Source of the DNA: an uncultured Flavobacteriaceae bacterium
Lineage (GTDB): Bacteria > Bacteroidota > Bacteroidia > Flavobacteriales > Flavobacteriaceae
Reading direction: 5' to 3'
Length of the DNA: 64,000 bases
Assembly (NCBI GenBank): GCA_947497145.1
Contig: CANMFQ010000009.1
Span: 124,001-188,000 of the forward strand
Positions 1-64,000 of this stretch are shown here, piece after piece (the first letter of the stretch is position 1; each line of letters starts with the position of its first letter). The notes beneath the pieces are model-generated. The model searched no databases. It worked only from the letters and a program-made list of their open reading frames with translations, and was not told the origin of the DNA. The translations under genes were made by a program, and so were the position numbers.

Positions 1-606
1 AAGAAGTTTTTAAACTACGGCTATTATTTAGGTTTTAATCAATACGGATTTAAGTTTGATTACAAGGAAGATTTAGGCATTAAAAACACCGATGTGCAAT
101 TAGCCAAATCAACTGGTTTTAATGTAGGGCTAATTGGCGAAATGCGTATTCACGAATTTCTTGACGTACGTATTGAACCAGGATTATCTTTTAGCTCTAG
201 AACCTTAGGCTTTCCGGGTTTTGAAGAAGAAAGAGATGCGCTAAGGGAAGTAAAATCTACCTATATTAATTTTCCTTTATTATTAAAAGTAAACACCCGA
301 AGACTAGGTAATTGGAAGCCTTTTATTCTTGGTGGTGCTTCTGCATCGTTAAACTTGGGAAGTAACGAACAAAGTTTAGACGACAACAGTTCAGGCACAT
401 TTCGAATGAAAAAATGGGTATACAATTACGAACTAGGTTTTGGTATTGATTTTTACCTAGAATACTTCAAATTTACACCTTCAATAAGAGGTGTATTTGC
501 CATAACTGATGAATTGGTACCTGACAATGACCCCAATAGCCCATGGACAGGAAATATCGCAGGAATGAGAAGTCGTGGACTCTTTATTAATTTTACTTTT
601 GAATAA
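1..606 (+). CDS. porT: PorT-like outer-membrane beta-barrel protein (5' end outside the window)
   Basis: The reading frame is open from base 1, so the real start lies upstream; an internal GTG at 94 is not a credible start. The visible part alternates short beta-strands, has a glycine-rich segment (FILGGASASLNLG) and ends in an aromatic beta-barrel C-terminus (LFINFTFE). It resembles PorT/SprT, an outer-membrane protein needed for type IX secretion and gliding in Bacteroidota. The convergent TrmH-type gene begins 10 bp after the stop. A porT-trmH-tamL neighbourhood is, as far as I recall, common in flavobacteria, and gldB/gldC elsewhere in the window also point to a gliding organism. The general PorT-family assignment is firmer than the specific PorT function, because the N-terminus with the signal peptide is missing. 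Confidence 0.7.
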   Translation, partial: KKFLNYGYYLGFNQYGFKFDYKEDLGIKNTDVQLAKSTGFNVGLIGEMRIHEFLDVRIEPGLSFSSRTLGFPGFEEERDALREVKSTYINFPLLLKVNTRRLGNWKPFILGGASASLNLGSNEQSLDDNSSGTFRMKKWVYNYELGFGIDFYLEYFKFTPSIRGVFAITDELVPDNDPNSPWTGNIAGMRSRGLFINFTFE

Positions 607-615
607 ATAAAACGA

Positions 616-1338
616 TTACCCCCTTCGAATTTCATTCAATAAAATAGCCGTTGCTGTTGCCACATTTAAGCTCTCTGCTGTTTTTTCTCCAAACTGAGGA
701 ATACTTATTTCTTGGGTTATGAATTTCTCTACGTTTGAAGAAATTCCATTACCTTCATTTCCCATTACCAATATCCCTTTTGTAGGTAATTGTGTTTCGT
801 ATACTGATTTCCCATCCATAAAAGCTCCATAAATAGGCACTGTTGTGTTCTTTAAAAAATCAACCAAATCAACATAATGTATATTCACTCGTGCTATTGA
901 CCCCATGGTAGCTTGCAACACTTTTGGATTAAAACAATCTACCGTGTTTTTTGAGCAAACCAAATGCTGCATTCCAAACCAATCGCAGAGCCTAATAATT
1001 GTTCCTAAATTACCCGGATCTTGCACATCATCTAAGACCACTATCCAATCTGTAAAATCAATATTTTGAGGTGCTGGCTTCTTAAAAACACCTACTACTC
1101 CATTCGGTGTTTTTAAATTACTAATACGTTTACATTCTGCATCAGTAATATGTTCTAAAAAAGGAGCTGAAACGGTAAAATCTTCAGGATTAGTACAGTA
1201 AATTTTATGCAATGCTATAGTTGAAACCAGTAATTCTTGCACAGTCTTTTTTCCCTCAACAAAAAATAATCCGTGTTCATTTCGGTACTTTTTTTGCTGT
1301 AAGCTAACTATTCGTTTTATTTCGCTTTTAACTAGCAT
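616..1338 (-). CDS. TrmH/SpoU-family RNA 2'-O-methyltransferase
   Basis: A 240-residue SPOUT-class methyltransferase. The N-terminal ~90 residues form the RNA-substrate-binding domain (FFVEGKKTVQELL). The catalytic domain carries the three SpoU motifs: DDVQDPGNLGTIIR (motif 1, with the conserved Asn and Arg), VMGNEGNGIS (motif 2, SAM knot) and SIPQFGEKTAESLNVATA (motif 3). It should methylate the 2'-OH of a ribose in rRNA or tRNA using SAM; the exact nucleotide cannot be read from sequence. It is convergent with the porT-like gene and divergent from tamL, with only about 35 bp to the tamL start, so the two genes share a very short promoter region. Confidence 0.88.
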   Translation of the reverse strand: MLVKSEIKRIVSLQQKKYRNEHGLFFVEGKKTVQELLVSTIALHKIYCTNPEDFTVSAPFLEHITDAECKRISNLKTPNGVVGVFKKPAPQNIDFTDWIVVLDDVQDPGNLGTIIRLCDWFGMQHLVCSKNTVDCFNPKVLQATMGSIARVNIHYVDLVDFLKNTTVPIYGAFMDGKSVYETQLPTKGILVMGNEGNGISSNVEKFITQEISIPQFGEKTAESLNVATATAILLNEIRRG

Positions 1339-1359
1339 TCAGATAATATATATTTAACG

Positions 1360-1367
1360 TATTTTTG
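1360..1367 (+). promoter_or_regulatory. Predicted -7 element (TATTTTTG) of tamL
   Basis: Matches the Bacteroidota -7 consensus TAnnTTTG. It overlaps a TTG at 1365 that could be mistaken for a start codon, and places transcription start near 1373, just before ATG 1374. No TTG is visible at the -33 distance. Confidence 0.45.
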
Positions 1368-1373
1368 ACTCCT

Positions 1374-3935
1374 ATGAGGATAATGTCACCCTACAAATTA
1401 AGTTTTGCTAAAATAAGCCTATTATTTTTAGTTGTCATTATATCCTCATGTAATGCACTCAAAAGAGTGGATGAAAATGAGCTTTTAATTGTAAAAAACA
1501 ATATTCTTGTTGATAGCACAAAAATAACCGATGAAGATATTGAAAGCCTTATTATTCAAAAACCAAACAGTAGCCTATTGGGCTTTAAATTACGACTCAA
1601 CCTATACAACTTAGCCAAGGTAAATCCTGATTCTTCATTTCAAGCATGGCTACATAGAAAACCAAAAAGAAAACAGCGTCTCACCAATCTACTTTCAAAA
1701 AAGCAAGTGCATCGACTAGGCCAATCTTTTCTTGCGGTAGGACTAAGCGAATCGCTTAAAAATATTGGCGAACCTCCAGCTATTTTAGATACCGCAAAAA
1801 CCCGAAAATCACTCAAACGCATAAATACGTATTACAGCACCAAAGGATATTTCAACAACAAAACTACCTATGTTATTGATTCGCTAAAAAGAAAGCAGCG
1901 CATTGCCGTAAACTACAAAATAACCCTTGGCGACCCCTACGTAATAGATTCTATTTCTCAAAATATTGCTTCGCAGGCAATTGATTCGTTATACGACCTA
2001 GCCAAAACAAATTCGCTCATTAAAACAAATCAACAATTCAATTTACTTGATTTTAATAATGAAAGAGATCGATTGACCGAGGTTTTTAGAAACAAGGGCG
2101 TTTATAATTTTCAAAAAAGTGCTATCAATTACGATTTAGTTAGTGACACCACCTTAGCTGGAAATGACCGAAAAATAAACGTCAAATTAAACATTGATGA
2201 TTTAAAAAAACGTGAAGGAAATACCTTAACCACAACAAAGTATAAGGTATTTAAATTCAACGATATCAACATCTACACAGAATACCCCGATGGAGATATG
2301 AACGTTACTCGATTTAACGATTACACCATTTACCACAAAGGTAAATTACGCTACAAACCAGAAACATTAGCTGATGCAATTTTCTTTCATAAAGACAGTA
2401 TCTATAAAGATATTGACCGTTTAAATACGCAACGTCAAATTAACAACTTAAATTTATTTAGATACCCAAGCATAAATTTTGAAGAAGACTCTACAAATAC
2501 AAAACTTGCTGCAAACATTTATTTAAGCGCGCGTCCCAAATATTCGTTTAACACCAATTTTGACGTCACCCATTCCAACATTCAAACAATCGGCTTAGGG
2601 TTTGCGCCTTCATTAAAAGCAAGAAATCTATTTAAAGGAGCTGAAAATTTAAGTCTATCTGGCCGATTAAATATAGGCTCTTCAAGCGAAAAGAACCTTA
2701 CCGACAGGTTGTTATTAGAATTTGGTGCCGATTTAAAACTCGATTTCCCAAGAATTTTACTTCCTTTAGTGAATACTAAAAAAATCATCCCTAACTATAT
2801 GTTGCCTAAAACACGTTTTAGTGTGGGGGGAAATTCTCAAAAAAATATTGGTCTAGACAAACAAACCTTCAATGCTGTTTTAGGATATAGTTGGTCGCCA
2901 TCTGACTTTAAAAAACATAAGGTAGAACTATTGAACGTTCAATTTGTTAGAAATATTAATACAAATAGGTTTTTTGATGTATACAGAAACACCTACAACA
3001 GGCTAAACAATATAGCCCAAGATGAAGCATTTAAAACCAATCCTTTTCTCACAAATAATTATGATCAGACGGGGGCATTAACTATACCAGAAGGTGCCAA
3101 CGATTTTATCAACGCCGTAATCACTAACGACGTACCCAGCACATCACAACAATTTCAAGAGGTACTTAGTGTTTTTGAGCGTACAATACGATTAACTAAT
3201 GACGACCTTATTTTTGCCAGCAACTACACTTTTGACAAAAACAACAGAAAAGGACCTACAGACAACAATTTTTATCAATTTAGTTTTAAGGTAGAGGCAG
3301 CAGGTAATTTATTGTCAGCACTGTCCAATTTTGTCAACTTTAATAAAAATGAGAATAATCAGACCTTAATATTAAACGTACCCTATTCGCAATATATAAA
3401 AACAGAATATGATTTTGTAAAATATTGGAATGTATCAAGATCTAACGTATTAGCTTTTCATAGCTTTTTCGGCATTGCTATTCCTTACGGCAATGCCAAA
3501 GACATTCCTTTTGTACGTAGTTATTTTGGAGGAGGATCTAATGACAACAGAGCATGGCGCCCCTATTCGCTTGGCCCTGGCACAACTGGTAATTTTTTCG
3601 ACTTTAATGAAGCAAATTTAAAACTTGCCCTTAATTTAGAATATCGTTTTCCCGTTTTAGGAAACCTCAAAGGGGCTATTTTTGCAGATGCTGGAAATAT
3701 TTGGAATGTTTTTGACAATGCCTCAGCGGATGCAACTTTCAACGGAATAAGTTCTTTAAAAGATATAGCTTTGGGCTCAGGTTTTGGTCTACGTTATGAT
3801 TTTACGTACTTTGTCATACGACTCGATTTAGGTTTTAAAACCTACAACCCTGCTGAGGAAATCTCAAAAAGATGGTTCAGAGATTACAATTTTGGTAATT
3901 CGGTACTACAAATTGGTATCAACTACCCTTTTTAG
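1374..3935 (+). CDS. tamL: TamL-like lipid-anchored BamA/TamA-family outer-membrane protein
   Basis: The protein starts with a lipoprotein signal peptide (lipobox IISSC), continues with POTRA-like repeats over roughly residues 35-330, and ends in an Omp85-type 16-strand barrel (closing strand VLQIGINYPF; surface-antigen motif GGSNDNRAW near residue 720). Omp85 proteins with an N-terminal lipid anchor are the Bacteroidota TamL type, thought to act with TamB in outer-membrane biogenesis. No tamB-like gene follows here; fbaA does. ATG 1374 is preferred over TTG 1365 because the latter overlaps the predicted -7 element; ATG 1383 is equally possible and would give a 10-nt leader. A length of about 853 residues fits the family. 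Confidence 0.85.
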   Translation: MRIMSPYKLSFAKISLLFLVVIISSCNALKRVDENELLIVKNNILVDSTKITDEDIESLIIQKPNSSLLGFKLRLNLYNLAKVNPDSSFQAWLHRKPKRKQRLTNLLSKKQVHRLGQSFLAVGLSESLKNIGEPPAILDTAKTRKSLKRINTYYSTKGYFNNKTTYVIDSLKRKQRIAVNYKITLGDPYVIDSISQNIASQAIDSLYDLAKTNSLIKTNQQFNLLDFNNERDRLTEVFRNKGVYNFQKSAINYDLVSDTTLAGNDRKINVKLNIDDLKKREGNTLTTTKYKVFKFNDINIYTEYPDGDMNVTRFNDYTIYHKGKLRYKPETLADAIFFHKDSIYKDIDRLNTQRQINNLNLFRYPSINFEEDSTNTKLAANIYLSARPKYSFNTNFDVTHSNIQTIGLGFAPSLKARNLFKGAENLSLSGRLNIGSSSEKNLTDRLLLEFGADLKLDFPRILLPLVNTKKIIPNYMLPKTRFSVGGNSQKNIGLDKQTFNAVLGYSWSPSDFKKHKVELLNVQFVRNINTNRFFDVYRNTYNRLNNIAQDEAFKTNPFLTNNYDQTGALTIPEGANDFINAVITNDVPSTSQQFQEVLSVFERTIRLTNDDLIFASNYTFDKNNRKGPTDNNFYQFSFKVEAAGNLLSALSNFVNFNKNENNQTLILNVPYSQYIKTEYDFVKYWNVSRSNVLAFHSFFGIAIPYGNAKDIPFVRSYFGGGSNDNRAWRPYSLGPGTTGNFFDFNEANLKLALNLEYRFPVLGNLKGAIFADAGNIWNVFDNASADATFNGISSLKDIALGSGFGLRYDFTYFVIRLDLGFKTYNPAEEISKRWFRDYNFGNSVLQIGINYPF

Positions 3936-3949
3936 CGGAGATTATTTAT

Positions 3950-3957
3950 TACTTTTG
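3950..3957 (+). promoter_or_regulatory. Predicted -7 element (TACTTTTG) of fbaA-accD
   Basis: Exact match to TAnnTTTG, 37 bp before the fbaA ATG at 3995. No clear -33 TTG at the right distance. Confidence 0.5.
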
Positions 3958-3994
3958 CTCAACTTACAATATAAATTAATTGACTAAAAAAATT

Positions 3995-5062
3995 ATGGCT
4001 CACAATATTAAACCTGGCGTTGCTACTGGTGATCAAGTACAAGAAATTTTCAACTATGCAAAAGAAAAAGGATTTGCATTACCCGCTGTAAACGTAATTG
4101 GCTCAAACACTATAAATGGAGTTTTAGAAACTGCTGCGGCTTTAAATGCACCAGTTATTTTACAATTTTCAAATGGCGGAGCACAATTCAACGCAGGTAA
4201 AGGCCTCTCAAACGAAGGGCAACAAGCTGCAATTCTTGGTGCTATTGCTGGCGCAAAACACGTACATCAGTTAGCAGAAGCTTATGGTGCTACTGTTATT
4301 TTACATACTGACCACTGTGCAAAAAAATTACTCCCTTGGATTGACGGCCTGTTAGATGCTAGTGAAAAGCACTTTGCAGAAACTGGAAAATCACTTTTCA
4401 GCTCGCATATGATTGATTTATCTGAAGAACCTTTAGAAGAAAATATTGAAATCTGCAAAGGATATTTAGAGCGCATGTCTAAAATGAATATGACACTAGA
4501 AATTGAACTAGGCATCACTGGTGGTGAAGAAGATGGTGTTGACAACTCTGATGTGGACGACTCTAAATTATATACACAACCTGAAGAAGTAGCTTATGCT
4601 TATGAAGAGTTATCAAAAGTAAGCCCAAGATTTACTATTGCTGCTGCTTTTGGTAATGTTCATGGGGTATACAAACCAGGTAATGTTAAATTAACTCCAA
4701 AAATACTTAAAAACTCGCAAGAGTATATTTCAAAAAAATACGGTGTAGAGCATAACCATATTGATTTTGTTTTTCATGGTGGTTCTGGTTCTACAGTTGA
4801 AGAAATTCGCGAAGGTATCAGCTACGGTGTAATTAAAATGAATATTGACACTGATTTACAATATGCATTTCTTGCTGGTGTACGCGATTATGTTCAAGAC
4901 AAAAAAGATTACTTGCAGTCTCAAATAGGAAACCCTAAAGGAGCAGACGAGCCTAACAAAAAATCGTACGACCCAAGAGTTTGGTTACGCGAAGGTGAAA
5001 AATCATTCATTGATCGTTTGAAAAAAGCTTTCGAAGATTTGAACAACGTTAATACGCTTTAA
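3995..5062 (+). CDS. fbaA: Class II fructose-bisphosphate aldolase
   Basis: Cleaves or condenses fructose-1,6-bisphosphate with DHAP and glyceraldehyde-3-phosphate in glycolysis and gluconeogenesis; cytosolic, zinc-dependent. Visible signatures are ILHTDHCAKK (catalytic Asp and zinc His), the acidic loop LEIELGITGGEEDGVDN, a zinc His in AAAFGNVHGVY, HGGSGS (phosphate loop) and KMNIDTDLQYA. About 355 residues with the long C-terminal segment typical of the class IIa (E. coli FbaA) type. The start is ATG 3995 (MAHNIKPG); the in-frame TTG at 3980 lies too close to the predicted promoter. It is followed after 21 bp by accD, and the pair probably forms one operon. Confidence 0.96.
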   Translation: MAHNIKPGVATGDQVQEIFNYAKEKGFALPAVNVIGSNTINGVLETAAALNAPVILQFSNGGAQFNAGKGLSNEGQQAAILGAIAGAKHVHQLAEAYGATVILHTDHCAKKLLPWIDGLLDASEKHFAETGKSLFSSHMIDLSEEPLEENIEICKGYLERMSKMNMTLEIELGITGGEEDGVDNSDVDDSKLYTQPEEVAYAYEELSKVSPRFTIAAAFGNVHGVYKPGNVKLTPKILKNSQEYISKKYGVEHNHIDFVFHGGSGSTVEEIREGISYGVIKMNIDTDLQYAFLAGVRDYVQDKKDYLQSQIGNPKGADEPNKKSYDPRVWLREGEKSFIDRLKKAFEDLNNVNTL

Positions 5063-5083
5063 AAGAACGCATCAAACCCAAAT

Positions 5084-5953
5084 ATGGAAGAAATGACAGC
5101 TTGGTTTAAAAGAAAAGAAAAAGGAATACAGACAGCTACAGAAGAAAAGAAAGACACCCCAAAGGGTCTTTGGTACAAATCTCCAACAGGGAAGATCGTA
5201 GAGTCTGAAGATCTTGCAAAAAACTTTTATGTAAGCCCTGAAGATGATTACCATGTTCGGATTGGAAGCAAAGAGTATTTTAAAATACTCTTTGATGACA
5301 ATAAATTTACTGAACTTGATGCCAAACTAACTTCTAAAGATCCGTTAAAATTTGAGGACACCAAAAAGTATTCAGAACGTTTGACTGCTGCTCAGAAAAA
5401 AACAGGTCTTAAAGATGCGGTACGCACTGGGTTTGGAAAATCTCTAGGAAAAGATGTTGTGATTTGCTGTATGGACTTTAATTTCATAGGTGGCTCAATG
5501 GGCAGTGTTGTAGGAGAAAAAATTGCTCGCGGTATTGATTATGCCATCAAAAAGAAAACGCCATTTGTAATGATTTCAAAATCTGGTGGAGCTCGAATGA
5601 TGGAAGCCGCATTATCTCTTATGCAATTGGCAAAAACATCAGCCAAATTAGCGCAATTAGCAGAAGCAAAACTACCTTACATTTCACTTTGCACAGACCC
5701 CACAACCGGAGGTACTACGGCATCGTATGCTATGTTAGGAGATATCAATATTGCTGAACCTGGCGCCTTAATTGGTTTTGCAGGACCACGAATTGTAAAA
5801 GAAGCAACAGGTAAAGATTTGCCTGAAGGTTTTCAAACATCAGAATTTCTTAAAGAACACGGCTTTCTTGACTTTATCGTACACCGAAGAGATTTGAAAA
5901 CAAAAATCAATTTGTATATTGATTTAATTCAGAACAATCCTATTAGGAAGTAA
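5084..5953 (+). CDS. accD: Acetyl-CoA carboxylase carboxyltransferase subunit beta, zinc-ribbon ligands lost
   Basis: With AccA it transfers the carboxyl group from carboxybiotin to acetyl-CoA, giving malonyl-CoA for fatty-acid synthesis. The carboxyltransferase core is intact ([61 protein letters not shown]). The N-terminal domain aligns with the usual Cys4 zinc ribbon, but every ligand is replaced: the CxxC pairs read SPTG (residues 33-36) and SPED (51-54). The gene is otherwise full length, so this is an evolved change and not decay. ATG 5084 ([11 protein letters not shown]) or ATG 5093 (MTAWFKRK) could be the start; the second matches relatives better. Probably co-transcribed with fbaA, 21 bp upstream. 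Confidence 0.95.
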
Positions 5954-6002
5954 ACTCAGCGTATTTATTGCAACAAAACCGCTGCACATTACAAAATAAT
6001 AG

Positions 6003-6010
6003 TATATTTG
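6003..6010 (+). promoter_or_regulatory. Predicted -7 element (TATATTTG) of rpsO
   Basis: Exact TAnnTTTG match, 54 bp before the rpsO ATG. The -33 region reads CTG at about the right distance. Confidence 0.5.
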
Positions 6011-6064
6011 CAGCTTGATTGAAAACCAGTCATATACATAAAAATCATTTAAAATAATATTGGA

Positions 6065-6334
6065 ATGTATTTAACAAAAGAAGTAAAAGCCGAAATCTTT
6101 AAGAAACACGGTGGTAAAGAAGAGAACACAGGTTCTACCGAAGGTCAAATTGCGTTGTTCACACATCGTATTAATCACCTTACTGGTCACTTAAAAAGAA
6201 ACCACAAAGATTTCAATACAGAACGTTCATTAGTAAAATTAGTAGGTAAAAGAAGAAGTCTTCTAGATTATTTGAAAAAGAAAGATGTTGTAAAATATCG
6301 TGAGCTTATCAAAGAACTAGGTATTAGAAAATAA
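6065..6334 (+). CDS. rpsO: 30S ribosomal protein S15
   Basis: An 89-residue S15 that binds the central domain of 16S rRNA early in small-subunit assembly. It has the conserved pattern TGSTEGQIALFTHRINHLTGHL followed by HxKDxxxxRSLVKLVGKRRSLLDYLKKKD. Length and start match the family. A strong terminator-like hairpin follows 6 bp after the stop, so although rpsO and pnp are adjacent as in many bacteria, pnp probably has its own promoter or depends on read-through. Confidence 0.97.
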   Translation: MYLTKEVKAEIFKKHGGKEENTGSTEGQIALFTHRINHLTGHLKRNHKDFNTERSLVKLVGKRRSLLDYLKKKDVVKYRELIKELGIRK

Positions 6335-6340
6335 ATAGTT

Positions 6341-6374
6341 ATAGGGGTTGAAATAATTTCAACCCCTATTTTTA
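6341..6374 (+). terminator. Rho-independent terminator after rpsO
   Basis: Perfect 13-bp stem (6341-6353 with 6357-6369), 3-nt loop, then T-rich sequence. Confidence 0.85.
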
Positions 6375-6479
6375 TACTCCTACTCGTTTAAAACTCGTTT
6401 TTAATACTGAAAGAGGATGTTTAAAGCCCTTACGCTTTTATTTGTAAGGCAAAATTAAAAGCTGCACACAGTTTTTCAT

Positions 6480-6540
6480 TGGTCAACAACAACACAACAC
6501 ACACAACTCCGACCAGAGAAATAGCATGGCGGAGTGACCA
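6480..6540 (+). promoter_or_regulatory. Possible structured leader upstream of pnp
   Basis: Two nested stems can stack: TGGTCA (6480-6485) with TGACCA (6535-6540), and CTCCG (6507-6511) with CGGAG (6530-6534). A CA-rich single-stranded stretch (6486-6505) lies between the left arms. The structure ends 48 nt before the pnp ATG. In E. coli, pnp is controlled through its leader RNA; a similar role here is inference. The promoter was not located. Confidence 0.35.
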
Positions 6541-6588
6541 TTGTTTAACAAAATCCCGAAGAAGAAACATCGGGTAAAAATCAATTTT

Positions 6589-8808
6589 ATGATTCCAAAA
6601 GTATTTAAAGAGGTCATTGACCTTGGTGACGGGAGAGAAATTTCTATCGAAACCGGAAAATTAGCAAAACAGGCACATGGTTCTGTTGTTGTTCAATCAG
6701 GAAAATGTATGCTATTGTGTACAGTAGTTTCCAATTACAAACAAAGTGATGTAGACTTTCTTCCACTAACGGTTGATTACCGTGAAAAATTTGCAGCCGC
6801 TGGTCGTTATCCTGGTGGTTTTTTCAAAAGAGAAGCAAGACCAAGTGATGGTGAAGTGTTAACCATGCGTTTGGTTGACCGTGTTTTACGTCCATTGTTT
6901 CCAAAAGATTATCACTCAGAAACACAGGTAATGATTCAGCTTATGTCTCATGATGATGATGTTATGCCCGATGCAATGGCTGGTTTAGCAGCATCTGCGG
7001 CAATTCAATTGTCAGATTTCCCTTTTGAATGTGCTATTTCAGAAGCTAGAGTAGGTCGTGTTAATGGTGAATTTGTTATTAACCCTACCCGAGCACAATT
7101 AGCCGAATCTGATATCGACATGATGATAGGCGCTTCTGCAGATTCTGTTATGATGGTTGAGGGTGAGATGGATGAAATTTCTGAAGAAGAAATGACAGAG
7201 GCTATCAAATTTGCACATGAAGCGATTAAAGTACAATGTGCTGCACAACTTAAACTTGCTGAAGCTTTTGGTAAGAAAGAAGTGCGCGAGTATGAGCCAG
7301 AAAGAGAAGATGAAGATTTAGCAAAAAAAGTACATGAACTCACCTATGATAAAGTGTACGCTATTGCAAAAGCTAGTTCTGCAAAACACGAAAGAAGTGC
7401 GGCCTTTAGTGAAATTAAAGAAGAAGTAATCGCATCTTTTTCTGAGGAAGAACAAGAAGAATACGGCAACCTAATTTCAAAATACTTCTACAAAGCTGAA
7501 AAAGCTGCGGTTCGTGACCTTACCTTAAATGAAGGGCTACGTTTAGATGGTCGTAAAACCGATGAAATTCGCCCTATTTGGTGTGAAGTTGACTATTTAC
7601 CATCAACACATGGTTCTGCTATATTTACTCGTGGAGAAACACAGGCATTAGCAACAGTAACCTTAGGTACTTCTAGAGACTCAAATCAAATAGACATGCC
7701 GTCTTACGAAGGTGAAGAGCGTTTCTATTTACATTATAATTTCCCTCCTTTTTCAACAGGTGAAGCACGACCTATTCGTGGTACATCACGTAGAGAAGTT
7801 GGTCATGGTAACTTGGCCCAACGTGCTTTAAAAGGAATGATTCCTGAAGATTGCCCGTACACCGTTCGTGTAGTGTCTGAAGTATTAGAATCTAATGGTT
7901 CTTCTTCTATGGCAACTGTTTGTTCTGGCACGATGGCATTGATGGACGCTGGTGTTCAATTAAAAAAACCAGTATCAGGTATAGCAATGGGGTTAATTTC
8001 TGATGCAGAATCAGGTAAATATGCTGTTCTTTCTGATATTTTAGGTGATGAAGATCATTTAGGAGATATGGATTTTAAAGTAACTGGTACAGAAGACGGA
8101 ATTACCGCTTGCCAAATGGACATTAAAGTGAAAGGCTTGTCATATGAAATTTTGGTAAATGCGTTAAAACAAGCAAGAGAAGGTCGTTTACATATCTTAG
8201 GTAAATTAACAGATACTATTGCAGCTCCTGCAACGGATGTAAAACCACATTCTCCAAAAATGATAACCCGCACTATTCCGAACGAATTTATTGGTGCGCT
8301 TATTGGCCCTGGCGGAAAAGTTATTCAAGAGCTTCAAAAAGAAACTGGATGTACTATTGTAATTAATGAAGATCCGGTTACAGAAGAAGGTATCGTTGAA
8401 ATTTTAGGTACAGACCAAACAGGTATCAATGCCGTTATAGCGAAAATCGACTCACTGATGTTTAAACCTGAGGTAGGTAGCGTTTACGAAGTAAAAGTTA
8501 TTAAAATGTTAGATTTTGGTGCTGTTGTTGAGTATCAAGATGCTCCAGGAAACGAAGTATTGCTTCATGTATCTGAACTAGCATGGGAACGTACAGAAAA
8601 TGTCTCTGATGTTGTAAACATGGGCGATGTTTTTGATGTGAAATACTTTGGCGTAGATCCAAGAACACGTAAAGACAAAGTTTCAAGAAAGGCATTATTG
8701 CCAAAACCTGAAGGCTATGTAGAAAGACCACCTCGTAAAAGCAACGATCGTGATCGTAGCAGAGGAAGAGACGATAGAAACAGAGATCGTAAACCAAGAA
8801 GAGATTAA
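6589..8808 (+). CDS. pnp: Polyribonucleotide nucleotidyltransferase (PNPase)
   Basis: Phosphorolytic 3'-to-5' exoribonuclease of mRNA and sRNA decay. Domains in order: first RNase PH domain from about residue 10 ([11 protein letters not shown]), an all-helical linker around 240-310, the second, catalytic RNase PH domain ([40 protein letters not shown]), a KH domain ([20 protein letters not shown]) and an S1 domain ([19 protein letters not shown]). It ends in an Arg/Asp-rich low-complexity tail with RD and RS dipeptides. The start is ATG 6589 ([15 protein letters not shown]), as in relatives; the upstream in-frame TTG at 6541 falls in the leader structure. About 739 residues. A clear terminator follows. 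Confidence 0.97.
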
Positions 8809-8832
8809 ATTTTCTCTTTTTTAAATTAACAC

Positions 8833-8864
8833 AAAAACCTCAATAGCAATATTGGGGTTTTTTG
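8833..8864 (+). terminator. Terminator after pnp
   Basis: Stem AAAAACC-T-CAATA (8833-8845) with TATTG-G-GGTTTTT (8850-8862), loop GCAA, one T-G wobble, followed by TTGTTTT. Confidence 0.85.
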
Positions 8865-9340
8865 TTTTAATAATTTGATAAAGCCTACCCATAACATTTA
8901 CTTCTCAACAAACAAGTATATCCTTAGTTGTACAAACATTTAGCATCGCATTAAAACCAGATGAATTCTTATAATTTTATTTTTTTTGATAGATTTTCTA
9001 TGTATTCTTTCAAAGTTGATTCTTTATTATTAGGCAATTAAAAACACACGCTTGCATTTTTTTAAATCTAGCATTTGAGAAAATTCACTTTTCACTTTAC
9101 CGAGGCAAATAAGTTATTGTAGAATCATAGCTACAGAGTAATTTTTTGACAATAGCAAAGAAAGATATAGAAACTTCAGTGTTTAAAACGGTAGCAACAT
9201 AAGGAGAAAAAAGAAACATTTGCTACGCGAATACGTACGAATAGGCGCTATTTGACGTAAAAAAGTATTTTTTTTAATTTTTTACGCAACTATTTGATCA
9301 AAAACAAGACTACATTTTGAACCGTAATCTTTACATCATC
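8865..9340 (+). other. Gene-free gap between pnp and the acidic lipoprotein
   Basis: AT-rich sequence with no ORF above background and no RNA gene that I recognise. The promoter of the downstream lipoprotein presumably lies in its last 100 bp, but no exact TAnnTTTG is present (the closest is TACATTTTG at 9311, one base too long). Confidence 0.5.
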
Positions 9341-10288
9341 ATGAAAAAAATACTATTACCTATCGTATTACTGGCCTTAGTATCGTGCCAAAGTGACTTT
9401 GATGACAAGTATATCGAATCACTTTTAGACAATGAAGCTCCAAGTTTTAATAGCATAGAAACAATTAACAAAGAAAATGAACTCTATAATTACCTAGGCC
9501 TTGTAACCAAGTCTCAACCAGAACTTACTGATGTGGGTTGCATAGAGTTTATTTATCCTTTTGTAGTTTATCAGTTTGATGATAACAATGAATATGTAAA
9601 TCGCACTTCTATATCTGGCAATGACAATTTTGCAGAACTCATAGGGAATTTAAGCCAAGGTTATTCCATAGGATTTAGCTACCCAATTTCTGGAAATTTA
9701 ACAGATGGTACGGCGGTCACAATTAACAATAATGCCGAGCTACAACAATCATTACAAACTTGTATTGAAGAAGAACTAGAAATTATCATAGGTAATTGTA
9801 ACGGCATCATTCAAGACTGCGTATGGAAAGTAGCCAACAGTGACAATGAAGAAAGCCCATACATTGATTCGTTCTTTACTATGCGAAATGACGGTAGTGT
9901 TGTTTTTTCTGTTCTTCAACAAAATGAAGAAGAAGAAGAAGAAGAAGAAGAAACCAATGAGAATGAAGAAGAAACCGAGCCTGTATATGAAGAAGAAGTT
10001 GGCACCTGGATTTTCTACTACGTTGGCTCAGACCTACATTTAAACATCAATTTTGGTTCTTTTGAAGAAAACGAAGAAGGAGAAATAGCAGAAGAAGACC
10101 AGATTAAAGCAGATTGGAATTTTGACTGGAAAGCCAGCTGTATTAATGATACTAAAATAACCTTAGAAAAAATGTATACCAAAACCGTAGTAACCGAGGA
10201 AGGCAATACGGAAGAAACATTTACAGAAAAAATAACCTTAGAAAAAGAATGTAAAACCCCAGATGAGGAAGTCACTAACAAACATTAA
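9341..10288 (+). CDS. Secreted acidic lipoprotein with a polyglutamate tract, function unknown
   Basis: Begins with a lipoprotein signal peptide (MKKILLPIVLLALVSC), so the mature protein is probably anchored to the outer membrane. The body is rich in Glu and Asp, with a run of nine Glu encoded by nine GAA codons (9926-9952) and further acidic patches. Alternating strands with conserved-looking WIFYYVGSDLHLNINFGSF and WNFDWKASC segments suggest a small beta-sheet or lipocalin-like domain, but I cannot assign a family. ATG 9341 is chosen over the in-frame upstream TTG at 9317 because it sits directly before the signal peptide. Its place between pnp and an ECF sigma locus, in a region that interrupts the usual pnp-rpoD order, suggests accessory DNA. 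Confidence 0.7.
   Translation: MKKILLPIVLLALVSCQSDFDDKYIESLLDNEAPSFNSIETINKENELYNYLGLVTKSQPELTDVGCIEFIYPFVVYQFDDNNEYVNRTSISGNDNFAELIGNLSQGYSIGFSYPISGNLTDGTAVTINNNAELQQSLQTCIEEELEIIIGNCNGIIQDCVWKVANSDNEESPYIDSFFTMRNDGSVVFSVLQQNEEEEEEEEETNENEEETEPVYEEEVGTWIFYYVGSDLHLNINFGSFEENEEGEIAEEDQIKADWNFDWKASCINDTKITLEKMYTKTVVTEEGNTEETFTEKITLEKECKTPDEEVTNKH
9926..9952 (+). repeat. In-frame (GAA)9 trinucleotide microsatellite
   Basis: Nine perfect GAA units encode Glu9 within the lipoprotein. Slippage would change tract length in whole codons and keep the frame. Confidence 0.95.
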
Positions 10289-10697
10289 AACCACTTGGCG
10301 TATTTAAAACTTTGTTTTGAGGCTTTAATGCCATAAAGTGTTTTCTTAATTTTAGCAAAACACCGCTATGCTAAAGTTAAAAAAAAGTACAACATTCTCT
10401 TTTAAGGTGATTTCAAAACATAATAATATTTCTAACACATAAAACACATTCAACCTAATTCATGTATTTGTTCTTTGTCTTAAACTCTTATAATAGCAAC
10501 AAATAAACTATTAAATAGCGTAGCAGTATATTTTGAAGCATTACAAAAGCGAAATAGATTTTCAGATGCATGATTAGGTTTACTTTAAGCATTAAAAAAA
10601 CAACCTAAACCATTGGCAGAAACCTTAAAAAATGGCATACAATCACTGTACAAAAAAAAATCGATTTAAATTAGTCTAAAAATAAAACTCACATGAA
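10289..10697 (+). other. Gene-free gap before the ECF sigma gene
   Basis: AT-rich. It holds a short inverted repeat (TTTAGC 10351-10356 with GCTAAA 10370-10375), possibly a weak terminator for the lipoprotein gene, and a dispersed-repeat relative at 10515-10538 (ATAGCGTAGCAGTATATTTT), which recurs near 19332 with three mismatches. No ORF found. Confidence 0.45.
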
Positions 10698-11258
10698 TTG
10701 CAATTAGACCAGCTTATAAGAAGTTGTATCAAAAAAGACAGAAAAGCTCAAGAACAGTTATATACTATATATAAAAACAAACTGTTTCCTGTATGCTTAA
10801 AATACTGTCGTACCCATGCTGAAGCAGAAGACCATTTACATGACACTTTTATTATAATTTTTGAAACCATCAAAAAATACAATAAAAAAGGTTCATTTGA
10901 AGGTTGGATGAAACGTATTGCAATAAATAAAGCTATAGATAATTACAAAAAAAACAAAGAATACGGTTTAGACAAAACAACAGAGGAAAAGCTAAGCGAT
11001 GACACTAATTTAGAAAATGATGATTTACCCCCTTCATGGGAAGCATTAATTGCACTAATTCAATCGTTACCAAACCAATACCGCATCGTTTTTAACTTAT
11101 ATGAAATTGAGGAGTATTCTCATAAACAAATAGCTACCCTGCTAAATATTTCAGAAAATACATCCAAATCAAATCTTCATAGGGCAAAAGCAATTTTAAA
11201 ATCAAAGATTACAAAAAGCAATAGTACCTCTAAAACTAGAAAAAGCCATGCAAGATAA
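10698..11258 (+). CDS. ECF-type RNA polymerase sigma factor, TTG start or early frameshift
   Basis: 186 residues. Region 2 (YTIYKNKLFPVCLKYCRTHAEAEDHLHDTF, KGSFEGWMKRIAINKAID) and region 4 (SLPNQYRIVFNLYEIEEYSHKQIATLLNISENTSKSNLHRAK) are both typical of the Bacteroidota ECF class that directs extracytoplasmic responses. The only in-frame start that gives a full region 2 is TTG 10698; the frame is closed by TAA at 10683-10685. An ATG five bases upstream (10693) runs out of frame into a stop after four codons. Loss of one A from ATGAAATTG would explain this arrangement. The gene overlaps the downstream anti-sigma/outer-membrane fusion by 11 bp, so they are translationally linked. Confidence 0.85.
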   Translation: MQLDQLIRSCIKKDRKAQEQLYTIYKNKLFPVCLKYCRTHAEAEDHLHDTFIIIFETIKKYNKKGSFEGWMKRIAINKAIDNYKKNKEYGLDKTTEEKLSDDTNLENDDLPPSWEALIALIQSLPNQYRIVFNLYEIEEYSHKQIATLLNISENTSKSNLHRAKAILKSKITKSNSTSKTRKSHAR

Positions 11259-12663
11259 AAATGACTTAGGGGAACTCTTTAAAAAACGCCTAGCTGAAGC
11301 GGAAATAGCGCCCGGCAATGAGGTATGGCCCAACATCGAGAAAACTCTCGATAAAATCAGACGTAAAAGATTGGTGTATTATTGGTTTTTTGGAGGATTA
11401 CTTATCCTAGTAGGTATTTTATCTATGGCTTATTTTATACACAACGATTCATCAAGAAAAGAACAGTTAAACACTTCAACATTAAAATCAGAAAAAAATA
11501 ATAGCTCATCAAAAGAAACTAAAATAAGTACAAACGAAACAAAAACGCACAATAAAGACGTTAATAATCATCAACATCCTGACAATAAAATCTCCAGCGC
11601 ATCAGGTACTTCCTCCACAAGGATATCAACCTCAAAAACCAATTCTATTAACGCAGAACAATCGATAAAAGCCAGCAATCTAAAAAAGGTCAATCGCATC
11701 TCTAAAAAAAATACACCTAAAAACTTTTCAAACACCACAATCACAAGAAAAAACACTAAAAAAACACTTAACACAGACATTGCTTCAATCTCAGAAAATT
11801 CTAAAAACAAAACACCTAAAAATAAATACAATGGAAAAAAACATTCGCTAACAACCACAAAAGAAAATCAAAAAAACAATGCAAAAATCAAGGAACAAGA
11901 CACTATAAAAAGAACCAAAAACATCTTAAAAACCAGAAAAAAATCACTTCCAAAAAAAGCAAAAAAAGATACCATACCTTCGCAAGACAAAATATTTCAC
12001 ATCTTCCCCTTTATTGGAACCGCAATACAAGGCAATCTGTCAAAAACTTCTGCAATAGACGCCCGCTTAAAAAACAACAATACAACCGTTTCAACAAATT
12101 TAAGCTACGGTGCCTATCTTATTTTCGTTATGAATAACAAGTTGTCTTTACGAGTAGGCGCTTCTTATATGCAAACAGAAAAAACAACCCATAACGTTCC
12201 TATACTGGCAAATAACACAGAAACTAACTTTTACAGAAACATACGATTTAAAGAAAAAGTCACATACACTACATTTTCAAATATGTTTACCGAAACTGAA
12301 GAAATCATGTTGACTGAAAAATTAAGTCACTTTGAAATGCCTATAGAAGCAAGCTATGCGATAGTAAAAAACAATCAATTTAGCGTTAATGCCATTACTG
12401 GCATCAGTATTAGATACACAAGTAACAATAGCATATATGCAAAGAATGTAAACCTTCCTTTGACATTATTAGGTTCAAACGATTCGTATTCTGATGGCGG
12501 CCTTGGCATACATGTAGGTTTGGGCACCTACTACAAGATTAACGAATCCTTTCAGCTTCAATTTGAATCTATTTTTAAGCCACAACTAAAGTTTTACAAA
12601 AATAACACTGGTAATACTCCTTATATTTTCAATGTACAAATTGGCGTGAGATATAGATTATAA
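11248..12663 (+). CDS. Anti-sigma-like membrane protein fused to an outer-membrane beta-barrel-like domain
   Basis: 471 residues in three parts. The N-terminal ~40 residues (LFKKRLAEAEIAPGNEVWPNIEKTL) match the cytoplasmic segment of Bacteroidota anti-sigma-like proteins found next to ECF sigma genes. A single transmembrane helix follows at about 43-64 (YYWFFGGLLILVGILSMAYF). Next comes a long Lys/Asn/Ser/Thr-rich linker of about 190 residues, then a domain from about 250 that looks like a PorT-type barrel (YGAYLIFVMNNKLSLRVGASY ... IFNVQIGVRYRL). The start overlaps the sigma gene by 11 bp. Likely role: hold the sigma factor at the inner membrane and sense the envelope. The linker codons are extremely A-rich. 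The barrel-like call rests on strand pattern only. Confidence 0.72.
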   Translation: MQDKNDLGELFKKRLAEAEIAPGNEVWPNIEKTLDKIRRKRLVYYWFFGGLLILVGILSMAYFIHNDSSRKEQLNTSTLKSEKNNSSSKETKISTNETKTHNKDVNNHQHPDNKISSASGTSSTRISTSKTNSINAEQSIKASNLKKVNRISKKNTPKNFSNTTITRKNTKKTLNTDIASISENSKNKTPKNKYNGKKHSLTTTKENQKNNAKIKEQDTIKRTKNILKTRKKSLPKKAKKDTIPSQDKIFHIFPFIGTAIQGNLSKTSAIDARLKNNNTTVSTNLSYGAYLIFVMNNKLSLRVGASYMQTEKTTHNVPILANNTETNFYRNIRFKEKVTYTTFSNMFTETEEIMLTEKLSHFEMPIEASYAIVKNNQFSVNAITGISIRYTSNNSIYAKNVNLPLTLLGSNDSYSDGGLGIHVGLGTYYKINESFQLQFESIFKPQLKFYKNNTGNTPYIFNVQIGVRYRL

Positions 12664-13170
12664 ACATAGATAAAGACTATTTAACAAAAGTACCAGATAA
12701 GTTTCATGGTGAAAATCTACTTTCTTATACACACCTAAAATTCAATGACATAAGCAATAAATTCGACCGTAAATAGCAAACACAAAGTCTGTGCTAAATG
12801 TACTTAAAATGAACATCTACACCAGCAACAAATAACTTTAGCATTATAGAATTAAAAGACCCCTGCTTCATTACTTTACTTTACTTTACTTTAAAAAATT
12901 AGATAACTTAAGTAATTCAATCAAAACCGATTAAATACCTATAAAAAGTATATTTTAGCAGAATCAAGAAGTGAATTGATCTGAATCATTTTCCAATTAC
13001 CCTGTCCCGAAAACAAACATAAAGGCTGCGTAGGAAGTTTAATCATCATCCTTTAAATAGGGAAATTATATCATTGCTATATCCTATCAAAAAAATATAG
13101 AAAAGCAATTGTAAAAGACAAAATCATTTCATTCAACAAGAACCTTTTTTAACCCCCAAAAAGTATTAAA
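12664..13170 (+). other. Gene-free gap with a pentanucleotide repeat
   Basis: No convincing ORF. Contains four tandem TTACT units at 12871-12890. The TATATTTTAG sequence near 12949 resembles a weak -7 element for the CsgG-like gene at 13171 but lacks the final G. Confidence 0.4.
12871..12892 (+). repeat. Tandem pentamer (TTACT)4
   Basis: Four exact TTACT units followed by TT. Each register resembles part of a -7 hexamer (TACTTTA), so copy number might influence nearby transcription; this is speculative. Confidence 0.9.
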
Positions 13171-14070
13171 ATGAAAAACAAAGTAAAAAAGCAATCAGTA
13201 TTAAGTTTCTTACTTATACTATTCATGTGCCATTTAACACAAGCTCAAAAAAGTGACATTATATTAACTGTTGATGATGATATTATTGAAGCCAAAGTTA
13301 CGCTGGTAGGCGATACACGTATACAATATCAAAAATCTGATGATGAAAAAATATATGAATTAGCTACAGCCAAAATACGTCGGATAAAATATGCCAACGG
13401 TGAAACATTAAAATTTGGTGTTTCAGAAAACAAAACGAAAAAAGAAGCCCAGGTATATACCTACCCCCCTTTTAACGAAAATTTAGTTGCTGTAATACCC
13501 TTTGATTTTTATGATGGAAAATCTGGTAAAAGCCTAGGCAGAAAAGGGTTGCAAGCACAAGAATATGTAGTAAACAGGTTAATTAGCGCATCAGATTTAG
13601 AAGTACTAGACAACAGAAAAACTATAAGCTACCTTAGAAAAGCAAAAGTAGATTATCGTTCGTTAGAAACTTATGACATGGATGAGTTGGGCAAAATTCT
13701 CGGTGCTGGAACCATCGTTTGTGGCAGCGTTCAGTATTCTTTTGATGAAAAAATAGTAGCAAATGACCGTTATGTACAAACTTCAGAAGGCGGAGTTGTT
13801 GTAAAAGAAACGGTAGAAATTAATGAATATGGCGACGCCTATTACTCTGAAGAAATTTATGAGGTACCACCTTCAGGCTACTGGGACGTTGATATTTCGC
13901 AATATGAAAAAATCCAAACAGTAACCAGACTCGAAATTTATAAGCAAGGAAAGAAAATATTTACTGAGATGAGAGACCCACTCTTTACATGGAACTTACC
14001 CGATCAATGGGAAGGCAATATTGATTGGCTGTTGAAAAAAAGCCCTTGGAAGGTGAGGCGCCCTAAATAA
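13171..14070 (+). CDS. Secreted CsgG-like protein
   Basis: 299 residues with a Sec signal peptide (VLSFLLILFMCHLTQAQ; cleavage likely after TQA). Residues ~28-85 form a small beta domain (DIIEAKVTLVGDTRIQYQK ... IRRIKYANGE) seen at the start of many Bacteroidota secreted proteins. From ~105 the pattern NLVAVIPFDFYDG, then GLQAQEYVVNRLISASDLEVLDN and LGKILGAGTIVCGSVQY, resembles the CsgG/TolB-N-type fold of periplasmic and outer-membrane assembly proteins. It has no lipobox Cys, so it is probably soluble in the periplasm or loosely bound. It stands alone between the ECF locus and rpoD. The CsgG link is by pattern only. Confidence 0.62.
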   Translation: MKNKVKKQSVLSFLLILFMCHLTQAQKSDIILTVDDDIIEAKVTLVGDTRIQYQKSDDEKIYELATAKIRRIKYANGETLKFGVSENKTKKEAQVYTYPPFNENLVAVIPFDFYDGKSGKSLGRKGLQAQEYVVNRLISASDLEVLDNRKTISYLRKAKVDYRSLETYDMDELGKILGAGTIVCGSVQYSFDEKIVANDRYVQTSEGGVVVKETVEINEYGDAYYSEEIYEVPPSGYWDVDISQYEKIQTVTRLEIYKQGKKIFTEMRDPLFTWNLPDQWEGNIDWLLKKSPWKVRRPK

Positions 14071-14100
14071 ATAGCGAATGCATCTTAACCTTTTTTTTAC

Positions 14101-14132
14101 TTGTAAATTATAGAACTTTTGCCATAATTTTG
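14101..14132 (+). promoter_or_regulatory. Predicted rpoD promoter, TTG-N21-TAATTTTG
   Basis: TTG at 14101-14103 and TAATTTTG at 14125-14132 fit the Bacteroidota housekeeping consensus, with a 21-bp spacer. It implies a leader of about 210 nt before rpoD, holding a 7-bp hairpin (14314-14320 with 14327-14333) just upstream of the start codon. Confidence 0.6.
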
Positions 14133-14350
14133 GCATACTAAAGTTAAGCAACTATGGTTATGCAACAAAAACGGACTTCATTACGACATAACAGTTATAA
14201 TTCTCGGTTTCAAAAAAGTTAAGACGAGTTTAGTACTAATTGCAGGGCTTTCATCGAAAAAAACAACTTTTTTACACCTTTTTGTAACATTTCGGAAAAT
14301 TGTACGTATAAGTATATGCAGTCTATTGCATATGAATTTAATCCCCTTAC

Positions 14351-15214
14351 ATGAGACAGCTTAAAATTACAAAACAGGTCACCAACAGGGAGACCGCATC
14401 TTTGGACAAGTACTTGCAAGAAATCGGCAAAGTAGATTTGATTACCGCAGATGAAGAAGTAGAATTGGCTCAACGCATCAAGGCAGGCGACCAGATCGCT
14501 CTTGAAAAACTAACAAAAGCCAATCTTCGATTCGTGGTATCGGTTGCTAAGCAGTACCAAAACCAAGGCCTTACTCTGCCAGACTTAATCAATGAAGGAA
14601 ACTTAGGATTGATAAAAGCGGCACAACGTTTTGATGAAACTCGTGGTTTCAAATTTATTTCATACGCCGTATGGTGGATTCGTCAATCTATCTTACAAGC
14701 GTTAGCAGAACAGTCACGTATTGTTCGTTTACCATTGAACAAAATTGGTTCAATAAACAAAATCAATAAAACTTTTGCCTTTTTAGAGCAAGCGCATGAA
14801 CGTATGCCTTCTGCTGAAGAAATTGCAAAGGAACTTGATATGACGGTTGAAGATGTAAAACAATCTTTAAAAAATTCTGGGCGTCACGTATCTATGGATG
14901 CGCCTTTAATTGCAGGTGAAGATTCTAACCTTTACGATGTACTTCGTAGTGGTGAATCGCCAAACCCTGACAGAGAGTTATTGCATGAATCGTTACGCAC
15001 AGAAATTGAGCGCGCTTTAGAAACCTTAACCCCAAGAGAGGCTGATGTTATTCGTCTATATTTTGGATTAGCAGGACAGCACTCAATGACACTTGAAGAA
15101 ATTGGTGAAACTTTTGACCTTACCAGAGAAAGAGTACGCCAAATTAAAGAAAAAGCTATTCGTAGATTGAAGCACACTTCAAGAAGTAAAATTTTAAAAA
15201 CCTATCTAGGATAG
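14351..15214 (+). CDS. rpoD: Primary RNA polymerase sigma factor (short Bacteroidota type)
   Basis: 287 residues: the sigma-70 core without region 1.1, as usual for the Bacteroidota housekeeping sigma that reads TTG/TAnnTTTG promoters. Region 1.2 ([29 protein letters not shown]), region 2 ([36 protein letters not shown]), region 3 ([21 protein letters not shown]) and region 4 ([35 protein letters not shown]) are all complete. It sits in the pnp-rpoD-rpe backbone that I believe is common in flavobacteria, here separated by accessory genes on both sides. A long leader and a downstream small-transcript unit add possible regulation. Confidence 0.97.
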
Positions 15215-15251
15215 TATATTACAGCATATACGGTGTTAAATTCTCCTTAAA

Positions 15252-15282
15252 TTGGAAATTTGGCATATAAATTGTAATTTTG
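15252..15282 (+). promoter_or_regulatory. Strong predicted promoter downstream of rpoD, TTG-N20-TAATTTTG
   Basis: TTG at 15252-15254, 20-bp spacer, TAATTTTG at 15275-15282. One of the two best promoter matches in the window. It points at a short unit ended by a terminator only about 50 bp further on. Confidence 0.62.
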
Positions 15283-15288
15283 ACAGTA

Positions 15289-15359
15289 ACAACAGTGTAT
15301 CATGACTGTTCGTTTTTTGATTGATGAATAAACTCCGGAGTGATTACCGGAGTTTTTTC
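15289..15359 (+). ncRNA. Candidate small RNA or attenuator leader of about 70 nt
   Basis: Bounded by a strong predicted promoter (15252-15282) and a strong terminator (15331-15359). The transcript would hold a 5' hairpin (AACAGT 15291-15296 with ACTGTT 15305-15310), a U-rich linker and the terminator hairpin. A 9-codon ORF (ATG 15302, peptide MTVRFLIDE, stop 15329-15331) ends exactly where the terminator stem begins, as leader peptides do. It could be a free sRNA or an attenuator for the VF530-type gene and trmL downstream. I recognise no known RNA family. Confidence 0.45.
15331..15359 (+). terminator. Rho-independent terminator
   Basis: Perfect 8-bp stem AACTCCGG (15331-15338) with CCGGAGTT (15347-15354), 8-nt loop, then a T run. 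It ends either rpoD or the candidate small RNA. Confidence 0.85.
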
Positions 15360-15434
15360 ATTTTATAGGTTTGGTAGACTGTAAAAAAAATGGACAATTC
15401 ACATGTTCGCCATACACCTTTCATTTTTCTCTTT

Positions 15435-15677
15435 ATGACTAAAGAAACAAACACAATACAAGAACAACCTAACAATCCGCTGCATGGGGTAAAGCTGGTT
15501 GATATCCTAGAGTACCTTACGCAAAACTACTCATGGGAAGCGTTAGCCAACGAAATAAACATCAACTGTTTTAAGAGCAACCCTAGCATAAAATCATCTT
15601 TAAAATTTTTACGAAGAACACCTTGGGCTAGAGAAAAAGTAGAGCATTTATATTTAAAAACCCTACATAAAAAATGA
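15435..15677 (+). CDS. VF530-family (DUF2132) DNA-binding protein
   Basis: A small protein of about 80 residues. The conserved core [15 protein letters not shown] ... [18 protein letters not shown] ... [19 protein letters not shown] is the hallmark of VF530/DUF2132 proteins, which are reported as double-stranded DNA binders; their role is unclear. ATG 15435 is preferred over ATG 15390, because the extra 15 residues would be an odd hydrophobic N-terminus and the family is normally 70-85 residues long. It overlaps trmL by 4 bp (ATGA), which indicates translational coupling. Confidence 0.85.
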
Positions 15678-16138
15678 GCTTAAACATCGTTCTCATTGAA
15701 CCCGAAATACCAAACAACACAGGTAATATTGGCAGGTTGGCATTAGCTACAGGTGCTACCTTACATCTTGTCAAACCTTTTGGCTTTGAATTAAGTGACA
15801 AGCGTTTAAAACGTGCAGGACTAGATTATTGGCAACACCTATCACTTTTTATTTATGAGAGCGCAGAACATTTCTTCACCACCCATGTTGATAAAAAAAT
15901 GGTGTATTTCTCTAGCCACGGCAAACAAGACCATTGGGCTATAAACTTTGAAGACGATATGTTTCTCATTTTTGGAAAAGAATCTGTGGGTTTGCCAGAA
16001 AAAATTGTTCAAAACAATACTGACAAACTTTACAAAATACCCTTATACAGTGAGCACATTCGTAGCTTAAATTTAGCAAATGCTGTTGCTGTAATCACTT
16101 ACGAAGGCCTAAGACAGCTCAAAATACAGAACCTCTAA
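15674..16138 (+). CDS. trmL: tRNA (cytidine/uridine-34 2'-O)-methyltransferase
   Basis: A 154-residue minimal SPOUT enzyme that methylates the ribose of the wobble base of tRNA-Leu, using SAM as methyl donor. It has the TrmL/YibK signatures: [24 protein letters not shown] at the N-terminus, [18 protein letters not shown], the SAM-knot segment [14 protein letters not shown] and the C-terminal [23 protein letters not shown]. Length and start fit the family. Overlaps the VF530-type gene by 4 bp. Confidence 0.95.
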
Positions 16139-16511
16139 CTGTAAGAGTAGGGAGAAGAAAAAAAGAGAGAATAGATATTGAGTATTGCACTTAGTGAACT
16201 TGGAAATCAATACCTATGAAAAACAATCAAAATAGCCCTGTTTTTAACAATGAAATGAATCACTAAAAACGGTCAACTATAATCAGGGACATTCAAAAGT
16301 CTCTGTTCTTTGTTCTATTTTCTTTCAGCGCAACGGTCTTGATTCTTGATTCCTGTAGCGCAGCGGTCTTTTTCTTTGTCAACCCAGCTCAGCTGTCATA
16401 ACACAAGATTAAACACCAACCCATTCCTAACAAATTGATGCAATTTTGTAACCCCTACTTTTATCCAGTAGTTTTTAGTATTTTTATAGCAAACCATTCA
16501 CCTATAGCATT
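16139..16511 (+). other. Gene-free gap carrying dispersed repeats
   Basis: Contains the 34-bp block at 16262-16295, which recurs at 62173-62206 with one mismatch. It is followed by two 30-bp-spaced copies of the repeat core (AGCGCAACGGTCTT 16327-16340, AGCGCAGCGGTCTT 16357-16370). No ORF and no exact -7 element before the next gene (the closest is TATTTTTA at 16490). Confidence 0.7.
16262..16370 (+). repeat. Dispersed intergenic repeat, copy A
   Basis: The 34-bp conserved block plus two units of a 30-bp tandem with core AGCGCrrCGGTCTT. The same order (block, then two cores 30 bp apart) occurs at 62173-62271. Confidence 0.8.
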
Positions 16512-19154
16512 ATGAATAAATTCCTTACCACCCTTTTTATTTTAAGCCTTCTTTTATTTTCTTGTAAAAATGACACACCAGAAACAACATCTGATGAACA
16601 AGAACAAGAAATCAGTTTTAACCTTCCTAAAGATTTTGTCTTAGAAGACCTTTACCAACCCAGCACTAATGAGCAAGGTTCATGGGTATCTCTAGCACAA
16701 GGACCAGGCCAGCGTATTTATGCCTGCGATCAATATGGCAAAATATATTATTTTGATGCCCCTGCCATAGACAGCAAATTAAAAGCAAAAGATATACACC
16801 CACTAGATTTAAATATTGGCGAAGCCCACGGAATGCTATGGGCTTTCAACAGTCTTTATGTTGCGGTAAACAAAAACTGGAATGATGAAATACCAGAAGA
16901 GCAACAAAATGCTAGTGGTGTCTACCGCCTTACAGACGCTGACAATGATGGTACATTAGACACGGTTAAAAGACTACTTAAACTTGATGGTTCTGGTGAG
17001 CACGGCCCACACAGTCTTGTACTATCACCTGATGGCAAAGAAATTTATTTTATTGCTGGTAACCATACCTTAATACCTGAAAAGTTAAAAGAAAAAAGCA
17101 GACTTCCTGTAAATTGGGGAGAAGATAATTTATTTGAACCCTATTTAGATGCTCGTGGTCATGCCAATGACATAAAAGCGCCAGGCGGATGGATTGCTAA
17201 ATTCAATGCTGAAGGCAGCAATTGGGAAATTATTTCTGCTGGCTACAGAAACCCCTTTGATATGGCTTTCAACCCAGACGGAGAGCTTTTTGCTTACGAT
17301 GCTGATATGGAATGGGATATAGGAATGCCTTGGTACCGTCCAACAAGAATTTGTCACGTAACTAGCGGTAGTGAATATGGTTGGCGTACAGGCTCTGGAA
17401 AATGGCCTGCCTATTATCCTGATGCGCTCCCTGCCATCCATAATTTAGAGCAAGGCTCACCAACAGCAGTACTTTCTGGAGCAAGCTTGGATTTTCCTGG
17501 AAGTTATAAAAATGGCATTTTCGTGATGGATTGGAGTTTTGGCACCCTATATTTTGCCGACCTTAAACCTGACGGAAGCAGCTATACAGCTGAACGAAAA
17601 GAATTTTTATCAGGAACTCCCCTACCCCTAACCGATATGATTGCTGGTACTGATGGAAATTTATATTTCGCTTCTGGAGGCAGACGCATTGATTCTCATT
17701 TATTCAGACTTCGATACGTTGGTAATGCCTCAAAAGCAGCAAATACAACGGTAAATAAAGAAGCTGCAGCCTTACGGCAATTACGCAAAAATCTTGAAAA
17801 ATACCACACAACCACCTCGGCAGAAGCGATACCTTTGGCTTGGGAAAATCTTGACCATAAAGATCGATATATTCGCTATGCTGCGCGAGTTGCTTTAGAA
17901 CATCAAAATGTTGACCAATGGTTTAATCGTTTTATGAATGAAAAGGCAGCAGAAAAAATTATTGAAGCTAGCATTGGTTTAGCACATCAAGGTGATGCTT
18001 CAATGCTATCAAAAATTCTTCAAAAATTGAATACTATTTCATTAGAAAAGCAATCCCCACAACACCAACTTAATCTATTACGTAGCTATGAACTGCTATT
18101 TATACGAATGGGCGCACCGAACAATGCAGATAAGCTAGCTACTTCTAAGAAATTAAAACCTCATTTTCCTCACGCTAGTGATGAAATGAATAGAGAATTA
18201 GGGCAGCTTTTACTTTATTTAGATGCCGATGGCATTACTCAAGGTTTGGTTGCACTTTTAGAAAAGCACACCAAAGAAAAAACAACCTTAACAAAAGAAT
18301 TTTTATCGGAAGAGACCACAAACCGTAGCGAACAATATGGACCACTCATTCGTGAAATTTTAGCAAAAATGCCCCCTAGTGAAGCTATTTATTATGGGGT
18401 ACTACTTAGTCACGCAAAAAAGGGTTGGACGAAAGCCGCTAGAGAAAAATATTTTCAATGGTTTTATGATGTACTTAATGCCAAAGGTGGCCTTAGCTTT
18501 AAACCTGGGATGGAAAATATTCGCTTGGCGGCTATGAAAAATGTACCTGATAATGAAAAAGAATATTTTCAAGAAATGTCTGGTGTTTATTCTCCTAGTA
18601 CAGCAGTTGCCGATTTACCACAGCCTATTGGCCCTGGCAATGAGTACGGAGGTAAAGAAATAGGTCAAATGGTATGGGGCGATGCCCTTGCTGATTACAA
18701 ACCTGAATTTGAAAAAGGAAAACGTACTTTTCAAGCCGGCATGTGTGTGCTTTGCCATCGTATGCGGGGTGAGGGCGCCGCTGTAGGGCCAGATTTAACA
18801 CAGGCACACACCAAATTCAACAATTATGAAATGTTATTTGCAACATACAGCCCTAATGATGAAATTTCTGATCAATATGCCAATACTTTATTTCACTTAA
18901 AAGACGGCAAAAAAATATCGGGCAGAATTAAAACCGAAACCGATGCCACAGTCACCCTAATGCCCAACCCCTTTAATGAGAGCTATATGGTTGATATTTC
19001 AAAATCTGAGGTTGTAAAAAGGGAATTATCACCGCTGTCACCCATGCCATCAGGTTTATTAAATAGACTAAACCCTAAAGAAATTAAAAATCTTTTTGCC
19101 TATTTACAAGCAGGTGGTGATCCTAATCATGAAATTTATACGGGTAAAAAATAA
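16512..19154 (+). CDS. Propeller-type dehydrogenase-like lipoprotein with C-terminal cytochrome c domain
   Basis: 880 residues. The lipoprotein signal peptide ends in LLLFSC. Residues ~35-400 look like the beta-propeller of soluble-dehydrogenase or PVC-type membrane-bound dehydrogenases (DADNDGTLDTVKRLL, GEHGPHSLVLSPDGKEIYF, YRNPFDMAFNPDGELFAYD, TDMIAGTDGNLYFASGG). Then an alpha-helical repeat region (~410-650) and a C-terminal c-type haem domain with CVLCH at 745-749 and GAAVGPDLTQAH, ending in the NLFAYLQAGGDP motif of such domains. Probably an outer-membrane-anchored periplasmic oxidoreductase, perhaps for sugars. The substrate is unknown. It stands alone with no partner enzyme next to it. 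Confidence 0.78.
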   Translation: MNKFLTTLFILSLLLFSCKNDTPETTSDEQEQEISFNLPKDFVLEDLYQPSTNEQGSWVSLAQGPGQRIYACDQYGKIYYFDAPAIDSKLKAKDIHPLDLNIGEAHGMLWAFNSLYVAVNKNWNDEIPEEQQNASGVYRLTDADNDGTLDTVKRLLKLDGSGEHGPHSLVLSPDGKEIYFIAGNHTLIPEKLKEKSRLPVNWGEDNLFEPYLDARGHANDIKAPGGWIAKFNAEGSNWEIISAGYRNPFDMAFNPDGELFAYDADMEWDIGMPWYRPTRICHVTSGSEYGWRTGSGKWPAYYPDALPAIHNLEQGSPTAVLSGASLDFPGSYKNGIFVMDWSFGTLYFADLKPDGSSYTAERKEFLSGTPLPLTDMIAGTDGNLYFASGGRRIDSHLFRLRYVGNASKAANTTVNKEAAALRQLRKNLEKYHTTTSAEAIPLAWENLDHKDRYIRYAARVALEHQNVDQWFNRFMNEKAAEKIIEASIGLAHQGDASMLSKILQKLNTISLEKQSPQHQLNLLRSYELLFIRMGAPNNADKLATSKKLKPHFPHASDEMNRELGQLLLYLDADGITQGLVALLEKHTKEKTTLTKEFLSEETTNRSEQYGPLIREILAKMPPSEAIYYGVLLSHAKKGWTKAAREKYFQWFYDVLNAKGGLSFKPGMENIRLAAMKNVPDNEKEYFQEMSGVYSPSTAVADLPQPIGPGNEYGGKEIGQMVWGDALADYKPEFEKGKRTFQAGMCVLCHRMRGEGAAVGPDLTQAHTKFNNYEMLFATYSPNDEISDQYANTLFHLKDGKKISGRIKTETDATVTLMPNPFNESYMVDISKSEVVKRELSPLSPMPSGLLNRLNPKEIKNLFAYLQAGGDPNHEIYTGKK

Positions 19155-19214
19155 AAAACATAGAAACCAAATTGAGTGTTAAGGGCATCAGAAAATGATA
19201 CCTTAACCCAAAAA

Positions 19215-19250
19215 ATAAAGAATCACAGCAGTAATGTTGTGATTCTTTAT
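19215..19250. terminator. Perfect inverted repeat, candidate bidirectional terminator
   Basis: 13-bp perfect stem (19215-19227 with 19238-19250), 10-nt loop. The T run lies on the minus-strand side (A6 before the left arm); on the plus strand the tail is weak. Confidence 0.55.
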
Positions 19251-19331
19251 GTATTCTACAGTTATTCATTTTCGTTAAACCATCATATTCAACGAACCAT
19301 TTGTAATAAGAACCTAAAACCATCATAAAAC

Positions 19332-19355
19332 ATAGCGTAGCAATATATTTCAAAG
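19332..19355 (+). repeat. Dispersed repeat (ATAGCGTAGCAATATATTT)
   Basis: Matches 10515-10538 over 24 bp with three differences; shares the AGCGTAGC core with the AGCGyAGCGGTCTT family. Confidence 0.5.
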
Positions 19356-19420
19356 TAATTTAAAGGATTGGTAGATTCAAAATACCAAAACAAAGCACAT
19401 CAAAAGCGCCTTCATTTCAT

Positions 19421-19428
19421 TACTTTTG
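19421..19428 (+). promoter_or_regulatory. Predicted -7 element (TACTTTTG) of rpe-ypdA
   Basis: Exact TAnnTTTG, 23 bp before the rpe ATG. No clear -33 TTG. Confidence 0.5.
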
Positions 19429-19451
19429 TATGAAATATTTAAGTCACTACA

Positions 19452-20111
19452 ATGAGTACAACAAAAATAGCACCTTCGCTTTTAGCGGCGGACTTTGGCA
19501 ACTTACAACGCGATGTGGAAATGGTGAATAATAGTGACGCCGACTGGCATCATATTGATGTTATGGATGGTGTTTTTGTTCCAAATATTTCCTATGGCAT
19601 GCCTGTAATAAAAGCAATTGCAAAGCATGCTACCAAACCGCTAGATGTGCATTTGATGATTATTGACCCTGACCGTTACATCAAAACCTTTGCCAATTTA
19701 GGAGCTCACATACTCACCGTACATTATGAAGCTTGCACGCATTTACACCGTACACTACAGGGCATAAAGGCAGCAGGAATGAAAGCAGGTGTGGCACTAA
19801 ATCCACATACAAATATTTCTCTTTTAGAAGATATAATTCATGATATTGACGTGGTTTGTTTAATGAGTGTGAACCCCGGCTTTGGCGGTCAGTCATTTAT
19901 TGAAAATACATATAATAAGGTGAAGGCTTTAAAAGCCCTTATTCAACGAAAAGAAGCTGCCACACTTATTGAAATAGACGGCGGGGTAACCTCTATAAAT
20001 GCGCAATCATTAACAGACGCTGGTGCCGATGTATTGGTAGCGGGTAGTTTTGTCTTTAAAAGTGCCAACCCAACACAAACTATTCAAGATTTAAAGAAAA
20101 TAGCTGGATAA
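19452..20111 (+). CDS. rpe: Ribulose-phosphate 3-epimerase
   Basis: Interconverts ribulose-5-phosphate and xylulose-5-phosphate in the pentose phosphate pathway. A 219-residue TIM barrel with the family's metal and catalytic residues in IAPSLLAADFGNL, WHHIDVMDGVFVPNISYG (His and Asp ligands), LDVHLMI, VCLMSVNPGFGGQSF and LIEIDGGV, plus VAGSFVFK at the phosphate site. The stop overlaps the ypdA start by one base (TAATG), so the two are translationally coupled. Confidence 0.97.
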   Translation: MSTTKIAPSLLAADFGNLQRDVEMVNNSDADWHHIDVMDGVFVPNISYGMPVIKAIAKHATKPLDVHLMIIDPDRYIKTFANLGAHILTVHYEACTHLHRTLQGIKAAGMKAGVALNPHTNISLLEDIIHDIDVVCLMSVNPGFGGQSFIENTYNKVKALKALIQRKEAATLIEIDGGVTSINAQSLTDAGADVLVAGSFVFKSANPTQTIQDLKKIAG

Positions 20112-21094
20112 TGACATCTTTTGACCTTATTATTATTGGAGGTGGTCCCATTGGCATTGCTTGTGGCTTAGAAGCTCAGAAAAAAGGACTTAGTTATGTA
20201 ATTCTTGAAAAAGGCCCTATTGTAAATTCGCTTTTCAATTACCCGTCGAATATGCAGTTTTTCTCTTCTTCAGAAAAATTAGAAATAGACAATATTCCAT
20301 TCATAAGCAAAGAAGCTAAACCCAAACGCGATGAGGCATTAGAGTATTATCGAAGAATTGTTACGTCAAACAAGCTAAACATTCAGCTTTTTGAAAAGGT
20401 AGAAACTGTACAAAAAACAGCAGATTCTTTTGAAGTAACATCTAACAAAGGAAACTATACTGCTTCTAATATTGTGGTGGCTACAGGTTTTTATGATTTG
20501 CCAAATACATTAAATGTTCCTGGCGAAGCATTACCCAAAGTATCCCATTATTACGGTAATCCTCACTATTATGCCAATCAAAAAGTAGCGGTTGTGGGGG
20601 CTAGTAATTCTGCTATTGATGCAGCCCTAGAATGCTGGCGAAAAGGTGCAACAGTGAGTCTTATTATTAGAGGTCCAGAAGTTGGCAAACGGGTAAAATA
20701 CTGGGTACGACCAGATATTATAAATCGTATTGAGGAAGGCAGCATTACGGCATTTTACAACACTACAGTAAAAGAAATAACGGCAAACAGCATTATTCTA
20801 AATACTACCGATGGAAATATTACCCTAGAAAATGATTTTGTGCTTGCCTTAACGGGCTACAAACCTAATTTTGAATTTTTAGAAAAGCTAGGCATTCGCT
20901 TGTCTGAAGATGAAAAAAGACTACCGCAGTACACCCCAGATACTATGGAAAGTAATGTGGCAGGCTTATATTTAGCGGGTGTTATTTGCGGCGGAATGGA
21001 AACCCATAAATGGTTTATAGAAAACTCTAGGGTTCATGCAAAAATAATCATCAGTGCCATCCTAAAGAAAATACCTAAAAACCCAACTATATAG
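20111..21094 (+). CDS. ypdA: YpdA-family FAD/NAD(P)-binding disulfide reductase
   Basis: 327 residues of the thioredoxin-reductase-like flavoprotein fold: FAD Rossmann motif IIIGGGPIGIACGLEA at the N-terminus, NAD(P) motif VAVVGASNSAIDAALE at about residue 158 and LYLAGVICGG near the C-terminus. It has no CxxC redox pair, as in YpdA, the proposed bacillithiol-disulfide reductase; many Bacteroidota make bacillithiol. Likely role: recycle oxidised bacillithiol with NADPH. Coupled to rpe, which is in the NADPH-linked pentose phosphate pathway. Confidence 0.88.
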   Translation: MTSFDLIIIGGGPIGIACGLEAQKKGLSYVILEKGPIVNSLFNYPSNMQFFSSSEKLEIDNIPFISKEAKPKRDEALEYYRRIVTSNKLNIQLFEKVETVQKTADSFEVTSNKGNYTASNIVVATGFYDLPNTLNVPGEALPKVSHYYGNPHYYANQKVAVVGASNSAIDAALECWRKGATVSLIIRGPEVGKRVKYWVRPDIINRIEEGSITAFYNTTVKEITANSIILNTTDGNITLENDFVLALTGYKPNFEFLEKLGIRLSEDEKRLPQYTPDTMESNVAGLYLAGVICGGMETHKWFIENSRVHAKIIISAILKKIPKNPTI

Positions 21095-21105
21095 TGGTCT
21101 CTTGG

Positions 21106-22023
21106 TTATTTTTCAAAAACTTCTAACACTGGTTTTCCGCGCCAAAAATCTGGAGTTTCAAGACCTAGTACATAAGCTATAGTTGCAGCAGTATCATAAG
21201 TTACTACACTAGATTTTAACAGCCCTTTTGCAGGGATGTTTTTTCCATAAATTATCCACGGAATTTCTACCTCAAGAAGGGTTTTTCCGCCATGGCCTTT
21301 ATCAACACCTCCATGGTCTGAACTAAAAATAATAATTGTATCCTCCAAAATTCCTTGTGTTTTAAGCGCAGCCACAATATCCCCAATTAAAGCATCTACC
21401 TTTTCAACTGCAGCATAATATGCTGGGGTGTCATGTCCTATTTCATGCCCTTCGTTATCAGGGTGTGTTAGATGGATAAACGTTAGTGCAGGACTTTCTT
21501 TTTTTATAAAGTCCAATGCCTTTTCAACGGTTTCTTCATCTTCTGCGCCATTAAAATTAAGATTCACCATATCTTTTTCAAAAAGGTAACCAATACCGCC
21601 CCAAGTATACGAAACACCCTTTTTAGCTGTTGGCATTTGCTCATCTACTAGGCTAAATATTGTTGGATACATACCCCCTTTTCCAACTATTCTAGAGGGC
21701 AACTCTGGTGTTTTACTCCCCCATTCTGTAAAACCATGTAATTCAGGCCCAGAACCCATAATCATAGATGCCCAATTAACAGCACTTGAAGAAGGTAAAA
21801 CCGACCTAGCATTTAAAGAGTAGGCTCCTCTTTTCATCATATTTCTTAGGTTTGGAATTTTGGCTTTTTCAAAAGCATAAGCACCAAAACCATCAGAGCC
21901 AATTAAAATCACATGCTTTGCCAAGGGTGGTGAAACTTCTTTGTCTGATGAAGATGTAAAAGCAAACAATACGCTTAACACCAATAGTATCAAACTTCCT
22001 TTTTTAATCGTTTTTATGGTCAT
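21106..22023 (-). CDS. Exported alkaline phosphatase/nucleotide pyrophosphatase-family enzyme
   Basis: 305 residues with an N-terminal signal or anchor (SLILLVLSVLFAFTSSS; no lipobox Cys). Motifs of the type I phosphodiesterase/NPP group of the alkaline phosphatase superfamily: HVILIGSDGFGAYAFEKAKIP (metal Asp), LPSSSAVNWASMIMGSGPELHGF (nucleophile position occupied by Ser rather than the usual Thr), HLTHPDNEGHEIGH, and FSSDHGGVDKGHGG (metal Asp-His). It probably hydrolyses phosphodiesters or phosphomonoesters in the periplasm; the substrate is unknown. Last gene of a three-gene minus-strand unit, 9 bp after a metallophosphoesterase. Confidence 0.85.
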   Translation of the reverse strand: MTIKTIKKGSLILLVLSVLFAFTSSSDKEVSPPLAKHVILIGSDGFGAYAFEKAKIPNLRNMMKRGAYSLNARSVLPSSSAVNWASMIMGSGPELHGFTEWGSKTPELPSRIVGKGGMYPTIFSLVDEQMPTAKKGVSYTWGGIGYLFEKDMVNLNFNGAEDEETVEKALDFIKKESPALTFIHLTHPDNEGHEIGHDTPAYYAAVEKVDALIGDIVAALKTQGILEDTIIIFSSDHGGVDKGHGGKTLLEVEIPWIIYGKNIPAKGLLKSSVVTYDTAATIAYVLGLETPDFWRGKPVLEVFEK

Positions 22024-22032
22024 AACATATCA

Positions 22033-23034
22033 CTATTTAGCTGTAAATTCTATTTCCCTGTTGCTAATAGAGGCTGAGAGCCTAGATGCATCAGGATGTT
22101 TTAAATCGGTTGGTGTGGGAGAAACAAAATTACTACGCTTGCCTTCTATTACAATACGCCCCTTGGGATCAATAGTAAGAAATGCAAAAATGGAATCTTC
22201 ATACATAGCCTTACTATCATCAGAACCATAGCCTTCCCCTACATAATAATACGAAGCGCTATTCATTTGAAAATAATGCACCTTATTAATTATACTGTGG
22301 TCATCTACATGATGATGACCACAAAAACAAGCTATCACTTTTTGAAAATCGGTGCGATTATTAGCATCGTCAATTACTTTTCTAACAGCAAAGCGACTTG
22401 GTGATGACCAGCCATCCCAAATTTCATCAAACGCCTGATGCGATATAATGATACATTGTTTATCAGTAGATGCTAAATCTTCCTTTAACCAATCAATCTG
22501 ATCAGGATGTACTAAGCTTCGATGCTGTTGCTCAATATAAAAATTAGCATGTGCATAGTCTACATAAGTATCATCTTTCAAAATATAATTACCATCAAGT
22601 ACAATGAAATGAAAATCGCCCTTATCAAAAGAGTAATAGTTATTGGTCATTCCCCAAAATGCCATAGTCTCTTCTTTGGTTCCTTTATCCATATCATGGT
22701 TTCCCAACACATGGTAGGTATCCCCTTTGTAAGTGTTCCACAAATCAATACACTCCTTTCCTTCTTCAGTTGGATGGCAAAAATCACCTGCTTGAATAAT
22801 AAAATCTAAATCTCTTTTTGAGGCTTGTTTTAAAAAGACGTTAAGACGTTGTAGTGCATCTTTGCAATACCCATGATGTATATCGGTAATAAAGCCCATT
22901 TTTACAGCATCTTTGGGCTTGGCGGTATTTTTGGCCGTAAACGCAAATGAGCTGGTATTTGATACCGCAACAGCAGTAGCTCCCAAGCCCAATTTTTTAA
23001 TAAAACTTCTTCTATTCTTGCGTATAGATTTCAT
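22033..23034 (-). CDS. Tat-exported metallophosphoesterase (1)
   Basis: 333 residues. The Tat signal reads NRRSFIKKLGLGATAVAVS. The calcineurin-like fold has all metal-site blocks: ITDIHHG (DxH), QAGDFCHP (GD), LGNHDMDKG (GNHD), IISHQAFDE and CGHHHVDD (GHxH). Cytoplasmic folding and Tat export suit a metal-loaded enzyme. Neighbours on both sides are also exported phosphohydrolases, so the operon probably scavenges phosphate from organic phosphoesters. The exact substrate is not deducible. Spacing is 9 bp to the downstream phosphatase and 68 bp to the upstream paralogue. Confidence 0.87.
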   Translation of the reverse strand: MKSIRKNRRSFIKKLGLGATAVAVSNTSSFAFTAKNTAKPKDAVKMGFITDIHHGYCKDALQRLNVFLKQASKRDLDFIIQAGDFCHPTEEGKECIDLWNTYKGDTYHVLGNHDMDKGTKEETMAFWGMTNNYYSFDKGDFHFIVLDGNYILKDDTYVDYAHANFYIEQQHRSLVHPDQIDWLKEDLASTDKQCIIISHQAFDEIWDGWSSPSRFAVRKVIDDANNRTDFQKVIACFCGHHHVDDHSIINKVHYFQMNSASYYYVGEGYGSDDSKAMYEDSIFAFLTIDPKGRIVIEGKRSNFVSPTPTDLKHPDASRLSASISNREIEFTAK

Positions 23035-23102
23035 TCTTTACGTTTTTAAACAAACTTTATAATTATGTAACTAATGCTTAAAATTTTAATCTGTGCTAAG
23101 CT

Positions 23103-24002
23103 TTAGTAGGTATGATACGTATTAGTTAAAGACCCATCATCTTTAAGTTCTAAAATAGCATAACCTGGTGGGGTTTGGTGATACCAATATTTATGGGCAG
23201 AATGCTCATTTCCTTTTTCCCACCAAAAGCCACTTACGGCACCATTACAGTAATAGTGAACATCATTATAAGTGGCAGTATCCAACAGATGAACATGACC
23301 ACTAAAGCAGTGTATTTTCTTATCGTTATGCTGATAAAACAATTTAGTAATATAGTCAGTATCCTTATGATTTCCTCCGTCTATAATTGTACTAACTCCC
23401 AGTATTGGATAATGAGACATAATTACTATTGGGGTAGCCTTCTCAAGCATTTTTAGATCATTTTCTAGCCATTGCCGTTGTTCTTCATCTAAAGAACCTG
23501 CATTAGCATTATTACTATCTAGGATAATGAAATGCCAACCATTTTTATCGAAACTATAGTATCGCTTTGGGATACCCAATCGCTTAACCACATAGTCTTT
23601 ACCGTACATGGCATCTGACTTATTTGGTGCTGCCCACCACATATCATGATTCCCTAAGCAACTATACACTTCATAATTGGCCAGGTCTTTTCTAGCATCA
23701 TCCCATAACTCCCATTGATCAAGCATCCTTTGCCTATCAATAGTATCATAATCTGCTGCATATATGGTATCACCTCCATTGAGAATAAAATCTATCTTAT
23801 GCTTCTTTATTTCAGCAATACACTTTTTAAAGCGCTCTGGAGCATTCTCCTCTGGGCGTATATGAACATCTGTGATATGGGCAATCTTAAATGAACTACC
23901 CACATACTTTTGTTCTGAAGCTTTAGCGGCTAATGCAATAGGTGCTAATGAAAGCGCTCCTGTTGTTAGTCCAATTTTTTTTATGAGTGATCTTCGTTTC
24001 AT
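23103..24002 (-). CDS. Tat-exported metallophosphoesterase (2)
   Basis: 299 residues, similar in layout to the next gene downstream: Tat signal KRRSLIKKIGLTTGALSLAP, then HITDVHIRPEE, LNGGDTIYA, LGNHDMWW, VIMSHYPIL and FSGHVHLLD. Likely an old duplication of the neighbouring gene, given the same order of motifs and the same Tat-type start, but with different loops (e.g. DMWWAAPNK here). First gene of the operon. No exact -7 element was found upstream. Confidence 0.87.
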   Translation of the reverse strand: MKRRSLIKKIGLTTGALSLAPIALAAKASEQKYVGSSFKIAHITDVHIRPEENAPERFKKCIAEIKKHKIDFILNGGDTIYAADYDTIDRQRMLDQWELWDDARKDLANYEVYSCLGNHDMWWAAPNKSDAMYGKDYVVKRLGIPKRYYSFDKNGWHFIILDSNNANAGSLDEEQRQWLENDLKMLEKATPIVIMSHYPILGVSTIIDGGNHKDTDYITKLFYQHNDKKIHCFSGHVHLLDTATYNDVHYYCNGAVSGFWWEKGNEHSAHKYWYHQTPPGYAILELKDDGSLTNTYHTY

Positions 24003-24568
24003 AAGCTCTAATTTATTGTGATATCAACAGTGATTTTTTACGATTACGATAGGTTTTTCTAGTGGATTCTAACTGTATATACGTTCATCTTTACCAAACC
24101 CGTTTGCCTTTCCTATAAAGTTTAAAGCTAAATTAATTTTGGAAGAATGGCAATATCTCGTTCTAGATATATTCTTATTTTTTTAATCTATGGATGCGCG
24201 TAGAGCGTTAATTTAATTCTCTCTTGAAAAGCGCGTATACTTCATTACTCATGAATACATGGTCGTAAATAGAGCCTGATAGAAAAACCCAAAAAGTTTA
24301 AGTTTGTTTAATTCTGACAAGTCACTAAACAAATCAAATTCATACACATTAAAGTATAAAAATAATCAAAAAAAGGCAATAGAAAGTTCAAATACATTAT
24401 GATATACAGTAAAATCATTAGGAAGTATTAACACTAAAAGGAAACTTCAATATAGGCTCTTTCCATCCAATTTAAGGCTCAACTTTCGGAGCAAAAACAT
24501 TCTAAAATTTAGCATGAGCTCAATTCTTGCTCAAACTATCTGCTATCAGCTAAATTAAGAGCAAATAA
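24003..24568. other. Gene-free chromosomal stretch left of the integrative element
   Basis: About 570 bp without an ORF or recognisable RNA gene. It presumably holds the promoter of the phosphohydrolase operon near 24003-24120, but no exact CAAAnnTA (minus-strand -7) is present. It is the original downstream flank of the tRNA-Arg gene before the element inserted. Confidence 0.5.
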
Positions 24569-24607
24569 AAATGGGAACTTTCAAAATACTATTGAAAATT
24601 CCCATTT
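24569..24607 (-). terminator. Original tRNA-Arg terminator, stranded at the left end of the element
   Basis: Minus-strand hairpin: 9-bp stem (24569-24577 with 24599-24607), one C-A mismatch, 6-bp stem (24579-24584 with 24592-24597), 7-nt loop, then a T-rich minus-strand tail. It abuts attL, where the tRNA 3' end stood before integration. Confidence 0.7.
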
Positions 24608-24630
24608 AGTGACCGCGAAGGGATTCAAAC
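24607..24630. repeat. attL
   Basis: 24-bp sequence beginning TAGTGACCGCGAAGGG, identical to 31575-31598. Bases 24610-24630 are the 3' end of tRNA-Arg (acceptor strand and T arm). Confidence 0.93.
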
Positions 24631-24700
24631 TACCAAAACCTCTTAAATCACTATAAACTTAATAAACTCAACAAAAACAGTAGTTTACATTACGAATAAC

Positions 24701-24740
24701 TTAAAACAATTTAAAACAATCTAAATCAATTAAACATAAT
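24701..24740 (+). repeat. Four degenerate 10-bp phased repeats
   Basis: TTAAAACAAT, TTAAAACAAT, CTAAATCAAT, TAAACATAAT in direct succession, running into the left arm-type repeat. A 10-bp period puts the sites on one DNA face, as for multimeric protein binding or bent DNA. Confidence 0.6.
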
Positions 24741-24759
24741 CGTGCCATAAATCGTGCCA
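24732..24759 (+). repeat. Left arm-type repeat (predicted integrase binding site)
   Basis: 28 bp identical to 31481-31508. Holds two copies of AATCGTGCCA spaced 11 bp apart. Located 101 bp inside attL and just upstream of the integrase -7 element. Confidence 0.75.
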
Positions 24760-24766
24760 TTTTGGT

Positions 24767-24774
24767 TATATTTG
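24767..24774 (+). promoter_or_regulatory. Predicted integrase -7 element (TATATTTG)
   Basis: Exact TAnnTTTG, 22 bp before the integrase ATG. Its -33 region falls on the left arm-type repeat, which suggests autorepression by integrase. Confidence 0.55.
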
Positions 24775-24796
24775 ATATGTTCAAATTATCGGCACA

Positions 24797-26245
24797 ATGG
24801 CAAAACTAAACTTCACATACAGAGGGAAAAAATCAACTGGCAAACTATCCTTACGATTAATCCACACTAGCACATACGATTTTAGAATTAGCACCCCATT
24901 AGTTTCTAAAAGGGAATATTGGTTTAAACGAACTACCAAAACCATAAAAGGAGAGAAAACAACAAAATTGTTTCCTGTTCAATTAAAGGACTTAAACAAT
25001 AACGGTAGTGCAGATTATAAGTCACACAAGGCGAACCTTGAAACCATAGAAGCCCAAATTTTAGATAAATTCATCATAGACAATAATAACGGCATACCTA
25101 TCACCAAAGAATGGTTAAAATGTGCAGTACTTGAATTTAGCAAAGTCTTAGACACTAAAGATAAAGTTGAGGTAGTAATAAAGGCAAATGAGAAAATTCA
25201 AAAAGATGCAGAGCAATTGGAGCAACGTATCACAAATGCAAATTTGCTTAGTAATGCAATCAAAAAGATGTTTGTACGATACAAAACAAACAACAACGAG
25301 TTAAAAAAATACAAGGTTACTCACGGGCTACTGATAAAATACCAAGCATACAAAAAGCAAACTTTCACTATTAAAGAACTAAATCAAGATTTTGCAAATC
25401 ACTTTATGAATTGGGCTTTTATAGATATGAAGTATAGTAAATCTTATATCAATGCTCAACTAAAAAGATTTAGGAGTTCAGCCGTAAAAGCATACGAATC
25501 TGACGAAGATGATATTATCCAAATAAGTAAAACATTAAGAACATTTACAATGTTCGATAAAATCTACAAAGATAAAATAGTTGTAACCCTTAGTTATGAA
25601 GAACTAGATAAAATCGACAATAAAGAAATAACTGACCCTAGACTATTTGATGCAAAAAAAGCAATCTTAATCGGTTGTGAAACTGGCTTGCGATATTCCG
25701 ACCTCAACAAATTAATTGACACGAATATTAAAAATGTAAACGGGGTTAACTACTGGAAATTCAAAACCGAAAAGACAGATACTTTAGTTCAAATAACCGT
25801 TTCCAACAGAATGATATATTTAATGAAAAAATACGGTATACCTCAAACCAACTATCCAAGTAACGGGGTTAAATTCAATGAGGACATAAAAAAAGTTTGC
25901 GCACTTGCGGAAATAAACGAAAACATAAAAGGGAAAAAATCAACTGTTATTGAAATTAACGGAAAAAAAGTTATTAGAAACATAACAGACTACCACCCCA
26001 AATATGATTTAATCACCTCTAGGACGTTTCGACGTTCATTTGCAACAAACTATTACGGCAAAATAGATACCGCGTTAATAACTTCTATAACTGGTCATTC
26101 AACAGAGCAACAACTTAGAGCATATATAAATAACAATGACGAAAGCAATATTTTAAGAACGAAGCAACAAATTGACCAATTCCATGAAGAAAGAAAAAAA
26201 GAAAAAAACAACATAAAGTTAACAGTAATACCGCAAGTGATATAG
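24797..26245 (+). CDS. int: Tyrosine recombinase (integrase) of the tRNA-Arg element
   Basis: 482 residues. An N-terminal arm-binding domain (~1-120, after the AP2-like SVxLRLIxxxxYDFRIST pattern), a SAM-like core-binding domain (~145-245) and a catalytic domain. Catalytic residues: Arg299 in ETGLRYSDL, Arg412 in RTFRRSFATN (the usual box I His is Arg409 here), His434 in ITGHST and Tyr443 in LRAYINN. It catalyses insertion into and excision from the tRNA-Arg site. The C-terminal peptide (KKEKNNIKLTVIPQVI) is duplicated immediately downstream. Probably self-regulated through the arm-site overlap of its promoter. Confidence 0.95.
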   Translation: MAKLNFTYRGKKSTGKLSLRLIHTSTYDFRISTPLVSKREYWFKRTTKTIKGEKTTKLFPVQLKDLNNNGSADYKSHKANLETIEAQILDKFIIDNNNGIPITKEWLKCAVLEFSKVLDTKDKVEVVIKANEKIQKDAEQLEQRITNANLLSNAIKKMFVRYKTNNNELKKYKVTHGLLIKYQAYKKQTFTIKELNQDFANHFMNWAFIDMKYSKSYINAQLKRFRSSAVKAYESDEDDIIQISKTLRTFTMFDKIYKDKIVVTLSYEELDKIDNKEITDPRLFDAKKAILIGCETGLRYSDLNKLIDTNIKNVNGVNYWKFKTEKTDTLVQITVSNRMIYLMKKYGIPQTNYPSNGVKFNEDIKKVCALAEINENIKGKKSTVIEINGKKVIRNITDYHPKYDLITSRTFRRSFATNYYGKIDTALITSITGHSTEQQLRAYINNNDESNILRTKQQIDQFHEERKKEKNNIKLTVIPQVI

Positions 26246-26347
26246 CAAACTAATATCAATAAAATAAACTCTAATTATGAAAATGACCAAAAAAGAAAAA
26301 AACAACATCAAGTTAACAGTAATACCGCAAGTGATATAGCAAACTAA
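26197..26347 (+). repeat. 57-bp imperfect direct repeat of the integrase 3' end
   Basis: 26197-26253 and 26291-26347 are identical except for one base (A/C at 26215/26309), which is synonymous in the shared reading frame. The offset is 94 bp. Confidence 0.92.
26277..26339 (+). pseudogene. Mini-ORF echoing the integrase C-terminus (20 codons)
   Basis: ATG 26277 opens a 20-codon frame (MKMTKKEKNNIKLTVIPQVI) ending in TAG. Its last 16 residues equal the integrase C-terminus. It may be a relic of recombination between two related integrase genes or of a local duplication. Whether it is translated is unknown. Confidence 0.5.
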
Positions 26348-26358
26348 ATACATTCAAT

Positions 26359-26646
26359 ATGTCAGAATCCGAATTTATAAAGAAATTAGAAGAAAAACAA
26401 AGGCTAAAACGTCAAGAACTTGAACTGCAATTTGCGAATTGCGCACAAATTATTTTGGATAAATTTAAGACTGACCTTAAAGAGTTTGATTATTTGAAAG
26501 GTCAACAACGACAATTTCGATTAAAAGAATTTAAGAGCACCATGTTTAAATGGTTTCTTGAAAGTAGTGACATCATTAATTTTATGCCTAAAGATTACCA
26601 AGAAAACTATACACAAGAATTAATTGACTTATTTGATTCTGAATAA
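26359..26646 (+). CDS. Small charged helical protein of unknown function
   Basis: 95 residues, largely alpha-helical and rich in Glu, Lys and Phe (FIKKLEEKQRLKRQELELQ). No signal peptide, no membrane segment, no family that I recognise. It lies 113 bp after the integrase stop and 69 bp before the next gene. The start is ATG 26359. Typical position of a small accessory gene in Bacteroidota elements. Confidence 0.6.
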   Translation: MSESEFIKKLEEKQRLKRQELELQFANCAQIILDKFKTDLKEFDYLKGQQRQFRLKEFKSTMFKWFLESSDIINFMPKDYQENYTQELIDLFDSE

Positions 26647-26715
26647 ATGAAAATTACAGGCTACTCTTAATAACAACCTTTTTATATTTACACAAGCAAC
26701 GGTAAATTTTATATA

Positions 26716-27462
26716 ATGCAATCCAATAAGATAGAAGACTACTTCAAAGAAGAATTTATTAACCGAATTGAATATAGGAGATATGATTTATTACAAAAAC
26801 TATCACTTAATTTTGCTCTTTGTGAAAGTAACAATGAAGAAAGTCAAGTAACCATTTCATTACTTAAAAAAACAAAAAAAAGGCTTTCTAAATTAGAAGG
26901 ACACTTAGCATCTGTTATTAGAGAAGCTGTTCAAACAAAGACAATATTCTATGTATTAGATTACACTATGCAAAGGATTAGTTTTGAATATATAGACGAC
27001 CTTTCAGAAAAAGGCTATTGGGATCGTTATGAGACAGAAACGGAGTATGAATTTGAAGAAATGCTAGAGAACCACCCATCCAAAAAAGAGTTTAAAATAT
27101 TTATGGAGGAGTTAGCCCAAGTTGGGCTACACGAATACTTAACGTCGATTAAGAGTTATAAGACGGAGAGCGGATTTGATATTCCCCCGCCTAATAAGCA
27201 ACCTATACAATCAAAGTATTTAAACTTTAACAATGGCAGAAGGCTAAATCTTCAAGAAAGGTTTTTTTTACTAGATAAAATTACATCTTTTGAAGAAAAC
27301 TTCTTAAAGCCAATCGTAGATAATCCTGCAAAAGAAAAGTTGCTAGCCCTTATTTTAAATTGCAACCCTAAAAATGCTCAACAGGTATTAAACGGCTCAT
27401 ACGACTCTAAACTAAGAGAAGATGAAATATTGAAGTACATTAAAATGATTAAAAAAGAGTAG
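26716..27462 (+). CDS. Hypothetical element protein
   Basis: 248 residues. The N-terminal two thirds are helical and charged. The C-terminal ~80 residues (LQERFFLLDKITSFEENFL ... KLLALILNCNPKNAQQVLNGSYDSK) resemble a segment common in accessory proteins of Bacteroidota mobile elements, sometimes seen at the end of RteC-like regulators; I cannot assign a specific family. No signal peptide. It stands just before the HTH gene, so a regulatory role in excision or transfer is possible but unproven. Confidence 0.6.
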   Translation: MQSNKIEDYFKEEFINRIEYRRYDLLQKLSLNFALCESNNEESQVTISLLKKTKKRLSKLEGHLASVIREAVQTKTIFYVLDYTMQRISFEYIDDLSEKGYWDRYETETEYEFEEMLENHPSKKEFKIFMEELAQVGLHEYLTSIKSYKTESGFDIPPPNKQPIQSKYLNFNNGRRLNLQERFFLLDKITSFEENFLKPIVDNPAKEKLLALILNCNPKNAQQVLNGSYDSKLREDEILKYIKMIKKE

Positions 27463-27537
27463 AAACTCTTATACTAAGTTTTACACCAACCTTTATTTCG
27501 ATTGAAATTGCAGCATTATTAATTTAAAATAGTGTTC

Positions 27538-27810
27538 ATGCAACAATTACAATTTATTGGCACAACGCCCGAACAATTACGAAACGACATCAAACAAGAT
27601 GTGAATAGTCTTTTAAACGACTTCAAAAAAGGCTATGAACCAAAAACGCCCGTCGAATTATTGACGAGAAAGGAAACCGCAGCCCTTTTGAAAATAAATA
27701 TATCTAGTTTATATAACTGGACAAAGAAAGGAAAGTTAAAAAGTTACGGTTTACAAGGGAAAATCTATTATAAACGTAGTGAAGTAGAATCTGCATTAAT
27801 AGAATTGTAG
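27538..27810 (+). CDS. Helix-turn-helix (excisionase/MerR-like) DNA-binding protein
   Basis: 91 residues. The C-terminal half is a typical HTH_17/excisionase-type winged helix: LLTRKETAALLKINISSLYNWTKKGKLKSYG, followed by the wing YYKRSEVESAL. Such proteins direct excision or control integrase and cargo in Bacteroidota elements. ATG 27538 (MQQLQFIG) is chosen over GTG 27532. Two codons' worth of sequence separate its stop from the next ATG (27814), so the two are probably co-transcribed. Confidence 0.85.
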   Translation: MQQLQFIGTTPEQLRNDIKQDVNSLLNDFKKGYEPKTPVELLTRKETAALLKINISSLYNWTKKGKLKSYGLQGKIYYKRSEVESALIEL

Positions 27811-27813
27811 GTT

Positions 27814-28194
27814 ATGGATGCAGCAACGATACCAGTACCCAATATATTGCGGTACACACTAGACACGAATAAACTTTTTAAAGAGGTAAGACACTACAAC
27901 TTAATTGAGGGCGAAGAAATACTATCTAATAAACTCAATATTAGTATAAACAGGGGTTTCAGTAAAGCAAAATATACGTATTCCGTAAAAAAATGGCTAG
28001 GCATCAAATGGAGTAAACAAATTACAGGTTTATTCCCTACACATGAGCCAAATATTTATTTTGGTGATACTTGTAATCGAAGAAACTTTTTGTTGATGAG
28101 GTTTGAAAATAACGGTACAACTTTAAAGGTGTACTATTTCAAAAACTACTATCCATCAAATAAAACCCAACTAATAAACAAAATCAAAGAGTAG
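27814..28194 (+). CDS. Hypothetical element protein
   Basis: 126 residues, rich in Lys, Asn and Tyr, with a predicted mixed alpha/beta fold (SVKKWLGIKWSKQITGLFPTH). No recognised domain, no signal peptide. It follows the HTH gene by 3 bp and is probably in the same operon. A G/C-only hairpin follows. Confidence 0.55.
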   Translation: MDAATIPVPNILRYTLDTNKLFKEVRHYNLIEGEEILSNKLNISINRGFSKAKYTYSVKKWLGIKWSKQITGLFPTHEPNIYFGDTCNRRNFLLMRFENNGTTLKVYYFKNYYPSNKTQLINKIKE

Positions 28195-28210
28195 TATTAG
28201 TACAAAAAAA

Positions 28211-28226
28211 GGGGGTGCATACCCCC
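28211..28226. terminator. G/C-rich hairpin, possible terminator
   Basis: GGGGGT (28211-28216), loop GCAT, ACCCCC (28221-28226), preceded by A7. It lacks a clear plus-strand T run; on the minus strand the A run would give U7. Confidence 0.45.
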
Positions 28227-28447
28227 CCTAATTTGTTCAAATGCCATCTGCAACGATAACAGCCCAAAAATACAATTTTTCACCACTAGTATAGTATAGG
28301 GTAAAAAAGGGCTAAAAATTAATCCTTATCACCTCATTAGATAACATAAAATTAAAGGTTAGTAGCGACTATATCAAGAACTGGAATAGTTCTAAGTTCA
28401 TAGAGGTAACTAATAACAATGAAGGCACGAAAAGGACGCACCTTAAA

Positions 28448-29266
28448 ATGAAAAATAAACCTATAGGATTGGAATATTTAATAATAACAGAGGATGAAAT
28501 TTCGATTAGTGCTAATGCTAGGATATTAAACAAAAACTATTCAAAAGGTATTTGTATAAACACAATAGAGCAGTTTAGAGATGTTTTAAAAAACAACGGT
28601 ATAGAATTACATCAAGAATTTGTAAAAGAATCTGTACTAAGTTTAGCACACGTAAAAAACGATGTTGACGTTGAAATAAGTGATTTAAAAAGTGATTTTT
28701 CTTATATACGCCCTTCTAAGTTCTTTAAAATTGATAGAAACAATAGTATCACTTTTGAAAGTATAAATAAAGGCGATAAAATGAACGTCAATATTTATGG
28801 CAAATATTTTGAAATGAATACAAACAAATCCAAATATAAAGGGTTAAATATTGAAATGGGTTTTTACAACGGTATTACAAGAATAGAAAGTAAATTCGAT
28901 GATTGGAGAACGGTAAAAAAGTATTTAGGAACACGAAATACAATTGAAATACTACAGCAAAAAAACGTTAATAGTATAATTTTAAATAACATATTAAGAG
29001 GGCAACCAATGGAGACACCTAAAGTTGATTTAAGCCAATTAAAGACGGTTTCACAGTTTGATGATTATGCACGTACTAAATTGCTTTTTGAGTTATGTAA
29101 TGGCAATTTTCATTTAATGACGGAAGAAATAAAACAAAGGCTAGGGAAAAACACGAAGCCTTCATATCAAGTTAAAAAATTAAAAAAGTATCTACCAATG
29201 ATACAGAACCCACAAGGTAAAAAACTAAATAGCATCATCAAATTAAAAGAAGCCTTGAAAGAATAA
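28448..29266 (+). CDS. Putative replication-initiation (phage/plasmid II/X-like) protein; N-terminus probably longer
   Basis: 272 residues from ATG 28448. The pattern GLEYLIITEDEISISANARILNKNYSKG, then VNIYGKYFEMN and NGITRIESKFDDWRTVKKYLG, resembles the gene II/X-type Rep proteins of filamentous phages and small Bacteroidota plasmids. The frame stays open and protein-like for about 44 codons upstream (back to a stop at 28313; DNIKLKVSSDYIKNWN matches the usual Rep N-terminus), but there is no ATG, GTG or TTG there. The gene may use a rare start such as ATA or ATC, or have lost its start. Repeats downstream could be an origin. The Rep call is by pattern. Confidence 0.5.
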   Translation: MKNKPIGLEYLIITEDEISISANARILNKNYSKGICINTIEQFRDVLKNNGIELHQEFVKESVLSLAHVKNDVDVEISDLKSDFSYIRPSKFFKIDRNNSITFESINKGDKMNVNIYGKYFEMNTNKSKYKGLNIEMGFYNGITRIESKFDDWRTVKKYLGTRNTIEILQQKNVNSIILNNILRGQPMETPKVDLSQLKTVSQFDDYARTKLLFELCNGNFHLMTEEIKQRLGKNTKPSYQVKKLKKYLPMIQNPQGKKLNSIIKLKEALKE

Positions 29267-29589
29267 TCATAATAGGGCATATTTCGGAAAATAAAAGTCA
29301 TATACTAACATGAAAACCTTGTATTTTTTGCACAACTACACACATATAGAAAGCCTAGTATTTTTACACAACTTAAAAAGAGTATAACAACAGTAATTAA
29401 GACTATTCTTGTAATAATCCACTATCTACCACGCATGAGATACTTATCATAATTGCAGTTATTCAGAACTTAGTAAAACTTAACAAATAAATAGGTATAG
29501 TTTCTAGGGTGAAGGTTAAGCATAAGAATATATTATTTAGAATCAATATAAATAAGCATTTATAAAATTTCATTTACTTACCTTGTAAT
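29267..29589 (+). other. Gap downstream of the Rep-like gene with direct repeats
   Basis: 323 bp without an ORF. Two imperfect direct repeats of about 22 bp (29316-29336 and 29350-29372: CCTTGTATTTTTTGCACAAC and CCTAGTATTTTTACACAAC) may be iterons. No clear -7 element before 29590. Confidence 0.45.
29315..29373 (+). repeat. Pair of iteron-like direct repeats
   Basis: Two copies of (A)AArCCTwGTATTTTT-(TG)-CACAACT, 35 bp apart, just after the Rep-like gene. Confidence 0.55.
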
Positions 29590-29772
29590 ATGAAAATGTT
29601 AGTTTTTATAATGTTTGTCTTTGTTCTTTGCTCATGTAATAGCAGACCACAACAAAACAATTTAGATAATGAAAAAAGACTATTATTAAAAGAAATAGAC
29701 AGTCTGAAAAAAGAATTGTACAAGTGTAATATGATGCTTGATTCATACGAAGGTTTACCAATGGGTGTATAA
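29590..29772 (+). CDS. Small lipoprotein with short coiled coil
   Basis: 60 residues: a signal peptide with a lipobox-like LCSC (Cys16), then a charged helix with heptad character (NEKRLLLKEIDSLKKELYKCNMML). It has no known family. The stop overlaps the next start by one base (TAATG), so the pair is co-translated. Small lipoproteins of this kind occur in phage lysis and entry-exclusion modules; nothing here proves either. Confidence 0.55.
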   Translation: MKMLVFIMFVFVLCSCNSRPQQNNLDNEKRLLLKEIDSLKKELYKCNMMLDSYEGLPMGV

Positions 29773-30011
29773 TGGGTATCTATGAATTTAACATATTAAC
29801 CGACCATGATAAATATGATACCGTATTTTCTAAAGGTCAATTTGTAGATGCAGTAACAGAAGGAAAAACAAAATACGCCCTATACTCGATATCTAAATTT
29901 TGGGTTGAGGTTGTTTATAATACCCCTAAAAACGAGATACAAGGTATTTGTAGTTTTGTATCGGGCGAAAAATTGAATCGTTATAGTAACTTATCAAACA
30001 AAACTCTATAA
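29772..30011 (+). CDS. Small hypothetical protein coupled to the lipoprotein
   Basis: 79 residues with alternating strands (YEFNILTDHDKYDTVFSKGQF, YALYSISKFWVEVVYN), no signal peptide and no membrane segment. The length and strand pattern recall small element-encoded hypothetical proteins. One-base overlap with the upstream lipoprotein. A bidirectional terminator follows. Confidence 0.55.
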   Translation: MGIYEFNILTDHDKYDTVFSKGQFVDAVTEGKTKYALYSISKFWVEVVYNTPKNEIQGICSFVSGEKLNRYSNLSNKTL

Positions 30012-30045
30012 AAAAGCCATCAACAATATTTGAAGATGGCTTTTT
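30011..30045. terminator. Bidirectional terminator between convergent element genes
   Basis: Perfect 11-bp stem AAAAAGCCATC (30011-30021) with GATGGCTTTTT (30035-30045). The A5/T5 edges give a T run on both strands. Confidence 0.9.
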
Positions 30046-30065
30046 AATATTATATATTGATCAAA

Positions 30066-30353
30066 TCAAAATGATGATATCAAAACTCTTTGAACAAAGT
30101 CATTAACATTAATAAATGCAAATTTCCTTTTGAATATATCAGTAGAAATGATATTAATTAATTTGCCAAAACACTCATTTGCAAATGAATTTGTCACAAC
30201 ATCAACACCCTCAAAATCACAAACAATTTTGTCATTACTCTCAATCTCTAAGAGAATTTCATTTCTTAATTTAGAAGCAAGGTTTCTTGTTCCTAAACTA
30301 GAAGCAATTTCTCCAAATTTTACAATTTTTATGTTTTCAGTCATCAGTTCCAC
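30066..30353 (-). CDS. STAS-like (DUF4325-type) protein
   Basis: 95 residues. The segment KIVCDFEGVDVVTNSFANE (~43-60) followed by CFGKLI matches the STAS-like DUF4325 pattern, in which a Ser/Asn-containing loop (here TNSFANE) takes the place of the phosphorylated Ser of SpoIIAA-type anti-anti-sigma factors. It lies 52 bp downstream of a STAS/GHKL-ATPase gene on the same strand. Such proteins commonly pair with ATPases of this type in mobile and defence regions; their output is not known to me. Confidence 0.75.
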   Translation of the reverse strand: MELMTENIKIVKFGEIASSLGTRNLASKLRNEILLEIESNDKIVCDFEGVDVVTNSFANECFGKLINIISTDIFKRKFAFINVNDFVQRVLISSF

Positions 30354-30405
30354 AATACAATATTACAAACGTTTATATAAAAAACAACTTTTTTATCAAA
30401 AACTA

Positions 30406-31323
30406 TCACTTATTCTCAAACATAGTTTCAAAAACATGTTCTTTATAGTCGTAATATTTACCCGTAAATTTCCTGTAATCTACGTCAATATTAGTATTAA
30501 TACGCATGTATACGCAAGTACCTTGCCAATAAGGAGTGGAATTCACAACAATACTATCCTCGCTTAAGTCTAATTTGTTTTCTCCACTGATAATACTTAA
30601 CCACCCTTTGTTCATTTCTATAAACTGAGATGTCGCATATAATCCATGTCCTTGACCTTTTCCATTGGTCACTCCTTCCTTAATACAACTTAACAACGCT
30701 TCTTTTTCTTCAAAATTATATACTTCTTCCAATGCTTTTTTAATTCCAATACCAAAATCACACACCATTAATCTAATAGAATTCAAATTTGGGAAATATT
30801 GAGCAACAACCCAACCCTTACCTTTCCCCAATTCCTTATCCGAATGATTAAGTACATTATCAAGAATTTCATTAAAACAATAATCTAAACTAGCATAAAC
30901 ATTATCATCTATTTTACTGTTCACTCTCAACATTTTTAAAATTGACGTTAATACATCAATCTGATTGTCCTTATTATAAGACTGAATTTTAACAAAACTA
31001 TGAGGGTATAAGTTTTTAAGTGAGTTTGGAATGTTTATATCAAGATTGTTGAAAAACTGCATTTTTGAAAGATAAGTTACTATAGAAGAGTTAGGGTTAT
31101 ACTTAAACTTACCGACAATATTAATACCTAAACTTTCCAAATACTTTATTGAGCACAATATCAACAAGGCATAATCTGGGTATATGAAATTTACTAAACT
31201 ACAATCTAGTATTAGTTTTGATTTTGGATATTTCTCAAAATGTTGCACCATTTTATTACAATGACTAAGCACATCTTCATGACAAGAAACTGAATCATTA
31301 ATAGTAAAAACAAAATCATTCAT
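30406..31323 (-). CDS. GHKL ATPase with N-terminal STAS-like domain
   Basis: 305 residues. The N-terminal ~115 residues look STAS-like (SKLILDCSLVNFIYPDYALL, SLGINIVGKF). From ~130 comes a histidine-kinase-like ATPase domain: N box NEILDNVLNHS (151-161), G1 box DFGIGI (189-194), G2 box GKGQGHGLYA (221-230). No His phosphoacceptor (H box) and no receiver domain are present, so it is closer to SpoIIAB/RsbW-type serine kinases or MORC/Hsp90-like switches than to a two-component kinase. It is the lead gene of a two-gene unit at the cargo end of the element. Confidence 0.82.
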   Translation of the reverse strand: MNDFVFTINDSVSCHEDVLSHCNKMVQHFEKYPKSKLILDCSLVNFIYPDYALLILCSIKYLESLGINIVGKFKYNPNSSIVTYLSKMQFFNNLDINIPNSLKNLYPHSFVKIQSYNKDNQIDVLTSILKMLRVNSKIDDNVYASLDYCFNEILDNVLNHSDKELGKGKGWVVAQYFPNLNSIRLMVCDFGIGIKKALEEVYNFEEKEALLSCIKEGVTNGKGQGHGLYATSQFIEMNKGWLSIISGENKLDLSEDSIVVNSTPYWQGTCVYMRINTNIDVDYRKFTGKYYDYKEHVFETMFENK

Positions 31324-31346
31324 GTATTACTAATTTAACTTTAAAA

Positions 31347-31354
31347 CAAACCTA
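31347..31354 (-). promoter_or_regulatory. Predicted -7 element (TAGGTTTG) of the ATPase-STAS pair
   Basis: Minus-strand match to TAnnTTTG, 24 bp before the ATPase start, so the leader would be short. No clear -33 TTG. Confidence 0.5.
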
Positions 31355-31480
31355 CATCAAATTCATTCAAAAATAAAAAATTGTCAGAATAATCCGAGTA
31401 CCTTGTTCGATTCACTTTTGAAAAGGTGATGTTTAAACAACTAAACGAGACGTTAGTTTTTTAAAATGTATTCAAACTTA

Positions 31481-31508
31481 AAACATAATCGTGCCATAAA
31501 TCGTGCCA
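31481..31508 (+). repeat. Right arm-type repeat (predicted integrase binding site)
   Basis: 28 bp identical to 24732-24759, same orientation, 66 bp inside attR. Contains the two AATCGTGCCA units. Confidence 0.75.
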
Positions 31509-31529
31509 ATTCAATATTACTTAAAATAA

Positions 31530-31572
31530 AAAATCCCTTAACTATCTATTTTACAGATATTTAAGGGATTTT
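31530..31572 (-). terminator. Element-supplied replacement terminator for tRNA-Arg
   Basis: Minus-strand hairpin: 12-bp stem (31530-31541 with 31561-31572), one mismatch, 5-bp stem (31543-31547 with 31555-31559), 7-nt loop, then T-rich on the minus strand. Same design as the stranded terminator at 24569-24607. Confidence 0.75.
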
Positions 31573-31574
31573 GA

Positions 31575-31598
31575 TAGTGACCGCGAAGGGATTCAAAC
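31575..31598. repeat. attR
   Basis: 24 bp identical to attL; bases 31578-31598 form the 3' end of the tRNA-Arg gene. Confidence 0.93.
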
Positions 31599-31651
31599 CC
31601 CCAACCCTCAGAGCCGAAATCTGATGCGCTATTCAGTTGCGCCACGCGGCC
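31578..31651 (-). tRNA. tRNA-Arg (anticodon TCG)
   Basis: 74 nt on the minus strand. Acceptor stem GGCCGCG/CGCGGTC (one G-U pair), D stem GCGC/GCGC, anticodon stem TCAGA/TCTGA with loop TTTCGGC (anticodon TCG at 31615-31617), T arm GGGGGTTTGAATCCCTT. The CCA end is not encoded. The 3' 21 nt come from the att core, so integration restored the gene exactly. Confidence 0.93.
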
Positions 31652-31703
31652 ATTGTTTGTAAAATAACACCCCTACAAGAGGCCTATTTACCTATATATT
31701 GTA

Positions 31704-32153
31704 CTATGCCAATTTACTTTTTACTATGGTTGAAATGGTTTTTCCGTCAGCTTTACCAGCTAATTTTTTAGAAACCACTCCCATTACTTTGCCCATATCT
31801 TTCATGCCAGCAGCACCTGTTTCTGCAATAACTTCTGTTACTACTTCGGCAATTGCTTCTTCGCTCAATTGCTCAGGTAAAAATTGCTCTAAAACTGCAA
31901 TTTGTGCTAGCTCAGGTTCTGCCAAATCATTTCTGTTTTGCTCAATAAAGATAGCTGCACTATCTCTGCGCTGTTTTACTAGCTTTTGAACCAGCTGAAT
32001 CCCTGCATCTTCATCCATTTCTGCTCCTGAACCACCTTCTGTTTGCGCTAACAACAAAGCCGATTTAATGGCACGTAAAGCCTCTAAAGCAACTTTGTCT
32101 TTTGCTTTCATCGCTACTTTCATCTGATCCATTACTTGCTGTTGTAAGCCCAT
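31704..32153 (-). CDS. yqeY: GatB/YqeY domain protein
   Basis: 149 residues; MGLQQQVMDQMKVAMKAKDKVALEALRAIKSAL and AVLEQFLPEQLSEEAIAEVV are the family's hallmark, with a C-terminal helical domain related to the tail of amidotransferase subunit GatB (MGKVMGVVSKKLAGKADGK). It presumably binds tRNA, but the role of free YqeY is not settled. It lies after ftsZ, separated from it by a strong terminator, and upstream of tRNA-Arg on the same strand. Confidence 0.93.
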   Translation of the reverse strand: MGLQQQVMDQMKVAMKAKDKVALEALRAIKSALLLAQTEGGSGAEMDEDAGIQLVQKLVKQRRDSAAIFIEQNRNDLAEPELAQIAVLEQFLPEQLSEEAIAEVVTEVIAETGAAGMKDMGKVMGVVSKKLAGKADGKTISTIVKSKLA

Positions 32154-32187
32154 AGCCTTGTCATTTTTGGATTGCGAAGATAAAAAA

Positions 32188-32220
32188 TAAACCCGAAAAT
32201 AGCAGCTATTTTCGGGTTTA
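32188..32220 (-). terminator. Strong terminator closing the dcw cluster after ftsZ
   Basis: Perfect 15-bp stem (32188-32202 with 32206-32220), 3-nt loop, followed by a minus-strand T-rich tail. Confidence 0.9.
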
Positions 32221-32243
32221 AAAATAAGTAAATAATTGTTGAG

Positions 32244-34154
32244 CTAGTCTACATTGTCATGTAGAAAAGAGTTATTAGATCGCAACTGAATTTCATCATT
32301 GCTATCTTCGCTAAGTGATGTTCTTGAAACCCTATTTTCTATAGGCTTTTCATTCAAATCAATACCTTGGCGCTTATATGCCGGTTCTTTTTCAATTTCG
32401 TCTATATTGTTAAGACTATTTTGAAACTTATAATTAAAATCTTTCAATTTTTTTCTACGTTCATCAGCTCTTTCGCGCAACAAATCTTCAAGCGGACTCT
32501 CCATAGGATCAATCACCTTATCGCTTTCAACCTTTTTTTGTGGAGCAACAGTCTTTTTCTCAAAAATCAATTCCTCTTCAACAACGTTTTGATTGCGTTC
32601 TTCAGATTTTGACTTTGCATTAGTTAACTTGTTTTCTAACTCCATATAATCATCAAGACTATAGCGCGTCTCCCCTTCTTTATTATACTCTAATACAGGT
32701 ATAACTTCAATAGGGTCATTTACATTCATATTACTTACATCTTCATCTAAGCTAAATGTAATCTCATTTTCTTTTTCGTCCTTCTTATCGGCAGCCAAAG
32801 GCAAATCGAAACTCATGGTAATTTGATCTTCTTCAACCTTAGTACCAGAAACCACTTCATGATCGACAACATCGATATCCTTTACTGCTTCATTTGAATT
32901 TATAATAACAAACTCATCTTCAGAAACATTTTCTGCAATCACTTCTTCATAAAACACATTAAAGTTCTTGATATAATTGGTTGTTGGTATTAAATCAAGA
33001 TCACCATCTTTATCATCAGTTAAGGTGTGCTTTGAAATAGGCTCTTTTACTTCATCTTCAATTAACTGATGTACGACATTTTTTGGTGTTAAGTTTTGAA
33101 CGGCTTTTTGACCTTCTTCAAGGGTATGAATAATTTTTTTTGCTTCTGTATTTACAATATCATCTTGTTGGTCAATATCAAAACCCGTAGCTATAACGGT
33201 TACAGCGATTGATTCTCCTAACTCCTCATCTTCACCAACACCCATAATAATATTGGCACCATGACCAGCTTCTACTTGAATGTGGTCATTGATTTCACCA
33301 ATTTCATCAATGGTAATTTCTTGCGAACCTGAAACAATTAACAACAATACATTTTTGGCACCTTTAATTTTATTATCATTCAACAATGGAGAATCTAGTG
33401 CTTTCATAATAGCCTCATTAGCCCTTGAAGAACCTGTAGCGATTGAAGACCCCATAATAGCAGTACCACTATTTGACAATACGGTTTTAGCATCACGTAA
33501 ATCGATGTTTTGTGTATAGTGATGTGTAATTACCTCTGCAATACCACGAGCAGCAGTTGCCAACACTTCATCTGCTTTAGAGAAACCAGCTTTAAAACCT
33601 AAGTTGCCATAAACCTCTCTTAACTTGTTGTTATTAATTACAATTAATGAATCAACATTGTTTCGTAATTTTTCGATTCCCAACTGAGCTTGTTGGCATC
33701 TCATTTTTCCTTCAAACAAAAAAGGCATAGTAACGATACCAACGGTCAAGATATCCATTTCCTTTGCTTGTTTGGCAATTACAGGGGCAGCACCAGTACC
33801 TGTTCCCCCGCCCATACCGGCAGTTATAAAAACCATTTTAGTGGTTACATCTAGCATACCTTTGATGTCTTCCATACTTTCTATGGCGGCTTGCTCACCT
33901 ACTTCAGGGTTTGCACCAGCTCCTAAACCTTCTGTAAGTGATACCCCTAACTGAATTTTGTTTGGTACAGGGCTATTAGATAGCGCTTGAGAGTCTGTAT
34001 TTAAAATAACAAAATCAACCCCATTGATTCCTGCTTGAAACATGTGATTAATTGCGTTACTACCGCCACCTCCTACGCCAATGACTTTTATTACATTGCT
34101 TTGATTCTTAGGCAAATCAAAAGCTATTCCTTCAAATTCCGTGTTGCTGCTCAT
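32244..34154 (-). CDS. ftsZ: Cell division GTPase FtsZ with long acidic C-terminal tail
   Basis: 636 residues. Forms the division ring by GTP-dependent polymerisation. The tubulin-like core (~1-335) has KVIGVGGGGSNAINHM, the GTP-binding signature AGMGGGTGTGAAPVIA and the T7-loop synergy region. The C-terminal ~300 residues are long, acidic and low in complexity, ending in SNNSFLHDNVD, probably the anchor peptide for FtsA. The tail is much longer than the ~50 residues of E. coli FtsZ; long linkers are common in this phylum. It is the last gene of the dcw cluster; the 112-bp gap to ftsA may hold an extra promoter, since a TACCTTTT-like -7 variant is visible on the minus strand. Confidence 0.97.
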   Translation of the reverse strand: MSSNTEFEGIAFDLPKNQSNVIKVIGVGGGGSNAINHMFQAGINGVDFVILNTDSQALSNSPVPNKIQLGVSLTEGLGAGANPEVGEQAAIESMEDIKGMLDVTTKMVFITAGMGGGTGTGAAPVIAKQAKEMDILTVGIVTMPFLFEGKMRCQQAQLGIEKLRNNVDSLIVINNNKLREVYGNLGFKAGFSKADEVLATAARGIAEVITHHYTQNIDLRDAKTVLSNSGTAIMGSSIATGSSRANEAIMKALDSPLLNDNKIKGAKNVLLLIVSGSQEITIDEIGEINDHIQVEAGHGANIIMGVGEDEELGESIAVTVIATGFDIDQQDDIVNTEAKKIIHTLEEGQKAVQNLTPKNVVHQLIEDEVKEPISKHTLTDDKDGDLDLIPTTNYIKNFNVFYEEVIAENVSEDEFVIINSNEAVKDIDVVDHEVVSGTKVEEDQITMSFDLPLAADKKDEKENEITFSLDEDVSNMNVNDPIEVIPVLEYNKEGETRYSLDDYMELENKLTNAKSKSEERNQNVVEEELIFEKKTVAPQKKVESDKVIDPMESPLEDLLRERADERRKKLKDFNYKFQNSLNNIDEIEKEPAYKRQGIDLNEKPIENRVSRTSLSEDSNDEIQLRSNNSFLHDNVD

Positions 34155-34266
34155 ACTTAAAATATTACTGGTTAATGTGTTTTTGTGTTCTGTGTTTTAT
34201 ATTTTTTATTGAATTTATCTTGTTTTGACCTTGCTACTTTTAAAGAAGCAAAAGGTAAAACTGACC

Positions 34267-35658
34267 TCATTCTGCGTTATCCAAAAATTCTTTCAATTTT
34301 TCTGACCATTTATCAAAAACTGATTTTCGTTCTTTTATTTTTCTAACGGCTGTTGCCTCTTCATGGCTTCCGGTATATACCATTTCCTCCTCTTCTCTTT
34401 CTCCTACAATTTCTTCTGCAACTTCTTCTTGCTTCGCCATATTTTGTTCCTTTTCAGCAATGGCCTCTTTTCTTTCATTTCTTACAGCATTCATCAACAA
34501 CCCGACAGCCGTCGCATATAAAGGACTGGCAACAACTTCGTCAGAATCGCCTGCCAAATGCTCGTTAGGGTAGCCTATACGAGTATCCATTCCCGTAATA
34601 TATTCTACTAATTGCTTAAGGTGTTTTAGTTGGCTACCACCTCCCGTTAATACAATACCAGCAATCAATTTTTTCTTTTGCTCTTCGTGTCCGTAGTTTT
34701 TAATCTCAACATATACCTGCTCAACAATTTCTACGACCCGTGCGTGAATAATTTTAGAGAGATTTTTTAGTGTAATCTCCTTAGGTTCTCGCCCGCGCAA
34801 ACCTGGAATAGAAACAATTTCATTATCCTTGTTTTCTCCAGGCCATGCAGAGCCAAATTTTATTTTAAGCAATTCAGCCTGTTTTTCAATTATCGAACAA
34901 CCTTCTTTAATATCTTCCGTGATAACACCACCACCAAAAGGGATTACAGCAGTATGCCTAATAATGCCATCTTTAAAAATTGCCAAATCTGTAGTACCAC
35001 CTCCTATATCAATCAAAGCTACTCCTGCTTCTTTCTCTTCTTGGCTTAATACGGCATCTGACGACGCAAGGGGTTCAAGCGTAATATTACCCAAATCAAG
35101 ACCTGCGCTTTTAATACACCTACCTACATTTTTGATAGAGGTAACCTGCCCAACTACCACATGAAAATTAGCTTCCAATCGGCCTCCATACATACCAATA
35201 GGCTGTTTTATCTCTGCCTGTCCATCAACTTTATACTCTTGTGGTAAAACATGAATAATCTCTTCTCCAGGCAGCATCACCAATTTATACACTTGGTTAC
35301 ACAGCTTATCTAAATCGTCTTCATTAATTACTTCTTCAGAATCTTCGCGGGTGATATAATCGCTGTGGTGCAAACTTCTGATATGCTGCCCAGCAATACC
35401 AACAACAACAGAACCAATTTTCAAACCAGAATTAGCCTCTGCTTGCTCAACAGCTTGTTGAATAGATTTTATCGTTTGGGTAATATTATTTACCACCCCA
35501 CGATGAACTCCTAAGCTTTTAGATTTACCAATACCCAAAACCTCAATTTTACCATACTCGTTTTCCTTTCCGATTATGGCAACGATTTTGGTGGTTCCTA
35601 TATCTAAACCGACTGAATATTTACCTTGTTCCATTTGATTGATTATATTTTCGTGCAC
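34267..35658 (-). CDS. ftsA: Cell division protein FtsA
   Basis: 463 residues of the actin-like ATPase fold that ties FtsZ to the membrane. Phosphate-1 motif VGLDIGTTKIVAIIG, then LIDIGGGTTDLAIF (phosphate 2) and GIVLTGGGSQLKHL (adenosine). The C-terminal amphipathic helix (KSVFDKWSEKLKEFL) is the membrane anchor; a charged linker (~395-440) precedes it. ATG 35658 overlaps the end of ftsQ by 16 bp; ATG 35634 (MEQGKYSVG) is a possible alternative start closer to relatives' length. Confidence 0.96.
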   Translation of the reverse strand: MHENIINQMEQGKYSVGLDIGTTKIVAIIGKENEYGKIEVLGIGKSKSLGVHRGVVNNITQTIKSIQQAVEQAEANSGLKIGSVVVGIAGQHIRSLHHSDYITREDSEEVINEDDLDKLCNQVYKLVMLPGEEIIHVLPQEYKVDGQAEIKQPIGMYGGRLEANFHVVVGQVTSIKNVGRCIKSAGLDLGNITLEPLASSDAVLSQEEKEAGVALIDIGGGTTDLAIFKDGIIRHTAVIPFGGGVITEDIKEGCSIIEKQAELLKIKFGSAWPGENKDNEIVSIPGLRGREPKEITLKNLSKIIHARVVEIVEQVYVEIKNYGHEEQKKKLIAGIVLTGGGSQLKHLKQLVEYITGMDTRIGYPNEHLAGDSDEVVASPLYATAVGLLMNAVRNERKEAIAEKEQNMAKQEEVAEEIVGEREEEEMVYTGSHEEATAVRKIKERKSVFDKWSEKLKEFLDNAE

Positions 35659-36362
35659 ACTACTTGATTGTTGAATTCTAAACTTACAATATCATAATTA
35701 TTTAAGGTCTTATCCTTATTTGCCTTAGCGTAAAAAGCTTTGAAATTGTTAAACTTTTTCTCTAGGTCATCATTACTACCCAAATTCACGACAAATCGAT
35801 TCATTCGAAATCGTAATTCATATTTCTCCTTATCCTCTACATGAACGCCTATAACGTTCTTTCTTAAAAATTCATCTGTATTGACATACTTCAAAATTTC
35901 ATAAACACCATTAAGCCCTTTACCGGTAATATTACCAGTAATTAAAGGGACTCTTGCCGAATGGTTTGTTGAAAAGGGCATGCGTTTACCATCATCATCC
36001 AAATAAAATTTTTCATCACCTTCTACTCGTCCGATGGGCTTACGCTGAATGATTCTTGCCTCAAGCTTACCATTAATAGAAAGATAAACTTGCGCTTTTT
36101 TGACCATTTTATTGGCCTCAATAATCTTTTCTATCGTATTCAAAACTAATTTTTCTTTTCGTACGTTGTTAAGCTTACCGTAATTTTGTATTAACAATTT
36201 ATTAACCGCAGCTTCTGTTATATACAGCCGTTGATCACCAACGAATTGAATACTAATTTCCTCAATATTTTTGCTTGCATTTCTTTTATTCGAAAATGCA
36301 TATAGCCCCAAAACCGCTACTACAAGCGACATTATCTTTATATTGTTCCAATTAATTTTCAT
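35643..36362 (-). CDS. ftsQ: Cell division protein FtsQ
   Basis: About 239 residues, single-pass inner-membrane protein: short cytoplasmic N-terminus, transmembrane helix (IMSLVVAVLGLYAFS), then periplasmic POTRA and FtsQ-type beta domains (SIQFVGDQRLYITEAAVNKLL, RIIQRKPIGRVE, FYLDDDGKRMPFS). It links early and late division proteins. ATG 36362 (MKINWNN) overlaps the murC stop by 11 bp and is preferred over the 9-residue longer start at 36389. Confidence 0.92.
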   Translation of the reverse strand: MKINWNNIKIMSLVVAVLGLYAFSNKRNASKNIEEISIQFVGDQRLYITEAAVNKLLIQNYGKLNNVRKEKLVLNTIEKIIEANKMVKKAQVYLSINGKLEARIIQRKPIGRVEGDEKFYLDDDGKRMPFSTNHSARVPLITGNITGKGLNGVYEILKYVNTDEFLRKNVIGVHVEDKEKYELRFRMNRFVVNLGSNDDLEKKFNNFKAFYAKANKDKTLNNYDIVSLEFNNQVVCTKI

Positions 36363-37704
36363 ATTCCAGCTCTTTTTGCATTCTGGCAACCTCTAGCCCA
36401 ATATCGCCAGCTCCCATGGTTACTAATACGTCAACACCTTGCTTTTTTATTTCTACTACCAGATTTTCTTTATTAATTAATTTTTTATTCGGATTTTTTA
36501 TCTTATCCAAAAGCCATTCAGATGAAATTCCCGCTATAGGCTTTTCTCTTGCCGGATAAATATCTAACAGAATAACCGCATCAAATTTAGATAAGCTTGC
36601 GGCAAAATCATCACCAAAATCTCTTGTTCTGGAAAAAAGATGTGGCTGAAAAACAGCTAACACCTTTTTACCCGGATGCATTTCAACAATAGCATCATAA
36701 ACCGCATTAATCTCGGTTGGATGATGCGCATAATCATCAATAAAAACAAAACTTTCAGATTTGATTTTATACGAAAAACGTCGCTGTACACCTTTAAAAT
36801 TTGCTAACGCCTTAACCAACTCCGATGTCGACGCAGATGTTTCTAATGCCATTGCAAAAGCCACCAACGCATTTAACAAATTATGCCGACCAGGTTTGTG
36901 AAATTTCACTCCATTTATTATCTGCTGCGGTGTTTTGATATCAAACACATAAGCGCCATTTACTATTGTCAAATTTTGAATACTAAAATCTGCATCATCA
37001 GCAATACCATAGGTAATACCTTTCATGGGCAAACCGTTTCTTACAAACAGCTTTCCTTCTGGCTTCAATCTACTGGCAAACTCATGAAAAGATTGCGTCA
37101 ATGCATCTGTATCACCATAAATATCTAAATGATCAGCATCCATTGAAGTAACACAAGCCACATTTGGAGTAAGCCTCAAAAATGAACGATCAAACTCATC
37201 AGCCTCTACTACCGAATAATCAGTACCCTCCAACAAGAAATTACTATTAAAATCTTCTGAAATACCACCTAAAAAGGCCGACAAAGGCGTCTTAGCTTCT
37301 TTAAGCAAATGCGCCAAAATACTTGAAGTAGTAGTCTTACCATGAGTACCCGCAACAGCAAAACAAAAAGTATCTTTTGTGATTAAACCCAATACTTCTG
37401 ATCTTTTTTTAATGGTAAAACCATGCTGCAAGAAATACGCATACTCCGTATGTGTGGTAGGCACCGCTGGCGTATACACAACCAAGGTATCTTCCTTATT
37501 TAAAAACCTACTTTCAATAGCTGTAATAGCATCGTGATAATGAATAGCTATTCCCAACTGAACCAAATCTTGCGTTAAAGGGGTTTCGGTTTTATCATAA
37601 CCCGCAACTGCCTTATCAATAAATTTAAAATAGCGCGCCAAAGCAGACATACCAATACCACCTATACCTATAAAGTAGACGTTATGTATGTTTTTTAAGT
37701 TCAT
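36352..37704 (-). CDS. murC: UDP-N-acetylmuramate-L-alanine ligase
   Basis: 450 residues. Adds L-Ala to UDP-MurNAc in the cytosolic peptidoglycan pathway. N-terminal Rossmann motif VYFIGIGGIGMSALARYF, ATP loop VAGTHGKTTTSSILAHLL, EADEFDRSFLRLTP, metal/ATP His-containing HADHLDIYGD-type segment (MDADHLDIYGD) and C-terminal DDYAHHPTEI. Full length. Overlaps ftsQ by 11 bp; a 50-bp gap separates it from murG. Confidence 0.96.
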   Translation of the reverse strand: MNLKNIHNVYFIGIGGIGMSALARYFKFIDKAVAGYDKTETPLTQDLVQLGIAIHYHDAITAIESRFLNKEDTLVVYTPAVPTTHTEYAYFLQHGFTIKKRSEVLGLITKDTFCFAVAGTHGKTTTSSILAHLLKEAKTPLSAFLGGISEDFNSNFLLEGTDYSVVEADEFDRSFLRLTPNVACVTSMDADHLDIYGDTDALTQSFHEFASRLKPEGKLFVRNGLPMKGITYGIADDADFSIQNLTIVNGAYVFDIKTPQQIINGVKFHKPGRHNLLNALVAFAMALETSASTSELVKALANFKGVQRRFSYKIKSESFVFIDDYAHHPTEINAVYDAIVEMHPGKKVLAVFQPHLFSRTRDFGDDFAASLSKFDAVILLDIYPAREKPIAGISSEWLLDKIKNPNKKLINKENLVVEIKKQGVDVLVTMGAGDIGLEVARMQKELEYEN

Positions 37705-37754
37705 TTTTTTTACGCTTATTCTTAATTCAATATTAAATTTTGATTCCCAACAAA

Positions 37755-38846
37755 TTATTTCACCAATAGCTTTTCTATTTCATCAACAATATGCTCGGTT
37801 GCTCTAGGCAATGCCATATTTTTTAAATTACCACCCAACTCCTCTTGTTTTTCTGCTGATAGAAACAAATCTTCAAAAACAGTTTCAAAATCTGTATCCA
37901 AGTTCTTTTCACTGATCATTATAGCCGCCTTTTCAGCTACTAGTGCTTGAGCATTTTTTGTTTGATGATCTTCAGCAACGTTTGGCGAAGGAATAAATAT
38001 AGTAGGCTTCCCTACAATACTTAGTTCAGAAACCGATCCTGCACCAGCTCTTGAAATAATAATATCAGCAGCCGTATAAGCAAAATCCATCCGATTCATA
38101 AAATCCTCCACCTTCACCGTATCGCTCTGATATTTCTTGTACTCATCATAATACAACTTACCGCATTGCCAAATAAGTTGAACATCATGCTTTTTAAAAA
38201 AAGGCAATTTAGACTCCACCAACTGATTTATTCTTCGCGATCCCAAGCTACCACCTAAAACCAACACAGTTGGCATTCGTAAACTCAGGCGATAAAAACC
38301 CAAAGCTTCATGCAGCTCACATTGCATACTAGTTAAGTTACTACGAACAGGATTCCCCGTTTTAACAATTTTATTAGCTGGAAAAAAAGCTTCCATACCA
38401 TCATAAGCAACACAAATTTTGGCCACTTTATTTTTTAATAATTTATTGGTTACGCCAGCATAAGAATTCTGTTCTTGCAACACACAAGGAATACCCCGTT
38501 CCGACGCCATTTTCAAAACAGGTCCACTAGCAAAACCACCCGTACCAATAACCACATCTGGTTTAAACTTTGAAACTATTTTTCCTGCCTTTCTCAAACT
38601 TGCAATTACCTTGAAAGGAAATGACAAATTTTTAAGCGTTAACTTTCGCTGAAAACCTGCAATTGGCAATCCTATAATCTCATAACCCGCCAAGGGCACT
38701 TTCTCCATTTCCATACGATTTTCAGCGCCTACGAAAAGAAAAGTAGCATCAGGATGCCTTTTTTTCAATTCGTTTGCAATCGCTACCGCAGGGTAAATAT
38801 GCCCTCCTGTTCCACCACCTGAAAGAATAAATCTATAATTGCCCAC
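37755..38846 (-). CDS. murG: UDP-GlcNAc:undecaprenyl-PP-MurNAc-pentapeptide transferase
   Basis: 363 residues, GT-B glycosyltransferase at the inner face of the membrane that makes lipid II from lipid I. Glycine-rich loop [47 protein letters not shown] (donor site) and [22 protein letters not shown]. The start overlaps the end of ftsW by 14 bp, which indicates coupling. Confidence 0.96.
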
Positions 38847-40026
38847 TTAATATTTCTAACGGATTATGCTCCTCCATTTCATAGGAAGATTTAGTTTTTT
38901 CGTGATTTTTATTACTTACACTCAATACAATACCAATTGCCAAGCAAGTCATCCAAGCAGAGGTACCTCCACTACTTATTAATGGTAAATTTTGCCCAGT
39001 AACAGGAAACAGCTCTACAGCAACAGCCATATTTATCAGCGCTTGAAATATGATAGGTAAACCCACCCCAAGTGCTAATAATTTTCCGAAAATGGTGGCA
39101 CTACCATTGGCAATAACCACAATACGAAACAACAGAAACAAGAAAAATACCATCAATGCTACACCGCCAAGCAAACCATATTCTTCAACAATAATGGCAT
39201 ATATGAAATCTGATGAACTTTGTGGAAGAAAATTTTTCTGCACACTCTTTCCTGCACCATTACCAAAAAGTCCGCCTGTAGCAATAGCAATTTTTGCTCT
39301 TTCTATTTGATAACCTTCCTTTGTGTCTTCTCCACTTAAAAAATTTTTCACTCTACTTTCCCATGTATCTACCCTATTCGAAAAAGAATCAGGAGCCACC
39401 TTAGCTACTAATACAAACAAAGTAAGCGCCACCAAGCCAGACCCAATAATGCTTAACAAATATTTTATAGGATAACCACCAATAAAACACAACATGAGCA
39501 CCATAGAAAAAATTATTGCTGCCGTTGAAAAGTTTGCAGGCAGTATGAGTCCCACGACCATAAAAACAGGAACCCACAAAGGCAAAATACTCTCTTTAAA
39601 GCGAATATTTTTATCTTTAATTTTCGTCAAATAGCGGGCAACATAAATCATCAAAACCACCGCTGCCATAGTTGATGTTTGAAACTTCACAAACGGCAAA
39701 CGAATCCATCGACTAGCATTAGTACCATCGACAGAACTCCCTTGAAACAGGGTAATAATCAACAACACAATCAATACAGGCATTGCTATTAAACTTAGGC
39801 CTTTAAAAAAATGTGTTGGAATACGATGCGTGCCGTATATGATACCAAAACCAAAAACTAAAAAAACAGCGTGTTTCACCAAATGACCAATAGGTGTACC
39901 GCTACCTACAACGTATACCAGATTACTACTGGCACTATACACAGGTAAAAATGAAAACAAGCCTAACAAGGCCACAACAGCCCAAAGCGCCTTATCTCCA
40001 CTAATATTTTTAAAAAGTGCTAACAC
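38833..40026 (-). CDS. ftsW: Septal peptidoglycan glycosyltransferase FtsW
   Basis: 397 residues, SEDS-family integral membrane protein with about ten transmembrane segments. It polymerises lipid II at the septum together with FtsI. Motifs: [25 protein letters not shown]-type loop as [12 protein letters not shown], a periplasmic loop with the family's catalytic Asp region, and the C-terminal [13 protein letters not shown] signature. Overlaps murG by 14 bp and follows murD by 3 bp. Confidence 0.95.
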
Positions 40027-40029
40027 GTT

Positions 40030-41364
40030 TTACAAACTTTTAATTGCTTTCTTAAATTGATTACCTCTATCTTCATAATTCTCAAAAAGATCAAAACTTG
40101 CACAGGCAGGTGACAACAACACATTATCTCCACGCTCTGCAATTTTATAAGCTATTTTAACAGCTTCATCCATGGCGCAGGTTTCTACAATAAGGTCGAC
40201 CACATTACCAAAAGCATCCTTAATTTTCGAATTATCAACTCCTAAGCATATGACAGCCTTAACCTTTTCACGCACTAATGGCATCAACTGTTTGTAATCG
40301 TTTCCTTTATCAACACCTCCAACAATCCAAACCGTTGGTGCGCTCATACTATCTAATGCAAAATAGGTAGCATTTACATTGGTAGCTTTAGAATCGTTCA
40401 CATACTGCACATGTCCAATTTTTAATACCTTTTCTAAGCGATGTTCGGCGCCTTGAAAATTTTCAATACTTTCTCTAATAGTTTGTTTACGTATACCTAT
40501 TAATTTAGCGGCCATTGAGGCTGCCATAGTATTCTTTAAATTGTGTTTTCCTTCTAATGCTAGTGCGTCTGTTGTCATTTGTATTGTTTCGTTTTGAGTC
40601 TTAATTTCTATGTTGTTATTTTTTATATATGCTCCTTCTTCCAAATCTTTAGAAATAGAAAAAGGAATTAATTTCGATTGTACTGGGTGATCATTTAACC
40701 ATTGAACCAACACCTCATCGTCGGCATCATAAATCAAATAATCATCACTTGTTTGATTCTTTGCGATTAAAAACTTAGAAGCGATATAATTTTCAAATTT
40801 ATAGTCATATCGATCTAAATGATCAGGTGTAATATTGGTTAAAACAGCAATATGTGGCGTAAAAGCAACGATACCGTCAAGCTGAAAACTGCTTATTTCC
40901 AACACATAGTAATCAAGGTCAGTTTCAGCGACCATCTTGGCATAACTATCACCAATATTACCTGCCATACCAACCTTTAGACCCGCAGTCTTAAGAATAT
41001 GGTTAGTAAGCATTGTAGTAGTAGTTTTGCCATTACTACCTGTAATTCCAATGATTTTAGCATCGGTATATTGTGATGCAAATTCAATTTCAGAAATTAC
41101 AGCTACACCTTTTTCCTTTAGCGCTTGCACCAAAGGTGCTTTATCAGGAATACCCGGGCTTTTCATTACCACATCGGCATTCATAATCATGGCTTCAGTA
41201 TGCTTTTCATCCTCCCAATCAATCCCAAAATGTTCAAGAACCTGTTTATATTTTTCCTTTATCTTTCCTTTATCAGATACAAAAACTTGATATCCTTTTT
41301 TCTTCCCTAAAATAGCGGTACCCACGCCACTTTCTCCACCTCCTAAAACAACCAAGCGTTTCAT
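40030..41364 (-). CDS. murD: UDP-N-acetylmuramoyl-L-alanine-D-glutamate ligase
   Basis: 444 residues; adds D-Glu to UDP-MurNAc-L-Ala. N-terminal VVLGGGESGVGTAILGKKKG, ATP loop GITGSNGKTTTTMLTNHIL, ISSFQLDGI, NITPDHLDRYDY, and VNDSKATNVNATYFAL with GGVDKGNDY in the C-terminal domain. All Mur-ligase blocks are intact. Spacing is 1 bp to the mraY end and 3 bp to the ftsW start. Confidence 0.96.
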   Translation of the reverse strand: MKRLVVLGGGESGVGTAILGKKKGYQVFVSDKGKIKEKYKQVLEHFGIDWEDEKHTEAMIMNADVVMKSPGIPDKAPLVQALKEKGVAVISEIEFASQYTDAKIIGITGSNGKTTTTMLTNHILKTAGLKVGMAGNIGDSYAKMVAETDLDYYVLEISSFQLDGIVAFTPHIAVLTNITPDHLDRYDYKFENYIASKFLIAKNQTSDDYLIYDADDEVLVQWLNDHPVQSKLIPFSISKDLEEGAYIKNNNIEIKTQNETIQMTTDALALEGKHNLKNTMAASMAAKLIGIRKQTIRESIENFQGAEHRLEKVLKIGHVQYVNDSKATNVNATYFALDSMSAPTVWIVGGVDKGNDYKQLMPLVREKVKAVICLGVDNSKIKDAFGNVVDLIVETCAMDEAVKIAYKIAERGDNVLLSPACASFDLFENYEDRGNQFKKAIKSL

Positions 41365-41365
41365 A

Positions 41366-42586
41366 CTAGCGAATTTTTAAGGTTACCACAGTGATAATTG
41401 CCAGCATAATACCTATAATCCAAAATCGGGTAACAATCTTACTCTCGTGATACCCTTTTTTCTGGTAATGATGGTGCAAGGGTGCCATTAAAAAAATACG
41501 CTTTCCTTCTCCTAGCCTTCTCTTTGTAAATTTGAAGTACCCCACTTGCAGAATTACCGAAATAGATTCTGCAAAGAAAATTCCGCACAGTACAGGAATC
41601 AACAATTCCTTTCTCAAAACAATGGCTAAAACAGCGATAATACCGCCAATAGTCAAACTACCTGTATCTCCCATAAACACCTGAGCAGGAAAAGTATTAT
41701 ACCATAAAAAACCTACCAACGCACCTACAAATGCAGCGATAAAAACAAGCACCTCTGCAGACCTTGGTATAAACATAATGTCTAAATACTCAGACAAGAA
41801 AATATTACCCGAAACCAAGGCAAAAACACCAAGAGTCACCACGATAATTGCTGATATACCCCCAGCGAGCCCGTCAATACCGTCAGTAAGATTTGCACCA
41901 TTTGAAACGCCAGCTACGATAAGAATTATAATTGGTATAAAAATCAACCAAGTATATTCTTTTGCTCCATCACCGGCCCAAGAAATAAAATTGCTGTAAT
42001 CAAATTCATTATTTTTAAAAATCGGCACGGTGGTCATTGTCGACTTAATTTCTTTACCACCAACCTCTTCAACTGTAAATTGCTCTGTAATTATGGTACG
42101 TGTATGATCACGCATGGTAACCTCTGGATGAAAATAAAGTGTAGCTCCTACAATCAAACCAAGAACCACCTGACCAAGGACTTTAAATTTTCCTTTCAAC
42201 CCTGCTTTATCTTTTTTAAACACTTTTATGTAATCATCAATAAAGCCTATGACACCCATCCAAAGTGTTGTAACTATCAGCAAAATGATATAAATATTAT
42301 CAAGCTTTGCAAAAAGCAGCACTGGTATTAAGGTAGCAATCACAATAATCAATCCTCCCATGGTAGGGGTACCCGACTTTTGTTTTTGCCCTTCTAAGCC
42401 AAGATCACGAACAATTTCACCAATTTGCTGCTTTTGCAAAAAGAGAATTATTCGCTTGCCATAAGTTGTGGCAATAATTAGTGAAAATAAGATAGCCATA
42501 CCCGCCCGAAATGTGCTAAACTGAAACAGACTTGCCCCGGGTATTTGATATTGTTCTTCTAAATATTTAAAAAGATAATACAACAT
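41366..42586 (-). CDS. mraY: Phospho-N-acetylmuramoyl-pentapeptide transferase
   Basis: 406 residues, about ten transmembrane helices. Makes lipid I from UDP-MurNAc-pentapeptide and undecaprenyl phosphate. Motifs: [27 protein letters not shown] (Asp-Asp pair), [12 protein letters not shown] (Asp of the magnesium site), [12 protein letters not shown] and [14 protein letters not shown]. It is longer than the ~360 residues of E. coli because of a hydrophilic insert around residues 150-215 ([23 protein letters not shown]), which I believe is normal for Bacteroidota. Confidence 0.96.
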
Positions 42587-42646
42587 TATTGACTTCTTAT
42601 TTTACTATTACGGTATTCAATTTCTACAATTGCAACACCAAATCAT

Positions 42647-44110
42647 TTATTTATTTAGGGTATTTAAAAACTCTTTAACCATTTTAAAATCATCAAAATC
42701 AATCCGTACACCATTGGTTTCTTGATAAGTTTCATGCCCCTTTCCTGCTATTAATATAATATCATTAGGCTCTGCCAAAAGACAGGCTGTTTTAATCGCT
42801 TGTTTTCTGTTTTCAATAGCTACAATTTTATTAGTATGCTGTGGCTCTACACCACCTTCCATCTCCTCAATAATGAGTGCTGGAGACTCCGACCGAGGGT
42901 TGTCGGAGGTGAAAATCGCTTTATTGCTCATTTCGGCGGCGATATGACCCATAACCGGGCGTTTAGACCTGTCTCTATCGCCACCACACCCCACAACGGT
43001 GATGACGTTTTCATTTCCAGTTCTTAATGTGTTAATAGTTTCAAGCACATTTTTTAACGCATCCGGCGTATGGGCATAATCTACTATGGCGGTAATTTTT
43101 TCTTTTGATATATAGTATTGAAAGCGTCCGTCAACGTTTTCTAATTCACTTAACAATCGTAATATTTCAAGCTTTTCTAATCCCAACAAATCTGCCGTCG
43201 CAAAAATTGCCAGCATATTATAGGCGTTAAAATCACCAATTAATCTTGACCAAAGCTCATGCTCATTAATTTTTAATAGCTGACCATCGAATTGATTCTC
43301 TAAAATCTGAGCTCGATAATTAGCATAATTTTTGAGTCCGTAGGTCATTTTTCTGGCCTTGGTATTTTGCAACATTACCAAACCATTTTTATCATCTACA
43401 TTAACAAGTGCAAATGCCTTTTTACTCAATTCATCAAAAAGTAATTTCTTGGTATCTCTATATTCAGCAAAGGTCTTATGATAATCTAAATGGTCATGTG
43501 ACAAATTTGTAAAAATCGCCCCTTCAAAAACCAAACCCGCTGTCCTCTTTTGATGAATACCATGTGAACTCACCTCCATAAAGCAATATTCTACCCCTGC
43601 TTTATTCATCCTATTTAAATACTCATTTATCACTAGTGCATCAGGCGTAGTATGCGAAGTAGGATATTGCTTATCATCAACCATAATTTTAATAGTTGAA
43701 ATTAACCCTACCTTATAACCTGCCTTTTTAAATAACTGATACAGCAAACTACTGACCGTGGTCTTTCCGTTTGTACCAGTTATACCTATCAGCTTTAAAT
43801 TTTTTGATGGATTATCATAATAATTAGAAGCCAAAATGGCTAAAGCCTTATTACCATTAGCTACCTCAACATAGGTGATTTCATTAACTAATTGTTGCGG
43901 CATTTTTTCACACACAATAGCCTTTGCGCCAGAATCAATAGCCTTTTCAATATATTCATGTCCATCAGTAACAGTACCACGTACAGCCACAAACACATCA
44001 TCCATTTCAACCTTACGAGAGTCAAAATGAACCGCATTTATCAACACATTAGTACTACCACTAACAGCGTGAATGCTAACCCCAAACAATATGTCTTTTA
44101 GCAACATCAT
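42647..44110 (-). CDS. murE: UDP-N-acetylmuramoyl-tripeptide synthetase (meso-DAP type)
   Basis: 487 residues; adds meso-diaminopimelate to UDP-MurNAc-L-Ala-D-Glu. HFDSRKVEMDDVFVAVRG, ATP loop GITGTNGKTTVSSLLYQLF, NLSHDHLDYHKTF, and DYAHTPDALKNVLE are present. The motif DNPR (FTSDNPRSESP) is diagnostic of the diaminopimelate-adding type rather than the lysine type, so the cell wall is DAP-type. The start overlaps the ftsI stop by 4 bp. murF and ddl do not follow; they are elsewhere in the genome, as is usual in this phylum. Confidence 0.96.
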   Translation of the reverse strand: MMLLKDILFGVSIHAVSGSTNVLINAVHFDSRKVEMDDVFVAVRGTVTDGHEYIEKAIDSGAKAIVCEKMPQQLVNEITYVEVANGNKALAILASNYYDNPSKNLKLIGITGTNGKTTVSSLLYQLFKKAGYKVGLISTIKIMVDDKQYPTSHTTPDALVINEYLNRMNKAGVEYCFMEVSSHGIHQKRTAGLVFEGAIFTNLSHDHLDYHKTFAEYRDTKKLLFDELSKKAFALVNVDDKNGLVMLQNTKARKMTYGLKNYANYRAQILENQFDGQLLKINEHELWSRLIGDFNAYNMLAIFATADLLGLEKLEILRLLSELENVDGRFQYYISKEKITAIVDYAHTPDALKNVLETINTLRTGNENVITVVGCGGDRDRSKRPVMGHIAAEMSNKAIFTSDNPRSESPALIIEEMEGGVEPQHTNKIVAIENRKQAIKTACLLAEPNDIILIAGKGHETYQETNGVRIDFDDFKMVKEFLNTLNK

Positions 44111-46113
44111 GAGAGCTCTAATATTATTTTTTTCGCCTTTTTAAGGTCTGTACCTTGTGGCACAGACTGGCTTTTCACTTTACCATTACCACTTAATTCT
44201 ACCTTTAACCCTAAATTTTCAAGAATAGAAACAGCATCCATACCACTCATACCTTTTACATTAGGCACTTTATTACGTTTCTTATCTACCTCAACATAAT
44301 AGCGTTGATATGATTCTTCTAAACTAGCATCAGCCTTCTGTGGTATTTCTATCTCATCAATTAGCGGAGAGGTGGCATACACTTTTTGAGCGATAGACTT
44401 AAATACAGGTCCCGAAACATCAGCACCATAATACCCCACACTTTTATCTGGCTCATGAATAACTACAATGCACGAATACTTAGGATTATCTGCCGGAAAG
44501 TATCCTGAAAACGTAGAAATATATCCAAACTTATCGCTCGTTTTATCTTGATAATTTTTTTGTGCCGTACCCGTTTTACCTGCCATAGAAAAACTAGGTG
44601 AATACATCCGATGCCCTGTACCGTGTTTCTTTTCGACCACATTCTTTAAAAGCTGTTGTACCTTGTAAGCCGTTTCTTTCGAACAAACAGCTGGATTTAT
44701 AATTTCTTTCTCAAATTTTTGAATAGTTTTGTTCCACTCCTTAACCTCTTTAATCAAACGTGGTTTCACCATAACCCCATCATTAGCAATAGCATTGTAA
44801 AAAGTTAGTGTTTGCAATGGCGTCATTGAAACTTCATAGCCATGAGACATCCAGGCCAATGATATTCCTGACCAGCCCTTGTCTCCAGGAAAACGAATTA
44901 CCGGCTCCCCTTCTCCTTTTATAGGGAGTCCTAGTTTCTCATTAAGATTCATACTCACTAAGCGATTCACAAACCTTACAGGCTTGTCTTTGTAACCATT
45001 GTGAATTATTTTCGCGAATGCCGTATTTGAAGACACCTCAAACGCCTTTGCAGCAGATATTTTACCATAACCGCCATACTTAGAATCACGCACTGTTCTA
45101 TCATAAATTTTCCATCTACCTTTCTCAGTATCGATGACCGTACTAGTATCAATCACCTTATCTTCAAGAGCAGCAACCATGCTCATTAGTTTAAAAGTAG
45201 ACCCCGGCTCATGAGATTCACCTATCGCATAATTAAGACGCTCATAATATTTGCCGCCTTTAGTAATTCCTAAATTAGAAATTGCTTTCACCTCACCTGT
45301 TTCAGTTTCCATTACAATAACACAACCGTGGTCTGCTTTGTATTTTTCTAACTGCCCCAATAATGCATGATGCGCGATATCTTGTATATTAATATCAATG
45401 GTAGATATTAAATCATACCCATCTTTAGGCTCAACAATATTCTCCCAACCTATAGGTTTCCATTGTCCTTTTGCTATTTTTTGCTTCAATCTTTTTCCTT
45501 CAACCCCCCTTAAAAACTCTCCATACGCTCGCTCTAAACCAACACCACTATAATGTCCGTTTTCATCAACATTTTCATAGCCAACACTACGCTCAGCTAT
45601 TTTACCCAAAGGATGTTCTCGCACGGTTTTTTGCTCAATAATAAGCCCCCCTTTATAAGGCCCCTTATTAAACAAAGGGAAATTTTTCACCTCTATATAA
45701 TCGGAGTAGTCAAGGTTTCTTGCTATCAGCGCATACCTATTTTTATGTTCTTTCGCCTTACGCAAAACTTGCCGATAATGCGCCGCTGTATTACCCAATA
45801 ATTTCGCTAGAGCTTCTGACAAGGGTGTTATATTTGCATTAAAATCTGCCTCCTTTACGGTAACCGCATCAAAACGAATAGTATACCGCGACACTGATGT
45901 CGCTAATAGACTACCATCATCTGAAATAAGATTACCACGATTGGGAGCTATTGTAAACATTTTAGATGTACGTTGCTCTGCAAGATGACGATACTTATTA
46001 CCATGCACCATTTGAATGCTAACCAACTTAAACAGTACAGCACACGCAAATACGAAGAGGCAACCAGCCACTACGTATAATCGAGTTAATATGTTTTTAT
46101 CATTTGTTGCCAC
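44107..46113 (-). CDS. ftsI: Septal transpeptidase FtsI (penicillin-binding protein 3) with PASTA domain
   Basis: 668 residues. N-terminal membrane anchor (LYVVAGCLFVFACAVLFKL), PBP dimer domain, and transpeptidase domain with active-site SxxK (EPGSTFKLMS), SxN (EVSSNTAFAKI) and KTGTA (MAGKTGTAQ). A C-terminal PASTA domain (VPNVKGMSGMDAVSILENLG ... VELSGNGKV) follows, as in Bacteroidota and Gram-positive homologues. It crosslinks septal peptidoglycan with FtsW. Overlaps murE by 4 bp; the ftsL-like gene ends 4 bp upstream. Confidence 0.95.
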   Translation of the reverse strand: MATNDKNILTRLYVVAGCLFVFACAVLFKLVSIQMVHGNKYRHLAEQRTSKMFTIAPNRGNLISDDGSLLATSVSRYTIRFDAVTVKEADFNANITPLSEALAKLLGNTAAHYRQVLRKAKEHKNRYALIARNLDYSDYIEVKNFPLFNKGPYKGGLIIEQKTVREHPLGKIAERSVGYENVDENGHYSGVGLERAYGEFLRGVEGKRLKQKIAKGQWKPIGWENIVEPKDGYDLISTIDINIQDIAHHALLGQLEKYKADHGCVIVMETETGEVKAISNLGITKGGKYYERLNYAIGESHEPGSTFKLMSMVAALEDKVIDTSTVIDTEKGRWKIYDRTVRDSKYGGYGKISAAKAFEVSSNTAFAKIIHNGYKDKPVRFVNRLVSMNLNEKLGLPIKGEGEPVIRFPGDKGWSGISLAWMSHGYEVSMTPLQTLTFYNAIANDGVMVKPRLIKEVKEWNKTIQKFEKEIINPAVCSKETAYKVQQLLKNVVEKKHGTGHRMYSPSFSMAGKTGTAQKNYQDKTSDKFGYISTFSGYFPADNPKYSCIVVIHEPDKSVGYYGADVSGPVFKSIAQKVYATSPLIDEIEIPQKADASLEESYQRYYVEVDKKRNKVPNVKGMSGMDAVSILENLGLKVELSGNGKVKSQSVPQGTDLKKAKKIILELS

Positions 46114-46117
46114 CGTG

Positions 46118-46438
46118 CTATCTTCTTGCTTTTACTTTTATTTTTTTAGGAGGCTCTTCAGACGGATACAAATCTTTCGCCGCAAGCACCTGCGTAATTT
46201 TTGATTCTAGTTTTAAACGTTGCACATCTGAACGCACATCTACAAACTCACTACGCAACTCTTGCACCTCTTCATTTAATGCCGCAATTTGATGCACCTT
46301 TTTATCTGCACTATGCGAGCTACCAATCATAACTGTTGCCAAAAAAGAAACAAATATGATAAACAGCCAGTTTTTTGGGGCGTCGCCGCTTACCAAAAAC
46401 TTTCCCTTTAAAATGTCTAATATTCCTTTTTTAATCAT
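46118..46438 (-). CDS. ftsL: FtsL-like division protein
   Basis: 106 residues: cytoplasmic tail, one transmembrane helix (NWLFIIFVSFLATVMIG, ~24-40) and a periplasmic coiled coil (IAALNEEVQELRSEFVDVRSDVQRL), ending in a basic tail (KKIKVKARR). Size, topology and position between rsmH and ftsI identify it as the FtsL/FtsB-type partner that regulates FtsWI; sequence similarity in this family is always weak. Confidence 0.82.
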   Translation of the reverse strand: MIKKGILDILKGKFLVSGDAPKNWLFIIFVSFLATVMIGSSHSADKKVHQIAALNEEVQELRSEFVDVRSDVQRLKLESKITQVLAAKDLYPSEEPPKKIKVKARR

Positions 46439-46485
46439 CTCCTCTTGTACCTTATCTATTATTTACCAAAAATGCTATTCGCCTT

Positions 46486-47391
46486 TTATATGCGTTCAGC
46501 AATTCTCAATTTAGCGCTACGCGCTCTATTATTTGCTTGTATTTCCGTTCTTGACGGAACAATCAACCCTCCGACTTTTTTAAAAGGAACATCGATATTC
46601 CCATAAAAATCTTTGGTTGGTTCTCCTTCAAACTGCCCAGCTCGTATAAACCTTTTCACTAACCTATCTTCAAGAGAATGATAGCTTATCGCACTCAACC
46701 TTCCACCAACATCAAGCAACTCTGGGGTTTGCTTTAAAAAATCTTCAAGAACTACTATCTCTTGATTTACCTCTATACGAATAGCCTGATAAATCTGAGC
46801 TAAAATTTTATGTTCCTTTGATTTAGGTAAAAATTGCCGCAACACTTCTTTTAATTGTGCTGTAGTTTGTATTGATGATTCTTCTCGTTGCGCTACAATA
46901 GCCTTTGCAAGCGCATTTGCATTTCTTAAATCTCCGTACTTAAACAACACATTTCGCAAGTCTTCAAAAGCATAGTTATTCACCACATCATGTGCTGAAA
47001 TACTATTCTTTTTACTCATACGCATATCTAAATCTGCATCAAAACGGGTTGAAAATCCACGTTCTGCCTTATCAAACTGATGTGACGACACGCCAAAATC
47101 TGCTAAGATTCCATCAACTTTACGAATACCATAGAACTTTAAAAATTGCTTGATATACCTAAAATTCTCATTAATTAAAGTAAAGCGCTCGTCATCAAAA
47201 CTATTAGCCAGCGCATCTTCATCTTGATCAAAAGCAATCAACTTCCCTTTACTACCCAACCGTTGTAATATCTCTTTAGAATGACCACCACCACCAAAGG
47301 TTACATCAACATAAACGCCATCTTCTTTAATATTTAAACCGTCAACTGACTCCTTTAACAATACTGGATTATGATACATAGTCATCTTCAT
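46486..47391 (-). CDS. rsmH: 16S rRNA (cytosine1402-N4)-methyltransferase
   Basis: 301 residues, SAM-dependent. Motifs: YHNPVLLKESVDGL, VDVTFGGGGHSKEIL (SAM loop), FDQDEDAL, ADFGVSSHQFDKAERGFS, LDMRM and SYHSLEDRLVKRF. Modifies C1402 in the decoding centre. Its N-terminus overlaps the mraZ stop by 23 bp from ATG 47391; ATG 47379 (MYHNPVLL) is nearer to family starts and would overlap less. Confidence 0.96.
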   Translation of the reverse strand: MKMTMYHNPVLLKESVDGLNIKEDGVYVDVTFGGGGHSKEILQRLGSKGKLIAFDQDEDALANSFDDERFTLINENFRYIKQFLKFYGIRKVDGILADFGVSSHQFDKAERGFSTRFDADLDMRMSKKNSISAHDVVNNYAFEDLRNVLFKYGDLRNANALAKAIVAQREESSIQTTAQLKEVLRQFLPKSKEHKILAQIYQAIRIEVNQEIVVLEDFLKQTPELLDVGGRLSAISYHSLEDRLVKRFIRAGQFEGEPTKDFYGNIDVPFKKVGGLIVPSRTEIQANNRARSAKLRIAERI

Positions 47392-47836
47392 TATCTCCCA
47401 TTACCTCTTCTGCCAAAGCAGCAAAATCATCCGTAGTTTCATCAATCACTTTCTCGTAGCTATCCTTATCCCATATTTCAATAATATTAATTGCCGAGCT
47501 CAACACCACCTCTTTTGTGATATCAGCGATAGCAACCAAATTTTTAGGAATCAACAACCTACCGGTAGCATCAACTTCAACGACTTTCACTCCTGCTGAA
47601 AACCGTCGAATGAAATCATTATTCTTTTTTACAAATCGATTTTTCTTATTCATCTTCTCCATCAACAAATTCCACTCCTTCATTGGATAAAGTTCCAAAC
47701 AGGGTTGAAAAACCGATCTTTTAATAACAAAACCTTCGTTTATAATAGGTGACAGCTGATTTTTTAGGGCAACAGGAAGCATTATCCTACCTTTGGAATC
47801 AGCTTTACAATCGTATGTTCCTATGAAATTAACCAC
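47369..47836 (-). CDS. mraZ: Transcriptional regulator MraZ
   Basis: 155 residues with two tandem AbrB-like halves: GTYDCKADSKGRIMLPVALK (~6-25) and FSAGVKVVEVDATGRLLIPKNL (~78-99), the DXXXR signature of the family. MraZ forms rings that bind direct repeats upstream of its own operon and control the dcw cluster. Here three repeats lie 47-74 bp upstream of the start, which fits self-regulation. First gene of the cluster. Confidence 0.96.
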   Translation of the reverse strand: MVNFIGTYDCKADSKGRIMLPVALKNQLSPIINEGFVIKRSVFQPCLELYPMKEWNLLMEKMNKKNRFVKKNNDFIRRFSAGVKVVEVDATGRLLIPKNLVAIADITKEVVLSSAINIIEIWDKDSYEKVIDETTDDFAALAEEVMGDNEDDYVS

Positions 47837-47865
47837 CTATATATGTACCTTATATTTTAATAACT

Positions 47866-47873
47866 CAAATATA
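47866..47873 (-). promoter_or_regulatory. Predicted dcw promoter -7 element (TATATTTG)
   Basis: Minus-strand match to TAnnTTTG, 30 bp before the mraZ start. Its -33 region lies within the MraZ boxes. Confidence 0.6.
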
Positions 47874-47882
47874 TATATTTTA

Positions 47883-47910
47883 TTACCACTATTTACCACA
47901 AATTACCACT
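47883..47910 (-). promoter_or_regulatory. Predicted MraZ operator: three 10-bp-phased boxes
   Basis: TTACCAC occurs at 47883, 47893 and 47903 with exact 10-bp spacing (GTGGTAA on the minus strand). MraZ boxes known from other bacteria are direct GTGG/TGGG-type repeats with 10-bp period. The site overlaps the -33 region of the dcw promoter. Confidence 0.7.
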
Positions 47911-48196
47911 TTGTTAATAAAAGAATGATTTTTTAGACCAATTACACCCCAAATTCGTTTCAAAATGGATGGTCAGACTATTTTTTGTTATATTTCTTTC
48001 GTTGAAAAAACAAAGCAATGGGTATTTTTGGTTGTAAAATTCTAAGAAGTAACGAACTTCACTTTTTAAAGAGGCATTTCATCGAAATCTTCCATTATAC
48101 TCGCTTTTTTTTCTGTTAAAATTGCTTTTCCATTAAAAAAACACTTAATTCACATCGGCAAAAAACATAACTATTTTTATACCTAAGGTAAATACC
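47911..48196. other. Divergent intergenic stretch between mraZ and the hydrolase gene
   Basis: Apart from the two predicted promoters and the MraZ boxes I see no ORF or RNA gene. Runs of T and A suggest curved DNA. Confidence 0.4.
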
Positions 48197-48204
48197 TATA
48201 TTTG
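48197..48204 (+). promoter_or_regulatory. Predicted -7 element (TATATTTG) of the hydrolase-engB unit
   Basis: Exact TAnnTTTG, 25 bp before ATG 48229. It overlaps the in-frame TTG at 48202, which is therefore not the start codon. Confidence 0.6.
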
Positions 48205-48228
48205 TGTTTAGTCATAGAAGCATCTTCA

Positions 48229-49020
48229 ATGAAAGAAAATTTAATTAAGGAAGGTAAATTCAGCTATATTGAAATTGGAGAAGGCACTCCTATCATTATC
48301 CTACATGGCCTCATGGGAGGTTTAAGCAATTTCAATGGTGTTACTGATTATTTTCCACCAAAGGGATATCGCGTTTTAATACCAGAACTGCCCATTTACG
48401 ATATGCCCATGCTAAAAACCACTGTAAAGCAATTTTCTAAATTCTTAAAGAAGTTTATAGAGTTCAAACAGTTGGAAAACTTTATTTTGCTAGGAAATTC
48501 ATTGGGAGGTCACATCGGTTTATTGTACACAAAAATGTACCCAGAAACCGTTAAAGCCCTTGTTATTACCGGCAGCTCTGGGCTATATGAAAGCGCCATG
48601 GGTGATGGCTACCCCAGAAGAGGTGACTACGAATTCATTAAAAAAAAGGCAGAGAACGTATTTTACGACCCTAAAGTAGCGACTAAAGAAATTGTTGATG
48701 AAGTTTTTGACACGGTAAACAACCGAAGCAAAATCATAAAAACACTGGCTATAGCCAAAAGTGCTATTCGGCACAACATGGCAAAAGATTTACCCAAAAT
48801 GCCAACACCCACCTGTATTATTTGGGGAAAAAATGATCAAGTTACACCACCAGATGTAGCTGATTTGTTTCATGAGTTACTACCTGATTCTGATTTATTT
48901 TGGATTGAAAAATGTGGTCATGCTCCCATGATGGAACATCCTAATAAATTCAATGAAATTTTAGCATCATGGCTTCTCAAACGGGGTTTTGTAGGAGAAA
49001 AGCAGGAAAAGTTAGGGTAA
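48229..49020 (+). CDS. Alpha/beta-fold hydrolase
   Basis: About 263 residues. Oxyanion loop LHGLMGGLSNF, nucleophile elbow LGNSLGGHIG (Ser), acid in WGKNDQVTPPD and catalytic His in EKCGHAPMMEHP: a complete Ser-Asp-His triad. Cytosolic (no signal peptide). The substrate is unknown; it resembles the MhpC/BioH/epoxide-hydrolase-like group. Between the dcw cluster and engB, a placement I believe is conserved in flavobacteria. ATG 48229 (MKENLIKEGK) is chosen because the upstream TTG lies in the predicted promoter. Confidence 0.9.
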   Translation: MKENLIKEGKFSYIEIGEGTPIIILHGLMGGLSNFNGVTDYFPPKGYRVLIPELPIYDMPMLKTTVKQFSKFLKKFIEFKQLENFILLGNSLGGHIGLLYTKMYPETVKALVITGSSGLYESAMGDGYPRRGDYEFIKKKAENVFYDPKVATKEIVDEVFDTVNNRSKIIKTLAIAKSAIRHNMAKDLPKMPTPTCIIWGKNDQVTPPDVADLFHELLPDSDLFWIEKCGHAPMMEHPNKFNEILASWLLKRGFVGEKQEKLG

Positions 49021-49148
49021 AACAAATGCCATTGCCTTAAAAAATTTAAAGAATCATCTACAGGATGAAACCAATGCACTTTACAAGCATCTTACGACAA
49101 AATTTTGCATGCTATTGTATTTGCCGTAGCAACTAAACTAGCTATATC

Positions 49149-49766
49149 ATGAAAATTAAATCTGCCCACTTTGTCATGAGCAACTCCGATGTGAGCAAAT
49201 GCCCTACCGAACCGCTACCTGAATATGCATTTATAGGCAGGTCTAATGTAGGTAAGTCTTCCTTGATCAACATGCTAATGGATCGCAAAAACTTAGCTAA
49301 AACATCAGGCAGACCCGGAAAAACGCAGCTTATCAATCACTTTAAAATCAATGACAATTGGTTTTTGGTAGATTTACCAGGTTATGGTTACGCCCGCGTA
49401 TCTAAAAAAGAAAAAAACACCTTTCAAAAATACATTACCAACTATTTTGAAGAGCGCAAACAACTGGTTTGTTCGTTTGTTTTAGTTGATATTAGACACG
49501 AACCTCAAAAAGTAGACATGGAGTTTATGGAATGGATGGGTGAGAACGGCATTCCGTTCTGCATTATCTTTACCAAAGCCGACAAGCTAAAACCCAAAGC
49601 CATTGAAAAGCATGTAGAAACCTATTTACAAAAAATGACTGAAGGTGCTTGGGAAGAAGCCCCACAAGCTTTCATCACCTCATCATCTCACAGTACCGGC
49701 AGAGAAGAACTACTAGCTTTTATCGCTGATATCAATATACAATTTTTCAAAGAAAACAAACTGTAA
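49149..49766 (+). CDS. engB: Ribosome biogenesis GTP-binding protein EngB/YsxC
   Basis: 205 residues; GTPase needed for late 50S subunit assembly. G1 AFIGRSNVGKSSLINML, G2 region TSGRPGKTQ, G3 VDLPGYGYA, G4 FTKADKL and G5 ITSSSHSTG are all intact. The start MKIKSAHFVMSN fits the family. It follows the hydrolase gene by 128 bp; TGTATTTG near 49117 is a near-match -7 element and suggests its own promoter. Confidence 0.97.
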   Translation: MKIKSAHFVMSNSDVSKCPTEPLPEYAFIGRSNVGKSSLINMLMDRKNLAKTSGRPGKTQLINHFKINDNWFLVDLPGYGYARVSKKEKNTFQKYITNYFEERKQLVCSFVLVDIRHEPQKVDMEFMEWMGENGIPFCIIFTKADKLKPKAIEKHVETYLQKMTEGAWEEAPQAFITSSSHSTGREELLAFIADINIQFFKENKL

Positions 49767-49793
49767 ACTTCTCGCTCATTCCGTCTTTTTTTA

Positions 49794-50171
49794 TTAAACT
49801 TTCATTTTAGATGAAATAAAACGCACCAGATCATCAATGTCTTTCATTTCATTCAAAGCTGCCGTGCTAATAAAAACATCTAATGCATCTCCTTCAATTA
49901 AAACAATAGGAAAGGTAAATTTATATCCAAACTTAGAAGCATATGTTTTTTGAAATTCATCTTTATGTAAAAACTCCATATCAACATTTGCTGTTGTCCT
50001 AAAATTTTTCCAATCAGTATTTTCCGTAAAAGCCCCGTGAGTAATAGCACAAAGGCTACACTCATACGTATTGGGACTAAATATTTTGTGTGCGCTATCC
50101 ACTATCGCATTACGTATACCAGAATTCGCATTATAAATAAAAATTAGTTTTTGTTTGGTTTCGTTTTTCAT
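49794..50171 (-). CDS. Small conserved CxxC protein of unknown function
   Basis: 125 residues, no signal peptide. Visible features are FIYNANSGIRNAIVDSAHKI at the start, a CSLC motif (ECSLCAITHG, ~38-47) and a DMEFLHKDEFQKTYA segment. I recall similar unnamed proteins in Bacteroidota genomes but know no function. The paired Cys could bind metal or form a disulfide, with a thioredoxin-like fold as one option. Convergent with engB. Confidence 0.65.
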   Translation of the reverse strand: MKNETKQKLIFIYNANSGIRNAIVDSAHKIFSPNTYECSLCAITHGAFTENTDWKNFRTTANVDMEFLHKDEFQKTYASKFGYKFTFPIVLIEGDALDVFISTAALNEMKDIDDLVRFISSKMKV

Positions 50172-50267
50172 TTTTAAAATCTAAAACATACATTTAAGGC
50201 AAGTTAGGTATAGGTCAGTTTCACCAACGTATACTTACACCAAAAATGAACTTTAAAATCATAACCA

Positions 50268-51896
50268 ATGAAATTTTTTCGCCTGTTCGCTATTTTAGCT
50301 ATCACCATACTAAGCTGCAACCAAAAACAAAAAGAACGAATTCCTCCAGTTATTGCTCCTTTCACTACAGTAGACACCTTATCTATTAATGATTGGTGGA
50401 ACAGAGCTGACAACCCTATCATCAATTTAAAAGTCAATCGCGACAGCACTGTTGCTTTCGGAATTTATACCGTATCAAATAAGGTATTAAAACTATCAGC
50501 ACAACTCTACCCGTTATACCCTGAAGAAACGCGCGAAGTTCGCCTAGAAACCATGAATAATGGCAAGTGGACGCAGATTCAAACACAAAAGGTAAACGAC
50601 CTTGGTTGGTCAGCACTTTTTAGAGTTGAAAATTGGGACGACACTCAAGACACAAAATACCGCATTAGACATGGAGCAAATGCAGTATACGAAGGCTTAA
50701 TTCGCAAAGACCCTAAAGATGCTACTACGATTTCATTGGCCGCACTATCATGTAATTCTAACAAAGATCGTGGCATGCGTGAAAACTACGTGCGTAACAT
50801 TAATTATCAAAATCCGGATTTAATATTCTTTGCTGGCGATCAATCTTATGACCATACAGAACATACAGCTGCCTGGTTAAAATTTGGTTTACAATTTAAA
50901 GAGACTTTTAGAAACAGACCCGCAATCACCATTCCTGATGACCATGATATTGGACAGGGAAATTTATGGGGTGAAAACGGAAAAGTATCGACAGTAAAAG
51001 GAAGTTCCGACGGAGGATACACCTATCATCCGGAATATGTAAAAATGGTAGAACGATGCCAAACAGCACATTTACCCGACCCCTACGACCCTACCCCAGT
51101 AAAGCAAGGTATTGGCGTTTACTATACCAACTTACTTTTAGGCGGTGTGGACTTTGCCATTTTAGAAGATCGAAAATTTAAGTCAGGGCCTAAAGGAAAA
51201 ATTCCACAGCAAGGCCCTCGGCCCGATCATATTCGCAATCCAAAATACGACCCACGTTCTATCGACTTGCCCGGACTTACTTTATTAGGAGATCGACAAT
51301 TACAATTTTTAAAACATTGGGGAGACACAAATAAGGAAGCTATTAAAGTTGTTCTTTCTCAAACAGGCTTTTGTGGCGGCGCCCATATTCACGGGCAGAA
51401 AGAAAACAGACTACATGCAGATTTAGACAGCAATGGATGGCCACAAACAGGACGCAAAAAAGCCTTACAATTAATACAAAAAGCCCATGCCATTCATATT
51501 GCTGGCGACCAGCATTTAGCCACCATAATTAAACAAGGAATCACTGAATTTGGCGATGGCCCATGGTCTTTTGTTGTGCCTGCAATTGTAAATGACTATT
51601 ACAGTCGTTGGTGGTGGCCAGAAGATGAAAAGCCTGGTGCTAACCCCAACCCAAACACCTCCTTACCATGGACTGGAGATTACCTCGACGGCTTCAACAA
51701 CAAAATAAGTATGATGGCTTATGTCAACCCAGAAAGCAACTCTAAGGGTGGTGGCTATGGGCTAATTCGTTTTAATAAACAAAAGCAAACAACCACTTTT
51801 GAATGCTGGCCTCGCTATGTAGATGTTACGAAAGCTAACGCACAACAGTTTGAAGGCTGGCCATTTACCATACCATTAGAAAAAGCAAAAAACTAG
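50268..51896 (+). CDS. PhoD-like alkaline phosphatase lipoprotein
   Basis: 542 residues with a lipoprotein signal peptide (LFAILAITILSC). A beta-rich N-terminal domain (~40-150) precedes a PhoD-type metallophosphatase domain: LAALSCNSN, FFAGDQSYDHTE, IPDDHDIGQGN, FAILEDRKFK and HIAGDQHLATI, with Asp/His metal ligands. Probably releases phosphate from phosphomono- or diesters at the outer membrane or cell surface. It is the fourth exported phosphohydrolase in the window, which points to organic-phosphate scavenging. Monocistronic. Confidence 0.88.
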   Translation: MKFFRLFAILAITILSCNQKQKERIPPVIAPFTTVDTLSINDWWNRADNPIINLKVNRDSTVAFGIYTVSNKVLKLSAQLYPLYPEETREVRLETMNNGKWTQIQTQKVNDLGWSALFRVENWDDTQDTKYRIRHGANAVYEGLIRKDPKDATTISLAALSCNSNKDRGMRENYVRNINYQNPDLIFFAGDQSYDHTEHTAAWLKFGLQFKETFRNRPAITIPDDHDIGQGNLWGENGKVSTVKGSSDGGYTYHPEYVKMVERCQTAHLPDPYDPTPVKQGIGVYYTNLLLGGVDFAILEDRKFKSGPKGKIPQQGPRPDHIRNPKYDPRSIDLPGLTLLGDRQLQFLKHWGDTNKEAIKVVLSQTGFCGGAHIHGQKENRLHADLDSNGWPQTGRKKALQLIQKAHAIHIAGDQHLATIIKQGITEFGDGPWSFVVPAIVNDYYSRWWWPEDEKPGANPNPNTSLPWTGDYLDGFNNKISMMAYVNPESNSKGGGYGLIRFNKQKQTTTFECWPRYVDVTKANAQQFEGWPFTIPLEKAKN

Positions 51897-52054
51897 CCGC
51901 AAGACTACTTAAACCTAGCAATATTCGAGGATTTTATTTTGGCGCATCCTATTGGCATCTACATGAGATCACATAATACAATGCATGAAAATTTCGCAGT
52001 AATTTTAAAAGTCAAGAAATTTTGAAACACAAAACAAATGTAGGTTACAACAAA

Positions 52055-52387
52055 CTATTTCAATTCTAATTTCTCAGCAAAATAAGCACAAAAATCTTTC
52101 ATGGTAGCTGTCATTTTCTCATCTTGGGTAGCTTTCATAAAGGTATCAGAAAGTGATACCAAAGTCTGGTGAAAGAAAATTTTCATTTCATCAACAGGCA
52201 TATCCTTGGTCCAAAGATCAATTTTTAATGATTCTTTGTTTTTACTATCCCAAACAGATAAAAGCATGGCTTTTGCCTCTTCGTTATCAATACCACCATC
52301 TTGCGCCGACCAATTTAAGGTTTCGGGCACTCTATTTTCGTCAAGACCAACGCTCAAAGTGATTTGAGAAGTGTGTAATTTTGTCAT
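52055..52387 (-). CDS. gldC: Gliding motility protein GldC
   Basis: 110 residues, cytoplasmic. ITLSVGLDENRVPETLNWSAQDGG and EAKAMLLSVWD match GldC, needed for full gliding in Flavobacterium. It follows gldB by 1 bp, the standard gldB-gldC order. No known enzymatic motif. Confidence 0.93.
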   Translation of the reverse strand: MTKLHTSQITLSVGLDENRVPETLNWSAQDGGIDNEEAKAMLLSVWDSKNKESLKIDLWTKDMPVDEMKIFFHQTLVSLSDTFMKATQDEKMTATMKDFCAYFAEKLELK

Positions 52388-52388
52388 A

Positions 52389-53372
52389 TTATTTTCGAGG
52401 TTTATAGTTCGATTTTTTAAAGATTTCCTCAGCAGGCAAACGTAACAATTGCTCTAGGCTTACTTCATTTTTATTCATAAAAGCACGTACAATTTGCCAT
52501 CCCATATATTGGCCCAAACGACCTGGAGATTCATTATCGAGTTCCAAACCAAATTTTGAAAAAGGTGCCAACTCAATAAAACGTAAACGTAAATTTTTAT
52601 CAGTACTATACAAATATTCATGCTCAATGAAATTACGCCAAATAGGCTCTTCATTTGCCATAGCCCAATCTAATTCATCTTGCGAGTAGCCAATTTTTAT
52701 TGCATCATCTGCTAAAGGCATTAATTTATCTTTTAAATATAATAGCTTACCATGGTAAACCATATCACCAAGAAAAGTTCGATCAGCAAGCTTTGGCACC
52801 ACTTTTTTAGCAAAATTATCTGCCACATCACTTACCAAAAATTTCTTATCGAGTCCTGCTGCTATGTAATTTTGAATATCTTGATAAAACCGATGTTCTG
52901 GCCCCAGATAATTATCTAAGCCAATTAACAACAAACTATCTGCAAAAATAACACGATAGTTGTACTCAACCTCGTTCGTCAGGGTTATCACCTCCGGCGC
53001 CCTAAATTGTGGGAAGTAATATTTAATATGTTGAAAGAGCATTTTTAAATCTTGCTTTTCTTCATCAAAATTCGGAAAAGCTTTACCCACTTCTTCAAAC
53101 AATTCAATTTGAATAGTGTCTTTTAATTTCGCCTCCCAAACACTATCATGGTATTGCTTGGGAAACAAAAATGGGTAGGTTTGTTTTAAACCTGCAAGAT
53201 CAGCAACTGTTGCTTCAGCAAATTCCCGATCAAACCTCGAGACTTGTAGATGAACATCAATTTTTGAAATTTCCTTTTCTAACTTATCAACATCATTACA
53301 TCCCAAAAAAATAGACCCTATTGCGAATACCATAAAAATTGGACTGCCAATGCGAAGTAATCTCCTATTCAT
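52389..53372 (-). CDS. gldB: Gliding motility lipoprotein GldB
   Basis: About 327 residues with lipobox IFLGC (signal peptide after MNRRLLRIGSPIFMVFAIG). An essential gliding lipoprotein of Bacteroidota, inner or outer membrane attached; the peptide-level signatures are VSRFDREFA, LGPEHRFYQDIQNYIA and the C-terminal SPGRLGQYMGWQIVRAFM. The ATG at 53372 is chosen; a longer in-frame start at 53465 would run through the predicted promoter and the nadE start. Upstream of gldC. Confidence 0.92.
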   Translation of the reverse strand: MNRRLLRIGSPIFMVFAIGSIFLGCNDVDKLEKEISKIDVHLQVSRFDREFAEATVADLAGLKQTYPFLFPKQYHDSVWEAKLKDTIQIELFEEVGKAFPNFDEEKQDLKMLFQHIKYYFPQFRAPEVITLTNEVEYNYRVIFADSLLLIGLDNYLGPEHRFYQDIQNYIAAGLDKKFLVSDVADNFAKKVVPKLADRTFLGDMVYHGKLLYLKDKLMPLADDAIKIGYSQDELDWAMANEEPIWRNFIEHEYLYSTDKNLRLRFIELAPFSKFGLELDNESPGRLGQYMGWQIVRAFMNKNEVSLEQLLRLPAEEIFKKSNYKPRK

Positions 53373-53407
53373 TTTATTATTAGCCAAGTTCGTTTTATTT
53401 TTAGACG

Positions 53408-53415
53408 CAAAGTTA
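53408..53415 (-). promoter_or_regulatory. Predicted -7 element (TAACTTTG) of gldB-gldC
   Basis: Minus-strand TAnnTTTG, 36 bp before the gldB start, in the short divergent gap to nadE. Confidence 0.5.
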
Positions 53416-53438
53416 ATTGTTTCAATAATTCTATTATC

Positions 53439-54230
53439 ATGCAAACAGAAAAAGTAATCGATCATATTGTTAAATGGCTCAAAGATTATGCAACTTCGGC
53501 AAATATTAAAGGCTTTACCATAGGAATTTCAGGTGGTATTGATTCTGCCGTAACCTCTACCTTATGTGCAAAAACAGGCTTAGATTTACTCTGCCTAGAA
53601 ATGCCCATTCACCAGGCAGAAAATCAGGTATCACGAGCTTCAAAACATATTGATTGGCTAAGCAGCAACTATGATAAAGTATCGCGCCAATCGGTAAATT
53701 TAACCCCTGTTTTTGATGCATTAGTTGCCGCTCTTCCTACAGTAGACAATGAAGAAGACCGTTTTATGTCACTAGCCAACACCCGAGCACGCCTTCGTAT
53801 GACTACATTATACTATTTTGCAGCCCTCAATGGTTACTTGGTAGCTGGTACAGGAAACAAGGTAGAAGATTTTGGCGTAGGATTTTACACGAAATATGGC
53901 GATGGTGGTGTTGATTTAAGTCCGATTGCTGATTTATTAAAAACGCAAGTTTATGCAATTGCTGACTTCTTAAAAATTAATGATGATATAAGACAAGCAG
54001 CACCAACCGATGGGCTTTGGGGAGATAACCGAACTGATGAAGACCAGATTGGCGCATCTTATCCGGAGTTGGAATGGGCTATGAAAATGAAAGACGAAGG
54101 CAAAAATGTTGATGATTTTACAGGAAGAGAAAAAGAAGTCTTCGCTATTTTTAACAAACTAAATACAGCCAACCAGCATAAGATGGTTCCTATACCTATT
54201 TGTAAGATTCCGAATGCACTTTTCATGTAA
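53439..54230 (+). CDS. nadE: NH3-dependent NAD+ synthetase
   Basis: 263 residues; final step of NAD synthesis from deamido-NAD with ammonia. ATP pyrophosphatase loop IGISGGIDSAVTSTLCAK, AGTGNKVEDFGVGFYTKYGDGGVDLSPIADLLKTQV and CKIPNALF are present. No glutamine amidotransferase domain, so it uses free ammonia. Next to gldB/gldC, as in other flavobacteria. Followed by an orphan response regulator. Confidence 0.95.
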   Translation: MQTEKVIDHIVKWLKDYATSANIKGFTIGISGGIDSAVTSTLCAKTGLDLLCLEMPIHQAENQVSRASKHIDWLSSNYDKVSRQSVNLTPVFDALVAALPTVDNEEDRFMSLANTRARLRMTTLYYFAALNGYLVAGTGNKVEDFGVGFYTKYGDGGVDLSPIADLLKTQVYAIADFLKINDDIRQAAPTDGLWGDNRTDEDQIGASYPELEWAMKMKDEGKNVDDFTGREKEVFAIFNKLNTANQHKMVPIPICKIPNALFM

Positions 54231-54397
54231 TTTACCGCAAATTCCTGTAGTGTAGTCGAATAAAATCAAAAAAAATGGTGTTTTTGTGAAAAAAAGTTGA
54301 TTTTTGTTAACGTATTAGACAATTAAACCTTACATTGCATGTGAGTATTAGTGACATAATTCTTATAACTGATGTTAATTGTCCCAAAAACAATAAA

Positions 54398-55027
54398 ATG
54401 ATTAAAGTTCTTATAGCAGATAACCATCCTATCATCAGAATGGGGGTTAAACACGTATTAGATTCTGTCTCTGGATTTCAAGTAGTGGAATCTGTATCTA
54501 CGACAGACGAATTATTCGAAAAGTTAGAAACTGTAACTCCAGATGTTATTATGTTGGAAATGGATATTCCCGACATTAACGGAATTGCTACGCTACGCAA
54601 AATCAAAAAAGAATACCCAGACATCAAAGTTTTGATGTACAGTGGTCAATCTGAAGATGTGTACGCATTAAGCACCATTAGAGCAGGAGCTTTTGGCTAC
54701 CTATCTAAAACTTCTGATGTAAGCTACATTATTTCGGCTGTAAAAAAGGTAAGCGAAGGAAACATGTTCATTACCAATGAACTAGCACAGCGCTTAGCTT
54801 TTGATGAAGGCACGAAAAAACCAAGAAGGTTCTTTAGAAAACTATCCACTCGTGAAGTAGAAGTCTTAAAACTTCTTGCAAGTGGCAAACGTAACAAAGA
54901 TGTTGCTCAAGGCCTTAACCTAAATGAAAAAACTGTAAGCACCTATAAAGCGCGTTTAATGAAAAAATTAAATGTAGACAATATGGTTGATTTACTACAG
55001 CAAGCTAAAGCTTTAGAATTATACTAA
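54398..55027 (+). CDS. LuxR/NarL-type response regulator with Glu in place of the phosphoacceptor Asp
   Basis: About 209 residues. Receiver domain ~1-120: IADNHPIIRMG (second acidic residue replaced by Asn), DVIMLEMDIPDING, where Glu54 stands at the normally phosphorylated Asp, and LSKTSD with the conserved Lys. A LuxR-type HTH follows (LSTREVEVLKLLASGKRNKDVAQGLNLNEKTVSTYKARLMKKL). Asp-to-Glu at this site often mimics phosphorylation, so DNA binding may be constitutive or controlled by another route. No histidine kinase lies nearby. ATG 54398 (MIKVLIADNHP) is the true start; an in-frame GTG/ATG at 54335 is too far upstream. Confidence 0.92.
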   Translation: MIKVLIADNHPIIRMGVKHVLDSVSGFQVVESVSTTDELFEKLETVTPDVIMLEMDIPDINGIATLRKIKKEYPDIKVLMYSGQSEDVYALSTIRAGAFGYLSKTSDVSYIISAVKKVSEGNMFITNELAQRLAFDEGTKKPRRFFRKLSTREVEVLKLLASGKRNKDVAQGLNLNEKTVSTYKARLMKKLNVDNMVDLLQQAKALELY

Positions 55028-55051
55028 ACATAAGCTTCTTATAACAAACCG

Positions 55052-55080
55052 AAAAAAAGTCCTTTTTAAGGGCTTTTTTT
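55052..55080 (+). terminator. Terminator after the response regulator
   Basis: Stem AAAAAAAGTCC (55052-55062) with GGGCTTTTTTT (55070-55080), one T-G wobble, T run within the right arm. Confidence 0.8.
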
Positions 55081-55590
55081 TATTCTTATACTTTAAGAGC
55101 GTTGCCGCTATTTTTATATTATGAGACCAGAGGTTAAGACTTGTTGGCATGCTTATTAAGATCGAAACACTTGTTTTTCTCAAAAAAAAGAGCCCTGAAA
55201 AGTTAGATTTACTCAGCAAGAAAGAAATGACCAGGGTAAAACCAAGCACAAGGCCTTTTAATTATAGAGGGATAGCCAAGAGTAAAAACATTAGGTAATT
55301 TATCAAAGTCCATAACTTTTTGACTTGACCTCATCGTATCGGCAAAATAGCTTGATTAAGTCCGCTACGCTATCAATTTAAGAGCTAAACCTATACGGGT
55401 TCTTGAATTCAATTTTCTCAATCTCTCTTTTCTGTCTGCTACAGGATATACATAATGAAGTAAAAACAAAAACTATAAGTCTTTCATAGTTAGTGCTAAA
55501 ATTGACCAAACAGCACTTATTCAAAAGCATTATGTAGTGTTTCTACTTTAACTCAATAAATAGTGCCTTCTTTTATTCAAATGGATATTA
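55081..55590 (+). other. Gene-free gap, possible decayed coding DNA
   Basis: Contains a 49-codon Lys-rich ORF (55149-55298) without recognised similarity, and one inverted copy of the dispersed-repeat core (55358-55371, AAGTCCGCTACGCT). No RNA gene seen. Confidence 0.4.
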
Positions 55591-56133
55591 TTACTCTGTA
55601 CTAATTTTCTCAATATCTTTTTTTAATTCGATTTCCGTGTTCATAATCTCTAACATTGACATTTTTAAAAATTCCTTTTTATCTTCTCCAGTTTCTTTAT
55701 AATTGGTGTAAATTAAATCTAATAATTTTTCCGTTTTTAGTCGCAAAAGCTCTGCTTGTTCTTCAATATCTGCCAAAATAGATACTTTATCATAATCCAT
55801 GAGTTCAATTTTTGAACTTGAAATGGCTTTCCATGAGTTGATTTTTATGGTGGGTACGAAAATCCCCTGCGCTTTTTCTACAACCCCATACAATGAAATT
55901 TGATCATCTTTTAAATAGAAATCAAGCGAATCTATTAACATCCTTTGTTTAACCAACTTGTCTGCGATATCATCATTAGTTTCAACTAACTCTTTATTAA
56001 TTGATGTTGATATTCGATTAATGTAATGTTGGTCCTTTCGATCTTCATTCCAATTATTAATGTATAATGCAATTAAAATACCAACTACAATTGGCACTAT
56101 TTCTTTAAAAAATGCTTTGATTATCTTTTTCAT
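55591..56133 (-). CDS. DUF6090-like membrane protein
   Basis: 180 residues. N-terminal transmembrane segment followed by the phrase IVVGILIALYINNWNEDRKD, characteristic of DUF6090-type Bacteroidota proteins (one membrane helix plus a cytoplasmic or periplasmic helical domain). The remainder is helical and charged. The function is unknown; copies of such proteins are common in marine flavobacteria. Confidence 0.75.
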   Translation of the reverse strand: MKKIIKAFFKEIVPIVVGILIALYINNWNEDRKDQHYINRISTSINKELVETNDDIADKLVKQRMLIDSLDFYLKDDQISLYGVVEKAQGIFVPTIKINSWKAISSSKIELMDYDKVSILADIEEQAELLRLKTEKLLDLIYTNYKETGEDKKEFLKMSMLEIMNTEIELKKDIEKISTE

Positions 56134-56246
56134 TTATTGGTAGTATAAGGTGTTTTTCTGCGTGCTGTTGTGCCTACACTCTTCACACAATATTGTCATA
56201 GAAACGTAATCAACTCCAATATTGCCTATTAACTTTAAGCGTTATA

Positions 56247-58226
56247 TCAAGATAATACTCTATTCAGCTTTTTGTTTAATAAATTATTTAGCTGTAAATA
56301 ATTCATTATCTCCTCTAAGGTCTCTCTATTATCTTCATTACTATCTACTGTATTTTCTTGAAGACTTAGCATTCTTTTTTTTATCAAATAACATCGAAGG
56401 GTTAAAATAGTTTCACTTACTAATTGCCCAATTACGGTTCTTTTTCCCTTTGGATAAATATCTTTTCGCGACCAATCATGCAACACGTACTTCTCCTCTT
56501 CCATTAAAATTGAAGAAATTTCGGTAACCATATCTTGGTCTAAATTAGATAGAAACATACTCACATTAAAATCTTCTTTCTCGTTTAGCTCAGCGATCAA
56601 TTTATGATAAATTTTTCTAAACTGTTCATTTGTTAATTCTATTTCATCTTCTTGAAGGTCTAAATATATTTTTTCGTATACCCGTATTTCTAATGCCTCA
56701 GGTTCAAGAATTAACTCTCCAGCTTCATTTTCTTTCAGCACCAAATCTTCAAATTCCTGTTTTTCTTTTCCGTACAACAAGAGCATTTCTATAATTTTAC
56801 GCTCCAATTCATATTGTACATCTACCTTTTCTGTTACTACTTCATTCTTTACTACGTCAAATGCTTTTTGCGCTGGTTTGTCAGATTTAGAAACTTCTTT
56901 CTCATTTTTTTTTCCAATCTGCGCTAGGGTGGTAAACAACACCCCTTCAGAAACTTTCATAATATGCGCACATTCTTGAATGTAAATTTCACGCTTAATA
57001 GCATCGGGAATTTTAGCAATACTATGTACAATATCGCGTACAGTATCAGCTCTTTTAATAGGGTCATTTGCCGCTTCTTCAGCCAAAAGATTGGCTTTAA
57101 ACTGTATAAAATCTTTTGAATTGGTATTTAAATAATCTAAAACAGTCTCTAAATCATTATGTTTTGAAAAACTATCAGGGTCTTCACCCTCAGGAAATGT
57201 ACATACTTTCACATTCATTCCCTGTTCTAGAATAAGGTCTATACCACGTATAGAAGCACGCAAACCCGCTGCATCACCATCAAACAGTACCGTAATATTT
57301 TTTGTTAATCGATTTATTAACCGAATCTGCTCAGCCGTCAAAGCCGTACCACTAGAAGCGACCACATTCTCTATGCCACGTTGATGAAACTGAATTACAT
57401 CAGTATAGCCCTCTACCAAATAGCAATTATCTTCTTTAGCTATTGCTTGCTTGGCATAATAAATACCATAAAGCACTTTACTTTTATGATAGATATCACT
57501 TTCAGGAGAATTCAAATATTTTGCGGCCTTTTTATCATTCTTTAAAATACGCCCTCCAAAGCCCAACACCCTACCACTCATAGAATGAATAGGAAACATA
57601 ACACGCGCCTTAAAGCGATCAAACTTTTTAGCATTATCAGGATTAGCATTATCTTCTTTTACGATAGTCAAGCCAGTTTTTTCAAGATAATTTAGCTTGT
57701 AGCCTTTTTCTAGTGCCGCTTTAGTAAAGCCATCCCACTGATCTAAACAATAGCCTAGATTAAACTTTTTTATGGTTTCGTCTGTAAAGCCACGTTCCTT
57801 AAAATAACTCAATCCTATGGCTTTACCTAGCTCACTTTTCCATAATACCTCTGAAAAGTATTTTTGCGCCCATTCAGAAACCACATACATGCTTTCACGT
57901 TCATTTGCCTCTTCCTTTTGGGCATCAGTTCGCTCAGTTTCTTCTACTTCAATATTATATTTTTTTGCTAAGTACTTAATAGCTTCTGGATAGGTAAAAT
58001 GCTCATGTTCCATTAAAAAAGCAACTACATTGCCACCTTTACCGCTACTAAAATCTTTCCATATTTGCTTTACCGGCGATACCATAAAGCTAGGCGAACG
58101 CTCATCTGTAAACGGACTCAAACCTTTAAAATTAGAGCCTGATTTCTTTAGTTGAACAAAATCGCCTATTACCTCCTCTAAGCGAGCAGTTTCATATACT
58201 TTATCAATGGTAAGTTTTGATATCAA
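56247..58226 (-). CDS. dnaG: DNA primase, zinc-finger ligands lost
   Basis: 659 residues; synthesises RNA primers for replication. The N-terminal region is the CHC2 zinc-finger fold, but the four zinc ligands are replaced: LSPFTDE (Cys to Ser37, His to Thr40) and IWKDFSSGKGGN (Cys to Asp58 and Ser61). The TOPRIM core is intact (YLVEGYTDVIQFHQ with Glu, ASSGTALT, LFDGDAAGLRA with DxD, FPEGEDPDSF). The C-terminal domain (~430-659) binds DnaB helicase. The gene is complete, so the loss is an evolved trait, as in AccD of this window. Confidence 0.96.
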   Translation of the reverse strand: MISKLTIDKVYETARLEEVIGDFVQLKKSGSNFKGLSPFTDERSPSFMVSPVKQIWKDFSSGKGGNVVAFLMEHEHFTYPEAIKYLAKKYNIEVEETERTDAQKEEANERESMYVVSEWAQKYFSEVLWKSELGKAIGLSYFKERGFTDETIKKFNLGYCLDQWDGFTKAALEKGYKLNYLEKTGLTIVKEDNANPDNAKKFDRFKARVMFPIHSMSGRVLGFGGRILKNDKKAAKYLNSPESDIYHKSKVLYGIYYAKQAIAKEDNCYLVEGYTDVIQFHQRGIENVVASSGTALTAEQIRLINRLTKNITVLFDGDAAGLRASIRGIDLILEQGMNVKVCTFPEGEDPDSFSKHNDLETVLDYLNTNSKDFIQFKANLLAEEAANDPIKRADTVRDIVHSIAKIPDAIKREIYIQECAHIMKVSEGVLFTTLAQIGKKNEKEVSKSDKPAQKAFDVVKNEVVTEKVDVQYELERKIIEMLLLYGKEKQEFEDLVLKENEAGELILEPEALEIRVYEKIYLDLQEDEIELTNEQFRKIYHKLIAELNEKEDFNVSMFLSNLDQDMVTEISSILMEEEKYVLHDWSRKDIYPKGKRTVIGQLVSETILTLRCYLIKKRMLSLQENTVDSNEDNRETLEEIMNYLQLNNLLNKKLNRVLS

Positions 58227-58323
58227 TGGTGTTTCAAATTAAGCTTGTAAAGATAGTAATCTGCCACTATAAATATACTCAAAATGAATCTTTGTCCTAA
58301 TCCTTTTTACCCGTATATGATTA

Positions 58324-59391
58324 CTACAAATCAAATCGTAAGCCGAGGGAGATATTTCGTTGCTCAACAGCAGCGTTTTTAAAAATAGGATTTAAATCAT
58401 ACTTCATATATAAAAGAACACCATCAAAACCAGCATAAGCACTTAACCCATAGACAAAACTATTAGTATTGTACCCCCCTTTTAATTTATCCTTTACACG
58501 TTTGCCATCGCTGATGTATTTCAATTTTTGACGAGCCCCCAGGTTAACCCCTCCATAGCCTCCAAACCCAAAACGAAACTTATGCTTTAATGAATAACGC
58601 ATGGCATGTTCCGTTTTATGAAGTTTTGAAGGTCCAATCTCAAAATGCATAGGAAATACTAAATTATCCATTCTAAACTTAGATTTGTTTAGATCAAATT
58701 CAAACGTTTCAACGTTGACATCACCGTCCTCATTCATTACAAAATAGGTGTTATTCTTGGGCTTTAAACCATTAAACTGAAAAGAGAATCCATAATTAAA
58801 TCTCAAAAAATTAGTGTTTTTAAACACTCTTGTTCGCCATGCCCAACCCATTTCAAAAAAGCGACTACCACCAATTTGATAAGGTGTATCGTTTAATGAT
58901 TGCCCCTCAATTAATGCGTTATTAAAACCCAAGGCAAGCACTAAATCAGAATATGTACGGCGATCATATTTTAGCTTCTCCTTTTTCTTTTTCCAATCAT
59001 CGGTCGCAATATCAATCCATGGTCCCAATTTTAACCTGGATGCCGCCTCCGATTTTCGATATTCCGCTATAGCCTCATAACGCTTATTCGTTTGCAGCAG
59101 CGATATTTGGGCATCAATAATAGCAATTCTATTTTCAATATTTAAAGCATGCTTTTTTGCAGCTTCAAGCTTAAGGGCTTTCGCTTCATCTGCTGTAATC
59201 TCACCAGCTTTAAGTTGCTCATTTATAGCCATTACAGCCTTCTTCAACGCCTCTTTTTCACTTTGCTGAATATCCTTCTTACTTATTTCTAGTATATTAA
59301 TTTCACGTTTATAATCAAACTCTTGCGCAAAACTTTCTTGCATAAAAAAACAAACTAAAACAACTGTTAGGTAATACGTAATTTTTCTCAT
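58324..59391 (-). CDS. Outer-membrane beta-barrel protein with N-terminal coiled coil
   Basis: 355 residues. A Sec signal peptide (ITYYLTVVLVCFFMQESFAQ) is followed by a helical coiled-coil segment (ISKKDIQQSEKEALKKAVMAIN ... EITADEAKALKLEAAKKHAL, ~35-100), then a beta-barrel of about 8-10 strands ending in ISLGLRFDL with a terminal aromatic residue context. Third gene of an ECF sigma, anti-sigma-like, outer-membrane-protein unit; it may sense or transmit envelope state. A structured hairpin and a heptamer repeat lie between it and the anti-sigma gene. Confidence 0.8.
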   Translation of the reverse strand: MRKITYYLTVVLVCFFMQESFAQEFDYKREINILEISKKDIQQSEKEALKKAVMAINEQLKAGEITADEAKALKLEAAKKHALNIENRIAIIDAQISLLQTNKRYEAIAEYRKSEAASRLKLGPWIDIATDDWKKKKEKLKYDRRTYSDLVLALGFNNALIEGQSLNDTPYQIGGSRFFEMGWAWRTRVFKNTNFLRFNYGFSFQFNGLKPKNNTYFVMNEDGDVNVETFEFDLNKSKFRMDNLVFPMHFEIGPSKLHKTEHAMRYSLKHKFRFGFGGYGGVNLGARQKLKYISDGKRVKDKLKGGYNTNSFVYGLSAYAGFDGVLLYMKYDLNPIFKNAAVEQRNISLGLRFDL

Positions 59392-59409
59392 TTTGATTTA
59401 GATTTAAAC

Positions 59410-59450
59410 ATCTCTCCCCACCACTCTCATGGAGAGCGGTGTTTAGAGAT
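59410..59450. other. Long symmetric imperfect hairpin between anti-sigma and outer-membrane genes
   Basis: Three nested stems: ATCTCT/AGAGAT (59410-59415 with 59445-59450), CACC/GGTG (59419-59422 with 59438-59441), CTCTC/GAGAG (59424-59428 with 59432-59436), separated by symmetric internal loops. It lies 19 bp before the outer-membrane protein start and could act in attenuation or transcript processing. Confidence 0.6.
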
Positions 59451-59452
59451 AA

Positions 59453-59473
59453 TTGATGATTGATGATTGATGA
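59453..59473. repeat. Tandem heptamer (TTGATGA)3
   Basis: Three exact TTGATGA units next to the hairpin. Copy-number change by slippage is possible. Confidence 0.9.
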
Positions 59474-59479
59474 ATATTT

Positions 59480-60247
59480 TTAGTTATTTCTATCGGCTAC
59501 TGCCGTTCTAACTTTTAGGAAACCCTCTTTTAAACTTTCAAAAATTTGAGCTCTGAACGATTTATCCAATTCGTTTTCAACCTCATTTAATAAGGCCATA
59601 GCTCCCAAAGAATCTTTATTCGCAAAAAGTTTTTCTTTGAGAATTTCTTGCTGTGCTTGTCTTAGTAGCCTATCTACCTCGGCTTCGGTTATTTGGGTAT
59701 TATTCTTTTCGAGTGAATCAACAACCGCTACAATTTCTAGTATTTTAGTATTGATTACTTCTTCTTTAAGTGTATTGGCAACGAGCACCTCTTTCTGCTT
59801 TGTATTACGCTCAACTTCAAACGCTTCGCTTAGCGCTATTTCACTTTGCAGCTCAGGAACCTCATTTTTAGTCGGTTTTTTCATTTCTAACTCCCTAGCA
59901 GCTTCATTCTTAAGAACATCTACCGCCAACTCTATTGCCGCTTTAGGTTGAACAAGTTGCTTTCTTCCTTGAAGCGTATCTACATTAGCATCTACTTTTT
60001 CTACATCTACCACCTCAATAGCAGGGCTTTCACTCTTCTCATCAGCGTTAAAATACCACACTGAAGCAACTAACAAGCCCACAACACAAGCAGCTACAGC
60101 ATACCAAGAAAACGACTTTTCTTCAGATACAGGCACCTCATCTAATTGTTTTGACAATCGCTGCCAAGCATCTGCCGAAGGGTGTATTTCACGCTGCTTC
60201 AACTCCTCCTTTATATGTTTCTCAAATTTATTCAGTGCCATAACCAA
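59480..60247 (-). CDS. Anti-sigma-like single-pass membrane protein
   Basis: 255 residues: cytoplasmic N-terminal domain (FEKHIKEELKQREIHPSADAWQRLSKQL), the same pattern as the N-terminus of the protein at 11248-12663; a transmembrane helix (WYAVAACVVGLLVASVWYF, ~45-63); and a Glu/Lys/Val-rich periplasmic helical part (~70-255). Probably the anti-sigma factor for the ECF sigma that it overlaps by 20 bp. The start may be ATG 60247 or ATG 60241. Confidence 0.78.
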   Translation of the reverse strand: MVMALNKFEKHIKEELKQREIHPSADAWQRLSKQLDEVPVSEEKSFSWYAVAACVVGLLVASVWYFNADEKSESPAIEVVDVEKVDANVDTLQGRKQLVQPKAAIELAVDVLKNEAARELEMKKPTKNEVPELQSEIALSEAFEVERNTKQKEVLVANTLKEEVINTKILEIVAVVDSLEKNNTQITEAEVDRLLRQAQQEILKEKLFANKDSLGAMALLNEVENELDKSFRAQIFESLKEGFLKVRTAVADRNN

Positions 60248-60794
60248 TACTATTTTGCCTTTTTAATTTTTCTTGCAACATTTTACGCGCTTTGAACAAT
60301 TGTGATTTTGAAGTGCTCTCCGTGATATCTAGCAAAGCTGCAATTTCGGCATGCTTATACCCTTCAACAGCATACATTATAAATACTGTTTTGTACCCAT
60401 CAGGCAAACTATCAATCAACAGCTGTATCTGCTCTACATTAATATTAGCCAGTGAAAACGAAAAAGCCTCATCACTACCCTTTGCTACAATGTCATCATC
60501 ATAAACTACAAATTGCCTTTTACGTAAATATGATATACTCTCACGCACCATAATTTTACGAATCCACCCTTCAAAACTACCTTCATTTCGAAACGCTTTT
60601 AAATTTGTAAAGACCTTTAAAAACCCTTGCACCATAACATCTTCTGCAAAATGTACATCCTTTATATATTGCCTACAAACTCCCAGCATTTTTGGCGCAT
60701 ACTTTTCATAAAGATGTTTTTGCGCCTCTCTATTGCCAGCTGCTGATTTTTGAATCAGCTTTTTCTCGTTTGTATAAAATGGTATAATTTTCAA
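60228..60794 (-). CDS. ECF-type RNA polymerase sigma factor
   Basis: 188 residues. Region 2 (LYEKYAPKMLGVCRQYIKDVHFAEDV, GSFEGWIRKIMVRESISYL) and region 4 (SLPDGYKTVFIMYAVEGYKHAEIAALLDITESTSKSQLFKARKML) are complete. First gene of a sigma, anti-sigma, outer-membrane-protein unit; overlap of 20 bp with the anti-sigma gene. It starts with ATG, unlike the related ECF gene at 10698. No -7 element found upstream; it could be autoregulated through a non-housekeeping promoter. Confidence 0.92.
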   Translation of the reverse strand: MKIIPFYTNEKKLIQKSAAGNREAQKHLYEKYAPKMLGVCRQYIKDVHFAEDVMVQGFLKVFTNLKAFRNEGSFEGWIRKIMVRESISYLRKRQFVVYDDDIVAKGSDEAFSFSLANINVEQIQLLIDSLPDGYKTVFIMYAVEGYKHAEIAALLDITESTSKSQLFKARKMLQEKLKRQNSIGYGTE

Positions 60795-60955
60795 GGTGTT
60801 TTTATTATCTTCTATTGATATAGACGCTACAACTTTAAAAAAGGTTGCCTATGATTTATTTTTTTTCATTGCGTCACAAGCATGAAATAATTTTTCGATA
60901 TCGAAACTGGCAAAGAAAACTCTCAAAATAGGGACTTAAACCGAAAAGGTATCCA

Positions 60956-61933
60956 CTATTTTTTTCGATCTACTACATAATTTACCATAAGCTCAAGCGA
61001 GCTCTTATATGTTGAATCTGGGTAAGCACTCAATAGTTGTAAGGCTTCATTTTTATAAGCGAGCATTTTTTCAACGGCATAAGACAAACCGCCTTTTTCT
61101 TTTACAAAAGCAATCACTTCTTTTACGCGCTTCTTGTCTTTATTGTGATTTTTTATGGAGTTAATAAGCCATTTTTTTTCGCTCTTAGAGCACGTATTCA
61201 ACACATGAATAAGAGGAAGTGTCATTTTTTGTTCTTTAATATCAATACCTGTTGGTTTTCCTATTTTTTCTCCTCCATAGTCAAAAAGGTCATCTTTTAT
61301 TTGAAACGCCATACCACATAGCTCTCCAAATTTTCTAAAAACTTCTATATCGGCAGAATCTGGCTTTACAGAGCTGGCGCCCAAAGCACAACACGCAGCA
61401 ATAAGGGTTGCTGTTTTCTGACGAATAATATCATAATACACCGCTTCTGTAATATCTAAACGCCTTGCCTTCTCAATTTGAAGTAATTCGCCTTCACTCA
61501 TTTCACGCACTGCAACAGAAATAATTCGCAGTAAATCAAAATCACTATTATCTATAGAAAGTAATAAGCCCTTAGATAACAAATAATCGCCAACCAATAC
61601 GGCAATTTTATTTTTCCACAGCGCATTGATGGAGAAAAAGCCCCGCCGTTTATTACTCTCATCTACCACATCGTCATGCACCAAGGTAGCGGTATGTATG
61701 AGTTCAATTACCGATGCGCCTCTATATGTACGGTCATTAACCACACCATCATTCAATAATTTGGCAGATAAAAAAACAAACATAGGTCGCATTTGCTTCC
61801 CTTTTCTATTCACTATATAGTGGGTGATTCTATTAAGCAGTGCAACCTTGGAAGACATTGCATCACGAAATTTAGACTCAAAGAGTTCCATTTCTTCGCG
61901 AATAGGGTCTTTTATTTGTGATACTATTTTCAA
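60956..61933 (-). CDS. ispB: Polyprenyl diphosphate synthase (octaprenyl type)
   Basis: 325 residues of the trans-isoprenyl diphosphate synthase family: first Asp-rich motif TLVHDDVVDESNKRRG, KIAVLVGDYLLSKG and second Asp-rich motif FQIKDDLFDYGG. Elongates farnesyl diphosphate with isopentenyl diphosphate to a long-chain product, probably the side chain of menaquinone, the quinone of this phylum. The product length cannot be read with certainty, so the ispB name is by similarity. Confidence 0.93.
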   Translation of the reverse strand: MKIVSQIKDPIREEMELFESKFRDAMSSKVALLNRITHYIVNRKGKQMRPMFVFLSAKLLNDGVVNDRTYRGASVIELIHTATLVHDDVVDESNKRRGFFSINALWKNKIAVLVGDYLLSKGLLLSIDNSDFDLLRIISVAVREMSEGELLQIEKARRLDITEAVYYDIIRQKTATLIAACCALGASSVKPDSADIEVFRKFGELCGMAFQIKDDLFDYGGEKIGKPTGIDIKEQKMTLPLIHVLNTCSKSEKKWLINSIKNHNKDKKRVKEVIAFVKEKGGLSYAVEKMLAYKNEALQLLSAYPDSTYKSSLELMVNYVVDRKK

Positions 61934-61969
61934 GGGATATTGGTATTTATTTCCTCAGGGAATATAAAA

Positions 61970-61977
61970 CAAAATTA
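61970..61977 (-). promoter_or_regulatory. Predicted -7 element (TAATTTTG) of the polyprenyl synthase gene
   Basis: Minus-strand exact TAnnTTTG, 37 bp before the start. No -33 TTG at the right distance. Confidence 0.5.
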
Positions 61978-62309
61978 GGTAAAAGAGCGGAGTTAACCCA
62001 TATTATAAGACATTCTTTATGGTAAGGTATTGTGAGTATTGAAGAGCCAAGAAACAGGACTAAAAAAAATCTTTGTTCTTCTTTCTTGCAGCACACCAGT
62101 CTTAGTTCTTGCGAAGTAACGGTCTTTATACCTATTAGAAACTGGCCAATTATTACTATAGTTAACAATGAAACTAAAAACGGTCAACTATAATCAGGAA
62201 CATTCAGTATCTGTTCTCTGTTCTTGCAGCGCAGCGGTCTTGTTTCTTGACTCTTGCAGCGAAGCAGTCTTTCCACCACATATGCGGTTGCTATTTTATA
62301 GAAAATAAA
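61978..62309. other. Gene-free gap filled with dispersed-repeat copies
   Basis: No ORF of note. Most of 62060-62275 consists of the repeat family: AGCACACCAGTCTT at 62090-62103, the 34-bp block at 62173-62206 and two cores 30 bp apart (62228-62241 and 62258-62271). Confidence 0.65.
62173..62271 (+). repeat. Dispersed intergenic repeat, copy B
   Basis: Same composition and order as 16262-16370: the 34-bp block (one mismatch), then two units of a 30-bp tandem with core AGCGCAGCGGTCTT/AGCGAAGCAGTCTT. Confidence 0.85.
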
Positions 62310-63350
62310 TTATGATTTATTCGCTAATTGCCCACAAGCTGCATCAATATCCTTACCTCTAGATCTGCGGACGGTAACTACAATACCATTACGCTCCAAT
62401 GTATTAACATACAAATCAATAGCCCTATTAGAAGCTTGCTGAAACTCACCATCATCAATAGGATTATATTCTATAAGATTGACTTTTGACGGTGCAAAAC
62501 GGCAAAAATCGACCAAAGCGTCAACATCTTTTTGGGTATCATTAATACCTTCCCATACCACATATTCGTAGGTAATTCTACTTTTGGTTTTACCGTACCA
62601 ATATACCAAAGCCGCTCTTAAATCAGCCAAAGTAAATGTGGCATTAAAAGGCATTATAGCTGTGCGTATTTCATCAACAGCAGAATGTAAGGAGACCGCT
62701 AGCTTAAACTTCACTCCCTCATCTGCCATTTTCTTTATCATTTTGGGCACACCGGAAGTAGAAACGGTAATACGCTTGGGAGACATACCCAAACCTTCAT
62801 CAGATGTAATTTTATCTATCGCTTTCAATACATTATTGTAGTTCATAAGCGGTTCGCCCATGCCCATAAAAACAATATTACTAAGCGGACGATCAAAATA
62901 CAAGCGACTTTCATTGTCTATAGCCACAACCTGATCGTAAATTTCGTCGGGGTTTAAATTTCGCATACGCTTTAAACGTGCGGTGGCACAAAAACGACAG
63001 TCTAAACTACACCCAACCTGACTAGAAACACAGGCCGTTGTTCTTGTTTTGGTTGGAATCAATACCGATTCTACTATCAAATCATCGTGCAAACGGACGG
63101 CATTTTTAATAGTACCATCTATACTACGCTGCATTACATCAACCTTAATATGATTGATTACAAAATTTGCTTCAAGCATTTCACGAGTTTCTTTTGATAG
63201 GTTTGTCATCACCTCAAAAGAATGTGCTGCTTTCTGCCAAAGCCATTCATACACCTGATTGCCTCTAAAAGCCTTATCTCCGTTTTTAACGAAGAAATCT
63301 CGTAGTTGCTCACGAGTTAATGCACGTATATCTTTCTTTTTTATTTCCAC
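62310..63350 (-). CDS. rlmN: 23S rRNA (adenine2503-C2)/tRNA-A37 methyltransferase
   Basis: 346 residues, radical-SAM enzyme. CxxxCxxC cluster motif in GCSLDCRFCATARL (Cys114, 118, 121), FMGMGEPLMNY, ITVSTSGVP, KLAVSLHS and EYNPIDD, with the C-terminal active-site Cys in DAACGQL (Cys339). Methylates C2 of A2503 in the peptidyl-transferase centre and A37 of certain tRNAs. Full length. Flanked on both sides by copies of the dispersed repeat in opposite orientation. Confidence 0.96.
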   Translation of the reverse strand: MEIKKKDIRALTREQLRDFFVKNGDKAFRGNQVYEWLWQKAAHSFEVMTNLSKETREMLEANFVINHIKVDVMQRSIDGTIKNAVRLHDDLIVESVLIPTKTRTTACVSSQVGCSLDCRFCATARLKRMRNLNPDEIYDQVVAIDNESRLYFDRPLSNIVFMGMGEPLMNYNNVLKAIDKITSDEGLGMSPKRITVSTSGVPKMIKKMADEGVKFKLAVSLHSAVDEIRTAIMPFNATFTLADLRAALVYWYGKTKSRITYEYVVWEGINDTQKDVDALVDFCRFAPSKVNLIEYNPIDDGEFQQASNRAIDLYVNTLERNGIVVTVRRSRGKDIDAACGQLANKS

Positions 63351-63590
63351 TTTATTTATATAAGACCGCTACGCTTCAAGAGTCAAGAACAAAGACTTTC
63401 CTATTATTGACTCTTGTTTCTCTGCTCTTCTTCTTTACTGCTAGAACCAAGAACAAAGCCTATTTTTTGAATTTTCCTTTAGTCTTCGCTCTAGTTTCTC
63501 TTCTCTCCTTCCTCTCTGCTCTGAAATAGCTCACTTCTCAGTACTCACTTCTTAATAACAGTAAAAAACAGCTTCGAATTTAGACTAAAA
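63351..63590. other. Gap between rlmN and queA with inverted repeats
   Basis: Contains the inverted core AAGACCGCTACGCT (63362-63375), a perfect 10-bp inverted repeat CAAGAGTCAA/TTGACTCTTG (63377-63386 with 63407-63416), and a long polypyrimidine-rich plus strand to 63530. No ORF or exact -7 element for rlmN. Confidence 0.6.
63362..63416 (-). repeat. Dispersed intergenic repeat, inverted copy
   Basis: AAGACCGCTACGCT (reverse complement of AGCGTAGCGGTCTT) followed by a 10-bp perfect inverted repeat. Its opposite-orientation copies lie at 62228-62271 beyond rlmN. Confidence 0.75.
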
Positions 63591-63631
63591 AAACCGCTCT
63601 TTAAATATAATTAAAATATAAAGAGCGGTTT
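63591..63631 (-). terminator. Terminator after queA
   Basis: 13-bp perfect stem AAACCGCTCTTTA (63591-63603) with TAAAGAGCGGTTT (63619-63631), T run on the minus strand. Confidence 0.85.
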
Positions 63632-63693
63632 CTTTTTACTGCGCTTGTCAAAACAAGCTCAGGATAGTAAATTTTAGGTTACCCAAAAATTTA

Positions 63694-64000
63694 TTATATG
63701 ATTAACATTGCATCACCATAAGAATAAAACTTATAGCTTTCTAAAATAGCTTCTTTGTATGATTTTTTCATTAAGTCATGCCCCATAAATGCAGATACCA
63801 TCATCAACAAGGTTGATTTTGGTAAGTGAAAATTAGTGATCATGGCATTAGCAATACTAAAATCATAAGGAGGAAAAATAAACTTATTCGTCCAACCATC
63901 AAAAGTATTTAGTGTTTGCTGTGAAGAAACAGCACTTTCTAAACCTCTCATAACTGTAGTTCCTACTGCACAAATTCTACGCTTATTCGCTTTTGCAGCA
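63694..64000 (-). CDS. queA: S-adenosylmethionine:tRNA ribosyltransferase-isomerase, partial
   Basis: The C-terminal ~102 residues on the minus strand; the frame runs off the right edge of the window ([16 protein letters not shown] upstream of the internal Met at 63951 is family sequence, so that Met is not the start). [35 protein letters not shown] is the conserved QueA C-terminal block. QueA makes epoxyqueuosine in tRNA anticodons, using SAM as ribosyl donor. Followed by a strong terminator. Confidence 0.94.

Follow-up and report, generated by a model that had tools for sequence, protein, structure and literature searches.

A kinase–STAS gene pair carried by a tRNA-Arg element of a Flavobacteriaceae bacterium: a putative branch of the CapK/VapK kind of switch

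The two genes at the end of a 7.0-kb element in the window (the whole analysed stretch of 64,000 nucleotides, from the 5.1 Mb, 198-contig genome of an uncultured Flavobacteriaceae bacterium) were interpreted as a new branch of the recently described kinase–STAS switch, one in which the effector is not encoded beside the pair. That the pair belongs to this family and that its products are related as kinase and substrate is held with considerable confidence. The complete reading, namely, a stand-alone kinase–substrate switch of the CapK/VapK kind that is carried as cargo, probably triggered by DNA damage, acting in trans and likely serving phage defence, is regarded as evenly balanced; single-stranded DNA (ssDNA) as the trigger is likewise an even prospect, and the defence role taken by itself is proposed tentatively.

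According to the proposed mechanism, the GHKL protein would be a serine kinase whose substrate is the STAS protein, with Ser56 as the most likely acceptor (Thr54 being possible), and it would be switched on by ssDNA that arises from phage attack or DNA damage and is bound near Phe46. The phosphorylated STAS protein would then release, or bind, a partner encoded elsewhere. Since the STAS protein has neither a VapC-blocking tail nor a DNA-binding domain, this partner is probably not encoded beside the pair, and for this reason the output would act in trans on a host protein, most likely in phage defence or a damage response. Should the pair function with no effector linked to it, the damage-sensing kinase–STAS unit would be a plug-in on mobile elements that taps a host pathway, and the STAS protein would serve as a direct bait for its target in the host.

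The gene pair and its tRNA-Arg element

The first ORF (30406..31323, minus strand, 305 aa), listed as a STAS-like/GHKL protein, is a predicted serine kinase of the CapK/VapK type according to its Pfam match (PF02518, HATPase_c, E 2.2e-7, above cut-off), its conserved boxes and its place in the tree. It is followed after 52 bp by the gene of a DUF4325 STAS-like protein, the predicted kinase substrate (30066..30353, minus strand, 95 aa; PF14213, E 3e-14), whose start may be the ATG at 30344, giving 92 aa; the two genes are the last in the element, and both ORFs of the original prediction, with their spacing, were thus recovered. Residues N156, H160, D189, G191, G225 and G227, which we take to be those of the GHKL boxes, were invariant in all 53 aligned kinase rows, the window included, and E152 was kept in 51 of them (the alignment omits L112, and the column counts also omit L113). 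The ATPase boxes were therefore present, as had been predicted, and intact rather than inactive in the homologues. A two-component histidine kinase was rejected, as Pfam found neither an H box nor a DHp domain, HATPase_c being the sole domain above cut-off. The kinase profile gave weak histidine-kinase matches only in PDB (E about 0.01), neither protein matched NCBIfam at E 0.01, and the closest named relatives of the kinase were from Flavobacteriaceae. In PHROGs, the kinase matched phrog_3364 (function unknown there; E 1.9e-31), and the two proteins matched separate halves of phrog_5816, a hint that a fused form exists. The STAS-like character that had been ascribed to the kinase N-terminus found no confirmation at the sequence level, its hhalign comparison with the DUF4325 profile being non-significant (E 0.06).

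The element extends from about 24607 to 31598 and is inserted at the 3′ end of a tRNA-Arg gene (tcg; 31577..31651, minus strand, ARAGORN). It is bounded by 24 identical bases at 24607 and 31575, which overlap the tRNA-Arg 3′ end and form the first part of direct repeat D4 (93% over 30 nt); the left att repeat, a copy of the tRNA-Arg 3′ end, occupies 24607..24636, and the right one, inside tRNA-Arg, 31575..31604. The inner end repeat D3 (31 bp, 97%; 24732..24762 and 31481..31511) possibly represents integrase arm sites. With these att repeats and a tyrosine integrase gene at the far end (24797..26245, plus strand; PF00589, E 8.1e-6, 26.2 bits, just under the cut-off of 27.1), the view of the pair as cargo of a tRNA-Arg element, at the end opposite the integrase, was upheld. 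The element also carries a gene for an excisionase-like HTH_17 protein (27532..27810, plus strand; PF12728, E 6.7e-11; phrog_66, E 4.6e-8). A 59-bp stretch over the integrase 3′ end (26195–26253) recurs at 26289–26347 with one mismatch. An A/T-rich hairpin between two converging genes (inverted repeat I12, 30007..30049; 20-nt arms, 3-nt loop, 85%), which is absent from the terminator scan output, may act as a two-way terminator. As to the pair's own promoter, a weak candidate was present (TAGGTTTG; 31347..31376, minus strand), with TAnnTTTG and an upstream TTG with one mismatch about 23 bp 5′ of the kinase start, and its consensus is presumably of the Bacteroidota type; however, the pattern is near chance, with a slight excess in the window (77 observed against 57.4 expected), and the claim of a promoter stood to that extent only.

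The tRNA/ftsZ side of the site was matched, in whole or in part, in 14 of 14 genus genomes (in G919 by a short tRNA-like match only), and the integrase-end query gave at most 43 att-like first bases, or no match, in the 13 other genus genomes. At one of the seven fetched sites (L140) the left-flank gene stops about 60 bp from the tRNA, and at others of the fetched tRNA-Arg sites of the genus the gap is filled by differing genes. These flanks indicate an insertion, with the pair as its cargo, at a site that is much used. It was also observed that G924 (L142) has a phage-like gene set, recognised by eye, at the same tRNA-Arg site, and that three att-like copies about 380 bp apart lie at the tRNA-Arg site of G921 (G921:C7:78375-79168).

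Comparison with known kinase–STAS systems

A 14-row profile of STAS proteins, drawn from the window's clade, the sister clade and a single viral form from Clostridioides, matched the solved Escherichia VapS chain (9z7o) with E 1.4e-7, the GTR motif included, and a broader profile of ten STAS relatives matched it with E 1.1e-12. VapS was the sole significant match of both profiles in PDB, with no SpoIIAA or RsbV chain among the matches listed; P0001 as a single sequence matched nothing there, and the VapS fragment search matched no Escherichia plasmid or phage record. In the available text of the description of these systems (Chambers et al. 2026, PMC13373217, June 2026), CapK–CapS is an ssDNA-activated kinase with a repressor that it phosphorylates, and VapK–VapS–VapC is an anti-phage system of kinase, STAS antitoxin and PIN toxin that protects against phage Bas42 in dependence on VapK F54 and VapS S48; according to the published model, the ssDNA-activated kinase phosphorylates the STAS serine, which releases DNA in the case of CapS and toxin in that of VapS, the C-terminal tail of VapS being what blocks VapC. 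Together with the VapS homology, this account agrees with the original prediction of a partner-switch-like kinase–substrate pair tied to immunity.

The window pair resembles VapKSC in that a kinase without an HTH is followed by a STAS protein with a significant profile match to VapS, and perhaps also in a conserved aromatic residue of the kinase N-terminal domain. Unlike VapKSC, it has no PIN/VapC gene, the next features being a converging gene and the hairpin; its kinase lies outside the PIN-linked kinase clade; its STAS protein stops at the end of the STAS domain, without a VapS-like C-terminal tail (the sister-clade proteins are about 10 residues longer); and Asn occupies the S48 column, its neighbour being Ser. 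All 11 clade members have Asn (Asn55 in the window protein) aligned to VapS S48 and Ser (Ser56) as the following residue, and the sister clade had His or Asn and then Ser (6/6). The PIN-linked STAS proteins carried Ser or Thr in the S48 column and never Ser one residue on in all 14 scorable rows, these being the 16 PIN-labelled rows less L090, whose match lies inside the kinase ORF, and L074, in which no third gene was seen. Other rows comprised seven Ser-Ser and two Thr-Gly combinations, with Asn-Ser (L042), Val-Ser, Thr-Phe, Asp-Pro, Pro-Ser and Thr-Ser in single rows.

Column 46 of the kinase was Phe in 10 of 10 aligned rows of the window's clade and Phe or Trp in 11 of the 13 PIN-linked kinases with sequence there, and it was aromatic in two of five sister-clade rows and in none of the two fused and three membrane-linked ones. 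From this column conservation, Phe46 would correspond to F54 of VapK, which stands outside the alignment. Asp50 of the same N-terminal domain is kept in the window's clade and in the sister clade and was placed at STAS Ser56 by the weak, non-significant hhalign alignment; as a guess, it might mimic a phosphorylated STAS domain.

As in CapKS, the kinase gene is directly followed by the STAS substrate gene, and 88 of 443 capKS, according to the available text (PMC13373217), immediately follow a restriction system, a position that most of the sister clade shares. The pair differs from CapKS in that Pfam finds no HTH on the kinase (305 aa) and no wHTH on the STAS protein (95 aa) and in that no immune operon lies directly downstream. 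A GHKL kinase with intact boxes and a STAS protein are also the components of SpoIIAB–SpoIIAA and RsbW–RsbV; the N box E-x3-N-x3-H and the Ser position are, we assume, as in SpoIIAB–SpoIIAA, in that Ser56 would line up with SpoIIAA Ser58. Here, however, the kinase has an extra N-terminal domain, no sigma factor was noticed nearby (the Pfam scan of the element genes showed none), and no significant sequence match to these proteins was obtained.

Both proteins matched, in order, the N-terminal part of the PADLOC 'DrmA' model PDLC02567 (E 3.3e-16 and 4.4e-5), as if a fused kinase–STAS stretch lay in this model; no fusion of kinase–STAS to DrmA was seen among the loci analysed here. DISARM was rejected, the match covering positions 64–384 of 1750 only and no helicase or other DISARM gene being found in the element. 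No pair-only branch was found in the literature searched, which leaves aside most subscription papers and bioRxiv.

The window's clade and competing explanations

In the kinase tree, which omits L075 (a fragment) and L094 (a gene broken by a stop), the window, L028–L036 and viral contig L113 formed an 11-row clade (support 100/99). The restriction-linked clade was its sister (86/85), and the PIN-linked kinases formed a separate clade of 13 rows (100/99). Members of the window's clade were present in only two of 199 family genomes, its own and one at 67%, and a search of 395 class genomes returned its own genome and one sister-clade locus (E 1e-40), with no others. Viral scans with P0001 alone and with a PIN-linked kinase gave no matches.

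When 144 neighbouring ORFs (6 kb on each side; L034–L036 not scored against one another) were compared all against all, five similarities emerged in clade loci: the excisionase-like HTH was common to the window and L113 (34% identical), a dehydrogenase-like gene of L028 matched two L035 ORFs, and L030 and L035 had a sensor/regulator pair in common. No third gene or defence gene common to all 11 clade loci was found among these ORFs. The defence role once proposed for the pair was supported for its relatives, in view of their restriction neighbours and, in the available published text, VapKSC protection, but found no such support in the clade itself, whose members share no neighbouring defence gene.

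Viral contig L113 carries genes for a head protein, head protease, small terminase and HNH protein and has an integrase at one end (32% identical to that of the window, E 2.8e-23). Its pair comes last before a tRNA-Arg (acg), from which it is separated by about 640 bp, and runs in the orientation opposite to that in the window. L030 has a LytTR response regulator directly upstream of the pair and a relaxase and an integrase 3–6 kb downstream. No att-like repeat was found in L113 or L030, nor a second tRNA-tail copy in L028, L031 or L040, and four integrase queries found no integrase in the sequence searched (6 kb for L034) in 8 of the 11 clade loci. In L028, the kinase starts about 230 bp after a tRNA-Asn, and in the sister-clade locus L040 an integrase stands beside a tRNA-Asn, with an rseP flank of the same kind as in L028. 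In L034–L036 (Flavobacterium), the pair occupies one housekeeping site, L034 being placed by shared flanking genes. The dN/dS values were 0.06–0.21 for the clade kinases in 4/4 comparisons and 0.05–0.18 for the STAS proteins in three of four, the L031–L032 comparisons being near saturation; the fourth STAS comparison (L035–L036) gave 1.11 from very few changes. It should be mentioned that the pair of L030 (9162–17187), placed between the regulator and the relaxase–integrase set, perhaps belongs to a third carrier element.

The interpretation as a switch is favoured by the VapS homology, the intact kinase boxes, a clade without a common third gene, low dN/dS, a patchy and partly mobile spread that includes a second element with the pair before tRNA-Arg (L113), relatives in phages, plasmids and a viral contig, the Phe46 column, and the CapK/VapKSC data in the available published text. 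Counting against it are the lack of a cis effector and of a clade-wide defence gene, Asn55 rather than Ser at the VapS S48 column, a kinase N-terminus without STAS confirmation at the sequence level, the equation of Phe46 with F54 by column conservation only, the housekeeping site of L034–L036, which fits a host function, and the one STAS dN/dS of 1.11 with its few changes.

Two genes with so patchy a distribution (2/199 family genomes, own genome only in the class sample) and no third gene common to the clade would also suit a toxin–antitoxin system in which the kinase would be the toxin, acting by phosphorylation of a host protein, with the STAS protein as its decoy substrate or inhibitor, no third gene being needed; other kinase–STAS modules do have toxin-like outputs, a PIN-like gene following the pair in 15 of 40 loci. 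Nevertheless, the chromosomal copies L034–L036 are stable, the kinase comes first and the STAS protein second, although an antitoxin-first order is usual in such pairs, and the kinase of the published relatives is, in the available text, a trigger only; this explanation was considered unlikely.

A partner switch of the RsbW/RsbV type that controls a sigma factor or stress regulator of the host, without a defence role, was considered improbable. The invariant N box E-x3-N-x3-H and the position of Ser56 at SpoIIAA Ser58, both likenesses presumed, speak for it, as do the minimal STAS protein without a tail, the housekeeping site of L034–L036 and the LytTR regulator directly upstream in L030. This regulator, however, is not beside the other pairs (a similar one in L035 is about 4 kb off), no sigma factor stands beside the pair in the 11 loci by eye, VapS and no SpoIIAA/RsbV chain was matched in PDB, and two copies are end genes of integrase-bearing elements. 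A control module of the element itself, by which DNA damage sensing leads to excision or induction, would agree with the presence of pair and integrase in one element in the window and in L113, the integrase and relaxase 3–6 kb downstream in L030, and a pair near the integrase in phage MPV1. Such a module is more doubtful still, given the 8/11 clade loci in which no integrase was found (four queries; 6 kb for L034), low dN/dS outside elements, and gene orientations that differ between the window and L113. A VapKSC remnant that has lost its toxin, with which the homologous STAS protein and the common PIN-linked relatives (15/40 loci) agree, is scarcely credible, as the clade is separate from the PIN-linked kinases (13 rows, 100/99), spans several genera and is intact and constrained.

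For the stand-alone kinase–substrate switch, a broader proposal is made with greater reserve: the pair may represent a third branch of kinase–STAS immune switches, namely, a two-gene module free of a cis effector, with the acceptor moved by one residue, a sister clade in type I operons, and single chains in viral contigs and plasmids.

The restriction-linked sister clade and the DUF4325 family

In the sister clade, the pair stands directly after hsdR in L037, L038, L040, L041, L005 and L094 (HsdR confirmed by Pfam in five sister-clade loci, L005 being outside the scan), and L039 stands alone; no effector was seen by eye directly after the pair in L037, L040 and L041. Such a position at the end of type I operons could couple DNA damage to restriction, as a switch for its alleviation or boosting, and the sister clade offers a testable link from DNA damage sensing to type I restriction, which is a long-standing question of restriction alleviation. 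In L038 (8304–10805), genes for a HigB-type toxin and an HTH protein were noted about 0.6 kb after the pair. In L094/L116 (G318), the kinase gene has an internal stop and hsdR is present as two ORFs, so that this restriction-linked pair is probably a decaying locus.

In the phylum, DUF4325 was found at 76 places in 66 of the 395 genomes sampled, and 40 of these places, picked to spread over genera, were fetched. A GHKL relative immediately preceded DUF4325 or was joined to it in one chain in 33 of the 40 loci: 28 were recognised by models (21 neighbours and the seven single chains L079, L080, L083–L086 and L089), and five were added by Pfam places (L087, L088, L091, L099 and L106). At least five of the 40 loci (L073, L076, L081, L097 and L098) had a type I specificity gene no more than 5 kb from DUF4325, a lower bound because the loci scanned were those restriction-like by eye, against 0.72 expected from 448 domains in 235.8 Mb of 69 genomes; L073 and L076 come from one genus rich in restriction–modification systems and are not independent. 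L100 adjoins a type IIG and L107 a type III restriction system.

The PIN-like gene of about 200 aa, which follows the pair in 15 of the 40 loci, was detected by a motif script in 14 and by eye in L090; among four tested with Pfam PIN, L076 was above cut-off, L107 just below it, and L098 and L100 gave no match. In L093, L096, L099 and L106, a gene for a small membrane protein was seen by eye in place of the PIN gene and is possibly another output; the L093 protein is weakly SLATT_4-like (E 0.0045, below cut-off), and that of L099 is not. The single HTH-GHKL-DUF4325 chains of L080 and L083–L086 had no Ser or Thr at the acceptor columns (5/5), and an HTH was seen by Pfam in L083, the sole HTH-kinase-DUF4325 chain tested; they are possibly regulators that no longer need phosphorylation.

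Relatives were found on plasmids of Nostoc (fused), Alicyclobacillus, Pseudomonas and Sulfobacillus (kinase side incomplete) and in phages of Clostridioides and Marinitoga, the pair being near the integrase in Marinitoga phage MPV1. Viral contig L115 has a fused relative near its end, after genes for an M23 peptidase and a holin. Consequently, such pairs proved not to be confined to core genomes, occurring in phages, on plasmids and beside restriction systems as well as at plain chromosomal sites. In L097 (4043–10757), the pair lies between two SRAP-like gene copies recognised by eye, the second of them shorter, and type I restriction genes adjoin. On the Pseudomonas plasmid (L024, 5160–11360), the pair adjoins genes for a DNA adenine methylase, an 8-oxoguanine DNA glycosylase and a 7-cyano-7-deazaguanine synthase.
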